The notes under the pieces were generated by a model. The model was not told the origin of the DNA and searched no databases. It worked only from the letters and a program-made list of their open reading frames with translations. A DNA stretch of 64,000 nucleotides from NCBI RefSeq assembly GCF_000092645.1, contig NC_014165.1:1-64000 (forward strand). The letters run 5' to 3'. The position numbers and the translations under genes were made by a program. Position 1 is the first letter of the stretch; each line of letters begins with the position of its first letter. Shown here piece by piece: positions 1 through 64,000 of the stretch. This DNA comes from Thermobispora bispora DSM 43833. Lineage in GTDB: Bacteria > Actinomycetota > Actinomycetes > Streptosporangiales > Streptosporangiaceae.

Positions 1-269
1 GTCTTGAAGGCGGGCTGCGCGCCCCGCTACTGTCGTTCGGCCCCGGCCTTCTCTTCATCTCAGCGCTCGTCATCGGCGCTGGCGCGCCCGGGTGGCGCGA
101 CCTGCGCCGGCGCGTCCGGGAAGCGCCTGGGCAAGGGACGTGCGGGGGCCGCGTACCGCCAGGCGGATCCGGTTGCGGATCCCTCGGGGGCCGCCCGCGA
201 ACGGGTGATGGACGGCGAACGGAACGCCGAGAGCGGCGGGACCGCGGTGAAGGGAGGAGGGGCCGAGCC
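1..269. other. Left-edge non-coding stretch upstream of dnaA
   Basis: No convincing gene is visible. The stretch is the leader of dnaA and ends in a purine-rich ribosome-binding site (GGGAGGAGG near 253–261). A GGATCC–6 bp–GGATCC arrangement lies near 166–183. In actinobacteria the divergent rpmH gene usually sits further out, and it is probably beyond the left edge. I found no canonical DnaA box here. Confidence 0.5.
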
Positions 270-1853
270 ATGGAAGGCGTGGATCTCGACGCTGTATGGG
301 CTCGGGCGCTCAGAACCCTGCTGGACGAGGGCGTGTCCGGGCAGCAGCGCGCGTTCCTCCAGATGACCCAGCCATCCGGGCTGATCAACGACACGATCCT
401 GCTGGCCGCTCCCAATGACTTCGCCAAAGAGGTCATCGAGGTACGGCTCCGGCCGCTGATCGCGCACGCGCTGGCGCAGGAGCTCGGGCGGCCGGTGCGC
501 ATCGCCGTCATGGTCGACCCGAGCGCGGTCCCCGACGCCGGTGTGGACCGGCCCGACCGGCAGCCGATGACGCAGCCGGGCCAGACGGGATATCCACAGC
601 ACCGCCCGCAGACGCAGCCCGGTTTCTCCACAGGGCTCACCACCGGTTCCCCAGGTCTCGCCACGGGTGGGGAGAGCGCGGCACGGCATGAGGCCGGGCC
701 GTACTCGTCCTCGGTCCCGCGGCCCGGCGGGCTCGCGGGCGAGCCGCGGCCCGAGCCCAGGCCCGAACCGGCGCACCAGCGGTGGGACAGCCGGCCGAGC
801 CGGTCGTCCAGTGAGCCCGCCCGGCTCAACGCGAAGTACACCTTCGAGACCTTCGTCATCGGGGCGAGCAACCGGTTCGCCCACGCCGCGGCCGTGGCGG
901 TCGCCGAGGCGCCGGCGAAGGCGTACAACCCGTTGTTCATCTACGGCGACTCCGGCCTGGGCAAGACGCACCTGCTCCACGCGATCGGCCACTACGCGCA
1001 GAGCCTCTACGACGGCGCCCGCGTGCGGTACGTGAGCTCGGAGGAGTTCACCAACGAGTTCATCAACTCGATCCGCGATCACAAGGCGGACGAGTTCCGC
1101 GCGCGGTACCGCGCAGTCGACATCCTGCTCGTGGACGACATCCAGTTCCTGGAGGGCAAGGAGCAGACCCAGGAGGAGTTCTTCCACACCTTCAACACCC
1201 TCCACAACGCCAGCAAGCAGATCGTCATCTCCAGCGACCGCGCCCCCAAGCAGCTCGTGACGCTGGAGGACCGGCTGCGCAACCGCTTCGAGTGGGGCCT
1301 GATCACCGACGTCCAGCCGCCCGAGCTGGAGACCCGCATCGCGATCCTGCGGAAGAAGGCGGTCCAGGAGGGCCTCGCCGCGCCGCCCGAGGTGCTCGAG
1401 TACATCGCGAGCCGGATCTCGACGAACATCCGTGAGCTCGAGGGCGCCTTAATCCGGGTCACGGCGTTCGCCAGCCTCAACCGGCAGCCTGTGGACATCG
1501 AGCTCGCCGAGATGGTCCTCAAGGACCTGATCAGCGAGGAGTCCAGCCCCGAGATCACCATTTCGCTCATCATGTCGACGACGGCCGAGTACTTCGGCGT
1601 CTCGATCGACGACCTGTGCGGCAGCTCCCGCTCGCGGGCCCTCGTCACCGCGCGTCAGATCGCCATGTACCTCGCCCGTGAGCTCACCGACCTGTCCCTC
1701 CCCAAGATCGGCCAGCAGTTCGGCGGCCGGGACCACACCACCGTGATGCACGCCGAGCGGAAGATCCGTTCGCTCATGGCGGAGCGGCGCTCGATGTACA
1801 ACCAGGTCAACGAGCTGACCACCCGCATCAAGCAGCGTGCGCGCAACGGTTGA
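270..1853 (+). CDS. dnaA: Chromosomal replication initiator DnaA
   Basis: DnaA binds DnaA boxes at oriC, oligomerises with ATP and melts the duplex to start replication. The 527-residue product has the four expected domains. Domain I is N-terminal, followed by a long Pro/Gly-rich linker (about residues 90–185) typical of high-GC actinomycetes. The AAA+ domain carries Walker [10 protein letters not shown] near residue 226 and Walker B LLVDDIQF near 288. The C-terminal DNA-binding signature is [14 protein letters not shown] near 485–498. The ATG at 270 sits about 8 bases after a strong GGGAGGAGG ribosome-binding site, which supports this start. The gene is followed directly by a non-coding tract full of DnaA-box-like sequences, the standard dnaA–oriC–dnaN layout. 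Confidence 0.99.
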
Positions 1854-2389
1854 TACACACCCTGTGGATATCTCTGTGGACTGATCCTTCCTGCTGTGAT
1901 CGCGCCGTTCGCCCGGCTCCCGGCCCGCCCATTACACCCAATCGGCATCCACAGGTGGGGATGGTCCTGGGGAACTCTTGGGGATTGCCTGAGGAAGGCT
2001 TGGGGAAGACTCGTGGATGACCTGGGGACGCCCTGTGCGCAGCCGATTCGGCGCCGCGATCTCCCGTCATCCACCCGTGGACAACCGGTGGAAATCCCGT
2101 GGATGACTCGTGGACGAGAGGGCGCCGGCCCGGGGATGCGCTGTGGGGACGGCGCGCCGGTACACAGGAAGCCGCGCTCGTCCACCGCTTCCCGCACACC
2201 GCCGGTGGACAGAGAACCCGCCGTGAGCTGGGAGGATATCGGCCATCCACATATCCACCGGTCCTACTTAAGATGACGTGCTTTCTCTCTCCCAGATTGA
2301 ACGAAGAACCATAGAAGGGCTGCCGGAGGCACCGAGGTGCGGGAGAGTGAAGCCTTGACGATGCAGCGACACCCAGGAGGCTGATCCAC
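1854..2389. other. oriC: Origin of replication oriC (dnaA–dnaN intergenic region)
   Basis: This 536-bp gap between dnaA and dnaN holds at least ten 9-mers resembling the DnaA box TTNTCCACA on either strand. They include TGTGGATAT (1863), TGTGGACTG (1876), GCATCCACA (1945), CGTGGATGA (2012 and 2098), TCATCCACC (2067), CGTGGACAA (2076), CGTGGACGA (2109), GGTGGACAG (2204), CCATCCACA (2243) and ATATCCACC (2251). None is a perfect TTATCCACA/TTGTCCACA. Most carry C or G at the end position, as in other GC-rich actinomycete origins. A relatively AT-rich segment at about 2258–2320 before dnaN is a candidate unwinding element. The function is inferred from position and box density. Confidence 0.93.
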
Positions 2390-3526
2390 GTGTTGTTCCG
2401 GATCGACCGCGACCAGCTCGCCGAAGCCGTGGCGTGGACGGCGCGCAGTCTTCCCACCCGGCCGTCGATGCCGGTGCTCGCCGGCATGCGGCTGGAGGTC
2501 ACCGACGACCATCGGCTGAAGCTCTCCGGCTTCGACTACGAGGTGTCCGCGGAGGTCACCCTCGACCTGGAGACCGGGGAGCCCGGTGTGGTGCTCGTCT
2601 CCGGCAGGCTCCTGGCCGAGATCACCAGGGCGCTCCCCGCCCAGCCGGTCAACTTCACCCTCGACGGGGCCAAGGCGGTCGTCACCTGCGGCAGCACCCG
2701 GTTCACCCTCCTCACCATGCCGGTGGAGGACTATCCGTCGCTCCCGGTCATGCCCCCGGCCGCCGGGCGGGTCGGCAGCGACGTGTTCGCCTCGGCCGTC
2801 GCCCAGGTCGCCGTGGCGGTGGGCAAGGACGACACCCTGCCCATGCTCACCGGGGTGCGGATGGAGATCGAGGGCGATCTGATCACGCTCGCCGCCACCG
2901 ACCGCTACCGGCTCGCCGTGCGCGAGCTGAAGTGGGAGCCGGCGCAGCCCGGCCTCCAGGCGGTCGCCATGATCCCGGGCCGTACGCTCGCCGACATCGC
3001 CAAGGCGCTGGGCGGCACCGGCGCCGAGGTGGAGATCGCGCTCAGCTCCGGCGGGACCGGCGAGGGGATGATCGGGTTCTCCAGCGCGGGGCGGCGCACC
3101 ACCACCCGGCTGCTCGATCCGGAGTTCCCCAAGTACCGCTCGCTCCTGCCCACCGAGTTCAGCGCCCGCGCCGACGTGGCCACGAGCGCGTTCGTCGAGG
3201 CGGTCAAGCGCGTCGCGCTCGTCGCCGAGCGGAACACCCCGGTGCGGCTCACCTTCCGCGGCGGCGAGGTGGTGCTGGAGGCGGGCAGCGGCGACGAGGC
3301 CCAGGCGGTGGAGGTGCTCCCGGTCGACTTCGAGGGGGACGAGATCACCATCGCCTTCAACCACCAGTACCTGCTGGACGGCCTCGCCGTGCTCGACTCG
3401 GATGTGGCGCGGATGCAGTTCACCACGCCCACCAAGCCGGCGATCATCACGGCCGGCAAGCCCGCGGGTGAGGAGGCGGCCAGCGACTACCGCTACCTGA
3501 TCATGCCGATCCGCCTGTCGAGCTGA
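2390..3526 (+). CDS. dnaN: DNA polymerase III beta subunit (sliding clamp)
   Basis: The product is the ring-shaped processivity clamp that tethers polymerase III and other DNA enzymes to the template. The 378-residue length matches the family, with three repeated clamp folds. The N-terminus (MLFRIDRDQLAEAV) and the C-terminal YLIMPIRLSS, which ends in the conserved P-M/I-R-L clamp signature, are typical. The start is GTG at 2390, chosen because AGGAGG lies at about 2375–2380 and because it matches the normal N-terminus. It follows oriC and is co-directional with dnaA, on the leading strand if replication moves rightward. Confidence 0.99.
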   Translation: MLFRIDRDQLAEAVAWTARSLPTRPSMPVLAGMRLEVTDDHRLKLSGFDYEVSAEVTLDLETGEPGVVLVSGRLLAEITRALPAQPVNFTLDGAKAVVTCGSTRFTLLTMPVEDYPSLPVMPPAAGRVGSDVFASAVAQVAVAVGKDDTLPMLTGVRMEIEGDLITLAATDRYRLAVRELKWEPAQPGLQAVAMIPGRTLADIAKALGGTGAEVEIALSSGGTGEGMIGFSSAGRRTTTRLLDPEFPKYRSLLPTEFSARADVATSAFVEAVKRVALVAERNTPVRLTFRGGEVVLEAGSGDEAQAVEVLPVDFEGDEITIAFNHQYLLDGLAVLDSDVARMQFTTPTKPAIITAGKPAGEEAASDYRYLIMPIRLSS

Positions 3527-3601
3527 GCCTCGCCCGGTGCGCCGCGGCGGGCATGGTCCGGTCCGGTACGGGTACGCGCCCCTTGCGAAGACGTACACAG
3601 G

Positions 3602-3624
3602 TTTTCCCCAAAAACTGTGGATAA
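3602..3624. promoter_or_regulatory. DnaA-box pair just upstream of gnd
   Basis: TGTGGATAA at 3616–3624 is the exact reverse complement of the consensus DnaA box TTATCCACA. A weaker TTTTCCCCA lies at 3602–3610. The perfect box is 12 bases before the gnd start codon. It is the best DnaA box in the window and lies outside the dnaA–dnaN gap. It could extend oriC or let DnaA repress gnd. Confidence 0.6.
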
Positions 3625-3636
3625 AGGGGGCGCGGG

Positions 3637-4581
3637 ATGCAGATCGGCATGGTCGGGCTCGGCAAGATGGGCGGGAACATGGCCGAGCGGCTCCGCCGCG
3701 GCGGGCACGAGGTGGTCGGCTACGACCGCAACCCCGCGATCAGCGACGTCGGCAGCCTCCGCGAGCTCGTCGACCGGCTTCAGGCGCCCCGCACCGTCTG
3801 GGTGATGGTCCCGGCCGGTGACCCGACCAGGACGACGATCGAGCGCCTCGGCGAGCTGCTCTCGGCCGGCGACCTCGTGGTCGACGGCGGCAACTCGCAC
3901 TACCGGGACGACCAGGTGCACGCGGACCGGCTCGGCGCCCGCGGGATCGGGTTCGTCGACGTGGGCGTCAGCGGCGGGGTCTGGGGGCTGCGCGAGGGCT
4001 ACGCGCTCATGGCCGGAGGCGCCCCCGAGCACATCGAGCGCCTCATGCCGATCTTCACGACCCTCAAGCCGCCGGGGGAGGACGGGTTCGTCCACGCGGG
4101 CAAGGTGGGCGCGGGCCACTTCGTGAAGATGGTCCACAACGGCATCGAATACGGCATGATGCAGTCCCTCGCCGAGGGGTGGGAGCTCCTCGAGGCGAGC
4201 GATCTCGTCACCGACGTCCTCGCCACCTTCCGGAGCTGGCGCAGCGGGACCGTGATCCGCTCCTGGCTGCTGGAGCTGCTCGTCCGCGCGCTCGAGGAGG
4301 ACCCGCACCTGTCCGAGCTGAAGGGCTACGCGGAGGACTCCGGCGAGGGCAGGTGGACGGTGCAGGCCGCGGTCGAGCACGCGGTGCCCCTCCCGGCCAT
4401 CACCGCGGCGCTGTACGCCCGGTTCACCTCCCGCCAGGCCGACTCCCCCGCGATGAAGATGATCGCGGCGCTGCGCAACCAGTTCGGCGGTCATCCGGTC
4501 GCCTCGGCCGAGGGCCAGACCGGCAAGGGGGCCGACTCCCCCGGCGCGGACGTCATCCCACCGGCCGAGGCCGAGCGCTGA
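3637..4581 (+). CDS. gnd: 6-phosphogluconate dehydrogenase, decarboxylating (short type)
   Basis: It catalyses NAD(P)-dependent oxidative decarboxylation of 6-phosphogluconate to ribulose 5-phosphate in the pentose-phosphate pathway. The 314-residue product starts with a Rossmann dinucleotide motif (GMVGLGKMGGNMAERL). It contains VDGGNSHYRDD near residue 86, the SGGVWG substrate loop near 111 and the catalytic GHFVKMVHNGIEYGMMQ stretch near 160–176. At about 300 residues it belongs to the short GndA/YqeC-like form rather than the 470-residue enzyme. GGGGG precedes the ATG. Its position between dnaN and recF is a recurrent actinomycete arrangement. A perfect DnaA box lies immediately upstream. 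Confidence 0.95.
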   Translation: MQIGMVGLGKMGGNMAERLRRGGHEVVGYDRNPAISDVGSLRELVDRLQAPRTVWVMVPAGDPTRTTIERLGELLSAGDLVVDGGNSHYRDDQVHADRLGARGIGFVDVGVSGGVWGLREGYALMAGGAPEHIERLMPIFTTLKPPGEDGFVHAGKVGAGHFVKMVHNGIEYGMMQSLAEGWELLEASDLVTDVLATFRSWRSGTVIRSWLLELLVRALEEDPHLSELKGYAEDSGEGRWTVQAAVEHAVPLPAITAALYARFTSRQADSPAMKMIAALRNQFGGHPVASAEGQTGKGADSPGADVIPPAEAER

Positions 4582-4606
4582 GCCCGCCGGGCCGCGCGGG
4601 CGCCGG

Positions 4607-4615
4607 TTTTCCACA
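4607..4615 (+). promoter_or_regulatory. DnaA-box-like site between gnd and recF
   Basis: TTTTCCACA fits the relaxed consensus TTNTCCACA exactly. It lies in the short gnd–recF gap, so the cluster of DnaA-box-like sites extends past dnaN. Whether DnaA binds it is unknown. Confidence 0.4.
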
Positions 4616-4718
4616 GCCCGCGGGCGGGTGTGCACACGTCCCGGGGCCGCGCCGTACGCTCCCGGCATGCCGTGCGCGAGGGTGCCGGAGGGCCCGCACC
4701 GGGTAATAGCCTTGCCAC

Positions 4719-5924
4719 GTGTACGTGGCGAGCCTGTCCCTCACCGATTTCCGGTCGTACGCCGGGGTCGAGCTGGAGCTCGAGCCCGGGGTCTCGGCCT
4801 TCATCGGGGCGAACGGGCAGGGCAAGACCAACCTGGTCGAGGCGCTGGGGTACGTGGCCACGCACACCAGCCACCGGGTCGCCACCGACGCGCCGCTGGT
4901 CCGGCACGGCGCGCAGCGGGCGATCGTCCGGGCGGCCGTGGTCCGGGACGGCCGCCGGGCGCTGATCGAGCTGGAGATCAACCCGGGCCGCGCCAACCGC
5001 GCCAGGGTGAACCGCGCCCTGATGCCCCGGCCGCGGGACGCGCTGGGGCTGCTGCGGACCGTGCTGTTCGCCCCCGAGGACATCGCCCTGGTCAAGGGGG
5101 ATCCGGCGGAGCGGCGCCGGTACCTGGACGAGCTCCTCATCGCCCGCGCGCCCCGGTTCGCCGGGGTGCGCGCCGACTACGAGCGGGTGCTGCGGCAGCG
5201 CAACGCCCTGCTCCGCTCGGCGGCCGCGGCCCGGAGCGGCCGGCGCGGCGCGCGCCGGGCGGAGGACGAGGCCGCGTTCGCCGCGATCGGCGCCGGTGAC
5301 GTGCTCGCCACGCTCGACGTCTGGGACGCCCACCTGGTACGGCACGGCGCGGAGCTGACCGCGGCCCGGATGGAGCTGGTCGACGCGCTCCGCTCGCTCA
5401 CCGCCAAGGCGTACGCCGCGCTCGCCCCGTCCTCCGGAGCGGTGGATCTGGAATACCGGAGCGCGGCTGTGGACGCTGCGGCCGCGGCGCCGTCCACAGG
5501 CGGTCCCGGGGGTGGGGATCGCCGCGAGGCCGTGGCCGAATGGCTGCGCGCCGCGCTCGCGCAGGCCCGCCAGGCGGAGCTGGAGCGCGGCGTGACCTTG
5601 GTCGGCCCGCACCGGGACGACCTGCTGCTCACCCTCAAGGGCATGCCCGCGCGCGGGTACGCGAGCCACGGCGAGGCGTGGTCGTTCGCGCTCGCCCTCA
5701 GGCTCGCCGCCTACGAGCTCCTCCGCGCCGACGGCGGCGACCCGGTGCTGATCCTCGACGACGTCTTCGCCGAGCTCGACCACGACCGGCGCCGGCGGCT
5801 CGCGGAGATCGTCGCACCGGCCGAGCAGGTGCTGATCACCGCGGCGGTGCCGGACGACGTTCCGGACGAGCTCAGCGGTGCCCGTTTCGACGTGACCGGG
5901 GGGTGCGTGACCCGTGTCCGATGA
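4719..5924 (+). CDS. recF: DNA replication and repair protein RecF
   Basis: RecF is an SMC-like ATPase that loads RecA with RecO/RecR at single-strand gaps. The 401-residue product starts with the characteristic [14 protein letters not shown]. It has Walker [15 protein letters not shown] near residue 30, the signature region with EERRRY-like residues near 125–132, and Walker [12 protein letters not shown] near 344–354. The GTG start at 4719 gives the canonical RecF N-terminus. No good ribosome-binding site precedes it, but TAATAG lies 10 bases upstream, so the message may be nearly leaderless. It overlaps the next gene by 11 bp. Confidence 0.97.
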
Positions 5925-6465
5925 GACCCCGGAGGTTCCCCGTTCCATCGGCGAGGGACGGCAGTCGCCGGCAGCGGCGGCCGCCCGGGGCGCCGCGCTG
6001 GCGCGGGCGAAGCTCGCCGAGGCCAAGGCCGACGCGGCGCGGCGGGGGCGGCTCCCCCGGACCGAGCCGCGGCGGGACGGCGGCGCCCGGCCGCAGCCGC
6101 GGGGCTCCGGCGATCCGCAGCCGTTCGCCCGGGCGATCCGCGAGCTGCTCGCCGCCCGGGGGTGGGAGCGGCAGGCCGCGATCGGCGGGGTGTTCGGCCG
6201 CTGGGCGGAGATCGTCGGCCCCGAGCTCGCCGCGCACACCCGGCCGGTGAGCTTCGCCGACGGCGAGCTGGTGGTGGCCACGGACTCGACCGCGTGGGCC
6301 ACCCAGGTGCGGCTGCTCGCGGGCACGCTCGTCCGGCGGCTCAACGAGGAACTCGGCGACGGCACGGTCGCCCGGGTCAAGGTGCACGGCCCCGGCACCG
6401 GGCCGCGCCCGGCGGGCCCGCTGCGGGTGCGCGGCGGCCGCGGCCCGCGCGACACCTACGGCTGA
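5914..6465 (+). CDS. dciA: DUF721 / DciA-family helicase-loading protein
   Basis: DciA-family proteins recruit or load the DnaB helicase where DnaC/DnaI is absent, as in actinobacteria. The 183-residue product has a charged, Ala/Arg-rich N-terminal third. The conserved DUF721 domain follows from about residue 70, with features such as [19 protein letters not shown] and a C-terminal [19 protein letters not shown] strand region. The GTG start overlaps the recF end by 11 bp, indicating translational coupling. The DciA role is established for the family in other bacteria; here it is inferred from domain and position. Confidence 0.9.
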
Positions 6466-8904
<2,439 letters not shown>

Positions 8905-8932
8905 GCGAGCCCCTAGGCAGTAAGGACTTTCC

Positions 8933-11437
<2,505 letters not shown>

Positions 11438-11528
11438 GCGAGCGAAGCCGTGAGCGCGCCGGCCTCCGCGCGCCACGTCGCGCACCATGGACCGGATCCG
11501 ATCCCGGGCCGCTAGTCGAGGACGAGTC

Positions 11529-12353
11529 ATGAGCGAGACCGGCAAACCGCGGACGCCCGGCGCACCCGTGGAGGGCGCGGCACGCCCGGCGTCGTCGTCG
11601 AAGCAGGATGCGGTGAGCGAGGCCAAGGGCGTCACCGGCGCCACGTCGGCCTCCGCCAAGGCGGCACCTGCCGATAAGGCCACCGAGACGGTCCGCGTCC
11701 GTCCGCCGGCGGCGGACCGGAAGTGGCAGGGAGAGCCGGCCAGGAACGGCGGCGAGCCTGCGGACGGTGCCAGCGGCACCGAGTCGACCGCGGTCTACCC
11801 GAGGCCCTCGTTCGACCGGCCGGTGGCCTCGGGCGGTTCGCCCACGCCCGGCGCACCTCCCGCGGGGCCCGCACCGGCCAGGTCCGGGGCGGACGGCGCG
11901 GCGCAGCAGGGTCAGCGCCCGGCCGCCTTCGGCGCCGCCGAGAGCCAGGCGGCGGGCCAGAAGAGCAACCGCACCCCGCGGCGGGCGCACCTCGTGGTGC
12001 GCCGGATCGAGCCGTGGTCGGCGATGAAGTTCAGCTTCATCATCTCCCTCGTCGCCTTCGTGGTGCTGTTCGTCGCGGTGGCCGTGCTGTACGGCGTCCT
12101 GTCGTCGCTCGGCGTCTTCTCGACGATCATCGACACCGTGACCCAGCTCACCGGCAGCGGGGAGAACGGCCAGCAGCCCGTGTTCGACATCGCGAGCTGG
12201 TTCGACCCGGTGCGGATCCTCGGCTACACCGCACTGGTCGGCGCGGTGAACGTCGTGCTCATCACCGCCCTCTCGACGATCGGTGCCGTGATCTACAACC
12301 TGTCGGCCGAACTGGTCGGCGGTATCGAGGTCACGCTCACCGAGTCCGAGTGA
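11529..12353 (+). CDS. DUF3566 membrane protein downstream of gyrA
   Basis: This 274-residue protein is counterpart to the conserved membrane protein found after gyrA in many actinobacteria. The first ~165 residues are disordered and rich in Ala, Pro, Gly and charged residues. Two membrane segments follow: FSFIISLVAFVVLFVAVAVL near 175 and the segment around YTALVGAVNVVLITAL near 237. The end (YNLSAELVGGIEVTLTE) is the conserved DUF3566 tail. I prefer the ATG at 11529. An in-frame ATG at 11487 would add 14 residues, and neither has a strong ribosome-binding site. The molecular role is not known; the location suggests a link to the gyrase operon or cell-cycle genes. Confidence 0.85.
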   Translation: MSETGKPRTPGAPVEGAARPASSSKQDAVSEAKGVTGATSASAKAAPADKATETVRVRPPAADRKWQGEPARNGGEPADGASGTESTAVYPRPSFDRPVASGGSPTPGAPPAGPAPARSGADGAAQQGQRPAAFGAAESQAAGQKSNRTPRRAHLVVRRIEPWSAMKFSFIISLVAFVVLFVAVAVLYGVLSSLGVFSTIIDTVTQLTGSGENGQQPVFDIASWFDPVRILGYTALVGAVNVVLITALSTIGAVIYNLSAELVGGIEVTLTESE

Positions 12354-12503
12354 CCCGCGTACGGCTGCCGCGGGAGCGCGGTGGCCGTACGAAACGGGCC
12401 GGGAGAGCACGATCAGGTGTCCGGATGCGGTACGCTTTACCCAGTGCGAGGACCGATTCGCCACCGGCGACGGAATACGGTAACGTTCCTACCGCACGGA
12501 CAG

Positions 12504-12577
12504 GGGGCTATAGCTCAGTCGGTTAGAGCGCTTCCCTGATAAGGAAGAGGTCTCTGGTTCAAGTCCAGATAGCCCCA
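12504..12577 (+). tRNA. tRNA-Ile (anticodon GAT)
   Basis: A complete cloverleaf is visible. Acceptor GGGGCTA pairs with TAGCCCC, with discriminator A. The D-arm contains AGCTCAGTCGGTTAGAGC. The anticodon loop CTGATAA sits between CTTCC and GGAAG, and the T-arm contains GGTTCAAGTCC. No CCA is encoded. Its place after gyrA and DUF3566 is conserved in actinobacteria. Confidence 0.98.
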
Positions 12578-12585
12578 CTTCGAGG

Positions 12586-12615
12586 AACGCCCCGGACGGC
12601 ACAACCCGGGGCGTT
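12586..12615 (+). terminator. Terminator hairpin after tRNA-Ile
   Basis: A perfect 10-bp inverted repeat, AACGCCCCGG … CCGGGGCGTT, with a 10-base loop starts nine bases after the tRNA and ends in a short TT. It is a good intrinsic terminator for the tRNA transcript. Confidence 0.8.
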
Positions 12616-12942
12616 TCGCTGTTCCGGGCACCTGCGTTCGGGTACGGCAGGCGGGCTCGGGCACTCCCCTGGTGGATCCGCCGCCCTGCCGGGCGCTCCC
12701 GCCGATCGATGGCCGTCGGCCGTCACGTCCCCGGATGCGTCCCACGTATCCACAGCCGAGGCGCTGCCGGTGGACGGGCGACCGTGCGGGGCCACGGCGT
12801 TCTTCGCCGGATCCGGCCGGGGCAGCCGGCCCAACCCCGCTCCGGCCGTTCTCGCGGGCTTTCCGCGGCACGCGGGCGCTGCGGCAGGCCTGCGGTACGC
12901 GCGGGGACCCCACCAAGAACCTCGGCCGTTTGGCGGCTCCGG
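12616..12942. other. Non-coding stretch between tRNA-Ile terminator and the YnfA-like gene
   Basis: About 330 bases of GC-rich DNA with no open frame resembling a protein and no clear signals. Confidence 0.5.
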
Positions 12943-13275
12943 CTAGCCGCGCGGCGCGTACATGATGACCCCGACCCCGAGCAGGCAGATGGCCGCGCCG
13001 ATCAGGTCCCAGCGGTCCGGGCGGAAGCCGTCCACCACCATCCCCCAGATCAGCGAGCCGGCGACGAACACGCCCCCGTAGGCGGCGAGGATCCGGCCGA
13101 AGTGGGGGTCGGGCTGGAAGGTCGCCACCAAGCCGTACAGGCCGAGGACGAGGAAGCCCGCACCGGCCCACCACAGGCCGCGCTGCTCCCGCACTCCCTG
13201 CCACACCAGCCAGGCCCCGCCGATCTCGGCGAGCGCGGCGAGCACGAACAGCAGGATGGAACGCGCGATGGTCAT
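12943..13275 (-). CDS. YnfA/UPF0060-family small membrane protein
   Basis: This 110-residue protein is almost entirely hydrophobic, with four predicted membrane helices (around residues 4–22, 30–50, 60–78 and 88–106). Family signatures are [18 protein letters not shown] near the N-terminus and [20 protein letters not shown] in the third helix, followed by [24 protein letters not shown]0060 proteins resemble small drug/metabolite transporters, but no substrate is established. The ATG at 13275 gives the usual family length; an upstream in-frame extension lacks family similarity. It stands alone, transcribed against gyrA. Confidence 0.9.
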
Positions 13276-13326
13276 GGCCGCGACTCTAGACGGGCCGGAC
13301 AGGCGTCTCGGCGGGCGGTCGCGGCT

Positions 13327-13361
13327 TCTCCTACGGCCTGGCGCCTCTCCTACGGCCTGGC
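13327..13361. repeat. Two-copy 16-bp repeat
   Basis: TCTCCTACGGCCTGGC occurs at 13327–13342 and 13346–13361 (19-bp period), in the gap between two leftward genes. No function is apparent. Confidence 0.7.
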
Positions 13362-13507
13362 CGCTGAAGGGCCTTGCACCGTCCAGCGGGCGGCCGCAGG
13401 CGCGTCCTCCCGCGGCCCGCAGGCGGCGCGGCGGGAGCACGGACGTCCACCTCACCGGATCGCCTCGCCCGGAACCGGGAGACCGCGCGGGCCCGGTCCG
13501 GCCGCGC

Positions 13508-14290
13508 TCAGCCCGCGCTCCGCGCCTTGGCGTCGCGGAGCTGCCCGGTGAGCAGCCCGGGCGCCTCGATCAGGGACGGCCCGTACCAGGAGAGATGCCG
13601 GCCGCTGACCAAGGCGGCCGGGATCCCGGGGAAGCACTCGGGCCCGTCGTCCTCGGTGAACCGGTACGGCTCATCCGGCAGGACCACGAGGTCGGGCTCG
13701 GTCTCCCGGATCCGGTCGAGCGGCATCTTCGGGTACCGCTCCGGGTGGCCGGAGAAGACGTTGGTGACGCCCAGCCGGGCGAGCACGTCCCCGGTGAAGG
13801 TGTCCCGGCCGACGACCATCCACGGCCGCCGCCACACCACGATCGCGGCCCGGCGCGCGGGGGCGAACGCGGGGGCCGGCGCCCGCCAGGCCTCGGCCGC
13901 CCGGTCGAGCCAGGCCGGCCGGGGCAGCCGGCAGGCCACGGTGAGCATGCGGTCGAGCGAGCGGAGCGCCTCGTCCACGGTCCGGATGACCGTCGTCCAC
14001 ACCGGGATCCCGGACTCGCGGAGCGCCGCCAGATCGGGCTCCCGGTTCTCCTCGAAGTTGGCGAGCACGATGTCGGGCCGCAGCGACCGGATCAGCTCCA
14101 GGTCGGGGTTCTTGGTCCCCCGGACCCTGGGCACGTCGAGGCCGGGCGGGTGCGTGCACCAGTTCGTGGCGCCGGCGAGCAGGCTCTCATCCGTGGCGGC
14201 GACGGCCTCGGTGAGGGAGGGAACGAGGGAGACCACGCGGCGGACGGTGTCCGGCACGGGAACGGGCAGGCCAAGGTCGTCGTACTCCAC
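13508..14290 (-). CDS. BtuF-like helical-backbone metal-receptor protein, no signal peptide
   Basis: The 260-residue product has the two-lobe fold signature of the TroA/BtuF (vitamin B12 or metal-siderophore binding) superfamily. [14 protein letters not shown] lies near the N-terminus, [15 protein letters not shown] near residue 85, and a second-lobe [22 protein letters not shown]-like stretch near 205. There is no signal peptide or lipobox, so it is probably cytoplasmic, unlike classical binding proteins. No transporter genes flank it. The GTG at 14290 starts the protein right before the first conserved strand; ATG further upstream would add about 105 residues with no domain character. It could bind a corrinoid or metal complex; the ligand is unknown. 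Confidence 0.8.
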
Positions 14291-14698
14291 CCGATCACCG
14301 TAACCGCTGCACGGCAGGCCCGGCCTGCCCCCTGCCGGCCTTGTGGACACGAGAGGACGATCCTGTCCGGGAATCCCGGTCGGGCACAGGGCGGATGCGG
14401 GCTGGGATCCACACGATGCCGACGTCAGGGGCAGCTTGAACGACGCGTGCCGCACTACGTTGACCTCACACGGCCAGAACGCCGACGGGGTGCGATCGAG
14501 CTGGGTGTGCATAGCTGCCGCCATGGTGCCCGTGAGGTTTTGAAATCGGTTCGCTCCCGTGGTCATCCATATGCCCGATCTTGCGGGAATCCTTGTCGTG
14601 CTCATCTGACTTCCGAGACCGAAAATCGCGAAGGAAGTGCCGCGGCTGGGAGATGGTCTCTAGGGTTACGGTGAGGCGAGGGCGGAGGTGAGGAAGCC
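14291..14698. other. Intergenic region with divergent promoters
   Basis: This 408-bp gap lies between the leftward BtuF-like gene and the rightward PIN operon. The right half is noticeably less GC-rich. GAGGTGAGGAAG just before 14699 is a good ribosome-binding site for the next gene. No clear promoter elements or small genes are visible. Confidence 0.4.
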
Positions 14699-15592
14699 AT
14701 GGGCGCGCTGGATGCCGGAAGATCATCGAATTTTTCGATGACGGTCAGTGTCAGTGGCCCGGTCACCGAAGGCGGCCGGCTGCCGTTGGCTGAACTGGCT
14801 CGAATCGCGAGCGGTCTGCAGATGACCTTGGAGCGGCTCGCCCTGGCAAGCACCGGTACGTCCATCAAGCCGGGACGCAGACCACGTGATGTCGTGGACG
14901 CCGTGCGGCTGGACTTCACCGGATTTCACGAAGGCTCAGCGGTTCTCGAGGTCTCCAGGCCGCAGGAAGAAGCAATGAACGACCTATTGCGTGAATCGCT
15001 GCGGATGCTTGGCGAGGGAATAGAATTCCTCCGCCAAGGACATCCGTTGCCGGCATATCTGACGCCTCCCGTGCTGAATGGGCTCCGCGAGCTGGCCGGT
15101 GGTATCAGCCCGCACGGCGTGAGCAGAATTCAGTTCCAGCACCCCGGCGGTGGTTTCGTCATCGATTCCGTCTTCCGCGAGGCGTTGCGCCGCACACCCG
15201 CGCAGGCAACAGAGCGAGAAGTCACCGTGGTAGGCCGGCTCCACATGGGCGACTTCTCTCCCGCGACCCTGCGGTGCCGGATAGATACCTATGCGGGAAG
15301 CATCCTCGCCGACTTCGGAAGTGATCTTCGTGATGTGATTTTGGACGCCATGGACCAATTGGTCATGGCGAGTGGACGGGCTGAGCTTCAGCCCGACGGC
15401 GTGACCGTGCGGGTCATGCACCTGGAGACCGTGAAGCGCCTGACAGGTGCGCCTATCACGCCATTGGACAGGCTGGCTCAGGAACAAGGCGTCCGCCCCA
15501 TTGGCAACGTCGACGAGCTGAGGGGCGATCCGATCGATGACTTGGAGGAGTTCCTCGAAGTCATCACCGCCGCACGTCGAGGAGAAGAATGA
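14699..15592 (+). CDS. Unknown protein with VapB-like tail, partner of PIN protein
   Basis: I do not recognise the main domain of this 297-residue protein. The first ~240 residues form a mixed alpha/beta region (MTVSVSGPVTEGGRLPLAEL near the start, then LDFTGFHEGSAVLEV, and TVVGRLHMGDFSPATLRCRID near 180–200). The last ~45 residues (PLDRLAQEQGVRPIGNVDEL, then an acidic DDLEEFLEVI segment and AARRGEE) resemble the toxin-binding tails of actinobacterial VapB antitoxins. The gene overlaps the PIN gene by 4 bp (ATGA), so the two are co-translated. Inference: a large antitoxin or a regulatory target of the PIN nuclease. The start has a GAGGTGAGGAAG ribosome-binding site. Codon use is less extreme in GC3 than its neighbours, suggesting acquisition. 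Confidence 0.75.
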   Translation: MGALDAGRSSNFSMTVSVSGPVTEGGRLPLAELARIASGLQMTLERLALASTGTSIKPGRRPRDVVDAVRLDFTGFHEGSAVLEVSRPQEEAMNDLLRESLRMLGEGIEFLRQGHPLPAYLTPPVLNGLRELAGGISPHGVSRIQFQHPGGGFVIDSVFREALRRTPAQATEREVTVVGRLHMGDFSPATLRCRIDTYAGSILADFGSDLRDVILDAMDQLVMASGRAELQPDGVTVRVMHLETVKRLTGAPITPLDRLAQEQGVRPIGNVDELRGDPIDDLEEFLEVITAARRGEE

Positions 15593-15990
15593 GATACGTC
15601 TTCGTGGATACCGACGTGTTCTCCTACCTGTGGCAGGGTGTGAATGTCGAGCGATATAGACGCCATCTCGAGGGCGTCATTCCGGCGTTGAGCTTCGCCT
15701 CCGTTGGTGAGCTCTACTATGGGGCTGCAAAGAAGGGCTGGGGAGCGAAGAAGCTCCAAAGTCTGGAAGAAGCGATACGTCGCTATCTCATAGCTCCCTA
15801 TCACGAGGACATCGCCCGTCTGTGGGGCACGCTGCGGGCGAGGGCGGCCGCGCAAGGGCACGCGCTAGGTGCTCCGCAGCAAGCAAACGATCTTTGGGTT
15901 TGTGCCACGGCCATCTACTACGACGCGCCCTTACTCACCGGCAACCATCGTCACTTCGCCAATTTTCCTGGGCTCTCACTCTTGGTGTGA
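15589..15990 (+). CDS. PIN-domain ribonuclease (VapC-like toxin)
   Basis: This 133-residue protein is a single PIN domain of the usual VapC length. The N-terminal strand FVDTDVFSYLW carries the first acidic residues. SVGELYYGA holds the conserved glutamate near residue 42, and QQANDLWVCATAIYY near 98–112 has the aspartate-containing helix. The end (LLTGNHRHFANFPGLSLL) matches the usual VapC closing strand. PIN toxins cleave RNA, often tRNA or rRNA, with Mg2+. The ATG overlaps the upstream stop codon. An ordinary small VapB antitoxin is absent; the 297-residue upstream protein takes that place. Confidence 0.88.
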   Translation: MRYVFVDTDVFSYLWQGVNVERYRRHLEGVIPALSFASVGELYYGAAKKGWGAKKLQSLEEAIRRYLIAPYHEDIARLWGTLRARAAAQGHALGAPQQANDLWVCATAIYYDAPLLTGNHRHFANFPGLSLLV

Positions 15991-16060
15991 CGTCAGCCGG
16001 ATGGCGGCCGCACGGCGGGCGGCGTGAGACACCTCCCCTGAGGATCGCCGCGCAGCGCGG

Positions 16061-18304
16061 TCACCGGAAGCGGCGCAGGCGCAGGCTGTTGCTCACCACG
16101 AAGAAGCTGGAGAACGCCATCGCCGCCCCGGCGATCATCGGGTTGAGCATGCCGGCCGCGGCGAGCGGCAGCGCCGCCACGTTGTAGGCGAACGCCCAGA
16201 ACAGGTTCCCCTTGATCGTGCGGAGCGTGCGGCGGGAGAGCCGGATCGCGTCGGCGGCCGCCCGCAGGTCGCCGCGGACCAGGATCAGGTCGGCGGCCTC
16301 GATGGCCACGTCGGTCCCGCTGCCCATGGCGAGGCCGAGGTCGGCCTGGGCGAGCGCGGGCGCGTCGTTGACGCCGTCCCCGACCATGGCCACGGTCCGC
16401 CCCTCCGCCTGGAGCCGCTTGATCACATCGACCTTGTCGGCGGGGAGCACCTCGGCGATCACCTCGTCGACCCCGATCTCGGCGGCGACCGCCTTGGCGA
16501 CCGCCTCCCCGTCCCCGGTGAGCAGCACCGGGGTGAGGCCGAGCTCGCGGAGCCGGGCGACGGCCTCGGCACTGGTCGGCTTCACCGTGTCGGCGACCGT
16601 GAACACCGCCCGGACCTCGCCGTCCCAGCCGGCGAGCACGGCGGTACGGCCGGCCGCCTCGGCGGCGCGCAGCGCCTCGGCGAGCCCGCCGGGGAGGTGA
16701 TGCCCCCGCTCGGTGAGGAACGCGGCCCGGCCGACGGTGACCGCCCGGCCGTCCACGACGCCGTGGACGCCCAGGCCTTCGACGTTGCTGAACGCCTCAG
16801 GGGTGGGAAGCTCGCCTAGCCGTTCGGCGGCGGCGCGGGCGATCGCCTGGGCGATGGGGTGCTCGGAGGCGTGCTCGAGCGCGCCGGCGAGGCGCAGCGC
16901 CTCCTCCTCGGTGGTGCCCTCGGCGGTGGTGAGCCCGGTGAGCCGCATCCGCCCCTCGGTGACGGTGCCGGTCTTGTCCAGGACGATGGTGTCGATCCGC
17001 CGGGTGGACTCCAGCACCTCCGGTCCCCGGATCAGGATGCCGAGCTGGGCTCCGCGTCCGGTGCCGACGAGCAGCGCGGTCGGGGTGGCGAGGCCGAGCG
17101 CGCACGGGCAGGCGATGATGAGCACGGCCACGGCCGCGGTGAAGGCGGCGGTCGCCCCGGCGCCGGTGGCGAGCCAGAAGCCGAGCGTGCCGAGGGCGAG
17201 CACGATCACGATCGGCACGAACACCCCGGAGATCCGGTCGGCGAGCCGTTGCACCTCGGCCTTGCGGCTCTGCGCCTCCTCGACCAGCTTCGCCATCTGG
17301 GCGAGCTGGGTGTCCGCGCCGACCCGGGTGGCCCGGACCACCAGGCGCCCGCTCGTGTTGACCGTGGCCCCGGTCACCGGGTCGCCCGGCCGTACCTCGA
17401 CCGGGACGGATTCACCGGTGAGCATGGAGACGTCGACCGCGGAGGCGCCCTCTTCGACGACCCCGTCGGTGGCGATCTTCTCCCCCGGGCGGACCACGAA
17501 CCGGTCGCCCACCTTGAGGTGGGCCACGGGCAGCCGGACCTCCCGGCCGTTGCGGAGCACGGCCACGTCCTTGGCCCCGAGGTCGAGGAGCGCGCGGAGC
17601 GCGGCGCCGGTGCGGCGCCGGGACCGGAGCTCGAAGTACCGTCCGGCGAGGACGAACGCGGTGACCCCGGCGGCGACCTCCAGGTAGATGTCGCCGGTGC
17701 CGCCGTCGCGGGAGACGGTGAACTCGAAGCCGTGGGTCATGCCGGGCTCGCCGGCCGTGCCGAAGAAGAGCGCCCACAGCGACCAGCCCAGCGCCGCGAT
17801 CGTGCCGATGGAGATCAGCGTGTCCATGGTCGTGGCGCGGTGCCGCAGGTTGGCCAGGGCGGCCTTGTGGAACGGCCAGCCGCCGTAGAGCACGACCGGG
17901 AGGGTGAGCGCGAGCGACACCCACTGCCAGTAGGGGAACTGGAGCGCCGGGACCATCGCCATCGCGATGACCGGTACGGCGAGCACGACCGAGGTGATCA
18001 GGCGGGCCCGGAGCGCGGCGAGACCGTCGGCGTCCTCGTCGCTGGGCCGCTCGGCGGAGGACAGGCGGGCGCCGTATCCGGCCTTCTCCACCTCGGCGAC
18101 GAGCAGCTCGGGGTCGAAGCCCTCGGGGATGGTGACCGTGGCCTTCTCGGTGGCGTAGTTGACCGTGGCGATCACGCCGTCGAGCTTGTTGAGCTTGCGC
18201 TCGATCCGGTTCGCACAGGACGCGCAGGTCATGCCGGTGATCGAGAGTTCCACGGTGGCGCCGGTCGCTCGTGGGTCCCGGTGGGTGAGCGAGGCCATCA
18301 CCAC
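16061..18304 (-). CDS. copA: Copper-exporting P1B-type ATPase
   Basis: It pumps Cu(I) out of the cytoplasm using ATP. The 747-residue product has one N-terminal heavy-metal-associated domain with MTCASC (near residue 25). The actuator motif TGES is near 294, the transmembrane metal site CPCAL near 398, the phosphorylation site DKTGT near 442 and the hinge [14 protein letters not shown] near 641. Membrane helices flank these, and the C-terminal pair contains the YN and MxxSS metal residues ([22 protein letters not shown]). It lies 190 bases after copZ, in the same direction, and probably shares copZ's copper-responsive promoter. ATG at 18304 or 18298 is possible. Confidence 0.96.
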
Positions 18305-18494
18305 TCCTTTCTCGGGTCGAGCCCGCGTTGCCGTGGGCCGCCGGCCCCGGTGCGCAGTGGATGCGGTGGACGTTACGTCGCCAGGGCCGGGATCTTGGTG
18401 CGGCCGGCCCCGTGCCGGCGCGGTCGATGCGCGTGCCGCCGGGCGGTGGCCCGGTGCCCGGCGGAGGGCTGCCGGCGTGGGCTCGCCGTGCAGC

Positions 18495-18722
18495 CTACTC
18501 GCCCGTCCCGGAGGCGGGCTCGGTCACCACCTGGTATCCGGCCTCTTCGACGGCGGCGACGATCGCGGCCGGGTCGATCGGAGCGTCGCTCTCGACCCGC
18601 ATGCGGCCGGTCTCCAGGTCGACGTCGACCCGGGTGACGCCGGGGATGGCGCCGACCTCCTCCTTGACCGAGCTGACGCAGTGGCCGCAGGTCATGCCCT
18701 TGATCGTGTACGTGGCGGTCAT
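18495..18722 (-). CDS. copZ: Copper chaperone CopZ
   Basis: The 75-residue protein is a single heavy-metal-associated domain with the Cu(I)-binding motif GMTCGHC at residues 9–15. The beta-alpha-beta strand pattern continues to EEAGYQVV. CopZ-type proteins carry Cu(I) to CopA and to copper sensors. It is first in a leftward pair with copA and starts 44 bases from a CsoR-type palindrome. Confidence 0.95.
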
Positions 18723-19034
18723 GGCACCTCGGACTATTCCCTCTTCATCCTATATGCCGGGAAACATACCCTACCCCTCTAGGGTATATCCAGAGGTGTG
18801 CGGGCCGCCGGGCGGTGCCGCTCCGGACGGCCGGCCGGGGCCGCGGTGCGCAGGACGCCACACCGCGCAAGAGGGCTCAGGGTACGGCACGCGGCCGGTG
18901 CGGCGACATGCGCGCACGGCCGCGGCCGAGGTCGTTCCCGGCGGCACGCGCCGGTTCAGGCGAAGAAGCGGCAGCCTTTCACGCGCTGGGCACGGCGCCC
19001 GGCGGCTCCTACCCCGTGCCGTCCGGGGTGGCCG
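18723..19034. other. copZ upstream region
   Basis: This 312-bp gap holds the CsoR-type operator near its left end. The remainder, up to the stop of the leftward transporter gene, is GC-rich with no supported gene. Confidence 0.5.
18766..18787 (-). promoter_or_regulatory. CsoR-type copper operator upstream of copZ
   Basis: ATACCCT (18766–18772) and AGGGTAT (18781–18787) form a perfect 7-bp inverted repeat around an 8-bp spacer that is mostly C. This fits the palindromic G/C-tract operators of the copper-sensing repressor CsoR in actinobacteria. It lies 44 bases from the copZ start codon. No csoR gene is in the window, so the regulator would act in trans. Confidence 0.8.
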
Positions 19035-20330
19035 TCAGACCAGGTAGCGCAGCCACAGGTACGGCATGGAGATGGCGATGGTGGCGAAGGCCACCACGGC
19101 ACCGTACCGGGTGAACTGCCAGAAGCTGATCGGGGACTTGTTCCGCTCGGCGAGCCCCAGGATGACCACGTTGGCCGACGCCCCGATCGCGGTGGCGTTG
19201 CCGCCGAGGTCCGCGCCGAGGGCGAGCGCCCACCACAGCACATGCCCGTTGGTGCCGCCCTCGGGCATCTGCTGGACCAGGTGCTCCACGATCGGGCTCA
19301 TCGCCGCCACGTACGGGATGTTGTCCACGATCGCCGACAGGCCGGCCGATCCCCAGAGCAGGACCATCGAGGTGAGGAACGGGCGGCCCGCGCCGGCGGA
19401 GGCGGCGGCCTCGGAGACCGTGCCGATGACACCGGTGTTGACCAGGGCGCCGACCATCACGAAGAGGCCGATGAAGAAGACCAGGGTCGGCCACTCCACG
19501 TCGCGGACCACGTCCTCGACCTTGACCTTGGTGATCAGCATCAGCAGCCCGGCGCCGAGGAGCGCGACCACCGACGGTTCGTAGTGGAGCACCGGGTGGA
19601 GCACGAACGCGGCCATCACCACGGAGAGCACGCCCAGGCTCTGCTTCAGCAGCACGTGGTCCCTGATGGCCGCCTTCTCATCGAGCTGCATGATCTCCGC
19701 CGCGCGCTCCGGGTCGTACGTGAACGCCTTCCGGAACAGCAGGCGGCACAGCCCGAGGAAGGCGACCATCAGCAGCACGACCAGCGGCGCGAGGTGGACG
19801 AGGAAGTCGTTGAAGGTCAGCCCGGCCCGGCTGGCGATGATGATGTTCGGCGGGTCGCCGACCAGCGTCGCCGTGCCGCCGATGTTCGACGCCAGCGCCT
19901 CCGCGATCAGGTACGGGGCGACGGGCAGGGCGAGCCGCTCGCAGACGAGGAACGTGACCGGTGCGACGAGCAGCACCGTGGTGACGTTGTCGAGCAGGGC
20001 CGACGCGCTCGCGGTGATCACTGTGAGCAGGACCATGAGCCGGAAGGGCCGGCCCTGGGCCCGTTTGGCCGCCCAGATCGCCAGGTATTCGAAGACGCCG
20101 GTCCGCCGCAGCACCCCGACGATGACCATCATGCCGAGGAGCAGGAAGATGACGTTCCAGTCGACCCCGGAACGTTCCGAGAAGAAGGCGGACTCGGCGT
20201 CCGTGCCGTGAATGAGCAGGAGGATCCCCGCGCCGAGCAGGGCGGCCTTGACCCGGTGGATCTTCTCCGTGGCGATGAGGACGTAGACGGCGAGAAAGAC
20301 GAACGTCGCCAGCCAAGCGGTGATCGTCAT
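19035..20330 (-). CDS. ArsB/NhaD-family (SLC13-like) membrane transporter
   Basis: The 431-residue protein has about eleven hydrophobic helices and two inverted halves. Each half carries the family's ion-coordinating hairpin. One shows ASALLDNVTTVLLVAP near residue 93 with ASNIGGTATLVGDPPN near 130. The other shows LSAIVDNIPYVAAMSP near 333 with ADLGGNATAIGASANV near 377. These D-N and GGxAT-G motifs are typical of the ArsB/NhaD/citrate-dicarboxylate superfamily. Substrate is uncertain: Na+/H+ antiport, arsenite or an organic anion. The start ATG at 20330 overlaps the stop of the CBS gene by 4 bp, so the two are coupled. Confidence 0.85.
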   Translation of the reverse strand: MTITAWLATFVFLAVYVLIATEKIHRVKAALLGAGILLLIHGTDAESAFFSERSGVDWNVIFLLLGMMVIVGVLRRTGVFEYLAIWAAKRAQGRPFRLMVLLTVITASASALLDNVTTVLLVAPVTFLVCERLALPVAPYLIAEALASNIGGTATLVGDPPNIIIASRAGLTFNDFLVHLAPLVVLLMVAFLGLCRLLFRKAFTYDPERAAEIMQLDEKAAIRDHVLLKQSLGVLSVVMAAFVLHPVLHYEPSVVALLGAGLLMLITKVKVEDVVRDVEWPTLVFFIGLFVMVGALVNTGVIGTVSEAAASAGAGRPFLTSMVLLWGSAGLSAIVDNIPYVAAMSPIVEHLVQQMPEGGTNGHVLWWALALGADLGGNATAIGASANVVILGLAERNKSPISFWQFTRYGAVVAFATIAISMPYLWLRYLV

Positions 20331-20773
20331 GCAGAGAACAGCCTGTTCATGAGGGGGTGGAGGGCGACCGCGCCGAGGAGCCGGCCCTTCTCCACGATCG
20401 CCACGAGGGGGCATCGCGTGCGCGCCATGAGCGCGGCGAGCTCGAGGAGGGTGGCGTCGGGATCCGCGATGGGCAGCTCACTGGGCCGGTCCGGGAGTAC
20501 CTGCCGGACCGTGCGGCGGCTCAGCGCCTCGGCGAACCGGTCCGCGTGCGCCTCGTCGATCACCCGGGCGAGCGCCGGGTCTTCCTGGCAGTACTGGGGA
20601 ATGGCGAGGCGGAGGACCTGGGTGCCGGAGAGGATCGAGTAGGGCGTCCCGCGCTCGTCCAGCACGATGAGGCCGGGCAGCTTGCTTTCGATCATCAGAT
20701 TCGCCGCGTCGATGACGGGCGAGTCCAGGCTGACGGCGGGGGACGGAACCATCAGGTCGCGGGCGCGCATCAT
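20327..20773 (-). CDS. CBS-domain pair protein
   Basis: The 148-residue protein consists of two CBS domains. The first is MMRARDLMVPSPAVSLDSPV with GLIVLDERGTPYSILSG, about residues 1–55. The second is VRQVLPDRPSELPIADPDAT with CPLVAIVEKGRLLGAV, about 88–140. CBS pairs bind adenosyl ligands such as AMP, ATP or c-di-AMP and regulate partner proteins. It is translated just before, and overlaps by 4 bp, the ArsB/NhaD-type transporter, so it is probably a separate regulatory subunit of that transporter. Confidence 0.88.
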   Translation of the reverse strand: MMRARDLMVPSPAVSLDSPVIDAANLMIESKLPGLIVLDERGTPYSILSGTQVLRLAIPQYCQEDPALARVIDEAHADRFAEALSRRTVRQVLPDRPSELPIADPDATLLELAALMARTRCPLVAIVEKGRLLGAVALHPLMNRLFSA

Positions 20774-21233
20774 CTGCTCCTACGGGGTGGGAGGTACCGG
20801 AATTCCCTTCCGGTATCACTCAGCAGAACCGCACTCCGCCGACCAGACTTCCCGGCACACCCGGTCCATCCTACAAATCGCCGCGCAACGGGAGCAAGCC
20901 TCCAACCTTGGGTTTTTCAGGGCTCGAGGCCCGCGGGTGTGCCGCGCCGTACGGCGGGCCCGGCCGGTGATCGGCGTACCCGACCCGCCGATCACCGCCG
21001 CTCACCCGGCGGAGCGGATCGATCGCCCTCCCCGGTGCGCGGCCGTAACCGGTCCTGCGGCCGGTTCCGGCCGGGCGCCCGGGCCCGTCGTGCCCCGCAG
21101 GGCCGGGAGCGTCCGCCACCCGGCTTCCGCCCATCCGGCTCCGCGCCCGCGCACGGGCTCCCGCGGCGCAGGCCACCGTCGCCACGGCGCGCCGTACCCG
21201 GGCACCGGCCGGGGTGGCATAGCGTCGGGAGGG
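20774..21233. other. Intergenic region between divergent CBS and DUF488 genes
   Basis: This 460-bp gap has no supported gene. A mildly AT-richer tract at about 20780–20930 is the likely promoter area for the leftward CBS–transporter pair. GGGAGGG precedes the DUF488 start. Confidence 0.4.
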
Positions 21234-21773
21234 ATGGAGGTGTTCACCGTAGGGCACGGCGCGCGGCGGATCGACGAGTTCCTCGCGGTGCTGCGGGAGG
21301 CCGGGGTGACCACCCTGGCCGACGTGCGCCGGTTCCCCGGGTCGCGGCGGCACCCGCACTTCGGGCGCGAGGCGCTCGCCGCCGCGCTCGCCGAGGCGGG
21401 CATCCGCTACGAGTGGCACGGCAAGGCCCTGGGCGGGCGCCGGTCCCGGCGGCCGCGGTCCCGGCACACCGCGCTCCGGCACGCCGCGTTCGCCGGGTAC
21501 GCCGACCACATGGACACGCCGGAGTTCCGTACGGCGGTGCAGGAGCTGGCGGAGCGCGCCCGTGATGAGCGGATCGCGGTGATGTGCGCGGAGACCGTCT
21601 GGTGGCACTGCCACCGCATGCTCATCGCCGACGCGCTCGCGATGCGCGGCGTGAGCGTGGTCCACCTGCTCGCCGTCGGCCGGCGTGAGCCGTACCGGCC
21701 GCACCCGGCGGTACGGCGCGGGGACGACGGATGGCCGGTGTACGACGTGCCCGACACCCTGCCCGGCCTTTAG
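21234..21773 (+). CDS. DUF488 family protein
   Basis: This 179-residue protein shows the DUF488 hallmarks: TVGHGARRIDEFLAVL at the N-terminus, LADVRRFPGSRRHPHF near residue 33 and the closing MCAETVWWHCHRMLIADAL near 120. The family is widespread and small; its conserved Cys/His residues suggest metal or nucleotide chemistry, but no reaction is established. The ATG at 21234 is directly preceded by GGGAGGG; an in-frame GTG two codons later is possible. It is a single gene, convergent with the siderophore ABC operon. Confidence 0.85.
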   Translation: MEVFTVGHGARRIDEFLAVLREAGVTTLADVRRFPGSRRHPHFGREALAAALAEAGIRYEWHGKALGGRRSRRPRSRHTALRHAAFAGYADHMDTPEFRTAVQELAERARDERIAVMCAETVWWHCHRMLIADALAMRGVSVVHLLAVGRREPYRPHPAVRRGDDGWPVYDVPDTLPGL

Positions 21774-21804
21774 GAAGGCAGACCCGGATGGGCGCCGGTG
21801 GGCG

Positions 21805-22563
21805 TCAGGCGAAGTAGACGCCGATGCGGTGGCCGGAGAGCTCGTGCACGTCGATGCCGAGGTCGTAGACCTCGGCGAGGATCTCCGGGGTCATCATCTC
21901 GGCGGTCGGACCCTGGGCGATCACCTTGCCGTTCTTCATCGCCACGATCGTGTCGGAGTGGCACGAGGCGAAGTTGATGTCGTGCACCACGATGACCACG
22001 GTCTTGCCGTAGTCGTCGGCCATGCGGCGCAGGCGGCGCATCATGTGCACCGAGTGCCGCATGTCGAGGTTGTTGAGCGGCTCGTCGAGCAGCACGTAGT
22101 CGGTGTCCTGGCAGAGCACCATCGCGACGAACGCGCGCTGCCGCTGGCCGCCGGAGAGCTGGTCGAGGTGGCGGTCGGCGAGGTCGGTGAGCTCGAAGTA
22201 GCGCATCGCCTCGTCGACGAGCCGGTGGTCCTCGGCGGTGAGCCGGCCCTGGGTGTGCGGGAACCGGCCGAAGGCGACGAGCTCCCGCACGGTGAGCCGG
22301 ACCGGCATGTGGTTGTCCTGGCGGAGGATGGCGAGCCGCCGGGCGAGCCGCTCGGTGGGGGTGGTGGCGACGTCCATGCCGTCAACGGTCACGGTGCCCT
22401 CGTCGGCGGGGATCAGGCGGCTGATGATCGACAGCAGGGTGGACTTGCCCGCGCCGTTGGCGCCGATGATCGAGGTCACGCCGCCGCGGGGGATGGTGAG
22501 CGACACCCGGTCGACGACGACGTGCTCGCCGTACCGTTTGGTGACGTTCGTTATTTCGATCAC
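21805..22563 (-). CDS. Ferric-siderophore ABC transporter ATP-binding protein
   Basis: The 252-residue ATPase energises iron-siderophore import. It has Walker A GANGAGKST near residue 36, the Q-loop near RQDNH, ABC signature LSGGQRQRAF near 138, Walker B DYVLLDEP near 156 and the switch histidine in VVHDINFA. It resembles the YclP/FatE/FepC group. The GTG start at 22563 overlaps the permease stop (GTGA), making it the last gene of a four-gene coupled operon. Confidence 0.95.
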   Translation of the reverse strand: MIEITNVTKRYGEHVVVDRVSLTIPRGGVTSIIGANGAGKSTLLSIISRLIPADEGTVTVDGMDVATTPTERLARRLAILRQDNHMPVRLTVRELVAFGRFPHTQGRLTAEDHRLVDEAMRYFELTDLADRHLDQLSGGQRQRAFVAMVLCQDTDYVLLDEPLNNLDMRHSVHMMRRLRRMADDYGKTVVIVVHDINFASCHSDTIVAMKNGKVIAQGPTAEMMTPEILAEVYDLGIDVHELSGHRIGVYFA

Positions 22564-23594
22564 CGTCGGGACTCCCGGATGAGCAGGACGATGAAGTAGA
22601 TGCCGCCGATGAAGTTGACGATCACGGTGAGGGCGGTGTCCATGGTGAAGACCCGCTCGAGGATGAGCTGGCCGCCCACCAGCGTGATCACCGCGATCAG
22701 CGCGGCGGCGGGCAGCAGGGCGCCGTGCCGGAAGGTGCCGGTGAGCTGCCGGGCGAGGTTCGCCACCAGCAGGCCGAGGAAGGTGATCGGCCCCACGAGC
22801 GCGGTGGCGACCGAGACGAGCACCGCGACGATCACCAGCGCCCGGTTCACCACCGCGGCGTGGTCCACGCCGAGGCTCACCGCGTGGTCCCGGCCGAGGG
22901 CGACGACGTCGAGCCGCCGGCACAGGCGGATCGCCCAGATCGCCATCGCGCCGATGAGCAGCGCGGAGAAGCCGAGCAGCCCGGGGTCGACCTGGTTGAC
23001 GCTGGCGAACAGACTGTCCTGCAGGACGACGAAGTCGTTGGGGTTGATCAGGCGGGCGGCGAGCGAGGAGAGGCTGCCGAACAGGGTGCCGAAGATCACC
23101 CCGGCGAGCACCATCACGTACAGGTCCCGCCCGCGGCGGCCGAAGAGCCACCGGTAGAGCAGGACGGCGAAGCCGACCATCGCCACCACCTGACCGGAGA
23201 AGAGCAGGCGAGGGTCGGCCGAGGCCAGCGCGAGCGCCCCGAACAGGAACACCAGCACGGTCTGGATCAGCACGAAGAGCTGATCGAAACCCATGATCGA
23301 CGGGGTGAGGATGCGGTTGCCGGTCACGGTCTGGAACAGCACGCTCGACCAGGCGATCGCGACGCCGACCACGGCCATTGTGGCGATCTTGCGAGACCGG
23401 ATCGCGAGCGCGAACTCCCAGTTCCCGGCGATGCCGGCGAAGGCGAAGGCGGCGACCGCGCCGAGGGCGAGCAGCGCGAGCACCGCGATCGTGCGCCGCT
23501 CGCGCCGCCGGGCCGCCGCGAACGCCTCGCCCGTGGAGCGGGCGGCGGCGCCGGTGCGCGTGGGCGCCACCGTTGATTCGGCCGTCGTGGTCAT
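22560..23594 (-). CDS. Ferric-siderophore ABC transporter permease (second subunit)
   Basis: This 344-residue FecCD-family permease has a 35-residue charged N-terminus and about nine membrane helices. The coupling-loop region near residue 250–270 contains ALVGPITFLGLLVANLARQL, the standard FecCD cytoplasmic motif (G-P-x-x-F-x-G-L). The C-terminal end (NFIGGIYFIVLLIRESRR) is typical of the YclO/FatC group. It overlaps both neighbours by 4 bp. Together with the preceding permease it forms the heterodimeric pore for ferric siderophores. Confidence 0.95.
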   Translation of the reverse strand: MTTTAESTVAPTRTGAAARSTGEAFAAARRRERRTIAVLALLALGAVAAFAFAGIAGNWEFALAIRSRKIATMAVVGVAIAWSSVLFQTVTGNRILTPSIMGFDQLFVLIQTVLVFLFGALALASADPRLLFSGQVVAMVGFAVLLYRWLFGRRGRDLYVMVLAGVIFGTLFGSLSSLAARLINPNDFVVLQDSLFASVNQVDPGLLGFSALLIGAMAIWAIRLCRRLDVVALGRDHAVSLGVDHAAVVNRALVIVAVLVSVATALVGPITFLGLLVANLARQLTGTFRHGALLPAAALIAVITLVGGQLILERVFTMDTALTVIVNFIGGIYFIVLLIRESRR

Positions 23595-24586
23595 CGCACC
23601 CCCAACCGCCTGCCGCCGCGGAGGAGCAGCACGAGGAAGATCGCGCTGCCGATCACGCCGAGCACGGTGGAGACCGGGATCTCGTACGGGAAGCGGATCA
23701 CCCGGCCGGCCACGTCGCAGAGCAGCACGAACAGCGCACCGGTGAGCGCGGTCGCCGGAAGGGCGTACCGCAGGTTGTCCCCGAGCGCGAGCGTCACCAG
23801 GTTGGGGACGATCAGGCTGACGAACGGGATCTCGCCGACCGTCACCACGACCACGGCGGTGATCACCGAGGCGAGCACCAGCCCGGTGTTCACCACCCGG
23901 TCGTACCGCACGCCGAGGTTGATCGCGAAGCTGCGGCCCATGCCGGCCACGGTGAACCGGTCGGCGTACAGGTAGCCGAGGAGGGTCACCGTGCCCGCGA
24001 TCCACAGCAGTTCGTAGCGGCCGCGCAGCACCGCCGAGAAGTCGCCCGAGGTCCACGCGCCGAGGGTCTGCAGCAGGTCGTACCGGTACGCGACGAACGT
24101 GGTGGCGGCGCCGATCACCCCGCCGAACATGATCCCGGCGAGGGGAACGAGGATCATGTCCCGGAAGGTGAGCCGCCGCAGCAGCGTCATGAAGACGAAG
24201 GTCCCGGCCAGCGCGCAGGCCACCGCGAGCGCCATCTTGACGATCACGGCCTCTCCCCCGGCGAACAGCGTCGCCACGAGCACGCCCAAGGTCGCCGACT
24301 CGGTGGTGCCCGCGGTGGAGGGGGACACGAAGCGGTTCCCGGTGATGTGCATCATCACCAGGCCGGCCACGCTCATCGCGGTCCCGGCGAGCAGTACGGC
24401 GAGCAGCCGCGGCAGCCGGGACTCGACGAGGAGGCGCACGTCCTCCTCCCGCGCGTGCAGCAGCCCGGCCGGGGTCATATCGCCGACGCCGATGAACAGC
24501 GAGGCGGCGGCCAGGGCGGCGAGCAGCACCACCCCGGCCGCCAGGTGCCACGCGCGGAGCCGGCCGGCGGACGACGGCTTTCGCAT
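23591..24586 (-). CDS. Ferric-siderophore ABC transporter permease (first subunit)
   Basis: This permease of about 330 residues belongs to the FecCD family (YclN/FatD type), with about nine membrane helices. It carries GTTESATLGVLVATLFAGG near residue 93 and the coupling loop GEIPFVSLIVPNLVTLALGDN near 255. Two overlapping starts exist, GTG at 24589 and ATG at 24586, both fused to the stop of the binding-protein gene; either gives coupled translation. The stop overlaps the next permease start by 4 bp. Confidence 0.94.
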   Translation of the reverse strand: MRKPSSAGRLRAWHLAAGVVLLAALAAASLFIGVGDMTPAGLLHAREEDVRLLVESRLPRLLAVLLAGTAMSVAGLVMMHITGNRFVSPSTAGTTESATLGVLVATLFAGGEAVIVKMALAVACALAGTFVFMTLLRRLTFRDMILVPLAGIMFGGVIGAATTFVAYRYDLLQTLGAWTSGDFSAVLRGRYELLWIAGTVTLLGYLYADRFTVAGMGRSFAINLGVRYDRVVNTGLVLASVITAVVVVTVGEIPFVSLIVPNLVTLALGDNLRYALPATALTGALFVLLCDVAGRVIRFPYEIPVSTVLGVIGSAIFLVLLLRGGRRLGVR

Positions 24587-25551
24587 CACGACAGGCTGTC
24601 GCCGACCGCCTTCACCATGTTCTCCACCGAGCTCAGGGCGTTCGGCGCGATGTACCAGGTGAAGGGGTCCAGGTAGATGATCTTGTTGTTCTTCGCGGCC
24701 TTGGTGCCGTTGACGAGCGCGTTGTCGAGCACCTTCTGGGCGGGCTGGCCCTCCTCCCCGATCGCCGCGTCGCGGTCGATGACGTAGAGCAGGTCGGGGT
24801 CGGTCTTGGCGATGAACTCGGCGGTGATCGCCTCACCGTGGGTGTCCACCTTGAGGTTCGGGTCGGCCGGCTTCACCCCGATCACGTCGTGGATGAGGCC
24901 GAACCGGGAGCCTGGCCCGAAGGCGCTCATCTTGCCGCCGGTGGTGAGCACGATCAGCCCGGTGCGGTCGCCGGCCTTGGCCTTGGTCTCCTGCACGGCC
25001 GCGTCGATCGCGTCGAGCCGCTGCTTGACCTCGGCCTCCTTGCCGAAGATGGCGCCGATCGCCTCCATGCGCTGCCGGAAGCTGCCGAGGAAGTCGGAGA
25101 AGTCGATGCTGAGGTCGACGGTGCGGGCGATCTTCGTCAGCTCTCCGTACGCGGCGGCGGACCGGGCGGCGACGATGATCAGGTCAGGGCTGAGCGAGTT
25201 GACCTTCTCGTAGTCCGGCTCGAACAGCGAGCCGACCTTGGGGTACTCGTCGCCCGCGTACTTGGCGAGGTTGTCCGGGAGGTTCTCCACCGAGGGCACC
25301 CCGGCCACCTTGACGCCGAGCTCGTCGAGGGTGGCGAGCACGCCCACGTCGAACACGATCACCTTCTGCGGGTTCTTGGGCACGCTCGTGCTGCCCTGAG
25401 CGTGGGCGACGGTCACCTGCTCCGCGGACTGCTGCGGGGTCGCGGCGGTGTCCCTCGAACCGGAGCGCTCACCGCCGCACGCGGCGAGGACCAGCAGTGC
25501 TGGCACCAGCATCAATGCGAACAAACGGCGTACTAGGGGCTGGGAACGCAC
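24586..25551 (-). CDS. Siderophore-binding lipoprotein
   Basis: The 321-residue protein is an exported substrate-binding lipoprotein. The signal peptide (MRSQPLVRRLFALMLVPALL) ends in a lipobox VLAACGG with cysteine at about residue 25. The mature part has the TroA/FhuD two-lobe fold signatures: NPQKVIVFDVGVLATLDELG near 60, NSLSPDLIIVAARSA near 118 and FIAKTDPDLLYVIDRD near 245. Similarity is to the YclQ/FatB/CeuE group that binds ferric catecholates such as petrobactin-type compounds; the exact ligand is unknown. It is first in the operon and lies under an iron box 25 bases from its start. Confidence 0.94.
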   Translation of the reverse strand: MRSQPLVRRLFALMLVPALLVLAACGGERSGSRDTAATPQQSAEQVTVAHAQGSTSVPKNPQKVIVFDVGVLATLDELGVKVAGVPSVENLPDNLAKYAGDEYPKVGSLFEPDYEKVNSLSPDLIIVAARSAAAYGELTKIARTVDLSIDFSDFLGSFRQRMEAIGAIFGKEAEVKQRLDAIDAAVQETKAKAGDRTGLIVLTTGGKMSAFGPGSRFGLIHDVIGVKPADPNLKVDTHGEAITAEFIAKTDPDLLYVIDRDAAIGEEGQPAQKVLDNALVNGTKAAKNNKIIYLDPFTWYIAPNALSSVENMVKAVGDSLS

Positions 25552-25575
25552 AGAACCTCCAAGGGCGAACCGAGG

Positions 25576-25594
25576 TTAGGTAAGGCAAACCTAA
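25576..25594 (-). promoter_or_regulatory. DtxR/IdeR iron box
   Basis: TTAGGTAAGGCAAACCTAA matches the IdeR/DmdR consensus TTAGGTTAGGCTAACCTAA at 17 of 19 positions and is nearly palindromic. It lies 25 bases upstream of the binding-protein start codon, so iron-loaded IdeR should repress the whole importer operon. Confidence 0.93.
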
Positions 25595-26117
25595 TATGCG
25601 TCCGATCCGCTCTGTCACCCACCCCCACTCTTCACGCCAAGTGCAACCCATGGACCGCTGTGCGCAGAGGTCGTCGTGATGTGGTGCTCCGGGGGTGTCC
25701 CGCAGGCCGCCGTGCCGAATGTGCCGGCACGGCTCCGCGGAGACCGGTCGAGGATCGCCAGGAGCGAAGGGCGCGCTCCAGGGCCTGTGCTCACGGCTGC
25801 CGGGAGCGCGGTGCCGCCGTCGCCCGGACGGTGGCGAGGACACCGAGAGGACGGCGGTCAGGCGGAGCATGGACCGGAGGTCCGGACGCCGGGAATTCGC
25901 TGAGACGTGACGGCGCTCGTGGCTCGGCGTGGCGAAGAGGCGTGAGATTTCCGCGGATCACTTTGTGGCCGACCCATTTCGGTTTTCGTCTCCGGTGGAT
26001 AATGCCCAGGGCATTGTCACGGTCTGTCGATTTGGTCAGTGAATGCTGCCTTGGTCGCGATGATCGGATCCGCTTATCGTCCTTGTAGGGCATTCGTGGC
26101 AGACGAGGGGGCGAATA
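25595..26117. other. Intergenic region between divergent siderophore operon and coiled-coil gene
   Basis: This stretch of about 520 bases has no supported gene. Its right part (25950–26100) is clearly less GC-rich than the surroundings, including TTTGGTCAGTGAATG and CGCTTATCG, and probably carries the promoter of the gene at 26118. Confidence 0.4.
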
Positions 26118-26618
26118 GTGGAAACCGAAGCTTCTTCCGGCCGGGACACGTCATTTTTGAAGAATTTCCTTCGGGTGCTGACCGGCCGCGAACTGCGGGA
26201 GCTGCGCGAGGAGAGACGCAGATTCCTCGACGACAAGAACGCGCTGCTGGCCGAGCTCAGGAGCGTCGTCGACGAAGCGAATCGCGTGACAACAGCGCTG
26301 AGAGAGACGGCTGATGAGGCCGTGAATGAAATCAAGAAGGCGGTCGAGGAAATCCAGCAGGAAACCGATTCCGCCCCCAGCATGGGCGAGCGCCTCTCTC
26401 ACGAGCTGCTTCAGCACTGGAAGCAGGAAAGGAACTGGAACACGAGCGCCATCATGAGCCTCGAGGCGCTGGCCGTGAACGGGAAAACGGATCTCGCCCA
26501 GTGGGCTGCAGCCGAGCTCCGAAATGGCGGCACGATCAGTCTCGGCAGGGACGCCAAGAAGCGGCTCATTTTGCTGTCGGAAGGAAAGGTGACCCCCGGC
26601 GCAGGGGCAAGACGGTGA
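26118..26618 (+). CDS. Unknown coiled-coil protein
   Basis: I do not recognise this 166-residue protein. Residues about 24–85 are highly charged and heptad-like (ELRELREERRRFLDDKNALL, then LRETADEAVNEIKKAVEEI), predicting a long coiled coil. Residues about 100–150 form a separate helical part (LSHELLQHWKQERNWNTSAI, then LAVNGKTDLAQWAAAELRNG). There is no signal peptide or membrane segment. The start is GTG at 26118 after GAGGGGG. Codon use is less GC-biased than the replication genes. Its stop overlaps a possible small frame downstream (GTGA). Confidence 0.7.
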   Translation: METEASSGRDTSFLKNFLRVLTGRELRELREERRRFLDDKNALLAELRSVVDEANRVTTALRETADEAVNEIKKAVEEIQQETDSAPSMGERLSHELLQHWKQERNWNTSAIMSLEALAVNGKTDLAQWAAAELRNGGTISLGRDAKKRLILLSEGKVTPGAGARR

Positions 26619-27245
26619 GCCCGTCGAACGGCCGGACTCCTCCGGCATCGGCTGGCGGAGGCAACGGGACCGGGCTGACGCACGGCCAGCCGCCGGCGTT
26701 GGACTTCTCCTCGAACCCGTCTGGGCCGGAGTCCGTGAACCCGGCTGTGTTGCCGGAGTCCTCGAACGGCGTCACGGCACCCTCACCCGAGCACGGGGAG
26801 TCACCCGCACCGGCGGTGGAGATCCGACCGTCGCAGTGAGACGCGACCGGTCCGTCGCCGGGGCCGTGAACGCGACCGATGCACCGTTCCAAGGCGGTGG
26901 CGCTGCCCCGAAGACCGCCGCGGTCGGCTGACACATGGACAAGAGGGGCGGCTTTGACTCCGGGTCCGGGGCGGCGGCTCCGGCGGGTTCTGACCCGGCC
27001 ATGGCGCGGGCGGTGGCGGAGCTCGCCGGTGCATGAGCTGCGGTCCACCCGGCCTGCACTCCGCGCATGGACCGCGGTTCACATCTGCGGAGATTGTGTG
27101 TGGAGGGCGCCGCCGCGTTCGCCGGGCGCGGGGCCGTACCCGGCGGCGGGGCTCCGGCGGACGGGGTGATCGGCTTCCCGCGTCCGCCAGAGCCGCTCGC
27201 CGCTGAACGGCATCGCCCCCACATCAGAGCCCGACGCGGTCGAGG
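26615..27245 (+). pseudogene. Possible decayed coding region (short frames in succession)
   Basis: A 74-codon frame (26615–26839) starts with GTG overlapping the stop of the coiled-coil gene. It encodes a Pro/Ser/Gly-rich sequence with no domain. Beyond its stop, other short stretches look protein-like, with high third-position GC, but in changing frames: one ending AAPKTAAVG near 26930, and one starting at ATG 26936 and reading MDKRGGFDSG…ARAVAELAGA. The pattern is compatible with a low-complexity gene broken by frameshifts, or simply with chance open frames in GC-rich DNA. No function is proposed. Confidence 0.3.
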
Positions 27246-28928
27246 TCACTTGGGGAACCTGAACGATCTGAGAATGTCGTCGACCTGGGCTCTGCGCTCG
27301 GCCGGCAACTCATCGATCAAAATGGTGAGCCGGGTCACCGGAAGCACCAGGATCTCGGTCTCGACCGTCGTGCCGCTCTTGCAATAGCTCTTGGCCTTCC
27401 GATAGTAGGCTTTGCGGTCCCCGATACGGTACAGGCCGGACTTGAGCATTCGCCCGGGCCGTGCGAGCGGGTCGGACTCCCCGCACGGGCCATAAGGGTT
27501 CCGAGTACCGGTGATCTCGTCTGGGTCGCTGATGTCTTCCAGCCGGAATTCTCCGGCATCGTCCTGCCAGGGCCAGATCGCCATGCCGTATTGATGGCAG
27601 AACCAGTACTCGTCGTCCTCCTTGTCTTTAGGACGCAGGCAGAAGGCGTTGATGTCATGCGTGTTGTTAGGGAAGTACATCCAGTCGTCCGGCAGGACGA
27701 ACGAATAGCCTTGCACCATCGTCACCCTTCGGCCGGCACGCGCAGAGGGCGTCGGGGACGCGGTGACCGGAGAAGCCGGCGCGGTTATCGAGGCCTCCGC
27801 AGGGATCGCGGTCGGCTGACCCGCGGCTGCTGGGCTCTGCACGGCACCGGCGACGGGTGATGCCGGGGGTTGCCTGCGCGCGGCCGCCTGCTGATCGGTA
27901 TCTCGACCGGCTCCGAATACGGTGACCGCACCGATCAACGCCGCGCATGCCACCGTCACGGCGACCGCCAGGCCCAGGCTCCGCCATGGCCGCCGCCGAC
28001 CGGGAACGATCCAATCCGTCTCCTCCGGCGCGGGCATCACCCAGGTCTGGTCGAGAAGGCGGGTGACCTCCTCCTCCGCACTCCCGGATGCCTCTGCGTC
28101 CGGGCGCCAGATCCGGCTCACGGACTCGAGGAGGTGGGCCGCGTCGGGCCGCTCGCCGGGATCCTTCGCCAGCGCCTTCGCCACGAGATCCTTTAGAGGC
28201 TCCGGCACTCCTTCGAGGTCGGGAGCGTCGGTCAACACGCGCATGGCGATGACCTCCGGCCGCCCTCTGCCAAAGGCCGTCCGGCCCGTGGCCGCGTACA
28301 GCACGAGCAGGCCCCACCCGTAGACATCGGCAGGCGGCCCTACCTCGGCACCGCGATACTCTTCCGGGCTGATCCAGCCGGGTGATCCGACGAGCACTCC
28401 AGTACGGGTAAGGCTGGTCTCGTCCACCAGGCGAGCGATGCCCATATCGACGAGACGCGGGCCGCTCGGGGAGAGGATGACGTTGGACGGCTTCAGATCG
28501 CGATGCACGACTCCGGCGGCATGCGTCGCCTTTATCGCCTCGGCAAGGCCCGCCGCGAGCGCCAGCAACTGATCGCCGGTGAGCGGCCCCGCCGCTGTGA
28601 CGTGCTGTTCCAGCGTCGGCCCGGGGACGTACTCCGTCGCGAGCCATGGCCGCTTCGCATCGACGTCCGCGTCGAGCAAGCGCACCGTGCAGGTGCCCGC
28701 AACGCGTCGCAGGACCACGACCTCACGGGCGAAGCGGGCGCGGAACTCACTGTCGTGCGCCAGCTCGGGGTGCACCAGCTTGACGGCCGCACGGCGGCCA
28801 CGGGCATCGATACCTGCGTACACGACGCCCATGCCGCCCGCGCCGAGGCGGTGCGTGATGCGGAACGGACCGACGCGACGCGGCAGGTCATCCGCGTCTT
28901 GCACTGCGGAGTAAGGACCGACGCCCAT
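27246..28928 (-). CDS. Membrane Ser/Thr protein kinase with extracellular sensor domain (paralogue 1)
   Basis: This 560-residue Hanks-type kinase has the glycine loop LGAGGMGVVYAG near residue 29, catalytic lysine in AAVKLV near 50, the HRDLKPSN catalytic loop near 143 and the activation loop ending SPEEY. The usual DFG is DMG (LVDMGIARL), keeping the metal-binding aspartate. One membrane helix (LGLAVAVTVACAALIGAVTV, about 320–340) is followed by a Pro/Ala/Ser linker. An extracellular domain of about 160 residues has several cysteines (FCLRPKD, WFCHQYG, YGPCGES, SYCKSGT). It is the second gene of a leftward pair, and its ATG lies 41 bp inside the preceding kinase gene. Ligand and substrates are unknown. 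Confidence 0.92.
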   Translation of the reverse strand: MGVGPYSAVQDADDLPRRVGPFRITHRLGAGGMGVVYAGIDARGRRAAVKLVHPELAHDSEFRARFAREVVVLRRVAGTCTVRLLDADVDAKRPWLATEYVPGPTLEQHVTAAGPLTGDQLLALAAGLAEAIKATHAAGVVHRDLKPSNVILSPSGPRLVDMGIARLVDETSLTRTGVLVGSPGWISPEEYRGAEVGPPADVYGWGLLVLYAATGRTAFGRGRPEVIAMRVLTDAPDLEGVPEPLKDLVAKALAKDPGERPDAAHLLESVSRIWRPDAEASGSAEEEVTRLLDQTWVMPAPEETDWIVPGRRRPWRSLGLAVAVTVACAALIGAVTVFGAGRDTDQQAAARRQPPASPVAGAVQSPAAAGQPTAIPAEASITAPASPVTASPTPSARAGRRVTMVQGYSFVLPDDWMYFPNNTHDINAFCLRPKDKEDDEYWFCHQYGMAIWPWQDDAGEFRLEDISDPDEITGTRNPYGPCGESDPLARPGRMLKSGLYRIGDRKAYYRKAKSYCKSGTTVETEILVLPVTRLTILIDELPAERRAQVDDILRSFRFPK

Positions 28929-30612
28929 GGCTTACGTAACTTCGATTACTTGGCGCTACCGGATTTGTTAATCGTCCCTGGTATTCGTATTTTCTGCCGA
29001 ATGATCCAACGATGAGGTTCATATCCGATTCGGCGACACGGTGCCCGATGATCAGGCTGTCCAGTGCGCGAATATAGGCGGAATATGCCGTGAATGTTCG
29101 ATCATTCTTACATATAACCTGGTACTTTCGGAATTCGTATGCGTGGCCAACGTTGTTAAAGCGCAATTCGCGCTGGTCAACGGAGATTCCGTGCATATCA
29201 GCACAGTAGGTTCCACCTAATGAAAATCCCAAGGGGAAGGTATGCTCCGGGATATCGAGGTTGATTTCCCGCCCCACCCCGACTCCGTAGGCGATGATCA
29301 CCCCACGCGCTGCGCAGTCCGGCGAATCCGGTGGGCGAACGCAGGTCTCGCCACCGCTCGCGCCAGCCTCTTTCGTGACCGTCCAGCCGGGTGGGTGCAG
29401 GAAGAGCCACCCGTCGGCGCTCCGGGCTCGCACCGCGTACCGCGTGGCATCGCTCGCCGGGGTGGTCCCGCTAGCGGACGCCGTGACGGTCGATGACGGC
29501 GTCGACACGGGCGAGGTGGATACCGCCGGTGGGGCGGACAGAGCGGTCCCGCGCACCTGAGGCTGCGCCCGAGGCCCGGCCTCTGTCGCGACCGGCCCAC
29601 CCGGCAGCCCGGTGACGGCCAAGGCGCCCGCGCCGAGCACGGCCATGCCCAGCATTGCGGCCAGTGCCGGCACCACGAGCCGGCGGCGTGCGGGTGCGGG
29701 GACTCGCCATTCCGGTTCGTCCGTCGCGGGCATGACCCACGTGCGTTCCAAGAAACGGGTGACATCCTCGGCCTCCGCTTCCACGGCCCGCCATGCGCGC
29801 CGGCACCCCTCCCGGATGGCGGCGAGATCCGGACGGCGCTCCGGTTCCTTGGCCAATGCGCTGCGGACCAGCTCATCCAGAGGGGCGGGAACGCCGCTGA
29901 CCTCGGGGACCTCGGTGAGCACCCGTGTCGCGAGGACCTCCGGGCGTCCGGTGCCGAAGGGCGGCCGCCCGGTGGCGGCGTACAGCACGAGCAACGCCCA
30001 GCCGTACACGTCGGCGGCCGGTCCCACCTCGTCCCCCCGATACTCCTCCGGGCTGATCCAGCCGGGAGAACCGACCACCATCCCGGTGCGGGTGAGGCTC
30101 GTCTGGTCCAGCGCCCTGGCTATGCCCAAGTCGATCAGCCGCGGCCCGATGGGCGAGAGGATGAGGTTGGACGGCTTCAGGTCCCGATGCACCACATTGA
30201 CGTCGTGCAGCGAGCCGATGGCCTCGGCGAGCGCCGCCGCGAAGCCGATCACTTCCTGCTCGCCGAGCGGGCCCTGTTTGGCGATCCGCTGGGTGAGCGT
30301 CGGTCCCGGGACGTACTCGGTGGCCAGCCACGGCTCGGCGGCATCGGGGTCCGCGGCGAGCATGCGGGCCACGAACTCGCCCTGCACACGCCCGAGCAGA
30401 GCGATCTCCCGCCGGAACCGTTCCCGAAACTCACGATCACGCGCCAGCTCAGGGTGGACCCGCTTGACCGCGACCCGGCGCCCCTGGTCGTCCACCGCCG
30501 CGAAAACGGTACCCATGCCGCCGACGCCGAGACGGTGCACGAGCCTGTAGGGGCCGATGACGCGCGGATCGTCCTCACGCAACGGCGTGGGTTCTTGATC
30601 AGCCATGGGCAC
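28888..30612 (-). CDS. Membrane Ser/Thr protein kinase with extracellular sensor domain (paralogue 2)
   Basis: The 574-residue product is a close paralogue of the downstream kinase. The N-terminal domain has LGVGGMGTVFAA near residue 28, lysine in VAVKRVHPEL near 50, HRDLKPSNLILS near 143 and SPEEY. Here DFG is DLG (LIDLGIARA). A membrane helix (VVPALAAMLGMAVLGAGALAV) near 315–335 leads to a Ser/Thr/Pro linker and an exterior domain. That domain has its own cysteine set (ETCVRPPDSPDC, GGTYCADM, YQVICKND), dissimilar in sequence to paralogue 1. Kinase halves are conserved and sensors diverged, as expected after duplication. Its last ~13 codons overlap the next gene's start. Confidence 0.92.
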   Translation of the reverse strand: MPMADQEPTPLREDDPRVIGPYRLVHRLGVGGMGTVFAAVDDQGRRVAVKRVHPELARDREFRERFRREIALLGRVQGEFVARMLAADPDAAEPWLATEYVPGPTLTQRIAKQGPLGEQEVIGFAAALAEAIGSLHDVNVVHRDLKPSNLILSPIGPRLIDLGIARALDQTSLTRTGMVVGSPGWISPEEYRGDEVGPAADVYGWALLVLYAATGRPPFGTGRPEVLATRVLTEVPEVSGVPAPLDELVRSALAKEPERRPDLAAIREGCRRAWRAVEAEAEDVTRFLERTWVMPATDEPEWRVPAPARRRLVVPALAAMLGMAVLGAGALAVTGLPGGPVATEAGPRAQPQVRGTALSAPPAVSTSPVSTPSSTVTASASGTTPASDATRYAVRARSADGWLFLHPPGWTVTKEAGASGGETCVRPPDSPDCAARGVIIAYGVGVGREINLDIPEHTFPLGFSLGGTYCADMHGISVDQRELRFNNVGHAYEFRKYQVICKNDRTFTAYSAYIRALDSLIIGHRVAESDMNLIVGSFGRKYEYQGRLTNPVAPSNRSYVSHGRRSLLRSARRG

Positions 30613-31385
30613 ACCCCTACGGCCGACCTGGACAACCGACGCCCATGTCCGCGTTGGTGCAGCGGTAGGCCCAGATGCGGATGTCCGGCCTTCTCCCCAA
30701 CTTCGCTTGTCGTGATCTAGTGGACTTAGCGTAGCAGCAGCACTCGTGAACTAACAACACACATCTGTTGGGTGCAAACCAGAGTCTCTCGGGTGAGGAG
30801 GGGTGAGATCCGGAGTAGGTCGTCGTCCACCGGGCTGAGCGCGATCGGCTCGACATGCTGCGCAGCTACAAGAACAGCACCCCGGCTCGATTACCGGAAC
30901 GGGGGTGACCATCGGGGCGGCCGACCGCAACCACAACCTGCCGATCGATACCGGCATCTTCCCTACTTCGACGGCGAGACATACGGGTATACCGGCTCGC
31001 CGTGAACCCCCTGGTCCGCCCGGCTCGTCTGTAACGGGTGAACCGGGTGGTGGCGCGCGGGGCCCGCGGGCTCCGCGCCGTCGTGGCCGGCGGTGGGCCG
31101 GCCTCGCGGTGCGTCGGTCGGCCCGCCCGGCCTGGCGGTCGCCGCTCCGGCCGGGGGCCGGGGTGAGCCGGACGCTCCGGCGGGCTGCGCGCTCGCAGGG
31201 ATTCCTTATAAGAAAGCGGTCACGTGCGAGCAGCGGTCACGCGCCGGGTGCCGCCGATGGCTCGGGGACGGTGGCGGTGTTCCGCGGCGTACGGCACGGC
31301 ACGGCGGCGAGGGGGCCGGCGGTGGGCGACCGGCGGCCGCGGCGACGGGTCCGGCGGGTGGCCGGCCGCTGCGACGGAGGCCGGG
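30613..31385. other. Long intergenic region upstream of the kinase pair
   Basis: About 770 bases without a supported gene. The left 300 bases are moderately GC and hold a candidate leftward promoter. A palindromic TTCCTTATAAGAAA lies at about 31202–31215. The right part is very GC-rich and ends at the stop of the leftward RsbW-like gene. Confidence 0.45.
30728..30757 (-). promoter_or_regulatory. Candidate promoter of the kinase pair
   Basis: Read leftward, TTGTTA (30757–30752) is followed by 18 bases and TACGCT (30733–30728), a reasonable primary-sigma promoter about 115 bases before the first kinase start. The assignment is by motif only. Confidence 0.35.
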
Positions 31386-32066
31386 TCAGGTGGCGCAGGT
31401 GAAGCCGGGCCGGGCGGGGGACACCGTCCGGCGGACGCCACCCGGCGGCATGGAGGCCGGCCTCGCGGGGGCGCCGTAGGCGGGGGCGGAGACCGGTTGG
31501 GTGCGTACGACCGCGGGCGGCACCGCGGACTCGGGAGGCGGAGGAGCGGTGAAACTCGCCCAGACCGCCTTGCCCGTGGGGAGCGGGCTCCACCCCCAGC
31601 GTTCGCTGATCCCGGCGACCACCTGCAGGCCCCGGCCGGTCTCGGCGGTGCGGTCGAGCGACCGGGGACGGGGCGGTTCGCTGCTCGGGTCGAGGACCAT
31701 GCAGAGCAGGGAGCGGGACACCCCGAACATCAGCAGGCGGATCGGGGTCAGGTGGGCGGTATTGCGCAGCCCATGGTTGATCGCGTTGGCCACGAGCTCG
31801 CAGACCACGAGCTCGACATCGTCCCGGACGTCCGGCATGTCCCAGCGGCGCAGCACGTCGACGACGAATCGCCGGGCCGTCCGCGGGGCGAGGATGTCGG
31901 TGCCGAGCTCGCAAACGGCGACGCGCACGTCGCCCCGTTGGCCGTGCGAGGTCCACGGCCAGGGCGTTTTGCCGGAAAAAACCTGTTTGAGGGTGGTCAG
32001 CCAGCGTTTGTGCCCATCGGGGGTTAATTCAGGATTTGAGACATGGGCTGTCCGATCAGCGGTCAT
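31386..32066 (-). CDS. RsbW/SpoIIAB-like ATP-binding regulatory protein
   Basis: The 226-residue protein has a GHKL (HATPase_c_2) domain at about residues 45–165. The N-box is VELVVCELVANAINHGL near 84, the region corresponding to G1 is LCMVLDPSSEPP near 122, and the G2-like ETGRGLQVVAGISERWGW is near 140. Family members are anti-sigma or anti-antisigma kinases, or loose regulators in partner-switching pathways. A Pro/Ala-rich tail of about 55 residues follows and ends PGFTCAT. No sigma factor or STAS gene is adjacent. ATG at 32066; a candidate promoter lies about 60 bases upstream. Confidence 0.87.
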   Translation of the reverse strand: MTADRTAHVSNPELTPDGHKRWLTTLKQVFSGKTPWPWTSHGQRGDVRVAVCELGTDILAPRTARRFVVDVLRRWDMPDVRDDVELVVCELVANAINHGLRNTAHLTPIRLLMFGVSRSLLCMVLDPSSEPPRPRSLDRTAETGRGLQVVAGISERWGWSPLPTGKAVWASFTAPPPPESAVPPAVVRTQPVSAPAYGAPARPASMPPGGVRRTVSPARPGFTCAT

Positions 32067-32123
32067 GGGGGAGCCCTAAGGACGGTGCGTCGCCGGAAGC
32101 AGGGGATGAGAGGGTGCAAGTAA

Positions 32124-32152
32124 ATATTGCTACCGCTGGTACCTCTGTGCAA
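32124..32152 (-). promoter_or_regulatory. Candidate promoter of the RsbW-like gene
   Basis: Read leftward, TTGCAC (32152–32147), a 17-base spacer and CAATAT (32129–32124) form a plausible primary-sigma promoter 58 bases before the ATG at 32066. Confidence 0.45.
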
Positions 32153-32595
32153 CTTCAGATGCACGTGCAGCTATGCGTGGTCGTTAGTGAAATTTTGACT
32201 AAATTGACGGATGGGGCACTTCGGGTGCCTGTGAAGCGGCGAAGATGCTGTTCTGTAGGGTGTTGCGGTGATTAGCCCGTTTTAGCTAGTCCGGCGGCAC
32301 CGGTGTAATCCGGCCGTACGGCAGGGCGGGCCGCCACCCGGATCACGGCCGGTGAGCGGGGTTCCGCCGGGCCATAACCAGCGGGAAGACGCGTGTCCGA
32401 AATCTCATCAAGCGTCACTTCAGCACATCGGATTCCCAGGGTTAACATGGGCGGGACCTGGGCATTCTGTCCTCGGCATGCTGCCGGATGAGCCGGAGAT
32501 CGCGCCGATGGAGGATGTCGGCAATCGGCGATTCGGCTCGTCCGATATGCCGGCCACCGGAGCCGGACGGGGAAGCCTTGCTAGGCTGCTGAGAC

Positions 32596-32628
32596 GTGAG
32601 ACTGGGCGCTGTCTCACGAGAGTGAGAC
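32596..32628. promoter_or_regulatory. Heptamer repeats GTGAGAC upstream of DLW-39
   Basis: GTGAGAC (32596–32602), its exact reverse complement GTCTCAC (32611–32617) and GTGAGAC again (32622–32628) lie 22 bases before the DLW-39 start. The first two can form a hairpin with an 8-base loop. The third is an alternative partner, so the site could be an operator or an RNA switch-like structure. Confidence 0.5.
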
Positions 32629-32650
32629 CGTCGAGAAGTGGGGTCAGACC

Positions 32651-32770
32651 GTGAAGAAGCTGCTCGTTCTGGCGTTGGTCGCCCTCGGTGGGCTGCTGAT
32701 CTGGCGCAAGGTGCAGGCCGACCGTGCCGAGCTCGACCTGTGGACCGAGGCCACCGGCAGCGAGAACTGA
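32651..32770 (+). CDS. DLW-39 family small protein
   Basis: This 39-residue protein starts with GTG and reads VKKLLVLALVALGGLLIWRK, then QADRAELDLWTEATGSEN. Both its length and the DLW near the C-terminus match the actinobacterial DLW-39 family, named for them. The first 18 residues form a membrane helix, with a charged acidic tail. The family normally sits in the oriC-proximal region near the tRNA-Ile/tRNA-Ala genes, as here. No function is known. Confidence 0.93.
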   Translation: MKKLLVLALVALGGLLIWRKVQADRAELDLWTEATGSEN

Positions 32771-32809
32771 CCATCAGGGATGGTGCTGGATCGTGGTAAG
32801 GGTACGGGG

Positions 32810-33526
32810 ATGGCACCCGTGACACTCGCCTGCCTCGACCTGGCAGGCACCACGATCGGTGACATCGACATGGTGGAGCGGGCGTTCGCCGAGGCGATCG
32901 CCACGCAGGGCATCGTTCCCGGGACCAGTGCGTATGCACGGGCCATGGTGCATGTGCACAGGTCCCGGGGCTGTCCCAAGATCGAGGTGTTCCGGGGGAT
33001 CTTCCCCGGGAACGAGGCCCAGGCGCAGGCGGCGAACCTCGCGTTCGAGCGGTCCTTCGAGAGCGCGCTCGAGCGAACCGGGCTGGTCTCCCTCCCTGGG
33101 ACGGTCGAGGCGCTCGAGAAGCTCCGCGACAACGGGATCAAGATCGCCCTGATCAGCGGTTTCAGCCGGAACACGCTGAGCCGGGTGCTCAGCAACCTGA
33201 GCTGGGCCGACATGCTCGACCTCGCGCTCTGCCCGGAGGACGCCGGACGCGGACGCCCCTACCCCGACATGGTCCTCACCGCCGTTCTCCGGCTCGGTAT
33301 CGACGACGTACGGCAGGTCGCCGTGGTCGGCGACTCGGAGAGCGACATGCTCTGCGGCCGCCGGGCCGGCGCCTCGCTCGTCGTCGGCGTGCTCACCGGC
33401 GTCCACAGCCGGGAGCGTCTCATCAGCGGCGGGGCGACCCACATTCTGGACTCCTTCGCCGACTTCCCCGCGCTGGTGCTCGACAGCGAGCCCGACACCC
33501 CGGAGACGGTGACCTCGGCGCGCTGA
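32810..33526 (+). CDS. Phosphonatase-like HAD-superfamily hydrolase
   Basis: The 238-residue HAD protein has nucleophile motif DLAGTT near residue 9, LISGF (motif II), the lysine/aspartate region CPEDAGRGRPYPDM, and GDSESDM (motif IV). The alanine two positions after the nucleophile, in place of the usual acid aspartate, is the phosphonoacetaldehyde hydrolase pattern. The helical cap has RGCPKIEVFRGIF, whose lysine could be the Schiff-base residue of true phosphonatases. It is annotated widely as phosphonatase-like; the substrate is uncertain and no phosphonate genes are nearby. I chose ATG 32810, behind AAGGG; an in-frame ATG at 32780 would add 10 residues. It follows DLW-39 by about 40 bases. 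Confidence 0.87.
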   Translation: MAPVTLACLDLAGTTIGDIDMVERAFAEAIATQGIVPGTSAYARAMVHVHRSRGCPKIEVFRGIFPGNEAQAQAANLAFERSFESALERTGLVSLPGTVEALEKLRDNGIKIALISGFSRNTLSRVLSNLSWADMLDLALCPEDAGRGRPYPDMVLTAVLRLGIDDVRQVAVVGDSESDMLCGRRAGASLVVGVLTGVHSRERLISGGATHILDSFADFPALVLDSEPDTPETVTSAR

Positions 33527-33645
33527 TCCGCCGGCATCCGGATTCGCCGGCCATCGGAGTATCGATTGGCGCCGGGGCACGGGCTGTTGCTACCGTGGAG
33601 GCCCGAGGGCTGGCGATCTACGTGTTGCGTGGCAGCGCTCACCCA

Positions 33646-33718
33646 GGGGCCTTAGCTCAGCTGGCAGAGCGCCTGCTTTGCAAGCAGGAGGTCAGGGGTT
33701 CGACTCCCCTAGGCTCCA
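33646..33718 (+). tRNA. tRNA-Ala (anticodon TGC)
   Basis: The cloverleaf is complete. Acceptor GGGGCCT pairs with AGGCTCC (one G–T) with discriminator A. The D-arm contains AGCTCAGCTGGCAGAGC. The anticodon loop TTTGCAA sits between CCTGC and GCAGG, and the T-arm contains GGTTCGACTCC. CCA is not encoded. Confidence 0.98.
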
Positions 33719-33727
33719 CCGCAGTCA

Positions 33728-33756
33728 GAGGCCGCTTCCCCGCCGGGAGCGGCCTC
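33728..33756 (+). terminator. Hairpin after tRNA-Ala
   Basis: GAGGCCGCTTCCC and GGGAGCGGCCTC form a 12-bp stem with one bulged T, ten bases after the tRNA. It probably terminates the tRNA transcript; no long T-run follows, as is common in high-GC actinomycetes. Confidence 0.65.
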
Positions 33757-34832
33757 TCCGCTTTCAGCGGATGTCGGTATGGCCGCCACCGCTTCCGCAA
33801 ACGGGTGACGAGCTCTTCTCCGATCGCGGCCGGCCATCCCGCATGCCGACGGGGTACGGATCGGACCGGCGGACATGCGAGCGTGCGGCTCGACGGTCGG
33901 CCGTTGAAAGCGAAAAGCGCGGTGCCCGCGGGCACCGCGCCTTCCTCTGGGTCAGGTCACGAGGCCGGGCAGGGCGGGGGCGTGAAATCCAGGACCCTGC
34001 CACTGACATTGTGAGAGGTGATCATCAGCCTCACCCGCATCAGGTCACGCGCCGTCAAGGGGGAGCTCTCCAAGCGGTGCGAGACGGTGACCGTGCTCGG
34101 CCCGGTGGTCTCGAACGACCCGGGCACGGTGAGCTCGCCCTCGTTGAAATCCCATCGGTACTCGACGCGGACCGGACCGTTCACCTGGACGGGAGAGCTG
34201 AAGGTGATCGCGGGCCCGTATCCGGGAGTGCCGCAGGCGGACAGATCGATCGACCTCTGGATGTTGAGGATCGTGATCTGCAACGGCTGGCACTCCACCT
34301 GCGTCTGCGCCGTGGCGGACACGGCCGGGTTCGGCGAGCTGATCTCGATCCACCGCTGCACCGGGCCGCTGGCGGTCACCTCCACGCTGTGGGAGACGTT
34401 CTTGGTCAGCGGGTCGCCCTCGGCGAAGGTCAGCGTCTCGGTCGGTCCCTGAAAGTCCGGGCCCATCCAGCGGTACTGCACGGTGGTGCCGCCGGGCTCG
34501 ATCCGGTTGACGCTCACGGTGCCGGTGAAGACGCGGGTGATCGGGCAGGCACCCGTGTAGTCCTCCGGCGCCGTCGCCGATGCCGCCGTCTCGACCGGAG
34601 GCGCGGGCGGCTCCGGCTCCTCGCACGTCACCTGATAGGCGTTGTGCGCCGAGCGGCCATAGCGCGGGGAGACGATCTCCAAGGCCACCCAGCCCTTGTG
34701 ACTCTCGTTCGGCTTGAAGGTGTAGGAGATCCTCTTGTCGCGGATGACCTTGACCGTGCCCTTGCCGACGACCCTGCCGTTGTGCACCCACCGGTACTTC
34801 ACCACGGTCGGGCGGAAGGTCTTGATCAGGCC

Positions 34833-34835
34833 CTA
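34833..34835 (-). other. In-frame amber stop inside the Ig-like-repeat gene
   Basis: The TAG, read leftward, sits in GGCCTAGGGCC. The frame continues without further stops for 292 codons after it. No frameshift is needed to join the two halves, because both lie in the same frame. Confidence 0.9.
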
Positions 34836-35280
34836 GGCCGTGACGCCGCGGGACGGCGGGCACACACCGGTGTAGTCGGGCACGTGGACGTACGCCTTGA
34901 CGAAGTCCGGCTTCTTCCCATGTCCCGGCTTGCCCGGCTTGAGCCGCACAGGGAGCTGGCAGGACACCGCGAAGTACGTCTTCCCGGTGGTCACCTTGCG
35001 CGGCGACAACAGCTGGAGCGCCATCCAGCCCATGGCGCTCTTCTTGAAGGTCACCTTCTTCACAAAGGTGACGGTCTTGATGCCGTTGCCCTTGACGGTC
35101 GTGGTCTTGACCGCGCTCTTGGCACCGTTGCTGAGCACCCAGCGGTAGGCGACGGTGGTCTTACCGCGAACCTTCAGCCGCACCTTCGCCGAGAAGGTGA
35201 GCGTGGCCGGACAGCGGCCGACATACCGTTGCGGTGACACCGTGGGCGTCTTCACCGACACCGCCGGTTTGGCCGGAGCG

Positions 35281-35370
35281 GTACCCGCCGCCAGAGCGGT
35301 ACCTGCCACCGGGGCGGTACCCGCCGCCAGGGCCGTACTCGCCACCGGGGCGGTACCCGCCGCTGCGGGA
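35281..35370 (-). repeat. Five 18-bp tandem repeats after the signal peptide
   Basis: Degenerate 18-mers beginning GTACCCGCC, alternating in two subtypes (CCGCCAGAGCG-like and CCACCGGGGCG-like), encode hexapeptides of the TAPVAG/TALAAG type. Such a linker is likely to vary in copy number between strains. Confidence 0.85.
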
Positions 35371-35450
35371 GTGGCCAGGAGCCCCGATGCCAAGGCGGTG
35401 AGCGCGGTCACGCCGGCGGCGGCGAGCCGGGCTAAGCCTGTGGAGATCAT

Positions 35451-36116
35451 GGGGGAAGCTCCATTCACAAAGGAGTTCTGTGGAATCCACGGGATGACTT
35501 TGGAACGGTCGAGGATGTGGCTCGGCGTTCCGGACGGTCAGGATTCGTCGCGCCGGTTGCCCATTGAGTCGGCCGGCAGGGGCATGCATCGTCCGCCACC
35601 GCGACCGGCCCCACTCCGCTCCGCGGTGGAACGCCTTTCCGCTGGAAGTCCAAGACGATCATGGGGTTGCAGCAGACCTCCGGGCTTCCTCGCACGATCG
35701 ACGCGACAACGGTACACCCACCGCTCCATTTAGGAAGGACTAAGACCTCATTTCGGGACGGAGGACGCTGGCCGGTAGGTGTCTTTCCTTCTTTACTTAC
35801 CGGAGTCAGGATTCGACATCACCGGCTTTTCCACAGGTCAGAGGCCGTTCCGCTCGTGCGCAGCCGCTTGATTCCAGCATTGCCCGTTTTCAGCAGAAAT
35901 AGGAGCAGGCCGCCCGGGCAGGGGCGTACGCGCGCCGGTGGACACGGTGGGGCCGGAACACCCGGCGTCTCGTACGGTCGCCCTGATCGGTGGCCGTGGC
36001 GGAAAGCGGACAAACGGCCGTGCCGGCGAGGATTTCCCGCGAGGGGAATCGTCGGCCCTTCAGAGGGAGGGGATCGTCGCCTCCTCGGTGGTACGCGGGC
36101 GAACGTGGCCCGGCCG
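35451..36116. other. Intergenic region, no supported gene
   Basis: This stretch of about 665 bases lies between the repeat-protein start and the end of the zinc-ribbon gene. Composition dips in GC around 35730–35900, where the promoter of the repeat protein or unrelated accessory DNA may lie. Open frames here have no protein-like character. Confidence 0.45.
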
Positions 36117-36611
36117 TCACGAGCGGGGAAGTGAGGCACGCATCCTGTGGATGGCCCGTAAGACGTCATCACGGTTCTTGGCCGACGTCACCCATGCGGG
36201 CAGCCGGGCCAGCATGCTCAGCGAACCCGGTACGGCACGCCGCTCCCTCAGCCGTGCCGCGACCCAGGACTCCAGCAGATCCAGGTGCTGGACGTTGTAG
36301 GCCCACAGGACATGGCCGCGGCAGCCGGCTTGCAGCCAGAGCGGAAGCCGGAAGAAGGGGTCGACCGGGCCACCGAACAGGAACTCGGAGAAGAACTCGT
36401 CCTTGCCGAACCCGCATGCCCGGCAGCGGAGCCGCCGGCGGCCGCTCAAGGCGCTGCTGAGCTCCGGTACGCGATCGGCGGCATCGAGATCCCGTAGCAC
36501 GAGCGCGCACCCACCGCAGGCGGGGCAACGCACCAGGACGGTGTGGGTCAGCTGCCAGACGTGGATCCGCGGATCCCGGAACCGGCCGCCGGCCTCGCCG
36601 CCGACACTCAC
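36117..36611 (-). CDS. Zinc-ribbon protein of unknown function
   Basis: The product of about 164 residues carries a two-knuckle zinc ribbon: VRCPACGGCALVLRD near residue 27, and RRLRCRACGFGKDEFF near 60. The second half is Trp/Leu-rich (DPFFRLPLWLQAGCRGHVLW near 85, LDLLESWVAARLRERR near 110) and ends in a basic helix. TFIIB-type zinc ribbons of this kind occur in uncharacterised actinomycete proteins. The start is uncertain; GTG 36611 gives the first domain-like residues, while ATG 36785 would add a non-conserved 58-residue leader. It lies downstream of, and co-directional with, the VirD4-like gene. Confidence 0.65.
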   Translation of the reverse strand: MSVGGEAGGRFRDPRIHVWQLTHTVLVRCPACGGCALVLRDLDAADRVPELSSALSGRRRLRCRACGFGKDEFFSEFLFGGPVDPFFRLPLWLQAGCRGHVLWAYNVQHLDLLESWVAARLRERRAVPGSLSMLARLPAWVTSAKNRDDVLRAIHRMRASLPRS

Positions 36612-36797
36612 TCGATCATTATCCGGTGCTCGTGACCGGGAGAGCGGTCTTCCGCATGGATGCGTGCGATCATGCGGCGACGCGACCTGCCGGCATCTCG
36701 TGCGCGGCAGATCGTGACGGCTGATCATCCGGCTTTTCCTAGTCGGGCACCGCCTGGCGCCGGACGAGCACCCGAGCGACGGCATGCGCGCCTCAGG

Positions 36798-38645
36798 TCA
36801 GGACGGCCACGGCCGGTCCGAGACGTTGTCCAGCAAAGCGATCCCCGGATTGCAGTCGCCGGCGATGATCCGGCGACCTGCCGGGCCTGTCTCGACCAGG
36901 ATGAACGCCGTGGTGGGCAGGGACTGCAATGTCGTGGGTTCCACCATGTATTCGTAGACCCGTGACATGGTCCGCCCGACGGTCTCCGAGTCTGCGGTCG
37001 CCCACTTGCGGGTTTCCTGCCAGCTCCGTGACCATGATTCGCTGGTCGAATGGTGACCGCCGCCGCTCTTCGTCGTGCCGTCGGGTCCTCTGCTGGTCGA
37101 CCAGCTGCTGCCCCAGCTCTCCCCTTCTTGATGCTGTACGCCCCACGACTCCGCGCCACCGGTGACGAGCGTGCGACCGACCTGCTCGGTGATCTGGCTG
37201 AGCGTGAACCTGAACCCACGCCCGATGTAGTCCGCGGCCGTCGTGGCTTCTTGGTGGTTGCGCAGGCACATCAGGAACGTGGCGCTGTCCGTCCCGCCCA
37301 TGAGCTGCTGCAGCTCACCCCGGAGATGCTCGATCAGCAGCACTAACCGGACATCGGCCCTGCGGGCGTACTTGGTGATCGCCTCCAAGGTCTGGAGGCC
37401 GAGATGGTCGGCGCCGGCGACCACGACGACTCCCTGGGGCTCGCGGTTGGACAGCGCGCGCACGAGCTCCTGTGCCAGCACGTGATCGGTGAACTCCTTG
37501 CGGCGTCGGTTGTTGTCGAAGGTGGCCACTATGGTCAGTCCGCGCAGGTTCCACGGCGAGTCGTACCCGGTGCCCGGCTCCGTGCCGTCTGACGCCATCC
37601 GCCGCGCCCCGCCGTCCACCGCGAGGAGATGCAGGGTGTTGCTCAAGAAGCGAAGTTCTTTCAGGGTGAATTCCGATTGGCCGAGGGTGCCGGCATAGGC
37701 CGACAGCCGTTCGACCTCCGCGCTGTGCAGCGGACCGCCGCCGGAAGGCTCGTAGGCCCCCTGCAGTACGGCCAGGCCGGCGGCGATGCGGGTGAAGGAA
37801 AGGGGACCGGACAGTCGCTGGAGCACCGCGTTGAGCAGGTCGGCATGGAGTGCCCGGGCGTCCGCGTGGTTCGTGGACTGCCGCAGGCCGTGCACCGCCT
37901 CGGCGAGCAGTTCGGCGCACTCGTCCGTGCTCGCGGTGGCGAGCAGGTCAATGCGGTGCAGTTCGTTCGGTAGCGCGATCCGGTTGACGGGGATTCCCCG
38001 TACCGCGGTGAGAGCCGCCAATCCTCCGCCGACGTCGTGCTCGGTGAAATCGAGCAGGACCAAGTCCTGACGGGCGCCGAGCAAGGAACCGCCTGCCGTG
38101 GCCAGCAGGCTCGCCCAGCCTTCAGGGGTTCCGCCGAACACGTCGACCCTGGAGGGTGCCGAAACGAGCCGGATGGGATACCAAGAAACGGCGGTCTCCC
38201 ATCGCCGCCGCTCGGCCTCGTCATACGCCGCAACGGCCTGTTTCCAGTTCTGTACGGCAACCTGGTACTGCGCGAACGCTGCATCACGCACTTTCCGGTA
38301 TTCGTGCTGCAGCTGGTCGATCCGCTGCTTGTTCAGGTTCGGCCGAATGAACCACTGGAAGCCGAACCATGCGGCGACAGGGAGCAGGATGAACATCAGC
38401 GGCGGAAGGGTCGCGCACGCGAGCATGGTGATCATGTAGCGGATCCGGTCCTTCCGCTTCGCCTCCGCCTCCTGTTGCGCCTGCAACAGGTCGACCAGCT
38501 CCTCGGGCAACGGAGGCTCTTGCCACACCGGCTCTTGGTCAAGGTAAGGGTTTGCCCGGATCGGTTCCGGCTCGCGGAACTCGAACCCCCATCGCTCATC
38601 AGGCACGAACAGCCGGTCCGCCAGCTGCATGTTCAACTCAGCCAC
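36798..38645 (-). CDS. Membrane-anchored VirD4/HerA-like protein with degenerate P-loop
   Basis: The 615-residue protein has an acidic N-terminus, a coiled segment, a double membrane segment (MITMLACATLPPLMFILLPV onward, residues about 70–98) and another coil to about 155. A RecA/FtsK-like core follows. Its Walker A position reads GGTPEGWASLL (about 170–180) and lacks the catalytic Lys–Ser/Thr. LVLLDFTEHD (about 197) and VVVVAGADHL (about 405) occupy Walker B-like strands. LVLLIEHLRGELQQL then GGTDSATFLMCLRN resemble the C-terminal motor region of VirD4/HerA coupling proteins. A Ser/Trp-rich tail (about 500–545) precedes a final strand TTAFILVETG. GTG at 38645 follows GGGAG. No conjugation genes are nearby. 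Function unknown. Confidence 0.7.
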   Translation of the reverse strand: MAELNMQLADRLFVPDERWGFEFREPEPIRANPYLDQEPVWQEPPLPEELVDLLQAQQEAEAKRKDRIRYMITMLACATLPPLMFILLPVAAWFGFQWFIRPNLNKQRIDQLQHEYRKVRDAAFAQYQVAVQNWKQAVAAYDEAERRRWETAVSWYPIRLVSAPSRVDVFGGTPEGWASLLATAGGSLLGARQDLVLLDFTEHDVGGGLAALTAVRGIPVNRIALPNELHRIDLLATASTDECAELLAEAVHGLRQSTNHADARALHADLLNAVLQRLSGPLSFTRIAAGLAVLQGAYEPSGGGPLHSAEVERLSAYAGTLGQSEFTLKELRFLSNTLHLLAVDGGARRMASDGTEPGTGYDSPWNLRGLTIVATFDNNRRRKEFTDHVLAQELVRALSNREPQGVVVVAGADHLGLQTLEAITKYARRADVRLVLLIEHLRGELQQLMGGTDSATFLMCLRNHQEATTAADYIGRGFRFTLSQITEQVGRTLVTGGAESWGVQHQEGESWGSSWSTSRGPDGTTKSGGGHHSTSESWSRSWQETRKWATADSETVGRTMSRVYEYMVEPTTLQSLPTTAFILVETGPAGRRIIAGDCNPGIALLDNVSDRPWPS

Positions 38646-39112
38646 CTACTCCCGCGGCCCGACGACTCCGCTTCATTCGGTTCCGGACACCTTTTCTGAT
38701 GAATAAGGACTATCCGCTTTTCTGGGCAGGCTGCGTTTCACCGCTCTCGATTAGTGACTCAGGACGTACGGCAGAAGCCGGCTGTCCTGTCTGGAATGCT
38801 TGGTTGACCCCGCTTATCAACTCTTGAAAATACTGACCATTTAGGTTCACGTCTACTGTAAGTGCGCCCGGTGGGGGAGCCGCCTCACATGCGGGAAGTC
38901 AGCGGTTCGGCTCCCTTGGCTTCGACTACATATCACCGCTTTTGGCCTTTTTGTCGTCAATCGAGCCATTGCGGGTTTCGAGGGCGAGGCTTCCGGCCGG
39001 GCGCGTGTCCGGCTCTGTGGCGCGCTTATCGTTGTCCCTGGATGTGGCCGCGCCACAGGGGTGTGCGCCGGCCGTACCGATCGAGAGCCGAGGAGCCAGG
39101 AGAGTGCCTGCC
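38646..39112. other. Intergenic region with a tRNA-like remnant
   Basis: This 467-bp gap separates the divergent VirD4-like and membrane-protein genes. The left half is moderately AT-rich. At about 38861–38925 a segment resembles a decayed tRNA: CCGC–CTCACAT–GCGG like an anticodon arm (CAC) followed by AGCGGTTCGGCTCCCTT like a T-arm. Acceptor and D-arms do not pair. AGGAG at about 39097 precedes the next gene. Confidence 0.4.
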
Positions 39113-41599
39113 ATGAGCGGTGAGCCCTGGCCGGCGCCTGGTGCTCGGTGGCCCTCTCGCCGGCACCCGGTGGACCGGCGCGTGCCGGCGGCCGCCCCGC
39201 TGATCGCCGTGCTCCTTTCCCTGATCGCCGTCGTGTTCGGCGCGGTGTCACCGGCGTCCGCGACCGCCGTACCGGCCTCCCCATCGGCCGTTGCTCCGGT
39301 GCCGGGACGAGCGCCGGCCGCCGCCGCGGCGACACCGGCCACCGCTCCCCACGCCTCCCCGCCCGCATCCCCGGCACGGGAGCCCGCCGCCGCCGTCTCT
39401 CCGCCCGCATCCGCGGCAGGGGAGCCGGCCGTCGCCTCCGTCTCCGTATCCACGGCAGGGGAGCCGGCCGTCGCCTCCGCGCCACCGGCCGCGGCGGCCG
39501 CCGCACCCCAACCCCGCGAGGCTCGATCAGGAACGGTCTCCCCCGCCGACCAGGCGCAGCGGGTCGCGGTGATCGGCGTGCCCGGCCTCCGGTGGGGCGA
39601 CCTCGACCCCGAGCGCACCCCCAACCTCTGGCAGCTCGCCACCGAGGGCGCGGTCGCCTCGCTCTCCACCCGGACCATCCCGCCCGAGGGGACGTCGGTG
39701 AACTGCCCGGTCGCCGGGTGGCTGACGGTCTCCGCCGGGCAGCGGGCCGCCGCGCCGGGCCCGGGCTGCCCACCCGCCCCGGAGCCGGTCCGCGCCGCCG
39801 ACGGGTCGGCCACCGTCCCCGGGTGGTCCGAGCTGGCCGCCCTGCAGCGGTCGAGCGCCTACCAGGCGAGCATCGGCCTGCTCGGCCAGGCGATCACCGC
39901 GGCCGGGGGCCGGGTCGCCGCCGTCGGCCCCGGGGCGGCGCTCGCCGCCGCCGACCAGAACGGCCGGGTCGCCACGTACGCGCGCACCCCGGGCGAGCTG
40001 CCCGACCTCACCCCGTACGCCGCGGTCTTCGCCGAGGCCGGGGAGATCGCCAGAGCGTGGTGGCGCGCGGGTCAGGGCCGCGCGGTCGAGCTCGACGACG
40101 CGGCCCGCGCCACCGCGGTCCGCGCCGCCGACCGGACCGTGGGCGAGCTACTGCGACACCTCCCACCCGAGACCCTCGTCCTCGTCGCAGGCCTCTCCGA
40201 CGCCGGATCCCTGGCGCACCTCCACGTCGCCATCGCCCTCGGCCCCGGCCGGGGCGAGCCGTACTGGCGGAGCACGCTCACCGCGGCCTCCACCCGCCAG
40301 GACGCCCTGGTCACGATCACCGACGTGACCGCGACCGTCACCCACGTGCTCGGCCTCCCCACCCCGGAGGGCGCGGTGGGCCGGCCGTGGCGCCCCGCCG
40401 GACCGGCCCCGGAGGACCCGGTCGCCGAGCTCGCCGCCGCCGACCTGGCCGGCCAGGTGCTCCGGGAGATCAGGCCGTCGTTCTACACCGCCCTCGTGAT
40501 CGTCCAGCTCGCCTTCTACGGCATCGCCGCGGCCGTGGTCCGCCGGTTCCGGCGGATGCTCACCGCGGTCCAGGTGGTCGCCGTGGTGAGCGGGGCGGTC
40601 CCGGTCGCGACGTTCCTCGCCCAGCTCGTGCCGTGGTGGAGCGCCGGGCGCCCGATGCTCGCCCTCAACGCGGTGATCCTCGGCTTCGCCGTCCTGATCG
40701 CCGGGCTGGCGTTCGCCGGGCCGTGGCGGCGGCACGTGCTCGGCCCGCTCACCGTGGTCGCCGGGGTGAGCTCGCTCACCCTGCTCATCGACGTGATGAC
40801 CGGCTCCCACCTGCAGGTGAACGCGGTCACCGGGTACGAACCGGTGACCGGGGGCCGGTTCTACGGGTTCGGCAACATCGCGTTCGCGGTGTTCGCGACC
40901 GGCACGATCCTGTTCCTCGCCGGGCTGTGGCGGCTGCGCTGCGGCCTGCTGCGGCCGGTGGTCCTCGGCTACGCCCTCTTCGCGATCGTCGTGGACGGCT
41001 GGCCGGGCTGGGGGGCGGACTTCGGCGGGGTGCCGTCGTTCGTGCTCGGCGTGGCCGTGTTCGCCTTGCTGGCCTTCGGGCTGCGGATCTCCCCCGGCCG
41101 GCTGGGTCTCATCGCGCTCGGCGGCGCGGTCCTGATCGCCGCGCTCAGCGTCGCGGACTGGCTGCGGCCCGCCGACCGGCGCACCCACCTCGGGGCGTTC
41201 GTCGACCAGGTGCTCGCCGGGGAGGGCTGGCCGATCGTCACCCGCAAGCTCTCCGCGATGCTCAACACGCTCGGCAACGTGTGGCTGACCCTGCTCGCCC
41301 TGGTCGCGGTCGCGTTCCTCTTCCTCGTGCTCCACAAGCCGTCCCGGTGGGGCGCGTCCGCGCTCTCCCAGGCGTACGGCAGGGCGCCCGAGCTGCGCGC
41401 CGGGCTGTTCGGCGCGCTCGCCACCGCGATCTGCGGGTTCGTGCTCAACGACTCGGGGATCGCGATCCCCGCGATGGCCCTGACGGTGGCCGTGCCGCTC
41501 ACGCTCGCGGCCGCGGTGCGCGCGCTCCGGCTCGGGCCGCCCACCACAGCAGACCGATCGTCAGCGGAATCAGCGCGCACGGCACCGCCCACTCCCTGA
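39113..41599 (+). CDS. Polytopic membrane protein with alkaline-phosphatase-like exterior domain
   Basis: The product is about 828 residues. A membrane helix near residues 28–50 is followed by an Ala/Pro-rich linker containing repeated hexapeptides such as SAAGEPAVAS. A domain at about 145–440 opens with VAVIGVPGLRWGDLDPERTP and contains MSAGQ-like and LVLVAGLSDAG elements of the alkaline phosphatase/sulfatase fold. A C-terminal half has about ten helices (FYTALVIVQLAFYGIAAAVV onward) with a conserved-looking FYGFGNIAFAVFA near 585 and GWGADFGGVPSF near 635. It may modify or move envelope glycans; no reaction is known. I chose ATG 39113 after AGGAG. Its end overlaps the convergent mannosyltransferase gene by 101 bp. 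Confidence 0.75.
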   Translation: MSGEPWPAPGARWPSRRHPVDRRVPAAAPLIAVLLSLIAVVFGAVSPASATAVPASPSAVAPVPGRAPAAAAATPATAPHASPPASPAREPAAAVSPPASAAGEPAVASVSVSTAGEPAVASAPPAAAAAAPQPREARSGTVSPADQAQRVAVIGVPGLRWGDLDPERTPNLWQLATEGAVASLSTRTIPPEGTSVNCPVAGWLTVSAGQRAAAPGPGCPPAPEPVRAADGSATVPGWSELAALQRSSAYQASIGLLGQAITAAGGRVAAVGPGAALAAADQNGRVATYARTPGELPDLTPYAAVFAEAGEIARAWWRAGQGRAVELDDAARATAVRAADRTVGELLRHLPPETLVLVAGLSDAGSLAHLHVAIALGPGRGEPYWRSTLTAASTRQDALVTITDVTATVTHVLGLPTPEGAVGRPWRPAGPAPEDPVAELAAADLAGQVLREIRPSFYTALVIVQLAFYGIAAAVVRRFRRMLTAVQVVAVVSGAVPVATFLAQLVPWWSAGRPMLALNAVILGFAVLIAGLAFAGPWRRHVLGPLTVVAGVSSLTLLIDVMTGSHLQVNAVTGYEPVTGGRFYGFGNIAFAVFATGTILFLAGLWRLRCGLLRPVVLGYALFAIVVDGWPGWGADFGGVPSFVLGVAVFALLAFGLRISPGRLGLIALGGAVLIAALSVADWLRPADRRTHLGAFVDQVLAGEGWPIVTRKLSAMLNTLGNVWLTLLALVAVAFLFLVLHKPSRWGASALSQAYGRAPELRAGLFGALATAICGFVLNDSGIAIPAMALTVAVPLTLAAAVRALRLGPPTTADRSSAESARTAPPTP

Positions 41600-43154
41600 C
41601 CACGCTCACCAGCCAGCCGAGGTCCGCGGGCTGGCCGTGCTGCCGGGCCGGGAGGTACCCGAGCGAGAGCGCGGTGAGGTGGGCGACCAGGAACGCCTCG
41701 AGCGCCGAGGCGGGGACGAGCGCGAGCAGCGCGAACGCCAGCCCGGCGTACCAGGGCAGCACGTACGGCGCGGCGAACAGCCAGGCGGCGGTGAGCGCGA
41801 GCGCCACCGCCGCGCCCTCCCGGTACGGCACGGCCGCCGGTGTGCCCGCCACCGCCGTGGCCGGCGGGAGCGCGGAGCCTGCGGGGTCACCCGGTCCTTC
41901 CGCGCCGGAGCTCCGGTCCACCGGGCGGGAAGGCTCGGCGGCCCCGGCCGCGCCCAGGGGGCCCGCCGCTTCAGCCGCGCCCGATGGGCCCACCGCTCCG
42001 GCCGGGCCGGAGGCCCGCGCCGCGCGATCCCGGGCGAGCAGGCGGCGCAGCAGGAGCCCGGCGAGCGACGCGAGCAGCGCCAGGGAGCCTGCTTGGATCC
42101 ACGGCCGGTAGGCCCCCGGACCGAAGAGGGCCTGCAGGGCCCGCTGCACCAGCTTCCACGGCGTGGCGAGCGAGATCGACCGGCTCGCGTTCAGCACCTG
42201 GTCGAGCGCGTGCGGCCCGGCGAGCCGGTAGGCGACCAGCACCGTCGCGGTGGCGGTGACCACCACGAGGGCGAGCCGGGCCGGGCGGCGCCGCAGCTCC
42301 CAGGCGAGCCCGGGGGCGACCAGCCCGGCGGTGACCTTCACCGCGACGCCCAGCCCGAGCGGCACGCCCGCGCAGGCGACGAGCCCGGCGACGGCGAACG
42401 CGATCGCGAGCGTGTCGAGGTGCATGCCGGCGGCGAGCTGGTAGATGAGCAGCGGGTTGGCGATCCACAGCAGCGCGGCGCGGCGCTGCCGTCCCCGGTC
42501 CCCGCGGGTGGCGTGGTGGAGGAACAGCCCGGTGGCGATGAACGCGGCGGCGTTGGCGAGCGCGAGCACGAACACGGTGAGCCGCACCGACTCACCGCCG
42601 ATGTGGCCGGCGAGGGTCTGCAGGGCGGTCGCCACCGGGCCGTAGACGCTCGGGGTGTTCCGCCACTCCTCGACCGCCCCGGTGACCGGGTCGCCGGGCA
42701 GGTCGGCGGGCACGGTCACGTACGGGTCGTGGCCGAGCACGGCGATCCGGCCGTAGGCGGCGTAGTTGAGGTGGTCGGCCGAGCCCGACGGCGGCAGGAA
42801 CGCGAGCACCGCGGCGGCCGCGCACCCGGCGGCCACCAGGGTGCGCGCCCCGGGCAGCCGCTCGGCCGCGAGCAGCCCGGTGGCGAGGCCGGCCGCGCCG
42901 AGGACGATTGCCGCGGCGGCGAGCGCGATGACGAGGTGGCCGTCCGGGGCGAGGCCGAGCGAGTACGGCGGGTGCCAGGCGGGCCCGGGGAGCGCGGGGA
43001 CCATGGCCGACGGCCCGAGCAGGCCGATGGTGATGGTGCACAGGATGGACAGCCAGGAGGCGGCGACGGCGAACCGCGCCGCCGCCGTGCCGTTCAGAGG
43101 CCGGACGCCGGATCGCCCGAACGGCCAGGCCGGCCTCGCCGTCTCCGCAGCCAC
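41499..43154 (-). CDS. Polyprenol-phosphate-dependent mannosyltransferase (MptB-like GT-C)
   Basis: This 551-residue protein with about 12–13 membrane helices is of the GT-C fold. An early loop (SADHLNYAAYGRIAVLGHDPY near residue 125) and VEEWRNTPSVYGPVATALQT near 160 are typical of actinobacterial alpha-mannosyltransferases such as MptA/MptB, which use polyprenyl-phospho-mannose outside the membrane to build lipomannan-type glycans. A poorly conserved Ala/Gly/Pro loop (about 375–430) interrupts the helices. The GTG start at 43154 lacks a strong ribosome-binding site. It faces, and overlaps by 101 bp, the alkaline-phosphatase-like gene, and is followed upstream by a GT2 gene in the same direction. 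Confidence 0.82.
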   Translation of the reverse strand: MAAETARPAWPFGRSGVRPLNGTAAARFAVAASWLSILCTITIGLLGPSAMVPALPGPAWHPPYSLGLAPDGHLVIALAAAAIVLGAAGLATGLLAAERLPGARTLVAAGCAAAAVLAFLPPSGSADHLNYAAYGRIAVLGHDPYVTVPADLPGDPVTGAVEEWRNTPSVYGPVATALQTLAGHIGGESVRLTVFVLALANAAAFIATGLFLHHATRGDRGRQRRAALLWIANPLLIYQLAAGMHLDTLAIAFAVAGLVACAGVPLGLGVAVKVTAGLVAPGLAWELRRRPARLALVVVTATATVLVAYRLAGPHALDQVLNASRSISLATPWKLVQRALQALFGPGAYRPWIQAGSLALLASLAGLLLRRLLARDRAARASGPAGAVGPSGAAEAAGPLGAAGAAEPSRPVDRSSGAEGPGDPAGSALPPATAVAGTPAAVPYREGAAVALALTAAWLFAAPYVLPWYAGLAFALLALVPASALEAFLVAHLTALSLGYLPARQHGQPADLGWLVSVVREWAVPCALIPLTIGLLWWAARAGARAPRPRA

Positions 43155-43211
43155 CCGGAAATTTCACCACATCGCCGGTGCCGCCCGATCCGTCTGACGT
43201 CCGGGCCCGGG

Positions 43212-43952
43212 TCAGCGGCGGAGCGCGCGGATCGTCCGCACGCCCTGCGCGATCACGGGCTCGCGGGCGGCGAGGGCGAGCGCGACGTCACGGAACTGCT
43301 TGGCCCGGTGGAGCTGCGACCGCCAGTCGGTGCCGGTCGCCCGGTGGGCCATGTCGACCTCGACCTCGAGGACGCGGAAACCGGCCCGGAGCAGGTCGAT
43401 GGTCATGCCGGTCTCCACGCCGAACCCGAAGGCGAGGGGCAGCGCCGCCTCGAAGGCGGCGCGGGTGAGGCAGCGCTGGCCGTTGAGCGGCTGCCTCGCC
43501 TCCCACCCGGTGAGCCGCTTGATGCCGTCCCGGGCGAGCCGGACCACCATGCCGTGGCCGCCGAGCTTCACCCGGGTGGTGAAGTTCGCGATGGTCATGT
43601 CGGCGGCGCCGGAGCGGACCGGGGTGATGAGCGCGTGCGCGGCCGCCGCGGTGTCGCCGAGGTCGGCGTCGAGGAAGAGGAGGTGCCTGGGCTGCTCCCC
43701 GTCGAGCAGCCGGACGGCTTCGGCACCGGTCTCCATGGCCGCCGCCTTGCCCCGGTTGCGGCTGTGCCGTACCACGCGGGCCCCGGCCTCCGCGGCCACC
43801 CGGGCGGTCTCGTCGGCCGACCCGTCGTCGACGACCACGACGAGATCGACGCCGGGGAGCTTCGCCGCGGCGGTCACGGTGGCGCCGATCCGCTCGGCCT
43901 CGTCCTTGGCCGGGATCACTACCGCGGTGTCCGGGGTGATGCGTTCGTTCAT
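43212..43952 (-). CDS. Family 2 glycosyltransferase
   Basis: The 246-residue enzyme has a single GT-A domain. The nucleotide-sugar motifs are TAVVIPAKDEAERIG near residue 8, VVVDDGSADET near 39 and the metal-binding LFLDADLGD near 92. HRATGTDWRSQLHRAKQF near 208 lies at the C-terminus. It resembles cytoplasmic GT2 enzymes such as polyprenyl-phosphate hexose synthases or glucosyl-3-phosphoglycerate synthase. A polyprenyl-phosphate sugar donor for the adjacent GT-C enzyme is an attractive inference. It starts six bases after the STAS gene and precedes the mannosyltransferase, so all three may be one leftward transcript. Confidence 0.85.
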   Translation of the reverse strand: MNERITPDTAVVIPAKDEAERIGATVTAAAKLPGVDLVVVVDDGSADETARVAAEAGARVVRHSRNRGKAAAMETGAEAVRLLDGEQPRHLLFLDADLGDTAAAAHALITPVRSGAADMTIANFTTRVKLGGHGMVVRLARDGIKRLTGWEARQPLNGQRCLTRAAFEAALPLAFGFGVETGMTIDLLRAGFRVLEVEVDMAHRATGTDWRSQLHRAKQFRDVALALAAREPVIAQGVRTIRALRR

Positions 43953-43958
43953 GAGCGG

Positions 43959-44309
43959 TCAGCCCTTGTGCTCGGTGGTGAGCAGGTCGTCCGGCACCGC
44001 GTCGTGCACGGTGAAGACCGAGTCCAGGCCGGTGACCTGGAGGATCTTCCGTACCGCGGACCGCGGGGCCGCCACCTCCAGATCGCCACCGCGCTCGCGC
44101 AGCCGCTTGAGCGCGGAGAGCAGGACGTTCACGCCGGTGGAGTCGCAGAACTCCACCTCGGACATGTCTATCACCACTCGCTGGGGCGAGGTGCTGATAA
44201 GCCGCGCGAATTCCGCTTGTAGCTGAGGCGCGGTATATAGGTCGATTTCGCCGGATACGGCCACTATGGCCGTTCCGCCGCTGGATCGCGTCGCGACTTT
44301 GAGCTCCAC
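43959..44309 (-). CDS. STAS-domain anti-sigma factor antagonist
   Basis: This 116-residue STAS protein belongs to the SpoIIAA/RsbV/BldG group. VAVSGEIDLYTAPQLQAEF near residue 17 and VIDMSEVEFCDSTGVNVLL near 46 contain the phosphorylatable serine region (DSTG) that RsbW-type kinases modify. Unphosphorylated protein would bind an anti-sigma factor and free its sigma factor. GTG start. No sigma or anti-sigma gene is adjacent, but two RsbW-like ATPases occur elsewhere in the window (31386 and 45442). It is six bases from the GT2 gene. Confidence 0.93.
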   Translation of the reverse strand: MELKVATRSSGGTAIVAVSGEIDLYTAPQLQAEFARLISTSPQRVVIDMSEVEFCDSTGVNVLLSALKRLRERGGDLEVAAPRSAVRKILQVTGLDSVFTVHDAVPDDLLTTEHKG

Positions 44310-44516
44310 GAGGCGACACTAGCGCCGCACCGGCTCCCGGGTCACGCTTCGCCGGAGCCCACACAATAGTTGCCGCGTTTCTCCGCGATTCTGTAGGCAA
44401 GCGAACGCCGAGTACGCAAAGCTTGACGCTGAGCGATACCGGCCTGGCCGGAAGGAGGGCCCGGAACCTCCGCGTCTTGGCCATCGCTTCACGAAGGAGG
44501 GCGGGCGCCGAGCACA

Positions 44517-45068
44517 ATGGGCCCGGAAAAGATGAGCAGCGGCATTCCTGAAGACCCAAGTCGGCAGCGGGTCCGCGAGCACCTGGAGATCATCCAGAGC
44601 CGCGGCGCGAAGGCGTCGATCTGGCGCGAGACGATCGAACCGTTGCGTCAGTTGATCAATCGTGAGGGCCACGTCCCGGTCACGACCCGGCTCACCCCCG
44701 AGGATCTCGACTTCCTCGCCGAGGCGCGGGATGACGTGCTCACCCTCACCGAACTTGTCCTCCGCCTCCTCGAGCTGCACCAGCCGCGGGACGCGGGCGG
44801 CATCACCACCGACCCGTCCCGGCCGATCCTGCGGTGCCGGAGCTGCATGTGGCGGTGGCCCTGCCCCACGTTCCGGGCGATGAGCGAGGCGTTCGCGCCG
44901 CGGGAACGGCCGGAGCGGATCAACCGCTACCCGATCGGTACGGCATGGCAGGCGCAGCGCGGCCTGCACCGGGCCGGCGAGGGAGCCGCCGGGCCCCGGG
45001 TGCCGGGCATCCCCGAGCCGGCGGGGGGCGGGGAGGCGGCCGGGCACGACGTCCCGGGCGAGCCCTGA
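44517..45068 (+). CDS. Unknown actinomycete protein with Cys–Trp cluster
   Basis: I do not recognise this 183-residue protein. The N-terminal half is helical and charged (RQRVREHLEIIQSRGAKASI, then TRLTPEDLDFLAEARDDVL). Residues about 107–117 read RCRSCMWRWPCP, a CxxC…C arrangement with tryptophans that could hold a metal. The last 40 residues are Gly/Pro/Ala-rich and disordered. ATG at 44517 or the in-frame ATG at 44532 may be used. It is the first of two rightward small genes divergent from the STAS operon. Confidence 0.7.
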   Translation: MGPEKMSSGIPEDPSRQRVREHLEIIQSRGAKASIWRETIEPLRQLINREGHVPVTTRLTPEDLDFLAEARDDVLTLTELVLRLLELHQPRDAGGITTDPSRPILRCRSCMWRWPCPTFRAMSEAFAPRERPERINRYPIGTAWQAQRGLHRAGEGAAGPRVPGIPEPAGGGEAAGHDVPGEP

Positions 45069-45107
45069 GCGGTCGCGCCCTCCGGCCCGGTCGCGTACGG
45101 TGGCGGT

Positions 45108-45281
45108 ATGGCCCGTATCGCGCTCACCGTCCTGGGGATCTTCCTCGCCCTGTGGCTCGTGTTCGGCTTCGTGCTGCCGACGCTGTTCGCGATCTTCAAG
45201 TTCCTGCTGTTCGCCGCGGTCCTCGCGTTCCTCGGGTTCGTGGCGGTCACCCTCGTCGGCAAGGTGTCCGGCAGATCGTGA
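45108..45281 (+). CDS. Small hydrophobic membrane protein (57 aa)
   Basis: ATG at 45108 gives 57 residues that are almost entirely two hydrophobic segments: residues about 3–27 (IALTVLGIFLALWLVFGFVL) and 28–50 (FAIFKFLLFAAVLAFLGFVA). The tail is a short basic GKVSGRS. It has no recognised family. Codon third positions are strongly G/C, as in real genes here. It lies 40 bases after the unknown Cys–Trp protein and may share its transcript. Confidence 0.65.
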   Translation: MARIALTVLGIFLALWLVFGFVLPTLFAIFKFLLFAAVLAFLGFVAVTLVGKVSGRS

Positions 45282-45298
45282 ACCCGGCACGCCCCGGC

Positions 45299-45373
45299 GG
45301 TCACGTCACCGGCTGAGCCGATCGGTCACGTGACCGCCTGAGCCGATCCATCACGTCAGCGGCCGAGCCGATC
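45299..45373. repeat. Three 25-bp tandem repeats
   Basis: GGTCACGTCACCGGCTGAGC-CGATC (45299–45323) is followed by two variants (45324–45348 and 45349–45373) that keep TCACGT…GAGCCGATC. The core TCACGT(G/C)A is itself near-palindromic in copy 2 (GGTCACGTGACC). The repeats lie just after the 57-codon gene. Confidence 0.85.
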
Positions 45374-45441
45374 CCGGGCGCCCGCCGCACCGGGCGCCCG
45401 TACCGGGCCGGACGGGCGGGCGACGATAGGGCCGATTCCGG

Positions 45442-46008
45442 TCACCGGTTTCCCCGGGTTTCGGTACGGCCCGCCGCGCCCGGCGGGTGCTCGGCCGTGT
45501 GCGGCCCGGTCCCGTTCTTCGACTCCCAGGAGGCGGTGATCCGCGCCCAGACCGTGGTCTGCCGGTCCTCGTGACGCACCCCCCACCGCTCCGCCACGTA
45601 GTCCACGATGCTCAGCCCGCGGCCGCCGAGCGAGGAGAGCGTCAGGCACCCCGCACGCGGCTCGGTCGCCGCCCCACCGTCGCTCACCTGCACCTCGACG
45701 TGGCTCTCGGAGCAGCTCCACGCCACCCGGAGCTTGCCCGAGGGGAGCGGATGGGCATGCCGGAGGGCGTTGCTCAGCAGCTCGCTCAGCACGAGAACGA
45801 CGTCATCGACCGCGGAGGAGACCAGCCCCGCGGCCTGCAGCTCGGCACTGAGGCGCTGGCGGGCGATGGCGACGCTCGACGGCGCGTACGGCAGCATCAC
45901 AACGCGCGACGCAATCACCTCCCCGCATCCGTTTCCCGGAGGAAACCAGCCCCCCAGTACGGCCGAAATGCCCCGTGAAGTCACCAGAGAAACCGAAGCA
46001 TCGATCAC
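45442..46008 (-). CDS. RsbW/SpoIIAB-like ATP-binding regulatory protein (second)
   Basis: The product is up to 188 residues, with a GHKL (HATPase_c_2) domain at about 40–165. Motifs are VDDVVLVLSELLSNALRHAH near 67, VEVQVSDGGAA near 103 and LGGRGLSIVDYVAERWGV near 127. It would bind ATP and act as a kinase or binding partner in sigma-factor or signalling switches. The start is uncertain: GTG 46008 has no good ribosome-binding site, and starts near residue 31–38 (after a GGAGG) fit the domain edge better. It lies just downstream of the sensor kinase in the same direction. Confidence 0.83.
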   Translation of the reverse strand: MIDASVSLVTSRGISAVLGGWFPPGNGCGEVIASRVVMLPYAPSSVAIARQRLSAELQAAGLVSSAVDDVVLVLSELLSNALRHAHPLPSGKLRVAWSCSESHVEVQVSDGGAATEPRAGCLTLSSLGGRGLSIVDYVAERWGVRHEDRQTTVWARITASWESKNGTGPHTAEHPPGAAGRTETRGNR

Positions 46009-46025
46009 AGATTGCTGACATTCGA

Positions 46026-47942
46026 CTATTGATCAGTGGTCATCGGGGCCTTCTGCTTACCCTGCCCCGAATCGGGCACCGCACACGGCAGCACCACCCG
46101 CATGCGCGTACCCCCTCCGGGACGGGGGTGGGCCGTCACCTCCCCTCCTTGAGCCCGGGCCAGGCTCCGCACGATGTAGAGGCCGAGGCCCACACCGCCG
46201 AACCTGCGCCGGTTGCCGCTGTCCGCTTGTACGAACCGTTCGAAGATACGCTCCCGGTCCGCGGGCGCGATGCCCACCCCCTCATCTTCGACCACGACCA
46301 CCACGCGGTCGCCCTCGGCCCAGGCCGCGACGCGGATCAGGCCCCCGTCCGGCGAGTACTTGAACGCGTTCTCCAGGAGCTGGCCGAGCAGGATCTCGGT
46401 GGCGAGGGCGTCCCCGTGGACCAGCGGGAGGCCGGGCTGGACGTCCACCTCGATCCGGTGCCGGTCGGAGAGCGCCGGCAGGCCGAGCGTGGCCGCGCGG
46501 ATCCGCTCGCCCAGGTCGAACGGCTCGGTCGTGATGGTGAGCGCGCCCGTGCCGGCCCACGCGCCGAGCAGCAGGTGGTCCATGAGCCGCCCGAGCGCGT
46601 TGGCGCGTTCCGCGATCGTGCGCACCGCCGACCGCCGCTCCGCGTCGGAGAGGGCGTCCCACCGGCGGTCGAGCGTGCTGGCGAACCCGCGCACGATCGT
46701 GATCGGGGTGCGCAGCTCGTGGCCGGTGACGGCGAGGAACAGGTCCTTGGCCTCCTCCAGCTCCTTCGCCCGGGTCACGTCCCGGAAGTCGACCACGGCC
46801 TCGCCGGTCTCCGGGATCTCGTTGCACAGCACGTCGAGCCAGCGGCCGGACGGCAGCCGGAAGGTCAGCTTCTCCCCCGGCGCGGGCAGCGGGAACGGCG
46901 GCGGCTTCCCGATCACCTCGGCCGCGGTGAGCCCGGTCAGCTCCGCGGCGGCCGCGTTCCACCGCACCACCCGGGACTCGCCGTCGAGCACCGCGATCCC
47001 GTCCGCGCACGCGTCGAAGACGGCGCGCTCGTGCGCGCGCTGCCGTACCGCCTCCTGGTAGGCCATGGCGTTGCCCACCGCGATCCCCACGTGCCCGGCG
47101 AGCAGCTCGAGCAGCTCCAGCTCCACGTGGCTCGCCCGGTGTCTCGCGAACAGGGCGTACAGCGCGCCGTACGGCCGGCCGCCGACCGCGGCGAGGCCCA
47201 CCGCGATGGTGTGCACCCCGGGGACGTACGCCCGGAGCGGCTCCTCGCACCCGTCGCCGACGCCGGTCTCGAGCAGCACCGGCCGGCCGGTGCGGAGCAG
47301 CTTGCCGACCAGGCTCGTGGCCAGCTCCGCCGTGCTGCCCCGGGCCTCCTCGGGGAGCCGGTGCAGGCCGACGAGCCGCAGCCGGTCCCCCTCGATCGAC
47401 GCGAACGCCCCGGCGTCGGCGCCGGTGAGCTCGGTGAGGCTCGCCGCGATGCGGTCGAGCACGATCGGCAGGTCGAGGTCGGCGTTGATGTCCGCGACCA
47501 CGTCGGTGAGCCGCCGGACCAGCCTGGCCCGGCGGGCCGCCCCGCCCTGGGCGGCGTCGTCGTCCTCGACCGAGTGGTAGACGCTCACGTACCCCAGGAG
47601 CGCCCCGGTGGGGGAGCGCAGCGCGCTCGTGTCCACCCGCACGTCGAGGAGCCGGCCGTCCCGGTGGTAGCGCCTGCTGCGCAGGGAGACGCGCCCACCG
47701 GTGCGGACCCGTTCGAGCACCGCGTTGTGCTCGGCCATCAGCTCCCTGGGCACGATCGGCGCCCGCTTGCCGACGAGCTCCTCGGCCTGCCAGCCGAAGA
47801 GCCGCTCGGCCGCCGCGTTCCAGCTCACCACCGCCAGATCGCGGTCGAAGGCGACGATGGCGTCCGGGGCGCTGGCGACGACCGCGCCGGCGACGCCGTC
47901 CGCATCCCCGTCGGTCACCCAGGAGCCGTCCACGTCACCCAT
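46026..47942 (-). CDS. PAS–GAF–PAS sensor histidine kinase
   Basis: The 638-residue soluble kinase has an N-terminal PAS domain (about residues 15–135: VVSWNAAAERLFGW) and a GAF domain (about 150–295: LTDVVADINADLDLPIVLDR). A second PAS follows (about 305–400: VVRWNAAAAELTG). The HisKA has GHELRTPITIVRG near 410, with phosphorylated His near 411. The ATPase core has LLENAFKYS near 527, VEDEGVGIAP near 555 and FGGVGLGLYIV near 583. No membrane helices, so it senses an internal signal. No response regulator is adjacent; the next leftward gene encodes an RsbW-like protein, an unusual pairing. ATG at 47942. Confidence 0.92.
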   Translation of the reverse strand: MGDVDGSWVTDGDADGVAGAVVASAPDAIVAFDRDLAVVSWNAAAERLFGWQAEELVGKRAPIVPRELMAEHNAVLERVRTGGRVSLRSRRYHRDGRLLDVRVDTSALRSPTGALLGYVSVYHSVEDDDAAQGGAARRARLVRRLTDVVADINADLDLPIVLDRIAASLTELTGADAGAFASIEGDRLRLVGLHRLPEEARGSTAELATSLVGKLLRTGRPVLLETGVGDGCEEPLRAYVPGVHTIAVGLAAVGGRPYGALYALFARHRASHVELELLELLAGHVGIAVGNAMAYQEAVRQRAHERAVFDACADGIAVLDGESRVVRWNAAAAELTGLTAAEVIGKPPPFPLPAPGEKLTFRLPSGRWLDVLCNEIPETGEAVVDFRDVTRAKELEEAKDLFLAVTGHELRTPITIVRGFASTLDRRWDALSDAERRSAVRTIAERANALGRLMDHLLLGAWAGTGALTITTEPFDLGERIRAATLGLPALSDRHRIEVDVQPGLPLVHGDALATEILLGQLLENAFKYSPDGGLIRVAAWAEGDRVVVVVEDEGVGIAPADRERIFERFVQADSGNRRRFGGVGLGLYIVRSLARAQGGEVTAHPRPGGGTRMRVVLPCAVPDSGQGKQKAPMTTDQ

Positions 47943-48038
47943 CGTGCCCGCTATCCACTTTCGATTCCGTGGTTTTCCGCGGGCCGGGCACGCTCCGATA
48001 CGCTTCCTCCACGCAGTGAGAGGAGAAGTGGCACGCCA

Positions 48039-48602
48039 ATGTCCTCTGGGGACCTCGAAGCTCTCCTCCGGGTGACCGCACCGGGGTACAAGGGCGAGCC
48101 CGCTCCGGACATCGCCCTCGGGACCACCGACGGCCCGGTCGGCCGCCTTGTGCTCGCGGTGACCGCACGCGGTGTGGTGGCGTGCAGCTATGAGGACGAG
48201 GACACGGTCTACGCGCGGATCCACAAATCGCTGGGCGGGTCCATCGGTTCCGACCCGCGGCGGATCGACCCGGTGCGGCGGGAGCTCGACGCGTACTTCG
48301 AAGGCCGGCTCCGCGCCTTCTCCACCCCGGCCGATCTCCAGCTCGCGGCGCCGTTCGTGCGGACCGTGCTCCAGATGATGCTCTCCGTGCCGTACGGCAC
48401 GACCACGACCTATCGGGACATCGCGGCGCGCATCGGCCGGCCGCAGGCGGTGCGGGCGGTGAGCAGCGCGCTCAGCGCGAACCCGGTCTGCCTGTTCGTG
48501 CCGTGCCACCGGGCGGTGGAGTCCGCCGAGTCGCTGGGCGGGTACGCGGGGGGCGCCGAGGCCAAGGGGTACCTGCTCCGGCTCGAAGGCGCGCTCGCCT
48601 GA
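48039..48602 (+). CDS. ogt: Methylated-DNA–protein-cysteine methyltransferase (Ogt type)
   Basis: The 187-residue suicide enzyme transfers alkyl groups from O6-alkylguanine to its own cysteine. The C-terminal domain has SVPYGTTTTYRDIAARIGRP near residue 112, the active-site motif VPCHRAV near 152 and GGYAGGAEAKGYLLRLE near 165. A regular N-terminal ribonuclease-like domain precedes it. ATG at 48039 is placed by AGAGGAGAAG about ten bases upstream. It is divergent from the sensor kinase. Confidence 0.94.
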   Translation: MSSGDLEALLRVTAPGYKGEPAPDIALGTTDGPVGRLVLAVTARGVVACSYEDEDTVYARIHKSLGGSIGSDPRRIDPVRRELDAYFEGRLRAFSTPADLQLAAPFVRTVLQMMLSVPYGTTTTYRDIAARIGRPQAVRAVSSALSANPVCLFVPCHRAVESAESLGGYAGGAEAKGYLLRLEGALA

Positions 48603-48667
48603 TCCCGCCGGCGTACGGCCCGGCCGATCGATGCCCGCGGTCATGGCCGATGAGCCTGGTCCGGTGG

Positions 48668-50041
48668 TCACCGGCCGGTGAGCGCCGGGTCCCGCCGCTC
48701 CGCCTCGGCCATACGCCGCCGCCGGACGATCGGCCCGGCGAGCAGGGTGCCGGCGGCCGAGATCACGAACGCGGCGAGCGCGGCGTTCAGCCATGGCGGG
48801 CTGGTGAACCCGATGGCCGAGCGCGCCGCGGCCCAGATCGCGTCCCACCAGCCGACGGTCGGCGTGGCCGTCACGAGCCAGTAGGCGGCGAAGCCGAGCA
48901 GCCACGGCACGAGCATGAGCCAGCGCGCGGGGGCGTCCTCCGCGGTGTTCCAGCGGGACGCGCCGCCGAGCACGAAGTAGTCCACCGCGAGCACCGCGAA
49001 CATCGGCACGAAGACCGCGCCGATCACGCTGAGGAAGGCGCCGTAGGCGGTCACGTCGGCCACGAGCGCGATGAGGATGGTCACCACCCCGACCGCCACC
49101 GAGATCACCCGCCGGTCGAGGCGGGGCCGGAGGTTCTGGATCGACATGGTGGTCGAGTAGACGTTCGCGAACGACTGGTCCACCTCGCGCAGCACCAGGA
49201 TCCCGAAGAACAGCCCGCCGAGCGGGGCGGCGACGAAGGGGTCCCAGACCCGGTCCGGGTCGTTGCCCACGATGGCGAGCGCGGCGATCCCCAGCGCGAG
49301 GCAGGCGACCTGGGCGATCGTGTACCCGCCCACCACCCCGGTGAACGCCGCCGCGCTCGACCGGGAGTGCCGGGTGAAGTCGGCGGCGAGCGGCACCCAG
49401 GAGACCGACAGGGCGATCACATAGTCGACGGCCGGGGCGAACGCGTGCCACGACCCTTCGCCGAGCGAGGGCACCCGGGCGAAGAGCACCACCGAGAGCC
49501 AGACCATCGACACGATCACGCCCGCCGTCACGTACCGCCGCAGCAGCCGCAGCGAGCCGAGCGGCCGGATGGTGAGCGCGATCGTCACCACCCCGGCGAG
49601 CACCACCCACAGCGCGTACGGCGTGCCCGGCCCGAAGATCGCCTGGGCTCCCCGGGCGATCACCCACAGCTCGAACGCCCCCCAGCCGAGCATCTGCACG
49701 ATGTTGAGCACGGTGGGGACGTAGGAGAGGCGGGTGCCGAACAGGCCCCGGAGCAGCACCATCGCGGGCCGGCCGGTCTGGGTGCCCGGGATCGCCGACA
49801 CGCCGACCATCGCGGTCCCGATCAGGCTGCCGATGACCGCGGCGAGCAGGGCCGCGGGGAAGGTGAGCGGCTCACCGCCGAGCGGGTCGAGGAGGAACAG
49901 CGCGCCGGAGAACCCGAGGAGGCTCACCCCGAGGTTGGCCCAGAACGCCCCCTGGTCGAGCAGGCCGAGGGTCTTGGGCGGCTCTTCGTCGAGGGTGAGC
50001 GGGGCTTCGGAACGGTCGGAACCGACGCGGCCAGACGTCAT
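48668..50041 (-). CDS. cytX: NCS1-family permease under a TPP riboswitch (thiamine precursor uptake)
   Basis: The 457-residue transporter has about 12 membrane helices and NCS1 features: LGLLDQGAFWANLGVSLLGF near residue 26, SVSWVPLAADFTRHSR near 225 and VLREVDQSFANVYSTTMSIQ near 290. NCS1 proteins carry nucleobases and related ring compounds; those under TPP control (CytX) import hydroxymethylpyrimidine or similar thiamine precursors. A TPP riboswitch covers the leader and its end overlaps the ribosome-binding site AGGGAG seven bases before the ATG. tenA, a thiamine salvage gene, lies 1.7 kb further, consistent with this role. Confidence 0.9.
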   Translation of the reverse strand: MTSGRVGSDRSEAPLTLDEEPPKTLGLLDQGAFWANLGVSLLGFSGALFLLDPLGGEPLTFPAALLAAVIGSLIGTAMVGVSAIPGTQTGRPAMVLLRGLFGTRLSYVPTVLNIVQMLGWGAFELWVIARGAQAIFGPGTPYALWVVLAGVVTIALTIRPLGSLRLLRRYVTAGVIVSMVWLSVVLFARVPSLGEGSWHAFAPAVDYVIALSVSWVPLAADFTRHSRSSAAAFTGVVGGYTIAQVACLALGIAALAIVGNDPDRVWDPFVAAPLGGLFFGILVLREVDQSFANVYSTTMSIQNLRPRLDRRVISVAVGVVTILIALVADVTAYGAFLSVIGAVFVPMFAVLAVDYFVLGGASRWNTAEDAPARWLMLVPWLLGFAAYWLVTATPTVGWWDAIWAAARSAIGFTSPPWLNAALAAFVISAAGTLLAGPIVRRRRMAEAERRDPALTGR

Positions 50042-50047
50042 CGCACA

Positions 50048-50138
50048 CTCCCTACGCCGGTATTACCCGGACAGGTTCAGGCGGTCGGCGGCGCCGTGTC
50101 AGCCGCCCTCTCAGCCCGGTCAGGCCCGAGCTCCCGCG
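50048..50138 (-). ncRNA. TPP riboswitch (THI element)
   Basis: Read leftward from about 50138, the leader shows the conserved CTGAGAGGG core (TCTCAG on the plus strand at 50109–50114). A variable stem follows, then ACCTGTCCGGGTAATACCGG and GTAGGGAG. These are the conserved pyrimidine- and pyrophosphate-sensing arms of the thiamine pyrophosphate riboswitch. The 3′ end contains the ribosome-binding site of the NCS1 permease, so TPP binding would block translation initiation. Confidence 0.93.
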
Positions 50139-50325
50139 GTTCGATCGAGTTTTGCCGACGTGATTATGCGCACTGGTCGGTGATTTGTCACGCCCGGTCA
50201 AGCCGCGCGGTAAAGAATCCGCAGGCCGCGGCGCGGACCGGGGCAGGCCCGCGCGGTGGAGAACGCCAGGTGGAACGCCGGGCCCCGTCGGCCGCGCCGG
50301 GGCCGGCGGCCGGTCCGCGCCGGTG

Positions 50326-50658
50326 TCAGGCCACGTACGGGGGCATCCCGGTCTCGCTCACCATCGGGCGGCCGGCCGCCGCCCATGACTGCATGCCGCC
50401 GCCCACGTTGATCGCCTGCTTGCCGATGTGGTTGAGCCACGCGGCCGCCTGCGCGGACCGGCCGCCCGCCCGGCAGATCACGTAGATCGGCTGGGCGTCG
50501 GGCACCTCCCCGATCCGGGACCGCAGGTCGCCCATGGGGATGTGCACCGCCTGCGGCGCGTGCCCGGCCCGCCATTCGTCGAGCTCCCGGACGTCGAGCA
50601 GGAAGGCGTTCTCGGGGACCTCGCTCGCGTCCACTTCGTGCACCGTCATGCGTGCCAT
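50326..50658 (-). CDS. Rhodanese-like sulfurtransferase
   Basis: The single-domain rhodanese has 107–110 residues. FLLDVRELDEWRAGHAPQAV near residue 18 and the active-site loop VICRAGGRSAQAA near 60 contain the persulfide-forming cysteine. It closes with INVGGGMQSWAAAGRP. It would transfer sulfur or serve redox roles in the cytoplasm. ATG 50658 or 50649 could start it. It sits alone between the riboswitch and the Fpg-family gene. Confidence 0.93.
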   Translation of the reverse strand: MARMTVHEVDASEVPENAFLLDVRELDEWRAGHAPQAVHIPMGDLRSRIGEVPDAQPIYVICRAGGRSAQAAAWLNHIGKQAINVGGGMQSWAAAGRPMVSETGMPPYVA

Positions 50659-50791
50659 TCTGCAGGCCGGCGCCGGGTGCTCGCCCCGGCGGGGAGCGGA
50701 CGCCTGCGCCTGAGCCGGCCCCGCGGGGAGCGGACGCGTGCGGCTGAGCCGCCCTTGCCCCGAGCGGACGCGCTTCCGCGGCCGGCCGCCC

Positions 50792-51670
50792 TCACCGGAG
50801 CAGCCGGGACAGCCGCCGGTCGGCGAGGGGCCTGCCGCCGGTCTGACACGTCGGGCAGTACTGGAGCGCCGAGTCCGCGAACGACACCTCGCGGATCGTG
50901 TCCCCGCACGCGTGGCACGCCTCGCCGGTACGGCCGTGCACCCGCATGCGGAGCCGCGGGTGCGGTTCCGGGCGCTCGGCGGCGAGCGCCCGCGCCTCGG
51001 CGACCGCCTCGCCGAGGACGGTCACGATCGCCGAGTGGAGCGCGGCCACCTGGTCGTCGGTCAGCGAGTCGGCGAGCTTGAACGGGGAGAGCCGGGCGGC
51101 GTGCAGGATCTCGTCGGAGTACGCGTCGCCGATCCCGGAGATCAGCCGCTGATCGCGGAGCAGCCCTTTGACCTGGGTACAGCCGGCCCGGACGATCTCA
51201 CGGAGCCGGGCCACGGTGAAGCCGTCCGACAGCGGATCGATCCCCAGGCCGGCGATGCCCGGCACCTCGGCCGGGTCGTGCACCACGTAGAGCGCGAGGC
51301 GCTTGCGCGGGCCCGCCTCGTGCAGCTCGAACCCCGGCGCCCTGCCCTCGGGGTCCGGCGAGAGCCGTACCCGGGCGGCGAGCGGACCCCGCCCGGACCG
51401 GGCGGGCCGGGCGCCGGTGAGGTCGTCGCGCCAGCGCAACCGGCCGCTCCGGCCGAGGTGCGCGACCAGGTGCAGGCCCTCGCACTCCAGGTCGAGGAAC
51501 TTGCCGTGCCGGTGCACGCCGGTGATCGCCCGCCCCACGAGCGCCGCCGGAGGCGGGTTCACGGTCTTCAGCGCCTGGACCGCGACCACGTCGGCCCCGG
51601 CGACCGTACGGCCGCCGGCCCGCGCGCGCAGGAAGGCGGCGAGCGCCTCGACCTCGGGCAGCTCCGGCAT
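50792..51670 (-). CDS. Fpg/Nei-family DNA glycosylase
   Basis: The 292-residue enzyme removes oxidised bases and nicks the abasic site. It begins MPELPEVEAL, giving the catalytic Pro1 and Glu2. HRHGKFLDLE near residue 53 carries the conserved lysine. GLLRDQRLISGIGDAYSDEI near 165 is the helix–two-turn–helix, and the C-terminal zinc finger has CHACG near 246 and CPTCQTGG near 270. The LADRRLSRLLR ending shows it is complete. The sequence cannot separate Fpg from Nei activities. tenA follows 58 bases upstream on the same strand. Confidence 0.94.
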   Translation of the reverse strand: MPELPEVEALAAFLRARAGGRTVAGADVVAVQALKTVNPPPAALVGRAITGVHRHGKFLDLECEGLHLVAHLGRSGRLRWRDDLTGARPARSGRGPLAARVRLSPDPEGRAPGFELHEAGPRKRLALYVVHDPAEVPGIAGLGIDPLSDGFTVARLREIVRAGCTQVKGLLRDQRLISGIGDAYSDEILHAARLSPFKLADSLTDDQVAALHSAIVTVLGEAVAEARALAAERPEPHPRLRMRVHGRTGEACHACGDTIREVSFADSALQYCPTCQTGGRPLADRRLSRLLR

Positions 51671-51728
51671 GCCCTGCAGGTACCCGGCGCCCGCCGCGGC
51701 AATCCCGCGGCCGCCGTGGGCCGCCGGA

Positions 51729-52346
51729 TCAGACGGGGACGTCCCAGAAGGCGAGCTCGTGGTTCATGCCCTCGATGAACAGGGCCTTGGCCCGTTCGGG
51801 GTCCGGGTTCGCCTCGTCGAGCATCACCGCGATCCGGTCCGCGAGCGCGGCGAAGTTCGGGTCGGCGTAGGTCTCCACCCACCGCCGGTACCGCGGCTCG
51901 GCGGGCGGGTTCTTGGCGAGGATCTGGCCGAGGGTGGAGTACCCCCACATGCACGGGTAGAGCGCGGCGAGACCCTCGGCGTAGTTCGCCGCCGCCTCCA
52001 GCAGGAACGAGGTGTAGGCGGCGCAGGCCGGCCCCTTCACCGCACCCTCCAGGTCCGCGCCGAACTCGGCGGAGAGCGACCGGTGCAGGTTGAGCTCGTC
52101 GTGGAAGGTCGAGTACGCCAGGTCGACCAGGTCGCCGAGGTGCTTGTCCGGCGCCTGCCAGGCGAGGCGGCAGAACACCCGCACGTAGTCGTGGAGGTAC
52201 AGGTAGTCCTGCTCCAGCCACGACCGGAACACCTCCTCCGGCAGGTCACCGTTGGCGATGCCCCGGACCGTCGGGTGGGCGAGCTGGGCGTCGAGCATCG
52301 GCCGCCCAATGGCCTGCAATTCCTGCGAGATACCCATGAAACGCAT
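51729..52346 (-). CDS. tenA: Thiaminase II / TenA-family thiamine salvage enzyme
   Basis: The 202–205-residue all-helical protein has the TenA features DLPEEVFRSWLEQDYLYLHD near residue 34, the acidic STFHDEL near 80 and a cysteine in LYPCMWGYSTLGQ near 130. That cysteine marks the TenA_C type, which hydrolyses aminopyrimidine breakdown products of thiamine to hydroxymethylpyrimidine. The end has IEGMNHELAFWDVPV. A TPP-controlled NCS1 permease lies nearby. ATG at 52346 or 52337. Confidence 0.93.
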   Translation of the reverse strand: MRFMGISQELQAIGRPMLDAQLAHPTVRGIANGDLPEEVFRSWLEQDYLYLHDYVRVFCRLAWQAPDKHLGDLVDLAYSTFHDELNLHRSLSAEFGADLEGAVKGPACAAYTSFLLEAAANYAEGLAALYPCMWGYSTLGQILAKNPPAEPRYRRWVETYADPNFAALADRIAVMLDEANPDPERAKALFIEGMNHELAFWDVPV

Positions 52347-52384
52347 TCTGCCCGGGGGCCGGAATCGCCGCTTAGGGTGGAACC

Positions 52385-53041
52385 GTGACGCTGACGATCG
52401 CCGAAGAACTCCTGCTGCTCGGCTACCACGACGAGACCGGCCGCCCCCAGGCCGGGAGCGTGGAGCTCGACGCCGCCGTCGCCGGCGCCCTGCTGGCCGA
52501 GCTCGCCGTCGCCGGCCGCATCGACCTCCGGGACGACATGGTCGTGGTCACCGACCGCTCCCCGGTCGGTGACGAGGAGCTCGACGCCGTCCTGGCCCGC
52601 GTCCACGGCGAGCCCAAGCCGCGCAAGGCGCAGTGGTGGGTGGAGAGACTGCGCTCCGGCGAGCTCCGCAAGCGCCTGCTGCGGCGCCTCGCCGAGCGGG
52701 GTGTGCTCAGTGAGGAGACCACCAAGCTGTTCGGCCTCATCCCCCTGCGGCGCTACCCGGAACGGGACCCGTCGGCCGAGCAGGAGATCAGGCGGCGGAT
52801 CGAGAACGTGCTGACCGGGGCCGACCCGGACCCGCGGACCGCGGTCCTCATCTCGCTGCTCCACGCGGCGAGGCTCGACCGCAAGGCGTTCCCCAAGACC
52901 CACCGGAGGCGGATCAAGGAGATCGCCGAGGGAGAGTGGGCCGGCGCCGCCGTGTACCGGGCGATCGTCGCCGTCCAGGCCGCGGTGACCGCCGCGGTCG
53001 CCGCCGCGATCGCGGCCACGAGCGCCGCCGCCGGGAGCTGA
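52385..53041 (+). CDS. GPP34 (GOLPH3/VPS74-like) family protein
   Basis: The 218-residue protein has the GPP34 signature. TIAEELLLLGYHDETGRPQ lies at the N-terminus with a following ELDAAVAGALLAELAVAGRI stretch. RKRLLRRLAERGVLSEET is near residue 97 and RTAVLISLLHAARLDRKAF near 160. In eukaryotes the family binds phosphoinositides on the Golgi; bacterial members are common in actinomycetes and have no settled role, probably membrane association. It ends in an Ala-rich helix. GTG start at 52385 behind AGGGTGG. It is divergent from tenA. Confidence 0.9.
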   Translation: MTLTIAEELLLLGYHDETGRPQAGSVELDAAVAGALLAELAVAGRIDLRDDMVVVTDRSPVGDEELDAVLARVHGEPKPRKAQWWVERLRSGELRKRLLRRLAERGVLSEETTKLFGLIPLRRYPERDPSAEQEIRRRIENVLTGADPDPRTAVLISLLHAARLDRKAFPKTHRRRIKEIAEGEWAGAAVYRAIVAVQAAVTAAVAAAIAATSAAAGS

Positions 53042-53192
53042 GCCCTCGCATCGGCGCGGTACGGCCGGCGGCCTCGGGTCTCATCCGCCGGCACCCGCTC
53101 CGTGAGGCGACCTGCGCGGCGTGGCGGCCGGTGCCGGGCCGCCCTCCGCCGTCGCGCGGGCCGAGGCGGCTCGGAACGCCCCGGTCACCGCG

Positions 53193-54398
53193 CTACTTGT
53201 TGCTGAGCACGTCCTTCGGGACCGGCCGGTCCTCCTTGAGCGCGTTGAACAGCCGCAGCGCCTTCTCGGTGTCCCACTTCACCACCGCCATCCCGTTGAT
53301 CGTGGGCAGGGCGCCGATCGGCACCGCGGTGGAGATCGGCTTGTCCCGCATGGCCAGGGCGAGCCGGAGCAGGTCGATCGGCCCGGTGCCCGGGTCCACG
53401 GTGACCGCGTCCGCCGCGCTGAGCGCGAGCGGCACCGAGCTGAACGGGTTGAGCAGGGTGCCCGGGCTGGCCGCCTTGCTCACCAGGGCGGCGAGGAACT
53501 GGCGCTGGCGCTGGGTGCGCTCGAGGTCGGGGATGGCGCCGGTCGCCCGGGTGCGGACGTAGCCGAGCGCCGTGCCGCCGTCCATGACCTGGCAGCCCTT
53601 CTTCAGGTTGATGCCGGCCTTGGGGTCCTTGATGTTCTGCTTCACGCAGATCTCGACCCCGCCGATGGCGTCGACGATGTCGACGAACCCGCCGAAGCCG
53701 ATCTCCATGTAGTGGTCGATCCGGATCCCCGTGACCTGCTCGACGGTCTTGACCAGCAGCTCCGGGCCGCCGAACGCGTAGGCCGCGTTCAGCTTGTTCC
53801 TGCCGTGCCCGTCGATCGGCACGTACGAGTCCCGGGGCAGGCTGACCAGGGTCGGCCGGCCGTCCCGGGGGATGTGGAGCAGCATCACGGTGTCGGTCCG
53901 CCGGCCGCCGACCGAACCGGTGGCGAGCCGCTTCCGCTCGGCCGCGGTCAGCCCTTCCCGGCTGTCCGAGCCGACCAGCAGCCAGTCGGTGCCCGGCGTC
54001 TCCTCGGGCCGCCCGGGGTAGTCGGAGAACGCCTCGGTCGTGGTGAGCCGGGAGCCGATCCAGAAGTAGCCGCCCACCACGAAGACGAGCAGCAGCACGA
54101 GCGCGCAGACGAGGGTGGTGCGGATCACCTTGCCCAGGGACCGCCCACCGCCCATCCCCAGGGCGGGCCGCCCGCCGGACCCCGCACCGCCGTCCCCGCG
54201 CCCGGATCGGCGCAGCGGCCGTACCGGCTCTCGCCCGGGACGCGGCCTGCCGTATACCCTCGAGGTGATGCGCGGGATCGTGGTCGATCCGTCCCCGGGA
54301 GAGGCGCCCGCACCACGGGGCACGTTCTCACCGGAGGGATCCCTCTGTGCCCCGGCGGGGCGGCGGATCACTCGGGTCGCTTCGTCGTCCTCGGCCAC
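53193..54398 (-). CDS. LytR–CpsA–Psr family cell-wall glycopolymer ligase
   Basis: The 401-residue LCP protein attaches polyprenyl-linked glycopolymers to peptidoglycan outside the membrane. A Gly/Arg-rich cytoplasmic tail (about 80 residues) leads to one membrane helix (TTLVCALVLLLVFVVGGYF). The LCP domain has GSDSREG near residue 145, GRRTDTVMLLHI near 165, the polyprenyl-phosphate-binding LVSLPRDSYVPIDG near 185 and GYVRTRATGAIPDLERTQRQ near 275. GTG 54398 follows GGGGGA and is preferred; an earlier in-frame GTG at 54437 would add 13 residues. Confidence 0.93.
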   Translation of the reverse strand: MAEDDEATRVIRRPAGAQRDPSGENVPRGAGASPGDGSTTIPRITSRVYGRPRPGREPVRPLRRSGRGDGGAGSGGRPALGMGGGRSLGKVIRTTLVCALVLLLVFVVGGYFWIGSRLTTTEAFSDYPGRPEETPGTDWLLVGSDSREGLTAAERKRLATGSVGGRRTDTVMLLHIPRDGRPTLVSLPRDSYVPIDGHGRNKLNAAYAFGGPELLVKTVEQVTGIRIDHYMEIGFGGFVDIVDAIGGVEICVKQNIKDPKAGINLKKGCQVMDGGTALGYVRTRATGAIPDLERTQRQRQFLAALVSKAASPGTLLNPFSSVPLALSAADAVTVDPGTGPIDLLRLALAMRDKPISTAVPIGALPTINGMAVVKWDTEKALRLFNALKEDRPVPKDVLSNK

Positions 54399-54639
54399 CG
54401 TCGTTCCCCCGCTCGTCACTCCAACGCGTGTTCTCACGGTACGCGGGCCCTCGTCAGCTGCGTATAAGCCGCTCGGTCACACATACCGAGCCGGCCGACG
54501 GGAAACATCGAGACGAGGTCGACCGTTACCCGTGATTGGACATCCCTAGCGAAAGGATGAGTGTGTCGTCCGCTTCGGACCCATGCAGTACCGGCCCGTG
54601 CCTCGGCACGGGACCCCATGATCATATGGCGGGCGCCAG

Positions 54640-56202
54640 ATGAGCGCCGCCATAGGCCTGCTGGCCGTTGTGATCATCACCTTCGCGACCGGCTTCTTCG
54701 TCGCCCAGGAATTCGCCTTCGTCGCGGCCAACCGCACCGTGCTGCGCGAGCAGGCGCTGCGCGGTGACCGATCCGCCGAACGCGCCCTCACCGTCACGTC
54801 GCGGCTCTCGTTCATGCTCTCGGGCGCCCAGCTCGGCATCACCGTGACCACCCTGCTGGTCGGTTTCATCGCCGAGCCCGCGATCGCCGCGGGCGTCCGC
54901 GGCCCGCTGCTCGCCATCGGGGTGCCGGAGGAGATGGTCCCCGGCGTGTCGATCACCCTGGGCATCGCGTTCGCCACCGTACTGCAGATGATCTTCGGTG
55001 AGCTGGCGCCGAAGAACCTGGGCATCGCCCGGCCCGAGCCGGTGGCGAGGTTCCTCGCCCGGCCCACGCTCGTCTACCTCAAGGTGGCCGGGCCGGTCAT
55101 CCGCCTCTTCGACTCGGCGGCCAACCGGCTGATCCGCCTCGCCGGGATGGAGCCGGTCGAGGAGCTCGAGCACGGGGTCACCGCCCGGGAGCTCGCCCGG
55201 ATCGTGGACGAGTCCGCGGCGGCGGGTGAGCTGCCCCGCCGGCTCGCCGACCTGCTCGACCGGGCGCTGGAGTTCGGCGACCGGACCACCGAGGACGTCA
55301 TGGTGCCGCGCCCGCGCGTGGTCTCCCTCCGCGCCGACCGGCCCGTCGGCGACCTGCTCGAGGCCCTGCGCAGCCACGGCCACTCGCGGTACCCGGTGCT
55401 CGGCGAGGCCCCGGACGACGTGGTCGGCGTCACCGGGCTGACCGAGTACGTGCGGGCCGGATCGCCGCGGACCGGGGTGATCCGCGACATCACCCGGCCG
55501 GCCATGCTCGTCCCGGCCACGCTGCCGCTCCACGCGCTGCTGGAGCGGATGACGGCCGCCGGGGAGACGTTCGCCTGTGTGATCGACGAGTACGGCGGGC
55601 TCGCCGGCGTGGTCTCCATCGAGGACCTCGCCGAGGAGCTGGTCGGGGAGCTTGTCGACGAGAACGACCCCGAGCCGCTCGGCGTCGTCCGGGTCGGCGA
55701 CGACGGCTGGAATGTGCCGGGCACGCTCCGGCTCGACGAGGTCGAGCGCGCCACCGGCGTCCGGCTGCCGGAGAGCGAGGACTACGAGACGATCGCCGGC
55801 CTGGTGCTCGCCCGCCTCGGCCGCATGGCCGAGGTCGGCGACGAGGTGGCGGTCGCGGTCCTCCCGGACGACGACCTGTTCGCCGAGGAGGAGCAGCGGC
55901 ACGCCGCGCTCGGCGTGCTGAGCGTGCGCCGCCGGGTGCCCGAGTGGGTACGGCTCACGCTCCGGATGGGGCCGCCGCCCAACCCCGGCGACGACTCCAC
56001 GGCGGAACCGGACGTGCGGTGGGCCCACGGACGGCGGCTGCCGGTCTCCCCGCCGCAGGGGAGGGGCGCCGGTCGCCCCATGGGCGGGCCGGCCGCGCCG
56101 CCTCCGGTGAACGGCGCAGCGGTCCCTGAGGGTGAGCCGGTCTCCCCGCGGGCCGCGTCCGAGGCCGGCTCGAGCGAACCACTGGGCTGGAGGGCGCGAT
56201 GA
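54640..56202 (+). CDS. CNNM/CorC-family transporter-like protein with CBS domains (first)
   Basis: The 520-residue protein has an N-terminal DUF21/CNNM membrane domain of about four helices (FATGFFVAQEFAFVAANRT near residue 16, SGAQLGITVTTLLVGFIAEP near 60 and QMIFGELAPKNLGIARPE near 118). A CBS pair (about 210–340) is followed by a CorC_HlyC ligand-like domain (about 345–430). A Pro/Gly-rich tail ends the chain. The family is linked to Mg2+/Co2+ homeostasis in other bacteria; the older 'hemolysin' label is doubtful. Its stop overlaps the next paralogue's start by 4 bp. Confidence 0.92.
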   Translation: MSAAIGLLAVVIITFATGFFVAQEFAFVAANRTVLREQALRGDRSAERALTVTSRLSFMLSGAQLGITVTTLLVGFIAEPAIAAGVRGPLLAIGVPEEMVPGVSITLGIAFATVLQMIFGELAPKNLGIARPEPVARFLARPTLVYLKVAGPVIRLFDSAANRLIRLAGMEPVEELEHGVTARELARIVDESAAAGELPRRLADLLDRALEFGDRTTEDVMVPRPRVVSLRADRPVGDLLEALRSHGHSRYPVLGEAPDDVVGVTGLTEYVRAGSPRTGVIRDITRPAMLVPATLPLHALLERMTAAGETFACVIDEYGGLAGVVSIEDLAEELVGELVDENDPEPLGVVRVGDDGWNVPGTLRLDEVERATGVRLPESEDYETIAGLVLARLGRMAEVGDEVAVAVLPDDDLFAEEEQRHAALGVLSVRRRVPEWVRLTLRMGPPPNPGDDSTAEPDVRWAHGRRLPVSPPQGRGAGRPMGGPAAPPPVNGAAVPEGEPVSPRAASEAGSSEPLGWRAR

Positions 56203-57203
56203 CCGACCTCGGCGCCATCCTGCTCGGTGTGCTCCTCCTCATCGGCAACGGCCTCTTCGTCGCCGCCGAGTTCGCGGTGGTCTCCGCCCAGCGGCACCGC
56301 ATGGAGGAGCTGGCGCGCGCCGGTGGGCGGCCGGCCCGGATCGCCGCCCGGGCCGCGGTGCGCAGCAGCCGGGAGCTCTCGCTCATGCTCGCCGGCGCGC
56401 AGCTCGGGATCACGCTCTGCTCGCTCGGCCTCGGCATGGTCGCCGAGCCCGCGGTCGAGCACCTCCTCGGGCCGGTGCTCGTCTTCCTGCCCGAAGCCAT
56501 CCACACCCCGGTGGCGTACCTGGTGGCGCTGGGGCTGGTGACCTTCCTGCACATGGTCGTGGGCGAGATGGCGCCCAAGTCGCTGGCGCTCACCCACCCG
56601 GAGCGCGCCGCCCTCGGGCTGGCCCTGCCGTTCCGCGGCTTCGTCTGGATCGTCCGCCCGCTCCTCGCCCTGCTGAACGGGCTGACCAACGCGACCCTCC
56701 GGCTCGTCGGGGTCCGGCCGCGGGACGAGCTCGCCGTGGCCAAGACCCCGCGGCAGCTCGCCATGCTGGTCGCCGAGTCGGGCCGGATGGGCATGCTCGA
56801 CCGGCACAAGCACGACCTGCTGCTGCGCGCGTTCCGCGCCCAGACCCGGCGGGTCGAGGAGCTCATGCTCCCGGTCGACCAGGCGCCGGCCGTCCCCGCC
56901 GGGGCGAGCGCCGACCTCATCCGCGCCACGGCCGCCCGTGACGGCGGGCACCGCATGCTCGTGGTCTCACCGGACGGCGTGCTCGGCGTGCTGCACGTCA
57001 GGGACGCCCTGATCAACCCGGACCGGCCGCCGGAGACGCTCGCCACCGCGGCGCCGCGGATCCCGGCCGGGACCACCGTCCCCGACGCGGTGACCGTGCT
57101 CCAGGAGGCCCGGGCACAGCTCGGGCTGGTCACCGACGAGCGCGGCGCGGTGATCGGTGTGGTCGATCTCACCCGGCTGATCGGGGAGCTGCTCGCCGCC
57201 TGA
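56199..57203 (+). CDS. CNNM/CorC-family transporter-like protein (second)
   Basis: The 334-residue paralogue has the DUF21 membrane domain (NGLFVAAEFAVVSAQRHRME near residue 15, GAQLGITLCSLGLGMVAEPA near 68 and LHMVVGEMAPKSLALTHPER near 118) and a CBS pair. It lacks the CorC_HlyC C-terminal domain of its partner. It is translated from an ATGA overlap with the first gene, so the two probably form a heterodimer. Such tandem CNNM pairs are frequent in actinobacteria. Confidence 0.92.
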   Translation: MTDLGAILLGVLLLIGNGLFVAAEFAVVSAQRHRMEELARAGGRPARIAARAAVRSSRELSLMLAGAQLGITLCSLGLGMVAEPAVEHLLGPVLVFLPEAIHTPVAYLVALGLVTFLHMVVGEMAPKSLALTHPERAALGLALPFRGFVWIVRPLLALLNGLTNATLRLVGVRPRDELAVAKTPRQLAMLVAESGRMGMLDRHKHDLLLRAFRAQTRRVEELMLPVDQAPAVPAGASADLIRATAARDGGHRMLVVSPDGVLGVLHVRDALINPDRPPETLATAAPRIPAGTTVPDAVTVLQEARAQLGLVTDERGAVIGVVDLTRLIGELLAA

Positions 57204-57581
57204 CCGCCGGACACGGCCCGGTGCGCGAGCCGCGGGGGCGCCCTCGCGGCCGGCGCGCGCCGGGCCCGGCCCCGTCCCGGGCCCGGTCCCGCCTCGGCGA
57301 ACCGCGCGGTGGCCGTGCCGTTCTGGCCGACCGGCCGGATCCGGCGATCCGCGGCACCCTCGAACGGATCCCTCACGCCTCCCGCACGCCGACGAGAGAT
57401 GGCTCCGGGCACCGGGCGGGGCCACCGGGCGTCTCCCCGGTCGGGGCCGTACGGCCAGCCGGGCGGCGGGCCGTACGGGGCAGGCCGGAGCCGGGCCGCG
57501 CGGGGCTGCGTGGGCCACGCAGGAGAACTCGCAGGAGAAGACGCGGTAGAGACGCGACGCCGGGAGACGACGCCGGAAACG
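57204..57581. other. Non-coding stretch after the CNNM pair
   Basis: About 380 bases of GC-rich DNA between the CNNM operon and the tRNA-Leu terminator. No gene or clear signal is seen. Confidence 0.5.
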
Positions 57582-57609
57582 AAAAACCCGCCGGATCGCT
57601 CCAGCGGGT
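57582..57609 (-). terminator. Terminator of tRNA-Leu
   Basis: Read leftward, ACCCGCTGGA–GCGA–TCCGGCGGGT forms a 10-bp stem (one G–T pair) with a 4-base loop. It is followed by a five-T run, starting five bases after the encoded CCA. Confidence 0.85.
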
Positions 57610-57613
57610 GACC

Positions 57614-57697
57614 TGGTGGGCAAGGGGGGAGTTGAACCCCCACGTCCGAAGACACACGGACCTGAACCGTGCGCGTCTGCCATTCCGCCACTTGCCC
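57614..57697 (-). tRNA. tRNA-Leu (anticodon CAG)
   Basis: The 84-base class II tRNA has acceptor GGGCAAG/CTTGCCC with discriminator A and encoded CCA (57614–57616). The D-arm has GGCGGAATGGCAGACGC. The anticodon arm is CACGG–TTCAGGT–CCGTG. The long variable arm is TGTCTTCGGACG, and the T-arm contains GGTTCAACTCC. It neighbours fhaA, as in mycobacteria. Confidence 0.98.
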
Positions 57698-57849
57698 GGG
57701 TGGAACTTCGCCGCTTGGCGGCTGCCAGCAAAGGTTAGCACGTATCTGCCCGTACTAGCGAACCCGGATACGATCCTTCTATTGGTGCGGACTTGCTCGG
57801 TGCCGTACTGAAGCGGTCGCGACCAACGAGGGAGGAAGGGAGGCATCCG

Positions 57850-58587
57850 GTGGGAGTCCTCCAGCGCTTCGAGCGCAGGCTCGAAGGCTTGGTTGAAGGG
57901 GCCTTTGCGCGGGCGTTCAAATCGGATCTCCAGCCGGTCGAGGTGGCCAGCGCCATCCAGCGGGAGATGGACGAGCGGGCCGCGATCGTCGCGCAGGGCC
58001 GCACGCTCGTGCCGAACGACTTCGTGGTCGAGCTGTCGATCACCGATGGTGAGCGCCTGCAGGTGTACGCGGACAGCCTCTGCCAGGAGCTCGCGAACCT
58101 CGCCCGGGAGTACGCCAAGGAGCAGGGCTACTCGTTCGTCGGGCCGGTCCGGGTGCGGTTCGAGACCGCCGACGACCTGGCGGTGGGCCTGTTCCGGATC
58201 CGGTCGGGGGTGATCCGCGGGGCCACCGTGGAGCAGGACGAGATCCGCCACCCGGTGACCGACATGCCGGTGCGCAAGGGGGTGTTCCGGGGCCGGCCGC
58301 GGCTGCTCGTCTCCACCCAGGACGACCCCACCGGCCAGCGCTCGTTCGAGCTCACCACCCCGGTCACCTTGCTCGGCCGCGGCACCGATTGCGATCTTCG
58401 GCTCGTGGACCCGGGTGTCTCGCGGCATCATGCTGAGTTAAGGATCGAGGGTGACAAGGTCGTGCTCGTCGATCTGGGCTCGACGAACGGCACCTTCGTC
58501 AACGGCCAGCCGGTCCGCAGGATCGAGATGCAGGATGGAACGAGGGTGACCCTGGGCCGGACCACCCTGGTCTTCCGGCGCGACTAA
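57850..58587 (+). CDS. fhaA: FhaA: DUF3662 and FHA-domain protein
   Basis: The 245-residue protein binds phosphothreonine through its FHA domain and regulates cell-wall synthesis. The N-terminal DUF3662 domain (about 1–120) starts VGVLQRFERRLEGLVEGAFA. A short linker leads to the FHA domain (about 155–245), with LLGRGTDCDLRL, DPGVSRHHAEL and DLGSTNGTFVNG. The linker is much shorter than in M. tuberculosis FhaA, which has a long disordered middle. GTG at 57850 follows GGGAGG. It is the first gene of the fhaA–fhaB–pstP–rodA–pbpA–pknA operon. Confidence 0.93.
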   Translation: MGVLQRFERRLEGLVEGAFARAFKSDLQPVEVASAIQREMDERAAIVAQGRTLVPNDFVVELSITDGERLQVYADSLCQELANLAREYAKEQGYSFVGPVRVRFETADDLAVGLFRIRSGVIRGATVEQDEIRHPVTDMPVRKGVFRGRPRLLVSTQDDPTGQRSFELTTPVTLLGRGTDCDLRLVDPGVSRHHAELRIEGDKVVLVDLGSTNGTFVNGQPVRRIEMQDGTRVTLGRTTLVFRRD

Positions 58588-58605
58588 GAGGTAGACGAGC
58601 GGTCC

Positions 58606-59076
58606 ATGTCCGAGCTAACGCTGCTGCTCATCCGGATCGCCTTCCTGGCGCTGCTATGGCTCTTCGTGATAGCGGCGGTGGGCGTGATCCGGACCGACCT
58701 GTTCGGCCCGCGTACGGCTCCCGCGCCCGGACGCAGCCCGGCCCGACAGGGAATGGCCCTGCCGAAGCTCAAGCCCAAGCGGGGTCAACCTCGTCAGCTC
58801 GTCGTGACCGCAGGTCCCCTCCAGGGCACGGTAATCGACCTCACCGACTCCCCCATCACCATCGGGAGGGCGAGCGACGCCACGCTCGTCCTCAACGACG
58901 ACTACGCTTCCAGTCGGCATGCCCGGCTCTTCCCGCAGGATGGCCAGTGGATCGTGGAAGATCTCGGCTCGACCAACGGCACATACCTCGAACGCTCTAA
59001 AGTGACCCGCCCGACCCCGGTGCCTGTCGGAGTTCCGATCCGCATCGGCAAAACCGTCCTTGAATTGCGCAAATGA
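58606..59076 (+). CDS. fhaB: FhaB (FipA-like) FHA-domain protein
   Basis: The 156-residue protein has an N-terminal membrane helix (LLLIRIAFLALLWLFVIAAV) and a C-terminal FHA domain with TIGRASDATLVL near residue 80, SSRHARLF near 100 and EDLGSTNGTYLERSKV near 115. In mycobacteria FhaB/FipA binds phosphorylated FtsZ/FtsQ and helps division under stress. Its stop overlaps the pstP start (ATGA). Confidence 0.94.
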   Translation: MSELTLLLIRIAFLALLWLFVIAAVGVIRTDLFGPRTAPAPGRSPARQGMALPKLKPKRGQPRQLVVTAGPLQGTVIDLTDSPITIGRASDATLVLNDDYASSRHARLFPQDGQWIVEDLGSTNGTYLERSKVTRPTPVPVGVPIRIGKTVLELRK

Positions 59077-60353
59077 CCATCGCACTCCGCTACGCCGCTC
59101 GCTCTGACGTCGGCCTCCTCCGTGAGGGGAACGAGGACTCGGCGTATGCCAGCGGTCGCCTGCTCGCCGTCGCCGACGGTATGGGCGGGCACGCCCACGG
59201 CGAGGTGGCGAGCTCGGTCGCCATCGCAGCCCTGTCCTCCCTCGACAGGGACACGTCCGGCAGTGACCTGGTCAGCGACATCGAGGCGGCCTTCCGGGAC
59301 GCCAACCATCAGCTCCAGGAGCTGGTCAACCGGGACCCGAGCCTGAAGGGCATGGGCACCACGCTCACCGCGATGCTGTGGAACGGGTTGCGGTTCGCCC
59401 TCGCCCATGTCGGCGACTCCCGCGCCTATCTGCTGCGCAACGGTGAGCTCTACCAGATCACGCACGACCACACGCTCGTGCAGTCGCTGGTGGACGACGG
59501 GCGCATCACCCAGGAGGAGGCCGCCAACCACCCGCAGCGATCGATCCTGCTCCGCGCCCTGGACGGGACCGCGGAGGTCGACCCGGACCTGCAGGACCGG
59601 GAGGCCCAGGTCGGCGACCGGTACCTGCTCTGCTCGGACGGCCTCTCCACGGTGGTCAGCCCGGAGACCCTCCACCACACGCTCACCACGATCGAGGACC
59701 CGGAGGAGGTGGTCCGGCAGCTCATCGACCTGGCGAACCGGGGCGGTGGGCCGGACAACATCACCTGCGTGGTCGCCGATGTGATCGAGATAGACGATCC
59801 CGAACCGCCGCAGACCAAGGCGGCGATCGTCGGCGCGGCCGGCTCGGGCCGGCTGGAGGCCCTCTCCCGCGATCTCGGGCTGGGGAACGGGCTGGGGAAC
59901 CGGAGCGCGGTCACCGCCCCCCAGCCGGTGATCACGGATGAGGACCTCGACGACGCGCCGGCCGGCCGGGCGGGGCGGCGGGCGCGCGGGCGCCGCACCT
60001 GGCTACGGGTGCTCGGCGGGATCACCGTCACCGCGGCCGCGCTGGGCGCCGGCGGCTACGGCGCCCAGCAGTGGATCAACAGTCAGTACTATGTCGGTGC
60101 GCAAGGCGACCGGCTCGTGGTCTACCAGGGCATCGACGCCGAGCTCGGCCCGCTGTCGTTCAAGAAGGTGGCCTACACCGAGAACGTGCGCCTCTCCTCC
60201 CTCCCCGCCGTACAGCAGAGCCAGATCCGCAGCGGGATCCAGGTCGAGGACCTGCAGGACGGCATCGAGACGCTCAAACGGTTCGCCGCCTCGGCGCAGC
60301 CGTCGACGGAGACCATCGACACGCTCTCGAGCCCGTCGGGGTCGGGTCAGTGA
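59073..60353 (+). CDS. pstP: PP2C-type Ser/Thr phosphatase PstP
   Basis: The 426-residue membrane phosphatase removes phosphate from kinase targets. The PP2C domain (about 1–240) has RSDVGLLREGNEDSA, VADGMGGHAHGE near residue 30, GDSRAYLLRNGE near 114 and GGPDNITCVVADV near 226. The conserved Asp/Gly residues bind two to three metals. A basic linker and one membrane helix (VLGGITVTAAALGAGGYGA, near 315) precede an extracellular tail of about 90 residues. GTGA overlap with rodA. Confidence 0.95.
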   Translation: MTIALRYAARSDVGLLREGNEDSAYASGRLLAVADGMGGHAHGEVASSVAIAALSSLDRDTSGSDLVSDIEAAFRDANHQLQELVNRDPSLKGMGTTLTAMLWNGLRFALAHVGDSRAYLLRNGELYQITHDHTLVQSLVDDGRITQEEAANHPQRSILLRALDGTAEVDPDLQDREAQVGDRYLLCSDGLSTVVSPETLHHTLTTIEDPEEVVRQLIDLANRGGGPDNITCVVADVIEIDDPEPPQTKAAIVGAAGSGRLEALSRDLGLGNGLGNRSAVTAPQPVITDEDLDDAPAGRAGRRARGRRTWLRVLGGITVTAAALGAGGYGAQQWINSQYYVGAQGDRLVVYQGIDAELGPLSFKKVAYTENVRLSSLPAVQQSQIRSGIQVEDLQDGIETLKRFAASAQPSTETIDTLSSPSGSGQ

Positions 60354-61732
60354 GCGCCATCCCATCGCCGCAGGTGCCGACGACCGCCAAGCGGCGGGTC
60401 GTCCAGCTCGGCATGCTCACCTTCGCCATGCTGGTGGTGATGGCGGCCTACGCCGGCGTCGGGCTCGGCATCAACGGCCAGGTCCCCTCCGGCATGCTGG
60501 GCTACGGCCTCGGCCTCGGCGGCCTGGTCTTCGCGGCCTACCTGGTCCTCGCCAGGTTCGCCCCGTGGGCCGACCCGCTGCTGCTCCCCCTGGTCACCCT
60601 GATCAACGGCATCGGCCTGGTGATGATCTACCGGATCGAGCAGGCCGGTCAGCCGGGGGCGAACGCCACCACCCAGCTCATGTGGACCGCGCTGGGCGTG
60701 GTGATGTTCGCGGTGACCCTGATCGTGCTGCGGGACCACCGCATCCTGCAGCGCTTCACCTACACCGCCGGGTTCGCCGGCCTGGTGCTGCTCGCCATCC
60801 CGGCCATCCTCCCCAGCAGCCTCAGCGAGGTGCAGGGTGCCAAGATCTGGATCCGGATCGGCGGGTTCTCCATCCAGCCCGGCGAGTTCGCCAAGCTCGC
60901 CTTAGTCGTCTTCTTCGCGGGCTACCTCGTCGCGAAGAAGGACGTGCTCTCCCTGGCCGGCCGCAGGCTGCTCTTCATCGACCTGCCCCGCGGCCGCGAC
61001 ATGGGGCCCATCCTCATCACCTGGCTGCTCAGCCTCGGCGTGCTCGTCCTGGAGAAGGACCTCGGCACCTCGCTGCTGCTGTTCGGCGCGTTCATCGCGA
61101 TGCTCTACATCGCGACCCAGCGCACCTCGTGGGTGCTGATCGGGCTGCTGCTCTTCGTCGGCGGCGCCTACCTCGCCGGGCAGATCTTCAGCCACGTGGA
61201 GGCCCGGTTCGAAGGCTGGCTGCACGCCGACGACAACGAGATCTACAACCGCACGTTCGGCGGCAGCTACCAGCTCATGCAGGGCCTGTTCGGCATCGGG
61301 TCGGGCGGCATCCTCGGCACCGGGCTCGGCCGGGGCCACCCCGAGCTGATCCCGCTGTCGTTCTCGGACTTCATCTTCCCCGCGGTGGGCGAGGAGCTCG
61401 GCATCACCGGCCTGATGGCCCTGCTCATGGTGTACATGCTCATCGTCGAGCGGGGCCTGCGCACCGCGCTCGGGGCCCGGGACCCGTTCTCCAAGCTGCT
61501 CGCCGGCGGCCTCTCGTTCATCCTCGCCTGGCAGGTGTTCATCATCGTCGGGGGCGTGACCCGGCTCATCCCGCTCACCGGCCTGGTGACACCGTTCATG
61601 TCGGCGGGAGGATCCGCACTGCTCGCCAACTGGATGCTCATCGCCATGCTGGTGCGGATGTCGGACGCGGCGCGCAGGCCGCCGCCACAGGCGATCCAGA
61701 ACGAGGGTGAGACACAGGTGATGCGGCGATGA
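60350..61732 (+). CDS. rodA: RodA/FtsW-family SEDS peptidoglycan polymerase
   Basis: This 460-residue protein with about 12 membrane helices is a SEDS glycosyltransferase that polymerises lipid II with its partner PBP. Family signatures are GGFSIQPGEFAKLALVVFFA near residue 170, LEKDLGTSLLLFG near 232, a periplasmic loop with catalytic-loop-like DDNEIYN, and SDFIFPAVGEELG near 338, ending with FVTPFMSAGGSAL-type residues. GTG 60350 overlaps pstP by 4 bp; an upstream in-frame extension lies inside pstP and is not coding. pbpA overlaps its stop. Confidence 0.95.
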   Translation: MSAIPSPQVPTTAKRRVVQLGMLTFAMLVVMAAYAGVGLGINGQVPSGMLGYGLGLGGLVFAAYLVLARFAPWADPLLLPLVTLINGIGLVMIYRIEQAGQPGANATTQLMWTALGVVMFAVTLIVLRDHRILQRFTYTAGFAGLVLLAIPAILPSSLSEVQGAKIWIRIGGFSIQPGEFAKLALVVFFAGYLVAKKDVLSLAGRRLLFIDLPRGRDMGPILITWLLSLGVLVLEKDLGTSLLLFGAFIAMLYIATQRTSWVLIGLLLFVGGAYLAGQIFSHVEARFEGWLHADDNEIYNRTFGGSYQLMQGLFGIGSGGILGTGLGRGHPELIPLSFSDFIFPAVGEELGITGLMALLMVYMLIVERGLRTALGARDPFSKLLAGGLSFILAWQVFIIVGGVTRLIPLTGLVTPFMSAGGSALLANWMLIAMLVRMSDAARRPPPQAIQNEGETQVMRR

Positions 61733-63186
61733 ACAGCACGGTCAAGCGGACCGCCGTCGCCTGCCTGTTCATGTTCCTCCTGCTCATGGGGAACGTGACC
61801 TACATCGGCGCGGTGCAGGCGGAAGGGCTGAAGAACGACCCGCGCAACGCGCGCGCCTTCTTCGCCCGGTACAACATCGACCGGGGCTGGATCACCGCCA
61901 ACAACGGCAAGGTCACCCTCGCCCGGACCAAGGACACCGGCGACGCCACCTTCCGGTTCAAGCGCGAGTACCCGGGCGGGAAGGCGTTCTCGCACGTCGT
62001 CGGATACTTCGCCCCGGAGAGCGCGACCGGCATCGAGGCGGCGGCCGGCCGGTACCTCGACGGCACCCACCCTGACCTGGTCGTCCGCCGCGCGATCGAC
62101 CTGGTCAGCGGCAAGCCGGCCAAGGGCGCCAACGTCGACCTCACCCTCGACGTCCAGGCGCAGCGGGTCGCGTACCGGCTGCTCAACGGCACGGGCAAGC
62201 GCGGCGCGGTGGTGGCGCTCGACCCCAAGACCGGGGCGGTGCTCGCCATGGTCTCGTCGCCGTCGTACGACGCCAACCCGCTCGCCCAGCCGAACAAGGC
62301 GAAGGTCAACGCGGCCTGGCAGAAGCTCAACAAGGACGACAACAAGCCGCTGATCAACCGGGCGATCGAGCAGACCTACCCGCCGGGTTCGACGTTCAAG
62401 GTCGTCACCTCGGCCATGTTCCTCAGCGAGGACACCTCCCGGGACGAGAACACGGTCGTCGACGCCCCGGACGCGCTGCCGCTCCCCGGGGTGGTGCAAC
62501 CGCTGCGCAACTACCGCGGCGAGTCGTGCGGTGGCCAGGCCACGATGCTGCGGGCGCTCGCCATCTCGTGCAACACGCCCTTCGCCAAGATCGGCATGGA
62601 CCTCGGCTACGACCGGCTGAAGGAGCAGGCGGAGCGGTTCGGCGTGGGCAAGCCGCTGGAGATCCCGCTCTACGTGCAGCCGAGCGACATCGGCCCGCAG
62701 GAGGACAAGGCCGCCCTCGCCCAGACCTCGATCGGGCAGCGGAGCAACCGGATGACCCCGCTGCAGATGGCCATGGTGGCCGCCGGGATCGCGAACAACG
62801 GCACGGTCATGAAGCCGTACCTGATCAACAAGATCGTCGCCCCGGACGGCACCGAGCTCGAGGTCACCGAGCCGGAGGAGCTCACCGAGGCGGTGAGCCC
62901 GGAGGTCGCGGCCGAGCTGACCAGGATGATGGTCGGCGTGGTGCAGCAGGGCACCGGCCGGGCCGCGCAGGTGCCCGGGATCACGGTGGCGGGCAAGACC
63001 GGAACCGCGGAGACCGGTCCGGGCCAGCCCTCGCACGCCTGGTTCATCTGCTTCGCCCCGGCCGAGGATCCCAAGGTCGCGGTAGCCGTCATCGTGGAGT
63101 CCGGTAGCGCGGGCAGCGACGCCACCGGTGGCGCGGTGGCGGCCCCGATCGCCCGCGAGGTCATACAGGCGGTGCTGGGACGGTGA
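61729..63186 (+). CDS. pbpA: Penicillin-binding protein A (transpeptidase)
   Basis: The 485-residue class B PBP cross-links peptidoglycan beside its SEDS partner RodA. An N-terminal membrane helix (ACLFMFLLLMGNVTYIGAV) leads to a dimerisation region and then the transpeptidase. Catalytic motifs are STFK near residue 222 (serine nucleophile), SCN near 281 and KTGT near 423. GTGA overlap with the kinase gene and ATGA overlap with rodA show tight coupling. In mycobacteria PknB phosphorylates PbpA. Confidence 0.96.
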   Translation: MNSTVKRTAVACLFMFLLLMGNVTYIGAVQAEGLKNDPRNARAFFARYNIDRGWITANNGKVTLARTKDTGDATFRFKREYPGGKAFSHVVGYFAPESATGIEAAAGRYLDGTHPDLVVRRAIDLVSGKPAKGANVDLTLDVQAQRVAYRLLNGTGKRGAVVALDPKTGAVLAMVSSPSYDANPLAQPNKAKVNAAWQKLNKDDNKPLINRAIEQTYPPGSTFKVVTSAMFLSEDTSRDENTVVDAPDALPLPGVVQPLRNYRGESCGGQATMLRALAISCNTPFAKIGMDLGYDRLKEQAERFGVGKPLEIPLYVQPSDIGPQEDKAALAQTSIGQRSNRMTPLQMAMVAAGIANNGTVMKPYLINKIVAPDGTELEVTEPEELTEAVSPEVAAELTRMMVGVVQQGTGRAAQVPGITVAGKTGTAETGPGQPSHAWFICFAPAEDPKVAVAVIVESGSAGSDATGGAVAAPIAREVIQAVLGR

Positions 63187-64000
63187 ACCCCGACACGGTT
63201 CTCGGCGGCCGATACCGGCTGATCTCCCGCATCGCGGCCGGCGGGATGGGGGAGGTCTGGCGGGCGCTGGACGAGTCGCTGGGCCGTGAGGTGGCGGTGA
63301 AGGTGATGCACAGCCACGTCGCCGCCGACCCGTCGTTCCGCACCCGGTTCCGCACCGAGGCCCGGATCACCGCGGCGCTCACCGACCCGGGGATCGCCCA
63401 GGTCTACGACTACGGGGAGTCGGACAGCGTCGCCTACCTGGTCATGGAGCTGGTGCACGGCGAGCCGCTCGCCGCGATCCTCTCCCGGAACGGCGCCCTC
63501 GACCCCCAGGTCACGCTCGACATCATCGAGCAGGCCGCCAAGGGCCTGTACGCGGCGCACCGCAACGGGGTCATCCACCGGGACATCAAGCCCGGCAACC
63601 TGCTCGTCACCGAGGACGGCCAGGTCAAGATCACCGATTTCGGGATCGCCCGGGCCCTGGAGGCCGCCCGGCTGACCCGGACCGGGACCGTGCTCGGCAC
63701 CGCGCAGTACGTGAGCCCGGAGCAGGCGTCCGGCAGCGAGCTCACCCCGGCGAGCGACATCTACTCGCTCGGCGTCGTCGCGTACGAGTGCCTCGCCGGC
63801 CGCCCGCCGTTCACCGCGGACACCCCGGTCGCGCTGGTCCTCAAGCACATCAACACCCCGCCGCCGCCCCTGCCCGAAACGGTGCCGCAGGCGGTGCGGG
63901 ATCTCGTCTCCGCCATGCTCGCCAAGGATCCGGCGGCCCGCCCGGCCGACGGCGCCGAGCTCGCCCGCCGGGTGCGCGCGCTGCGCGCCACGCTCACCGG
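63183..64000 (+). CDS. pknA: Ser/Thr protein kinase, PknA/PknB type (runs off right edge)
   Basis: Only the first 272 codons are in the window. They cover nearly the whole kinase domain: GGRYRLISRIAAGGMGEVW at the N-terminus, lysine in VAVKVMHSHV near residue 40, HRDIKPGN near 138, intact DFGIARALE near 156 and the SPEQAS P+1 segment near 179. This is the PASTA/PknA–PknB group that controls growth and division. The position directly after pbpA fits pknA; the transmembrane and exterior parts lie beyond 64000. GTG at 63183 overlaps pbpA by 4 bp. Confidence 0.93.
   Translation, partial: MNPDTVLGGRYRLISRIAAGGMGEVWRALDESLGREVAVKVMHSHVAADPSFRTRFRTEARITAALTDPGIAQVYDYGESDSVAYLVMELVHGEPLAAILSRNGALDPQVTLDIIEQAAKGLYAAHRNGVIHRDIKPGNLLVTEDGQVKITDFGIARALEAARLTRTGTVLGTAQYVSPEQASGSELTPASDIYSLGVVAYECLAGRPPFTADTPVALVLKHINTPPPPLPETVPQAVRDLVSAMLAKDPAARPADGAELARRVRALRATLT

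What the first reader, a model, noticed from the sequence alone, without database searches (positions are those of the whole stretch)
36798..38645. VirD4/HerA-like membrane protein that appears to have lost its Walker A lysine
The protein has the layout of a coupling ATPase: N-terminal double membrane segment, RecA-like core and C-terminal motor motifs. However, the P-loop position reads GGTPEGWASLL, without the Lys–Ser/Thr needed for ATP binding. It also carries a striking Ser/Trp-rich stretch before its last strand. No relaxase, conjugation or secretion genes surround it. It could be a non-hydrolysing scaffold derived from a DNA translocase and a candidate for an undescribed membrane complex, perhaps with the neighbouring zinc-ribbon protein.
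Basis: partly seen in the sequence, partly recalled or inferred. Interest (0 to 1): 0.7.

Follow-up and report, generated by a model that had tools for sequence, protein, structure and literature searches.

The report
Dead-motor membrane partner of toxin exporters
The gene encodes a membrane protein shaped like the pumping motors of bacterial secretion machines but with its fuel-binding site replaced by a conserved tryptophan, and because related genes in other soil bacteria sit beside a working motor and variable toxin genes, it may be the lone remaining part of an uncharacterised toxin-export machine.

Summary
The 615-aa protein of Thermobispora bispora is a conserved gene (dN/dS 0.275 against its nearest relative). 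A predicted structure (pLDDT 79) has the VirB4/VirD4/HerA fold. The Walker A position reads G-GTPE-G-W-A; tryptophan replaces the lysine in 146 of 149 family members, none of which has GxxxxGK[S/T] anywhere, and glycine sits at the Walker B catalytic-acid position in 147. So it is an old, family-wide pseudo-ATPase.

The zinc-ribbon partner is not supported. The recurrent partner is an intact VirB4/HerA-like ATPase (GATGSGKS), adjacent in 60 of 80 named loci. In the toxin-linked clade that holds this gene, the ATPase gene is usually followed by a protein with a disordered N-terminus; 9 of 19 scanned end in toxin-type domains of six families, and immunity-type genes such as Barstar follow some.

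Best reading: the membrane receptor or scaffold of a reduced T4SS-like toxin exporter. Export is inferred, not shown. The window copy is an orphan: no partner ATPase or similar toxin gene was found in the window; the genome's one close partner ATPase lies at 518 kb beside a paralogue. One 2025 paper seems to glimpse the arrangement; I found no description of the family.

The parts
36798..38645 (-). membrane pseudo-ATPase gene, 615 aa (member of the toxin-linked clade of the family)
   Evidence: ORF; conserved family; dN/dS 0.275 against its nearest relative; tree
38346..38438 (-). residues 70-100, hydrophobic membrane segment (probable hairpin)
   Evidence: hydropathy: such a segment lies upstream of the loop in 123 of 149 members
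38193..38405 (-). residues 81-151, long helix from the membrane segment to the core
   Evidence: predicted structure, helix 80-150 in the numbering of the modelled sequence
38112..38135 (-). residues 171-178 GGTPEGWA, degenerate Walker A (G-x4-G-W)
   Evidence: W177 in 146 of 149 members, G176 in 147 of 149; strand-loop-helix in the model
38037..38063 (-). residues 195-203 LVLLDFTEH, core strand with conserved D199
   Evidence: D in 147 of 149
37413..37430 (-). residues 406-411 VVVVAG, position of Walker B (acidic pair replaced by A-G)
   Evidence: G411 in 147 of 149; position 410 is A, C, L, V or I; register inferred from strand order
36978..37163 (-). residues 495-556, Ser/Trp-rich disordered insert before the last strands
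   Evidence: composition; pLDDT under 50; length varies between relatives
36831..36968 (-). residues 560-605, C-terminal strands, VEPTTLQSLP...GDCNPGI
   Evidence: a profile match to the C-terminus of actinobacterial VirD4 falls here, but it is not significant (probability 0.7%)

Best explanation
The gene encodes a membrane-anchored pseudo-ATPase of the VirD4/VirB4/HerA fold. Shown: the fold (by prediction) and the family-wide replacement of the Walker A lysine by tryptophan, with glycine at the Walker B catalytic-acid position. Inferred: it cannot hydrolyse ATP, forms a ring or receptor at the membrane, and hands substrate to, or docks, a separate ATP-consuming VirB4/HerA-like motor encoded beside most relatives. 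In the clade to which this gene belongs the cargo is probably a polymorphic toxin with a long disordered N-terminal part, neutralised at home by an immunity protein. The pair would then act as a reduced type IV-like toxin exporter made of one live motor and one dead membrane receptor. In T. bispora no such motor or toxin gene was found in the window, so this copy is an orphan that either borrows the one close motor of the genome, encoded at about 518 kb, or has a role of its own.
For: Fold: VIA Z 22.8 for DndH-C (316 aligned, 3.6 A), 22.4 VirB4 (320, 3.5 A), 21.2 and 20.0 TrwB (337, 7.3 A; 331, 4.4 A), 18.3 HerA (295, 3.8 A); Foldseek best E 1.8e-6. Motif loss in 149 sequences. Partner: directly downstream on the same strand in 60 of 80 named loci; 5 elsewhere in the locus, 10 with under 1.5 kb of downstream DNA, 5 without it (these loci are mostly of the MurT-linked clade). 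In 48 loci of the other clades, 39 have it within the stretch held. Co-occurrence in 100 genomes: 45 both, 16 this family only, 2 motor only, 37 neither. Motor: P-loop GATGSGKS; model of a MurT-clade motor matches VirB4 at Z 29.4 (341, 3.6 A). Toxins: 9 of 19 proteins encoded directly after the motor have a toxin-type domain, two of the nine below Pfam's cut-off, against 0 of 10 upstream genes. Immunity-type genes: Barstar after the barnase-like toxin (E 5.5e-19), MORN_2 after a deaminase, HD_4 two genes after RelA_SpoT. Disorder-prone N-termini in 19 of 20 against 18 of 107 other genes. Tree: the window lies with two Streptomyces toxin operons and L178 (SH-aLRT 99).
Against: No motor or similar toxin gene in the window; none beside the nearest relative (L032) or in five loci of the f19 genus g79, and G080 of that genus has no motor match at E 1e-3 or 1e-60. 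Profile comparisons with the motor and with actinobacterial VirD4 were not significant (probabilities 0.4% and 0.7%), so kinship rests on fold; Foldseek TM-scores are modest (0.14-0.40 on the query length). The motif register comes from strand order and conservation, not from a residue-level superposition. Ten of 19 proteins after the motor have no recognised domain; the 19 are not independent (L183 and L209-L212 are one lineage). Export is not shown; no channel, pilus or known export signal was identified. In a Frankia-like group the third gene is an AbiEi_4-type protein (L173). The motor family occurs with toxin and immunity genes on an E. coli plasmid where no relative of this protein was matched, so the pseudo-ATPase is not always needed.
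Confidence: 0.55

Rival explanations
1. An intracellular HerA-type anti-phage or abortive system: the HerA/VirB4-like ATPase and the pseudo-ATPase sense invading DNA and release or activate a resident toxin; nothing is exported.
For: HerA ATPases paired with effectors are known defence systems and are among the structural hits of the motor (8xav, 8zit, 8j4u). PADLOC models mad8 and HerA match the motor. The S. antimycoticus locus lies near an ABC three-component system, the S. clavuligerus locus near caspase and CHAT genes.
Against: Immunity-type genes after some of the toxins (Barstar, MORN_2, HD_4) and an RHS-repeat toxin are hallmarks of exported polymorphic toxins (recalled). The partner has a membrane segment. 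Some upstream genes are cell-wall related (YkuD in L176, weakly in L202; peptidoglycan-binding in L178).
Confidence: 0.25
2. A chromosomal housekeeping complex: the pseudo-ATPase is a scaffold in envelope biogenesis or DNA handling (as its MurT-GatD-linked paralogue may be), and the toxin link is a later use in other lineages.
For: The paralogue group sits beside MurT-GatD-like genes in the Streptosporangiales loci compared, with no toxin gene between motor and MurT (by position and sequence); some genomes have the pseudo-ATPase without a motor match.
Against: The window's gene lies in the toxin-linked clade, not the MurT-linked one (quick tree, midpoint root).
Confidence: 0.15
3. A still-working ATPase with an unconventional nucleotide site (Trp stacking on the base, catalysis supplied in trans by the live partner in a mixed ring).
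For: The loop glycines, the Trp and D199 are nearly invariant, so the site is under selection.
Against: Both the Walker A lysine and the Walker B acid are replaced through the family.
Confidence: 0.05

Closest known systems
VirD4/TrwB type IV coupling proteins
   Same: Membrane segment plus hexameric-motor fold; TrwB is among the best structural matches; receptor role proposed by analogy.
   Different: No match to T4CP models in Pfam; Walker A and B positions rewritten; the membrane segment lies between a first strand (about residue 20) and the core, whereas in VirD4 it comes first (recalled); no PF02534 protein in the genome.
VirB4/TrwK (for the partner ATPase)
   Same: Intact P-loop; VirB4 core at Z 29.4; TrwK aligned over 538-568 residues including the N-terminal region.
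   Different: The TrwK alignments have rmsd 13-14 A; DndH-C scores as high (Z 30.4); best Pfam matches are HerA_C/DUF87; model confidence is moderate (pLDDT 62) and the model is of the MurT-clade motor L062.
Type VII EccC/EssC ATPases
   Same: Live and degenerate FtsK-HerA modules work in one exporter that also carries antibacterial toxins (passages of PMC9436818; note to Table 1 of PMC3482391).
   Different: There the modules are fused in one chain with WXG/LXG substrates; here they are two proteins and the presumed substrates have disordered N-termini.
[quoted passage not shown] 2012, PMC3482391)
   Same: Constant genes, variable C-terminal toxin domains, immunity-type genes downstream of some.
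   Different: In the passages I saw, which show part of the trafficking table, no route made of a HerA/VirB4 motor plus a dead VirD4-like membrane protein appears.
Streptomyces albireticuli exported alarmone synthetase locus (PMC12691689)
   Same: A passage reports such a toxin co-occurring with genes named TrwB, TrwK and TrwI and suggests a T4SS; probably the same arrangement as in S. antimycoticus here, though I did not see that locus.
   Different: One sentence on one locus; no dead motor, family or other toxins in the passages seen.

Membership tests
FtsK-HerA/VirD4 ATPase superfamily | RecA-type motor fold | tested here: met
   VIA Z up to 22.8 and Foldseek E 1.8e-6 on a model of pLDDT 78.8
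FtsK-HerA/VirD4 ATPase superfamily | Walker A GxxxxGK[S/T] | tested here: not met
   W instead of K in 146 of 149 (2 R, 1 gap); the motif is nowhere in 149 sequences
FtsK-HerA/VirD4 ATPase superfamily | Walker B hhhhD[E/D] | tested here: not met
   hydrophobic/A/C then G in 147 of 149; register inferred from strand order and from a non-significant profile alignment
VirD4 coupling protein (T4CP) | match to a T4CP model in Pfam (PF02534, PF10412, PF12696) | tested here: not met
   only one sub-threshold hit to another family at E up to 1; profile comparison with 11 actinobacterial VirD4 not significant
VirD4 coupling protein (T4CP) | encoded with relaxase or T4SS channel genes | tested here: inconclusive
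   no PF02534 match in the genome; relaxase and channel genes were not searched for
VirB4-like ATPase (partner gene) | motor fold with intact Walker A | tested here: met
   GATGSGKS; VirB4 Z 29.4 for the L062 motor
Polymorphic toxin system (relatives' loci) | variable C-terminal toxin domains | tested here: met
   9 of 19 proteins after the motor, six domain families; two of the nine below Pfam's cut-off
Polymorphic toxin system (relatives' loci) | cognate immunity gene downstream | tested here: met
   Barstar, MORN_2 and HD_4 in three loci; not identified in most others
Polymorphic toxin system (relatives' loci) | toxin is exported | not testable with these tools
   needs experiment
Polymorphic toxin system (window locus) | motor, toxin and immunity genes present | tested here: inconclusive
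   no motor-profile match and no similarity to 21 toxin-position proteins in the window; an unrelated toxin gene cannot be excluded, as only one neighbour was domain-scanned

The most novel reading that the evidence does not exclude
A previously undescribed, compact toxin-export machine of Actinobacteria: an ATP-consuming VirB4/HerA-like motor plus a membrane VirD4-like protein whose ATP site has been permanently exchanged for an invariant tryptophan, feeding polymorphic toxins with disordered leaders across the membrane. T. bispora retains an orphan membrane part.
Probability: 0.4. Interest if true: 0.85.

Novelty: new variant of a known kind. Interest (0 to 1): 0.7.

Why it matters
If right, it adds a delivery route to the ways in which Gram-positive bacteria send toxins, with only two constant proteins. 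It is also a clean natural case of a secretion receptor that works without ATP hydrolysis, separate from its motor, which bears on what coupling proteins do besides burning ATP. The family is annotated 'hypothetical' in the plasmid records seen, none of the four members scanned reached a Pfam cut-off, and 59 of 61 sampled genomes of the window's family carry it.

Tried and rejected
Zinc-ribbon partner (window 36117-36785): rejected; 7 of 100 genomes, and not linked in G012.

Recent single-gene loss of the lysine: rejected by the family-wide survey.

Rosetta-stone fusion: NF033849 (serine-rich protein) matched the motor and, weakly, the Ser-rich stretch of this family. Reading the E. coli, Photobacterium and Anabaena homologues suggests that the model describes the motor family with its own Ser-rich insert, so I did not use it as evidence of fusion.

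Conserved neighbours of the orphan copies: none seen between the window, L032 and the g79 loci apart from the gene itself and a few unrelated positions (its output was cut at 9000 characters).

Sequence-profile proof of kinship to VirD4 or to the partner: not obtained. The family profile against PDB sequences gave only two weak DnaB helicase hits (E 0.19, 0.37). Phages: no match. Class-wide profile search: two errors, replaced by a single-sequence search of 148 genomes, 21 with a match.

That f19 and f20 are Frankiaceae and Streptomycetaceae is recalled from genome sizes, not read from a call. The gene after the motor was not scanned in some further loci (for example L035, L191, L200, L205, L217, L036). 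The tree is a quick one with a midpoint root; it flagged long branches (L178, L187 among them) and left out duplicates kept under other ids, among them the window's sister L032/L003 and L034, L036, L037. Fisher tests ignore kinship; the upstream control has only 10 genes. The named-locus scan kept the best 80 of 204.

Full report
What is there. The ORF at 36798-38645 (minus strand, GTG start, 615 aa) is real. The genome is one contig of 4,189,976 bp, the length given for Thermobispora bispora R51T in the abstract of PMC3035289. The closest relative (G012, L032) is 72.6% identical with dN/dS 0.275, about the same as for the paralogue pair (0.289), so the gene is maintained. Pfam and NCBIfam give no match above cut-off.

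The P-loop. In an alignment of 36 members, G170, G171, G175 and W176 (one lower than protein numbering) are invariant. In 149 members (window included, exact duplicates of the last 420 residues removed) the position of the lysine in G-x4-G-[K] is W in 146, R in 2 and a gap in 1; GxxxxGK[S/T] occurs in 0 of 149. At the Walker B strand the catalytic-acid position is G in 147 of 149 and the residue before it A, C, L, V or I. D199, in another core strand, is kept in 147 of 149. Both positions were thus rewritten and then conserved: a pseudo-ATPase family, not a decayed gene. The register rests on strand order in the model and on conservation; I had no residue-level superposition.

The fold. AlphaFold2 on 56 sequences gave pLDDT 78.8, pTM 0.73. 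VIA-align: DndH-C Z 22.8 (316 aligned, 3.6 A), VirB4 22.4 (320, 3.5 A), TrwB 21.2 (337, 7.3 A) and 20.0 (331, 4.4 A), the L. pneumophila T4CC 19.2 (304, 4.4 A), HerA 18.3 (295, 3.8 A). Foldseek's best are HerA and TrwB at E about 2e-6, with modest TM-scores. The degenerate loop lies between a strand (165-169 in the modelled sequence) and a helix (173-189), as a P-loop should. The membrane segment (residues 70-100) and a long helix lie between an N-terminal strand near residue 20 and the core, unlike VirD4, whose membrane part comes first (recalled). The Ser/Trp stretch is disordered. Profile comparison found no significant sequence similarity to the partner motor (probability 0.4%) or to 11 actinobacterial VirD4 (0.7%).

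Distribution. 61 of 100 genomes have a match: 59 of 61 in the window's own family (not G018, G019), plus G061 and G080. In a class-wide sample 21 of 148 have one; 25 of 35 in the family of G080; 6 of 200 in the family of G173, with a Streptomyces query. Plasmid records: 20, of which 18 Streptomyces (16 of them S. clavuligerus), 1 Nocardia, 1 Nonomuraea. Phage records: none. The genome-contig scan found 204 relatives, of which the best 80 were kept.

The partner. Neighbourhood comparison showed a protein of about 1000 aa beside many relatives, with an intact GATGSGKSQTVR P-loop and Pfam HerA_C/DUF87. Of 80 named loci, mostly of the MurT-linked clade, 60 have it directly downstream on the same strand, 5 elsewhere in the locus, 10 lack 1.5 kb of downstream sequence, and 5 have none. 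In 100 genomes: 45 both, 16 this family only, 2 motor only, 37 neither (different thresholds, kinship not corrected). A model of one motor (L062, MurT-linked clade; pLDDT 62) matches DndH-C at Z 30.4 (337, 3.2 A), VirB4 at 29.4 (341, 3.6 A), HerA at 22.5 (339, 5.4 A), and TrwK/VirB4 over 538-568 residues but at 13-14 A rmsd. In T. bispora the one close match is at 517.8-520.9 kb, beside the paralogue at 516 kb; a second, distant one (27% over about 340 residues, E 3.9e-9) is at 3.24 Mb.

Toxins. On S. clavuligerus pSCL4, an S. antimycoticus plasmid and a Nocardia plasmid the order is pseudo-ATPase, ATP-binding protein, then a variable protein. Ten had none above threshold; L187 has a lipase hint at E 0.11, not counted. 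The 19 are not independent. Immunity-type genes follow in some: Barstar after the barnase-like toxin (E 5.5e-19), MORN_2 after a deaminase, HD_4 two genes after RelA_SpoT. Other small downstream genes scanned gave DUF6406 (L181), ankyrin repeats (L187) or nothing (L172, L180, L182). Ten upstream genes as a control had no toxin-type domain; one was an esterase-like hydrolase. The N-terminal parts are rich in disorder-promoting residues in 19 of 20, against 18 of 107 other genes in the same loci. In a group of f19 genomes the order is motor, pseudo-ATPase, then a protein of about 307 aa; the one scanned (L173) is of AbiEi_4 type. Of 48 loci outside the MurT-linked clade, 39 have the motor in the stretch held; the 9 without it are L032, L037, L052, five g79 loci and the short L215. 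Outside Actinobacteria the motor family also sits beside toxin-immunity genes: LHH nuclease plus SUKH on E. coli plasmid pTW10590_133, a record with no match to the window protein.

Where the window's copy belongs. A quick tree of 66 members puts it with the S. clavuligerus and S. antimycoticus operon members and L178 (SH-aLRT 99), apart from the 20 MurT-linked rows (100). The window's 526 frames of 60 aa or more hold no match to the motor profile and no similarity to 21 toxin-position proteins. Its sister's stretch (L032) has no motor, and no conserved neighbour was seen with the g79 loci. The zinc-ribbon protein is not linked.

Mechanism. Shown: fold (predicted), dead motifs, linkage of relatives with a live motor and with variable toxins plus some immunity-type genes. 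Inferred: that the two ATPase-fold proteins form one complex, that the dead one is the membrane receptor or conduit, and that toxins are exported. EssC/EccC of type VII systems, where live and degenerate FtsK-HerA domains share one chain, is the nearest precedent (passages of PMC9436818; note to Table 1 of PMC3482391).

Literature. Ten searches of the held open-licence library (listings only, except for the papers named here) gave no description of this family that I could recognise. One sentence of PMC12691689 (passages seen) reports an alarmone-synthetase toxin of S. albireticuli beside genes named TrwB, TrwK and TrwI and suggests a type IV system; this is probably the same arrangement. The passages seen of PMC12857230, PMC12419801 and PMC7159879 do not mention it.

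Verdict. New variant of a known kind, with a sizeable chance of being a new export route.

Noticed in passing
L183:12801-14426 and 12316-12660: A protein with a C-terminal barnase-like domain is followed by a Barstar gene and, further on, a NADAR-domain gene, in a pseudo-ATPase/motor locus.
   Followed up: partly
L202:1203-4195: YwqJ-deaminase toxin followed by a MORN_2 protein and an Endonuclease V gene, which could repair deaminated DNA.
   Followed up: no
L220:5429-9686 (E. coli plasmid pTW10590_133): HerA-like ATPase with a Ser-rich insert, LHH nuclease and SUKH-type gene; near-identical DNA in 1 of 5426 E. coli genomes, that plasmid itself.
   Followed up: partly
L039:8759-15922 and related loci: The paralogous pseudo-ATPase/motor pair sits beside MurT- and GatD-like genes (named from sequence, recalled) in the Streptosporangiales loci compared; its role is unknown.
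   Followed up: partly
L052:9623-14941: An Egibacteraceae bacterium carries two convergent members of the family and no motor match in the 21 kb held.
   Followed up: no
L176, L178, L202 upstream genes: Genes upstream of the pair include YkuD L,D-transpeptidase-like (weak in L202) and peptidoglycan-binding proteins, which would suit passage through the cell wall.
   Followed up: no
G021, G023, G030, G044 (L048-L051): These genomes have the pseudo-ATPase beside MurT-GatD-like genes but no match to the motor ATPase.
   Followed up: partly
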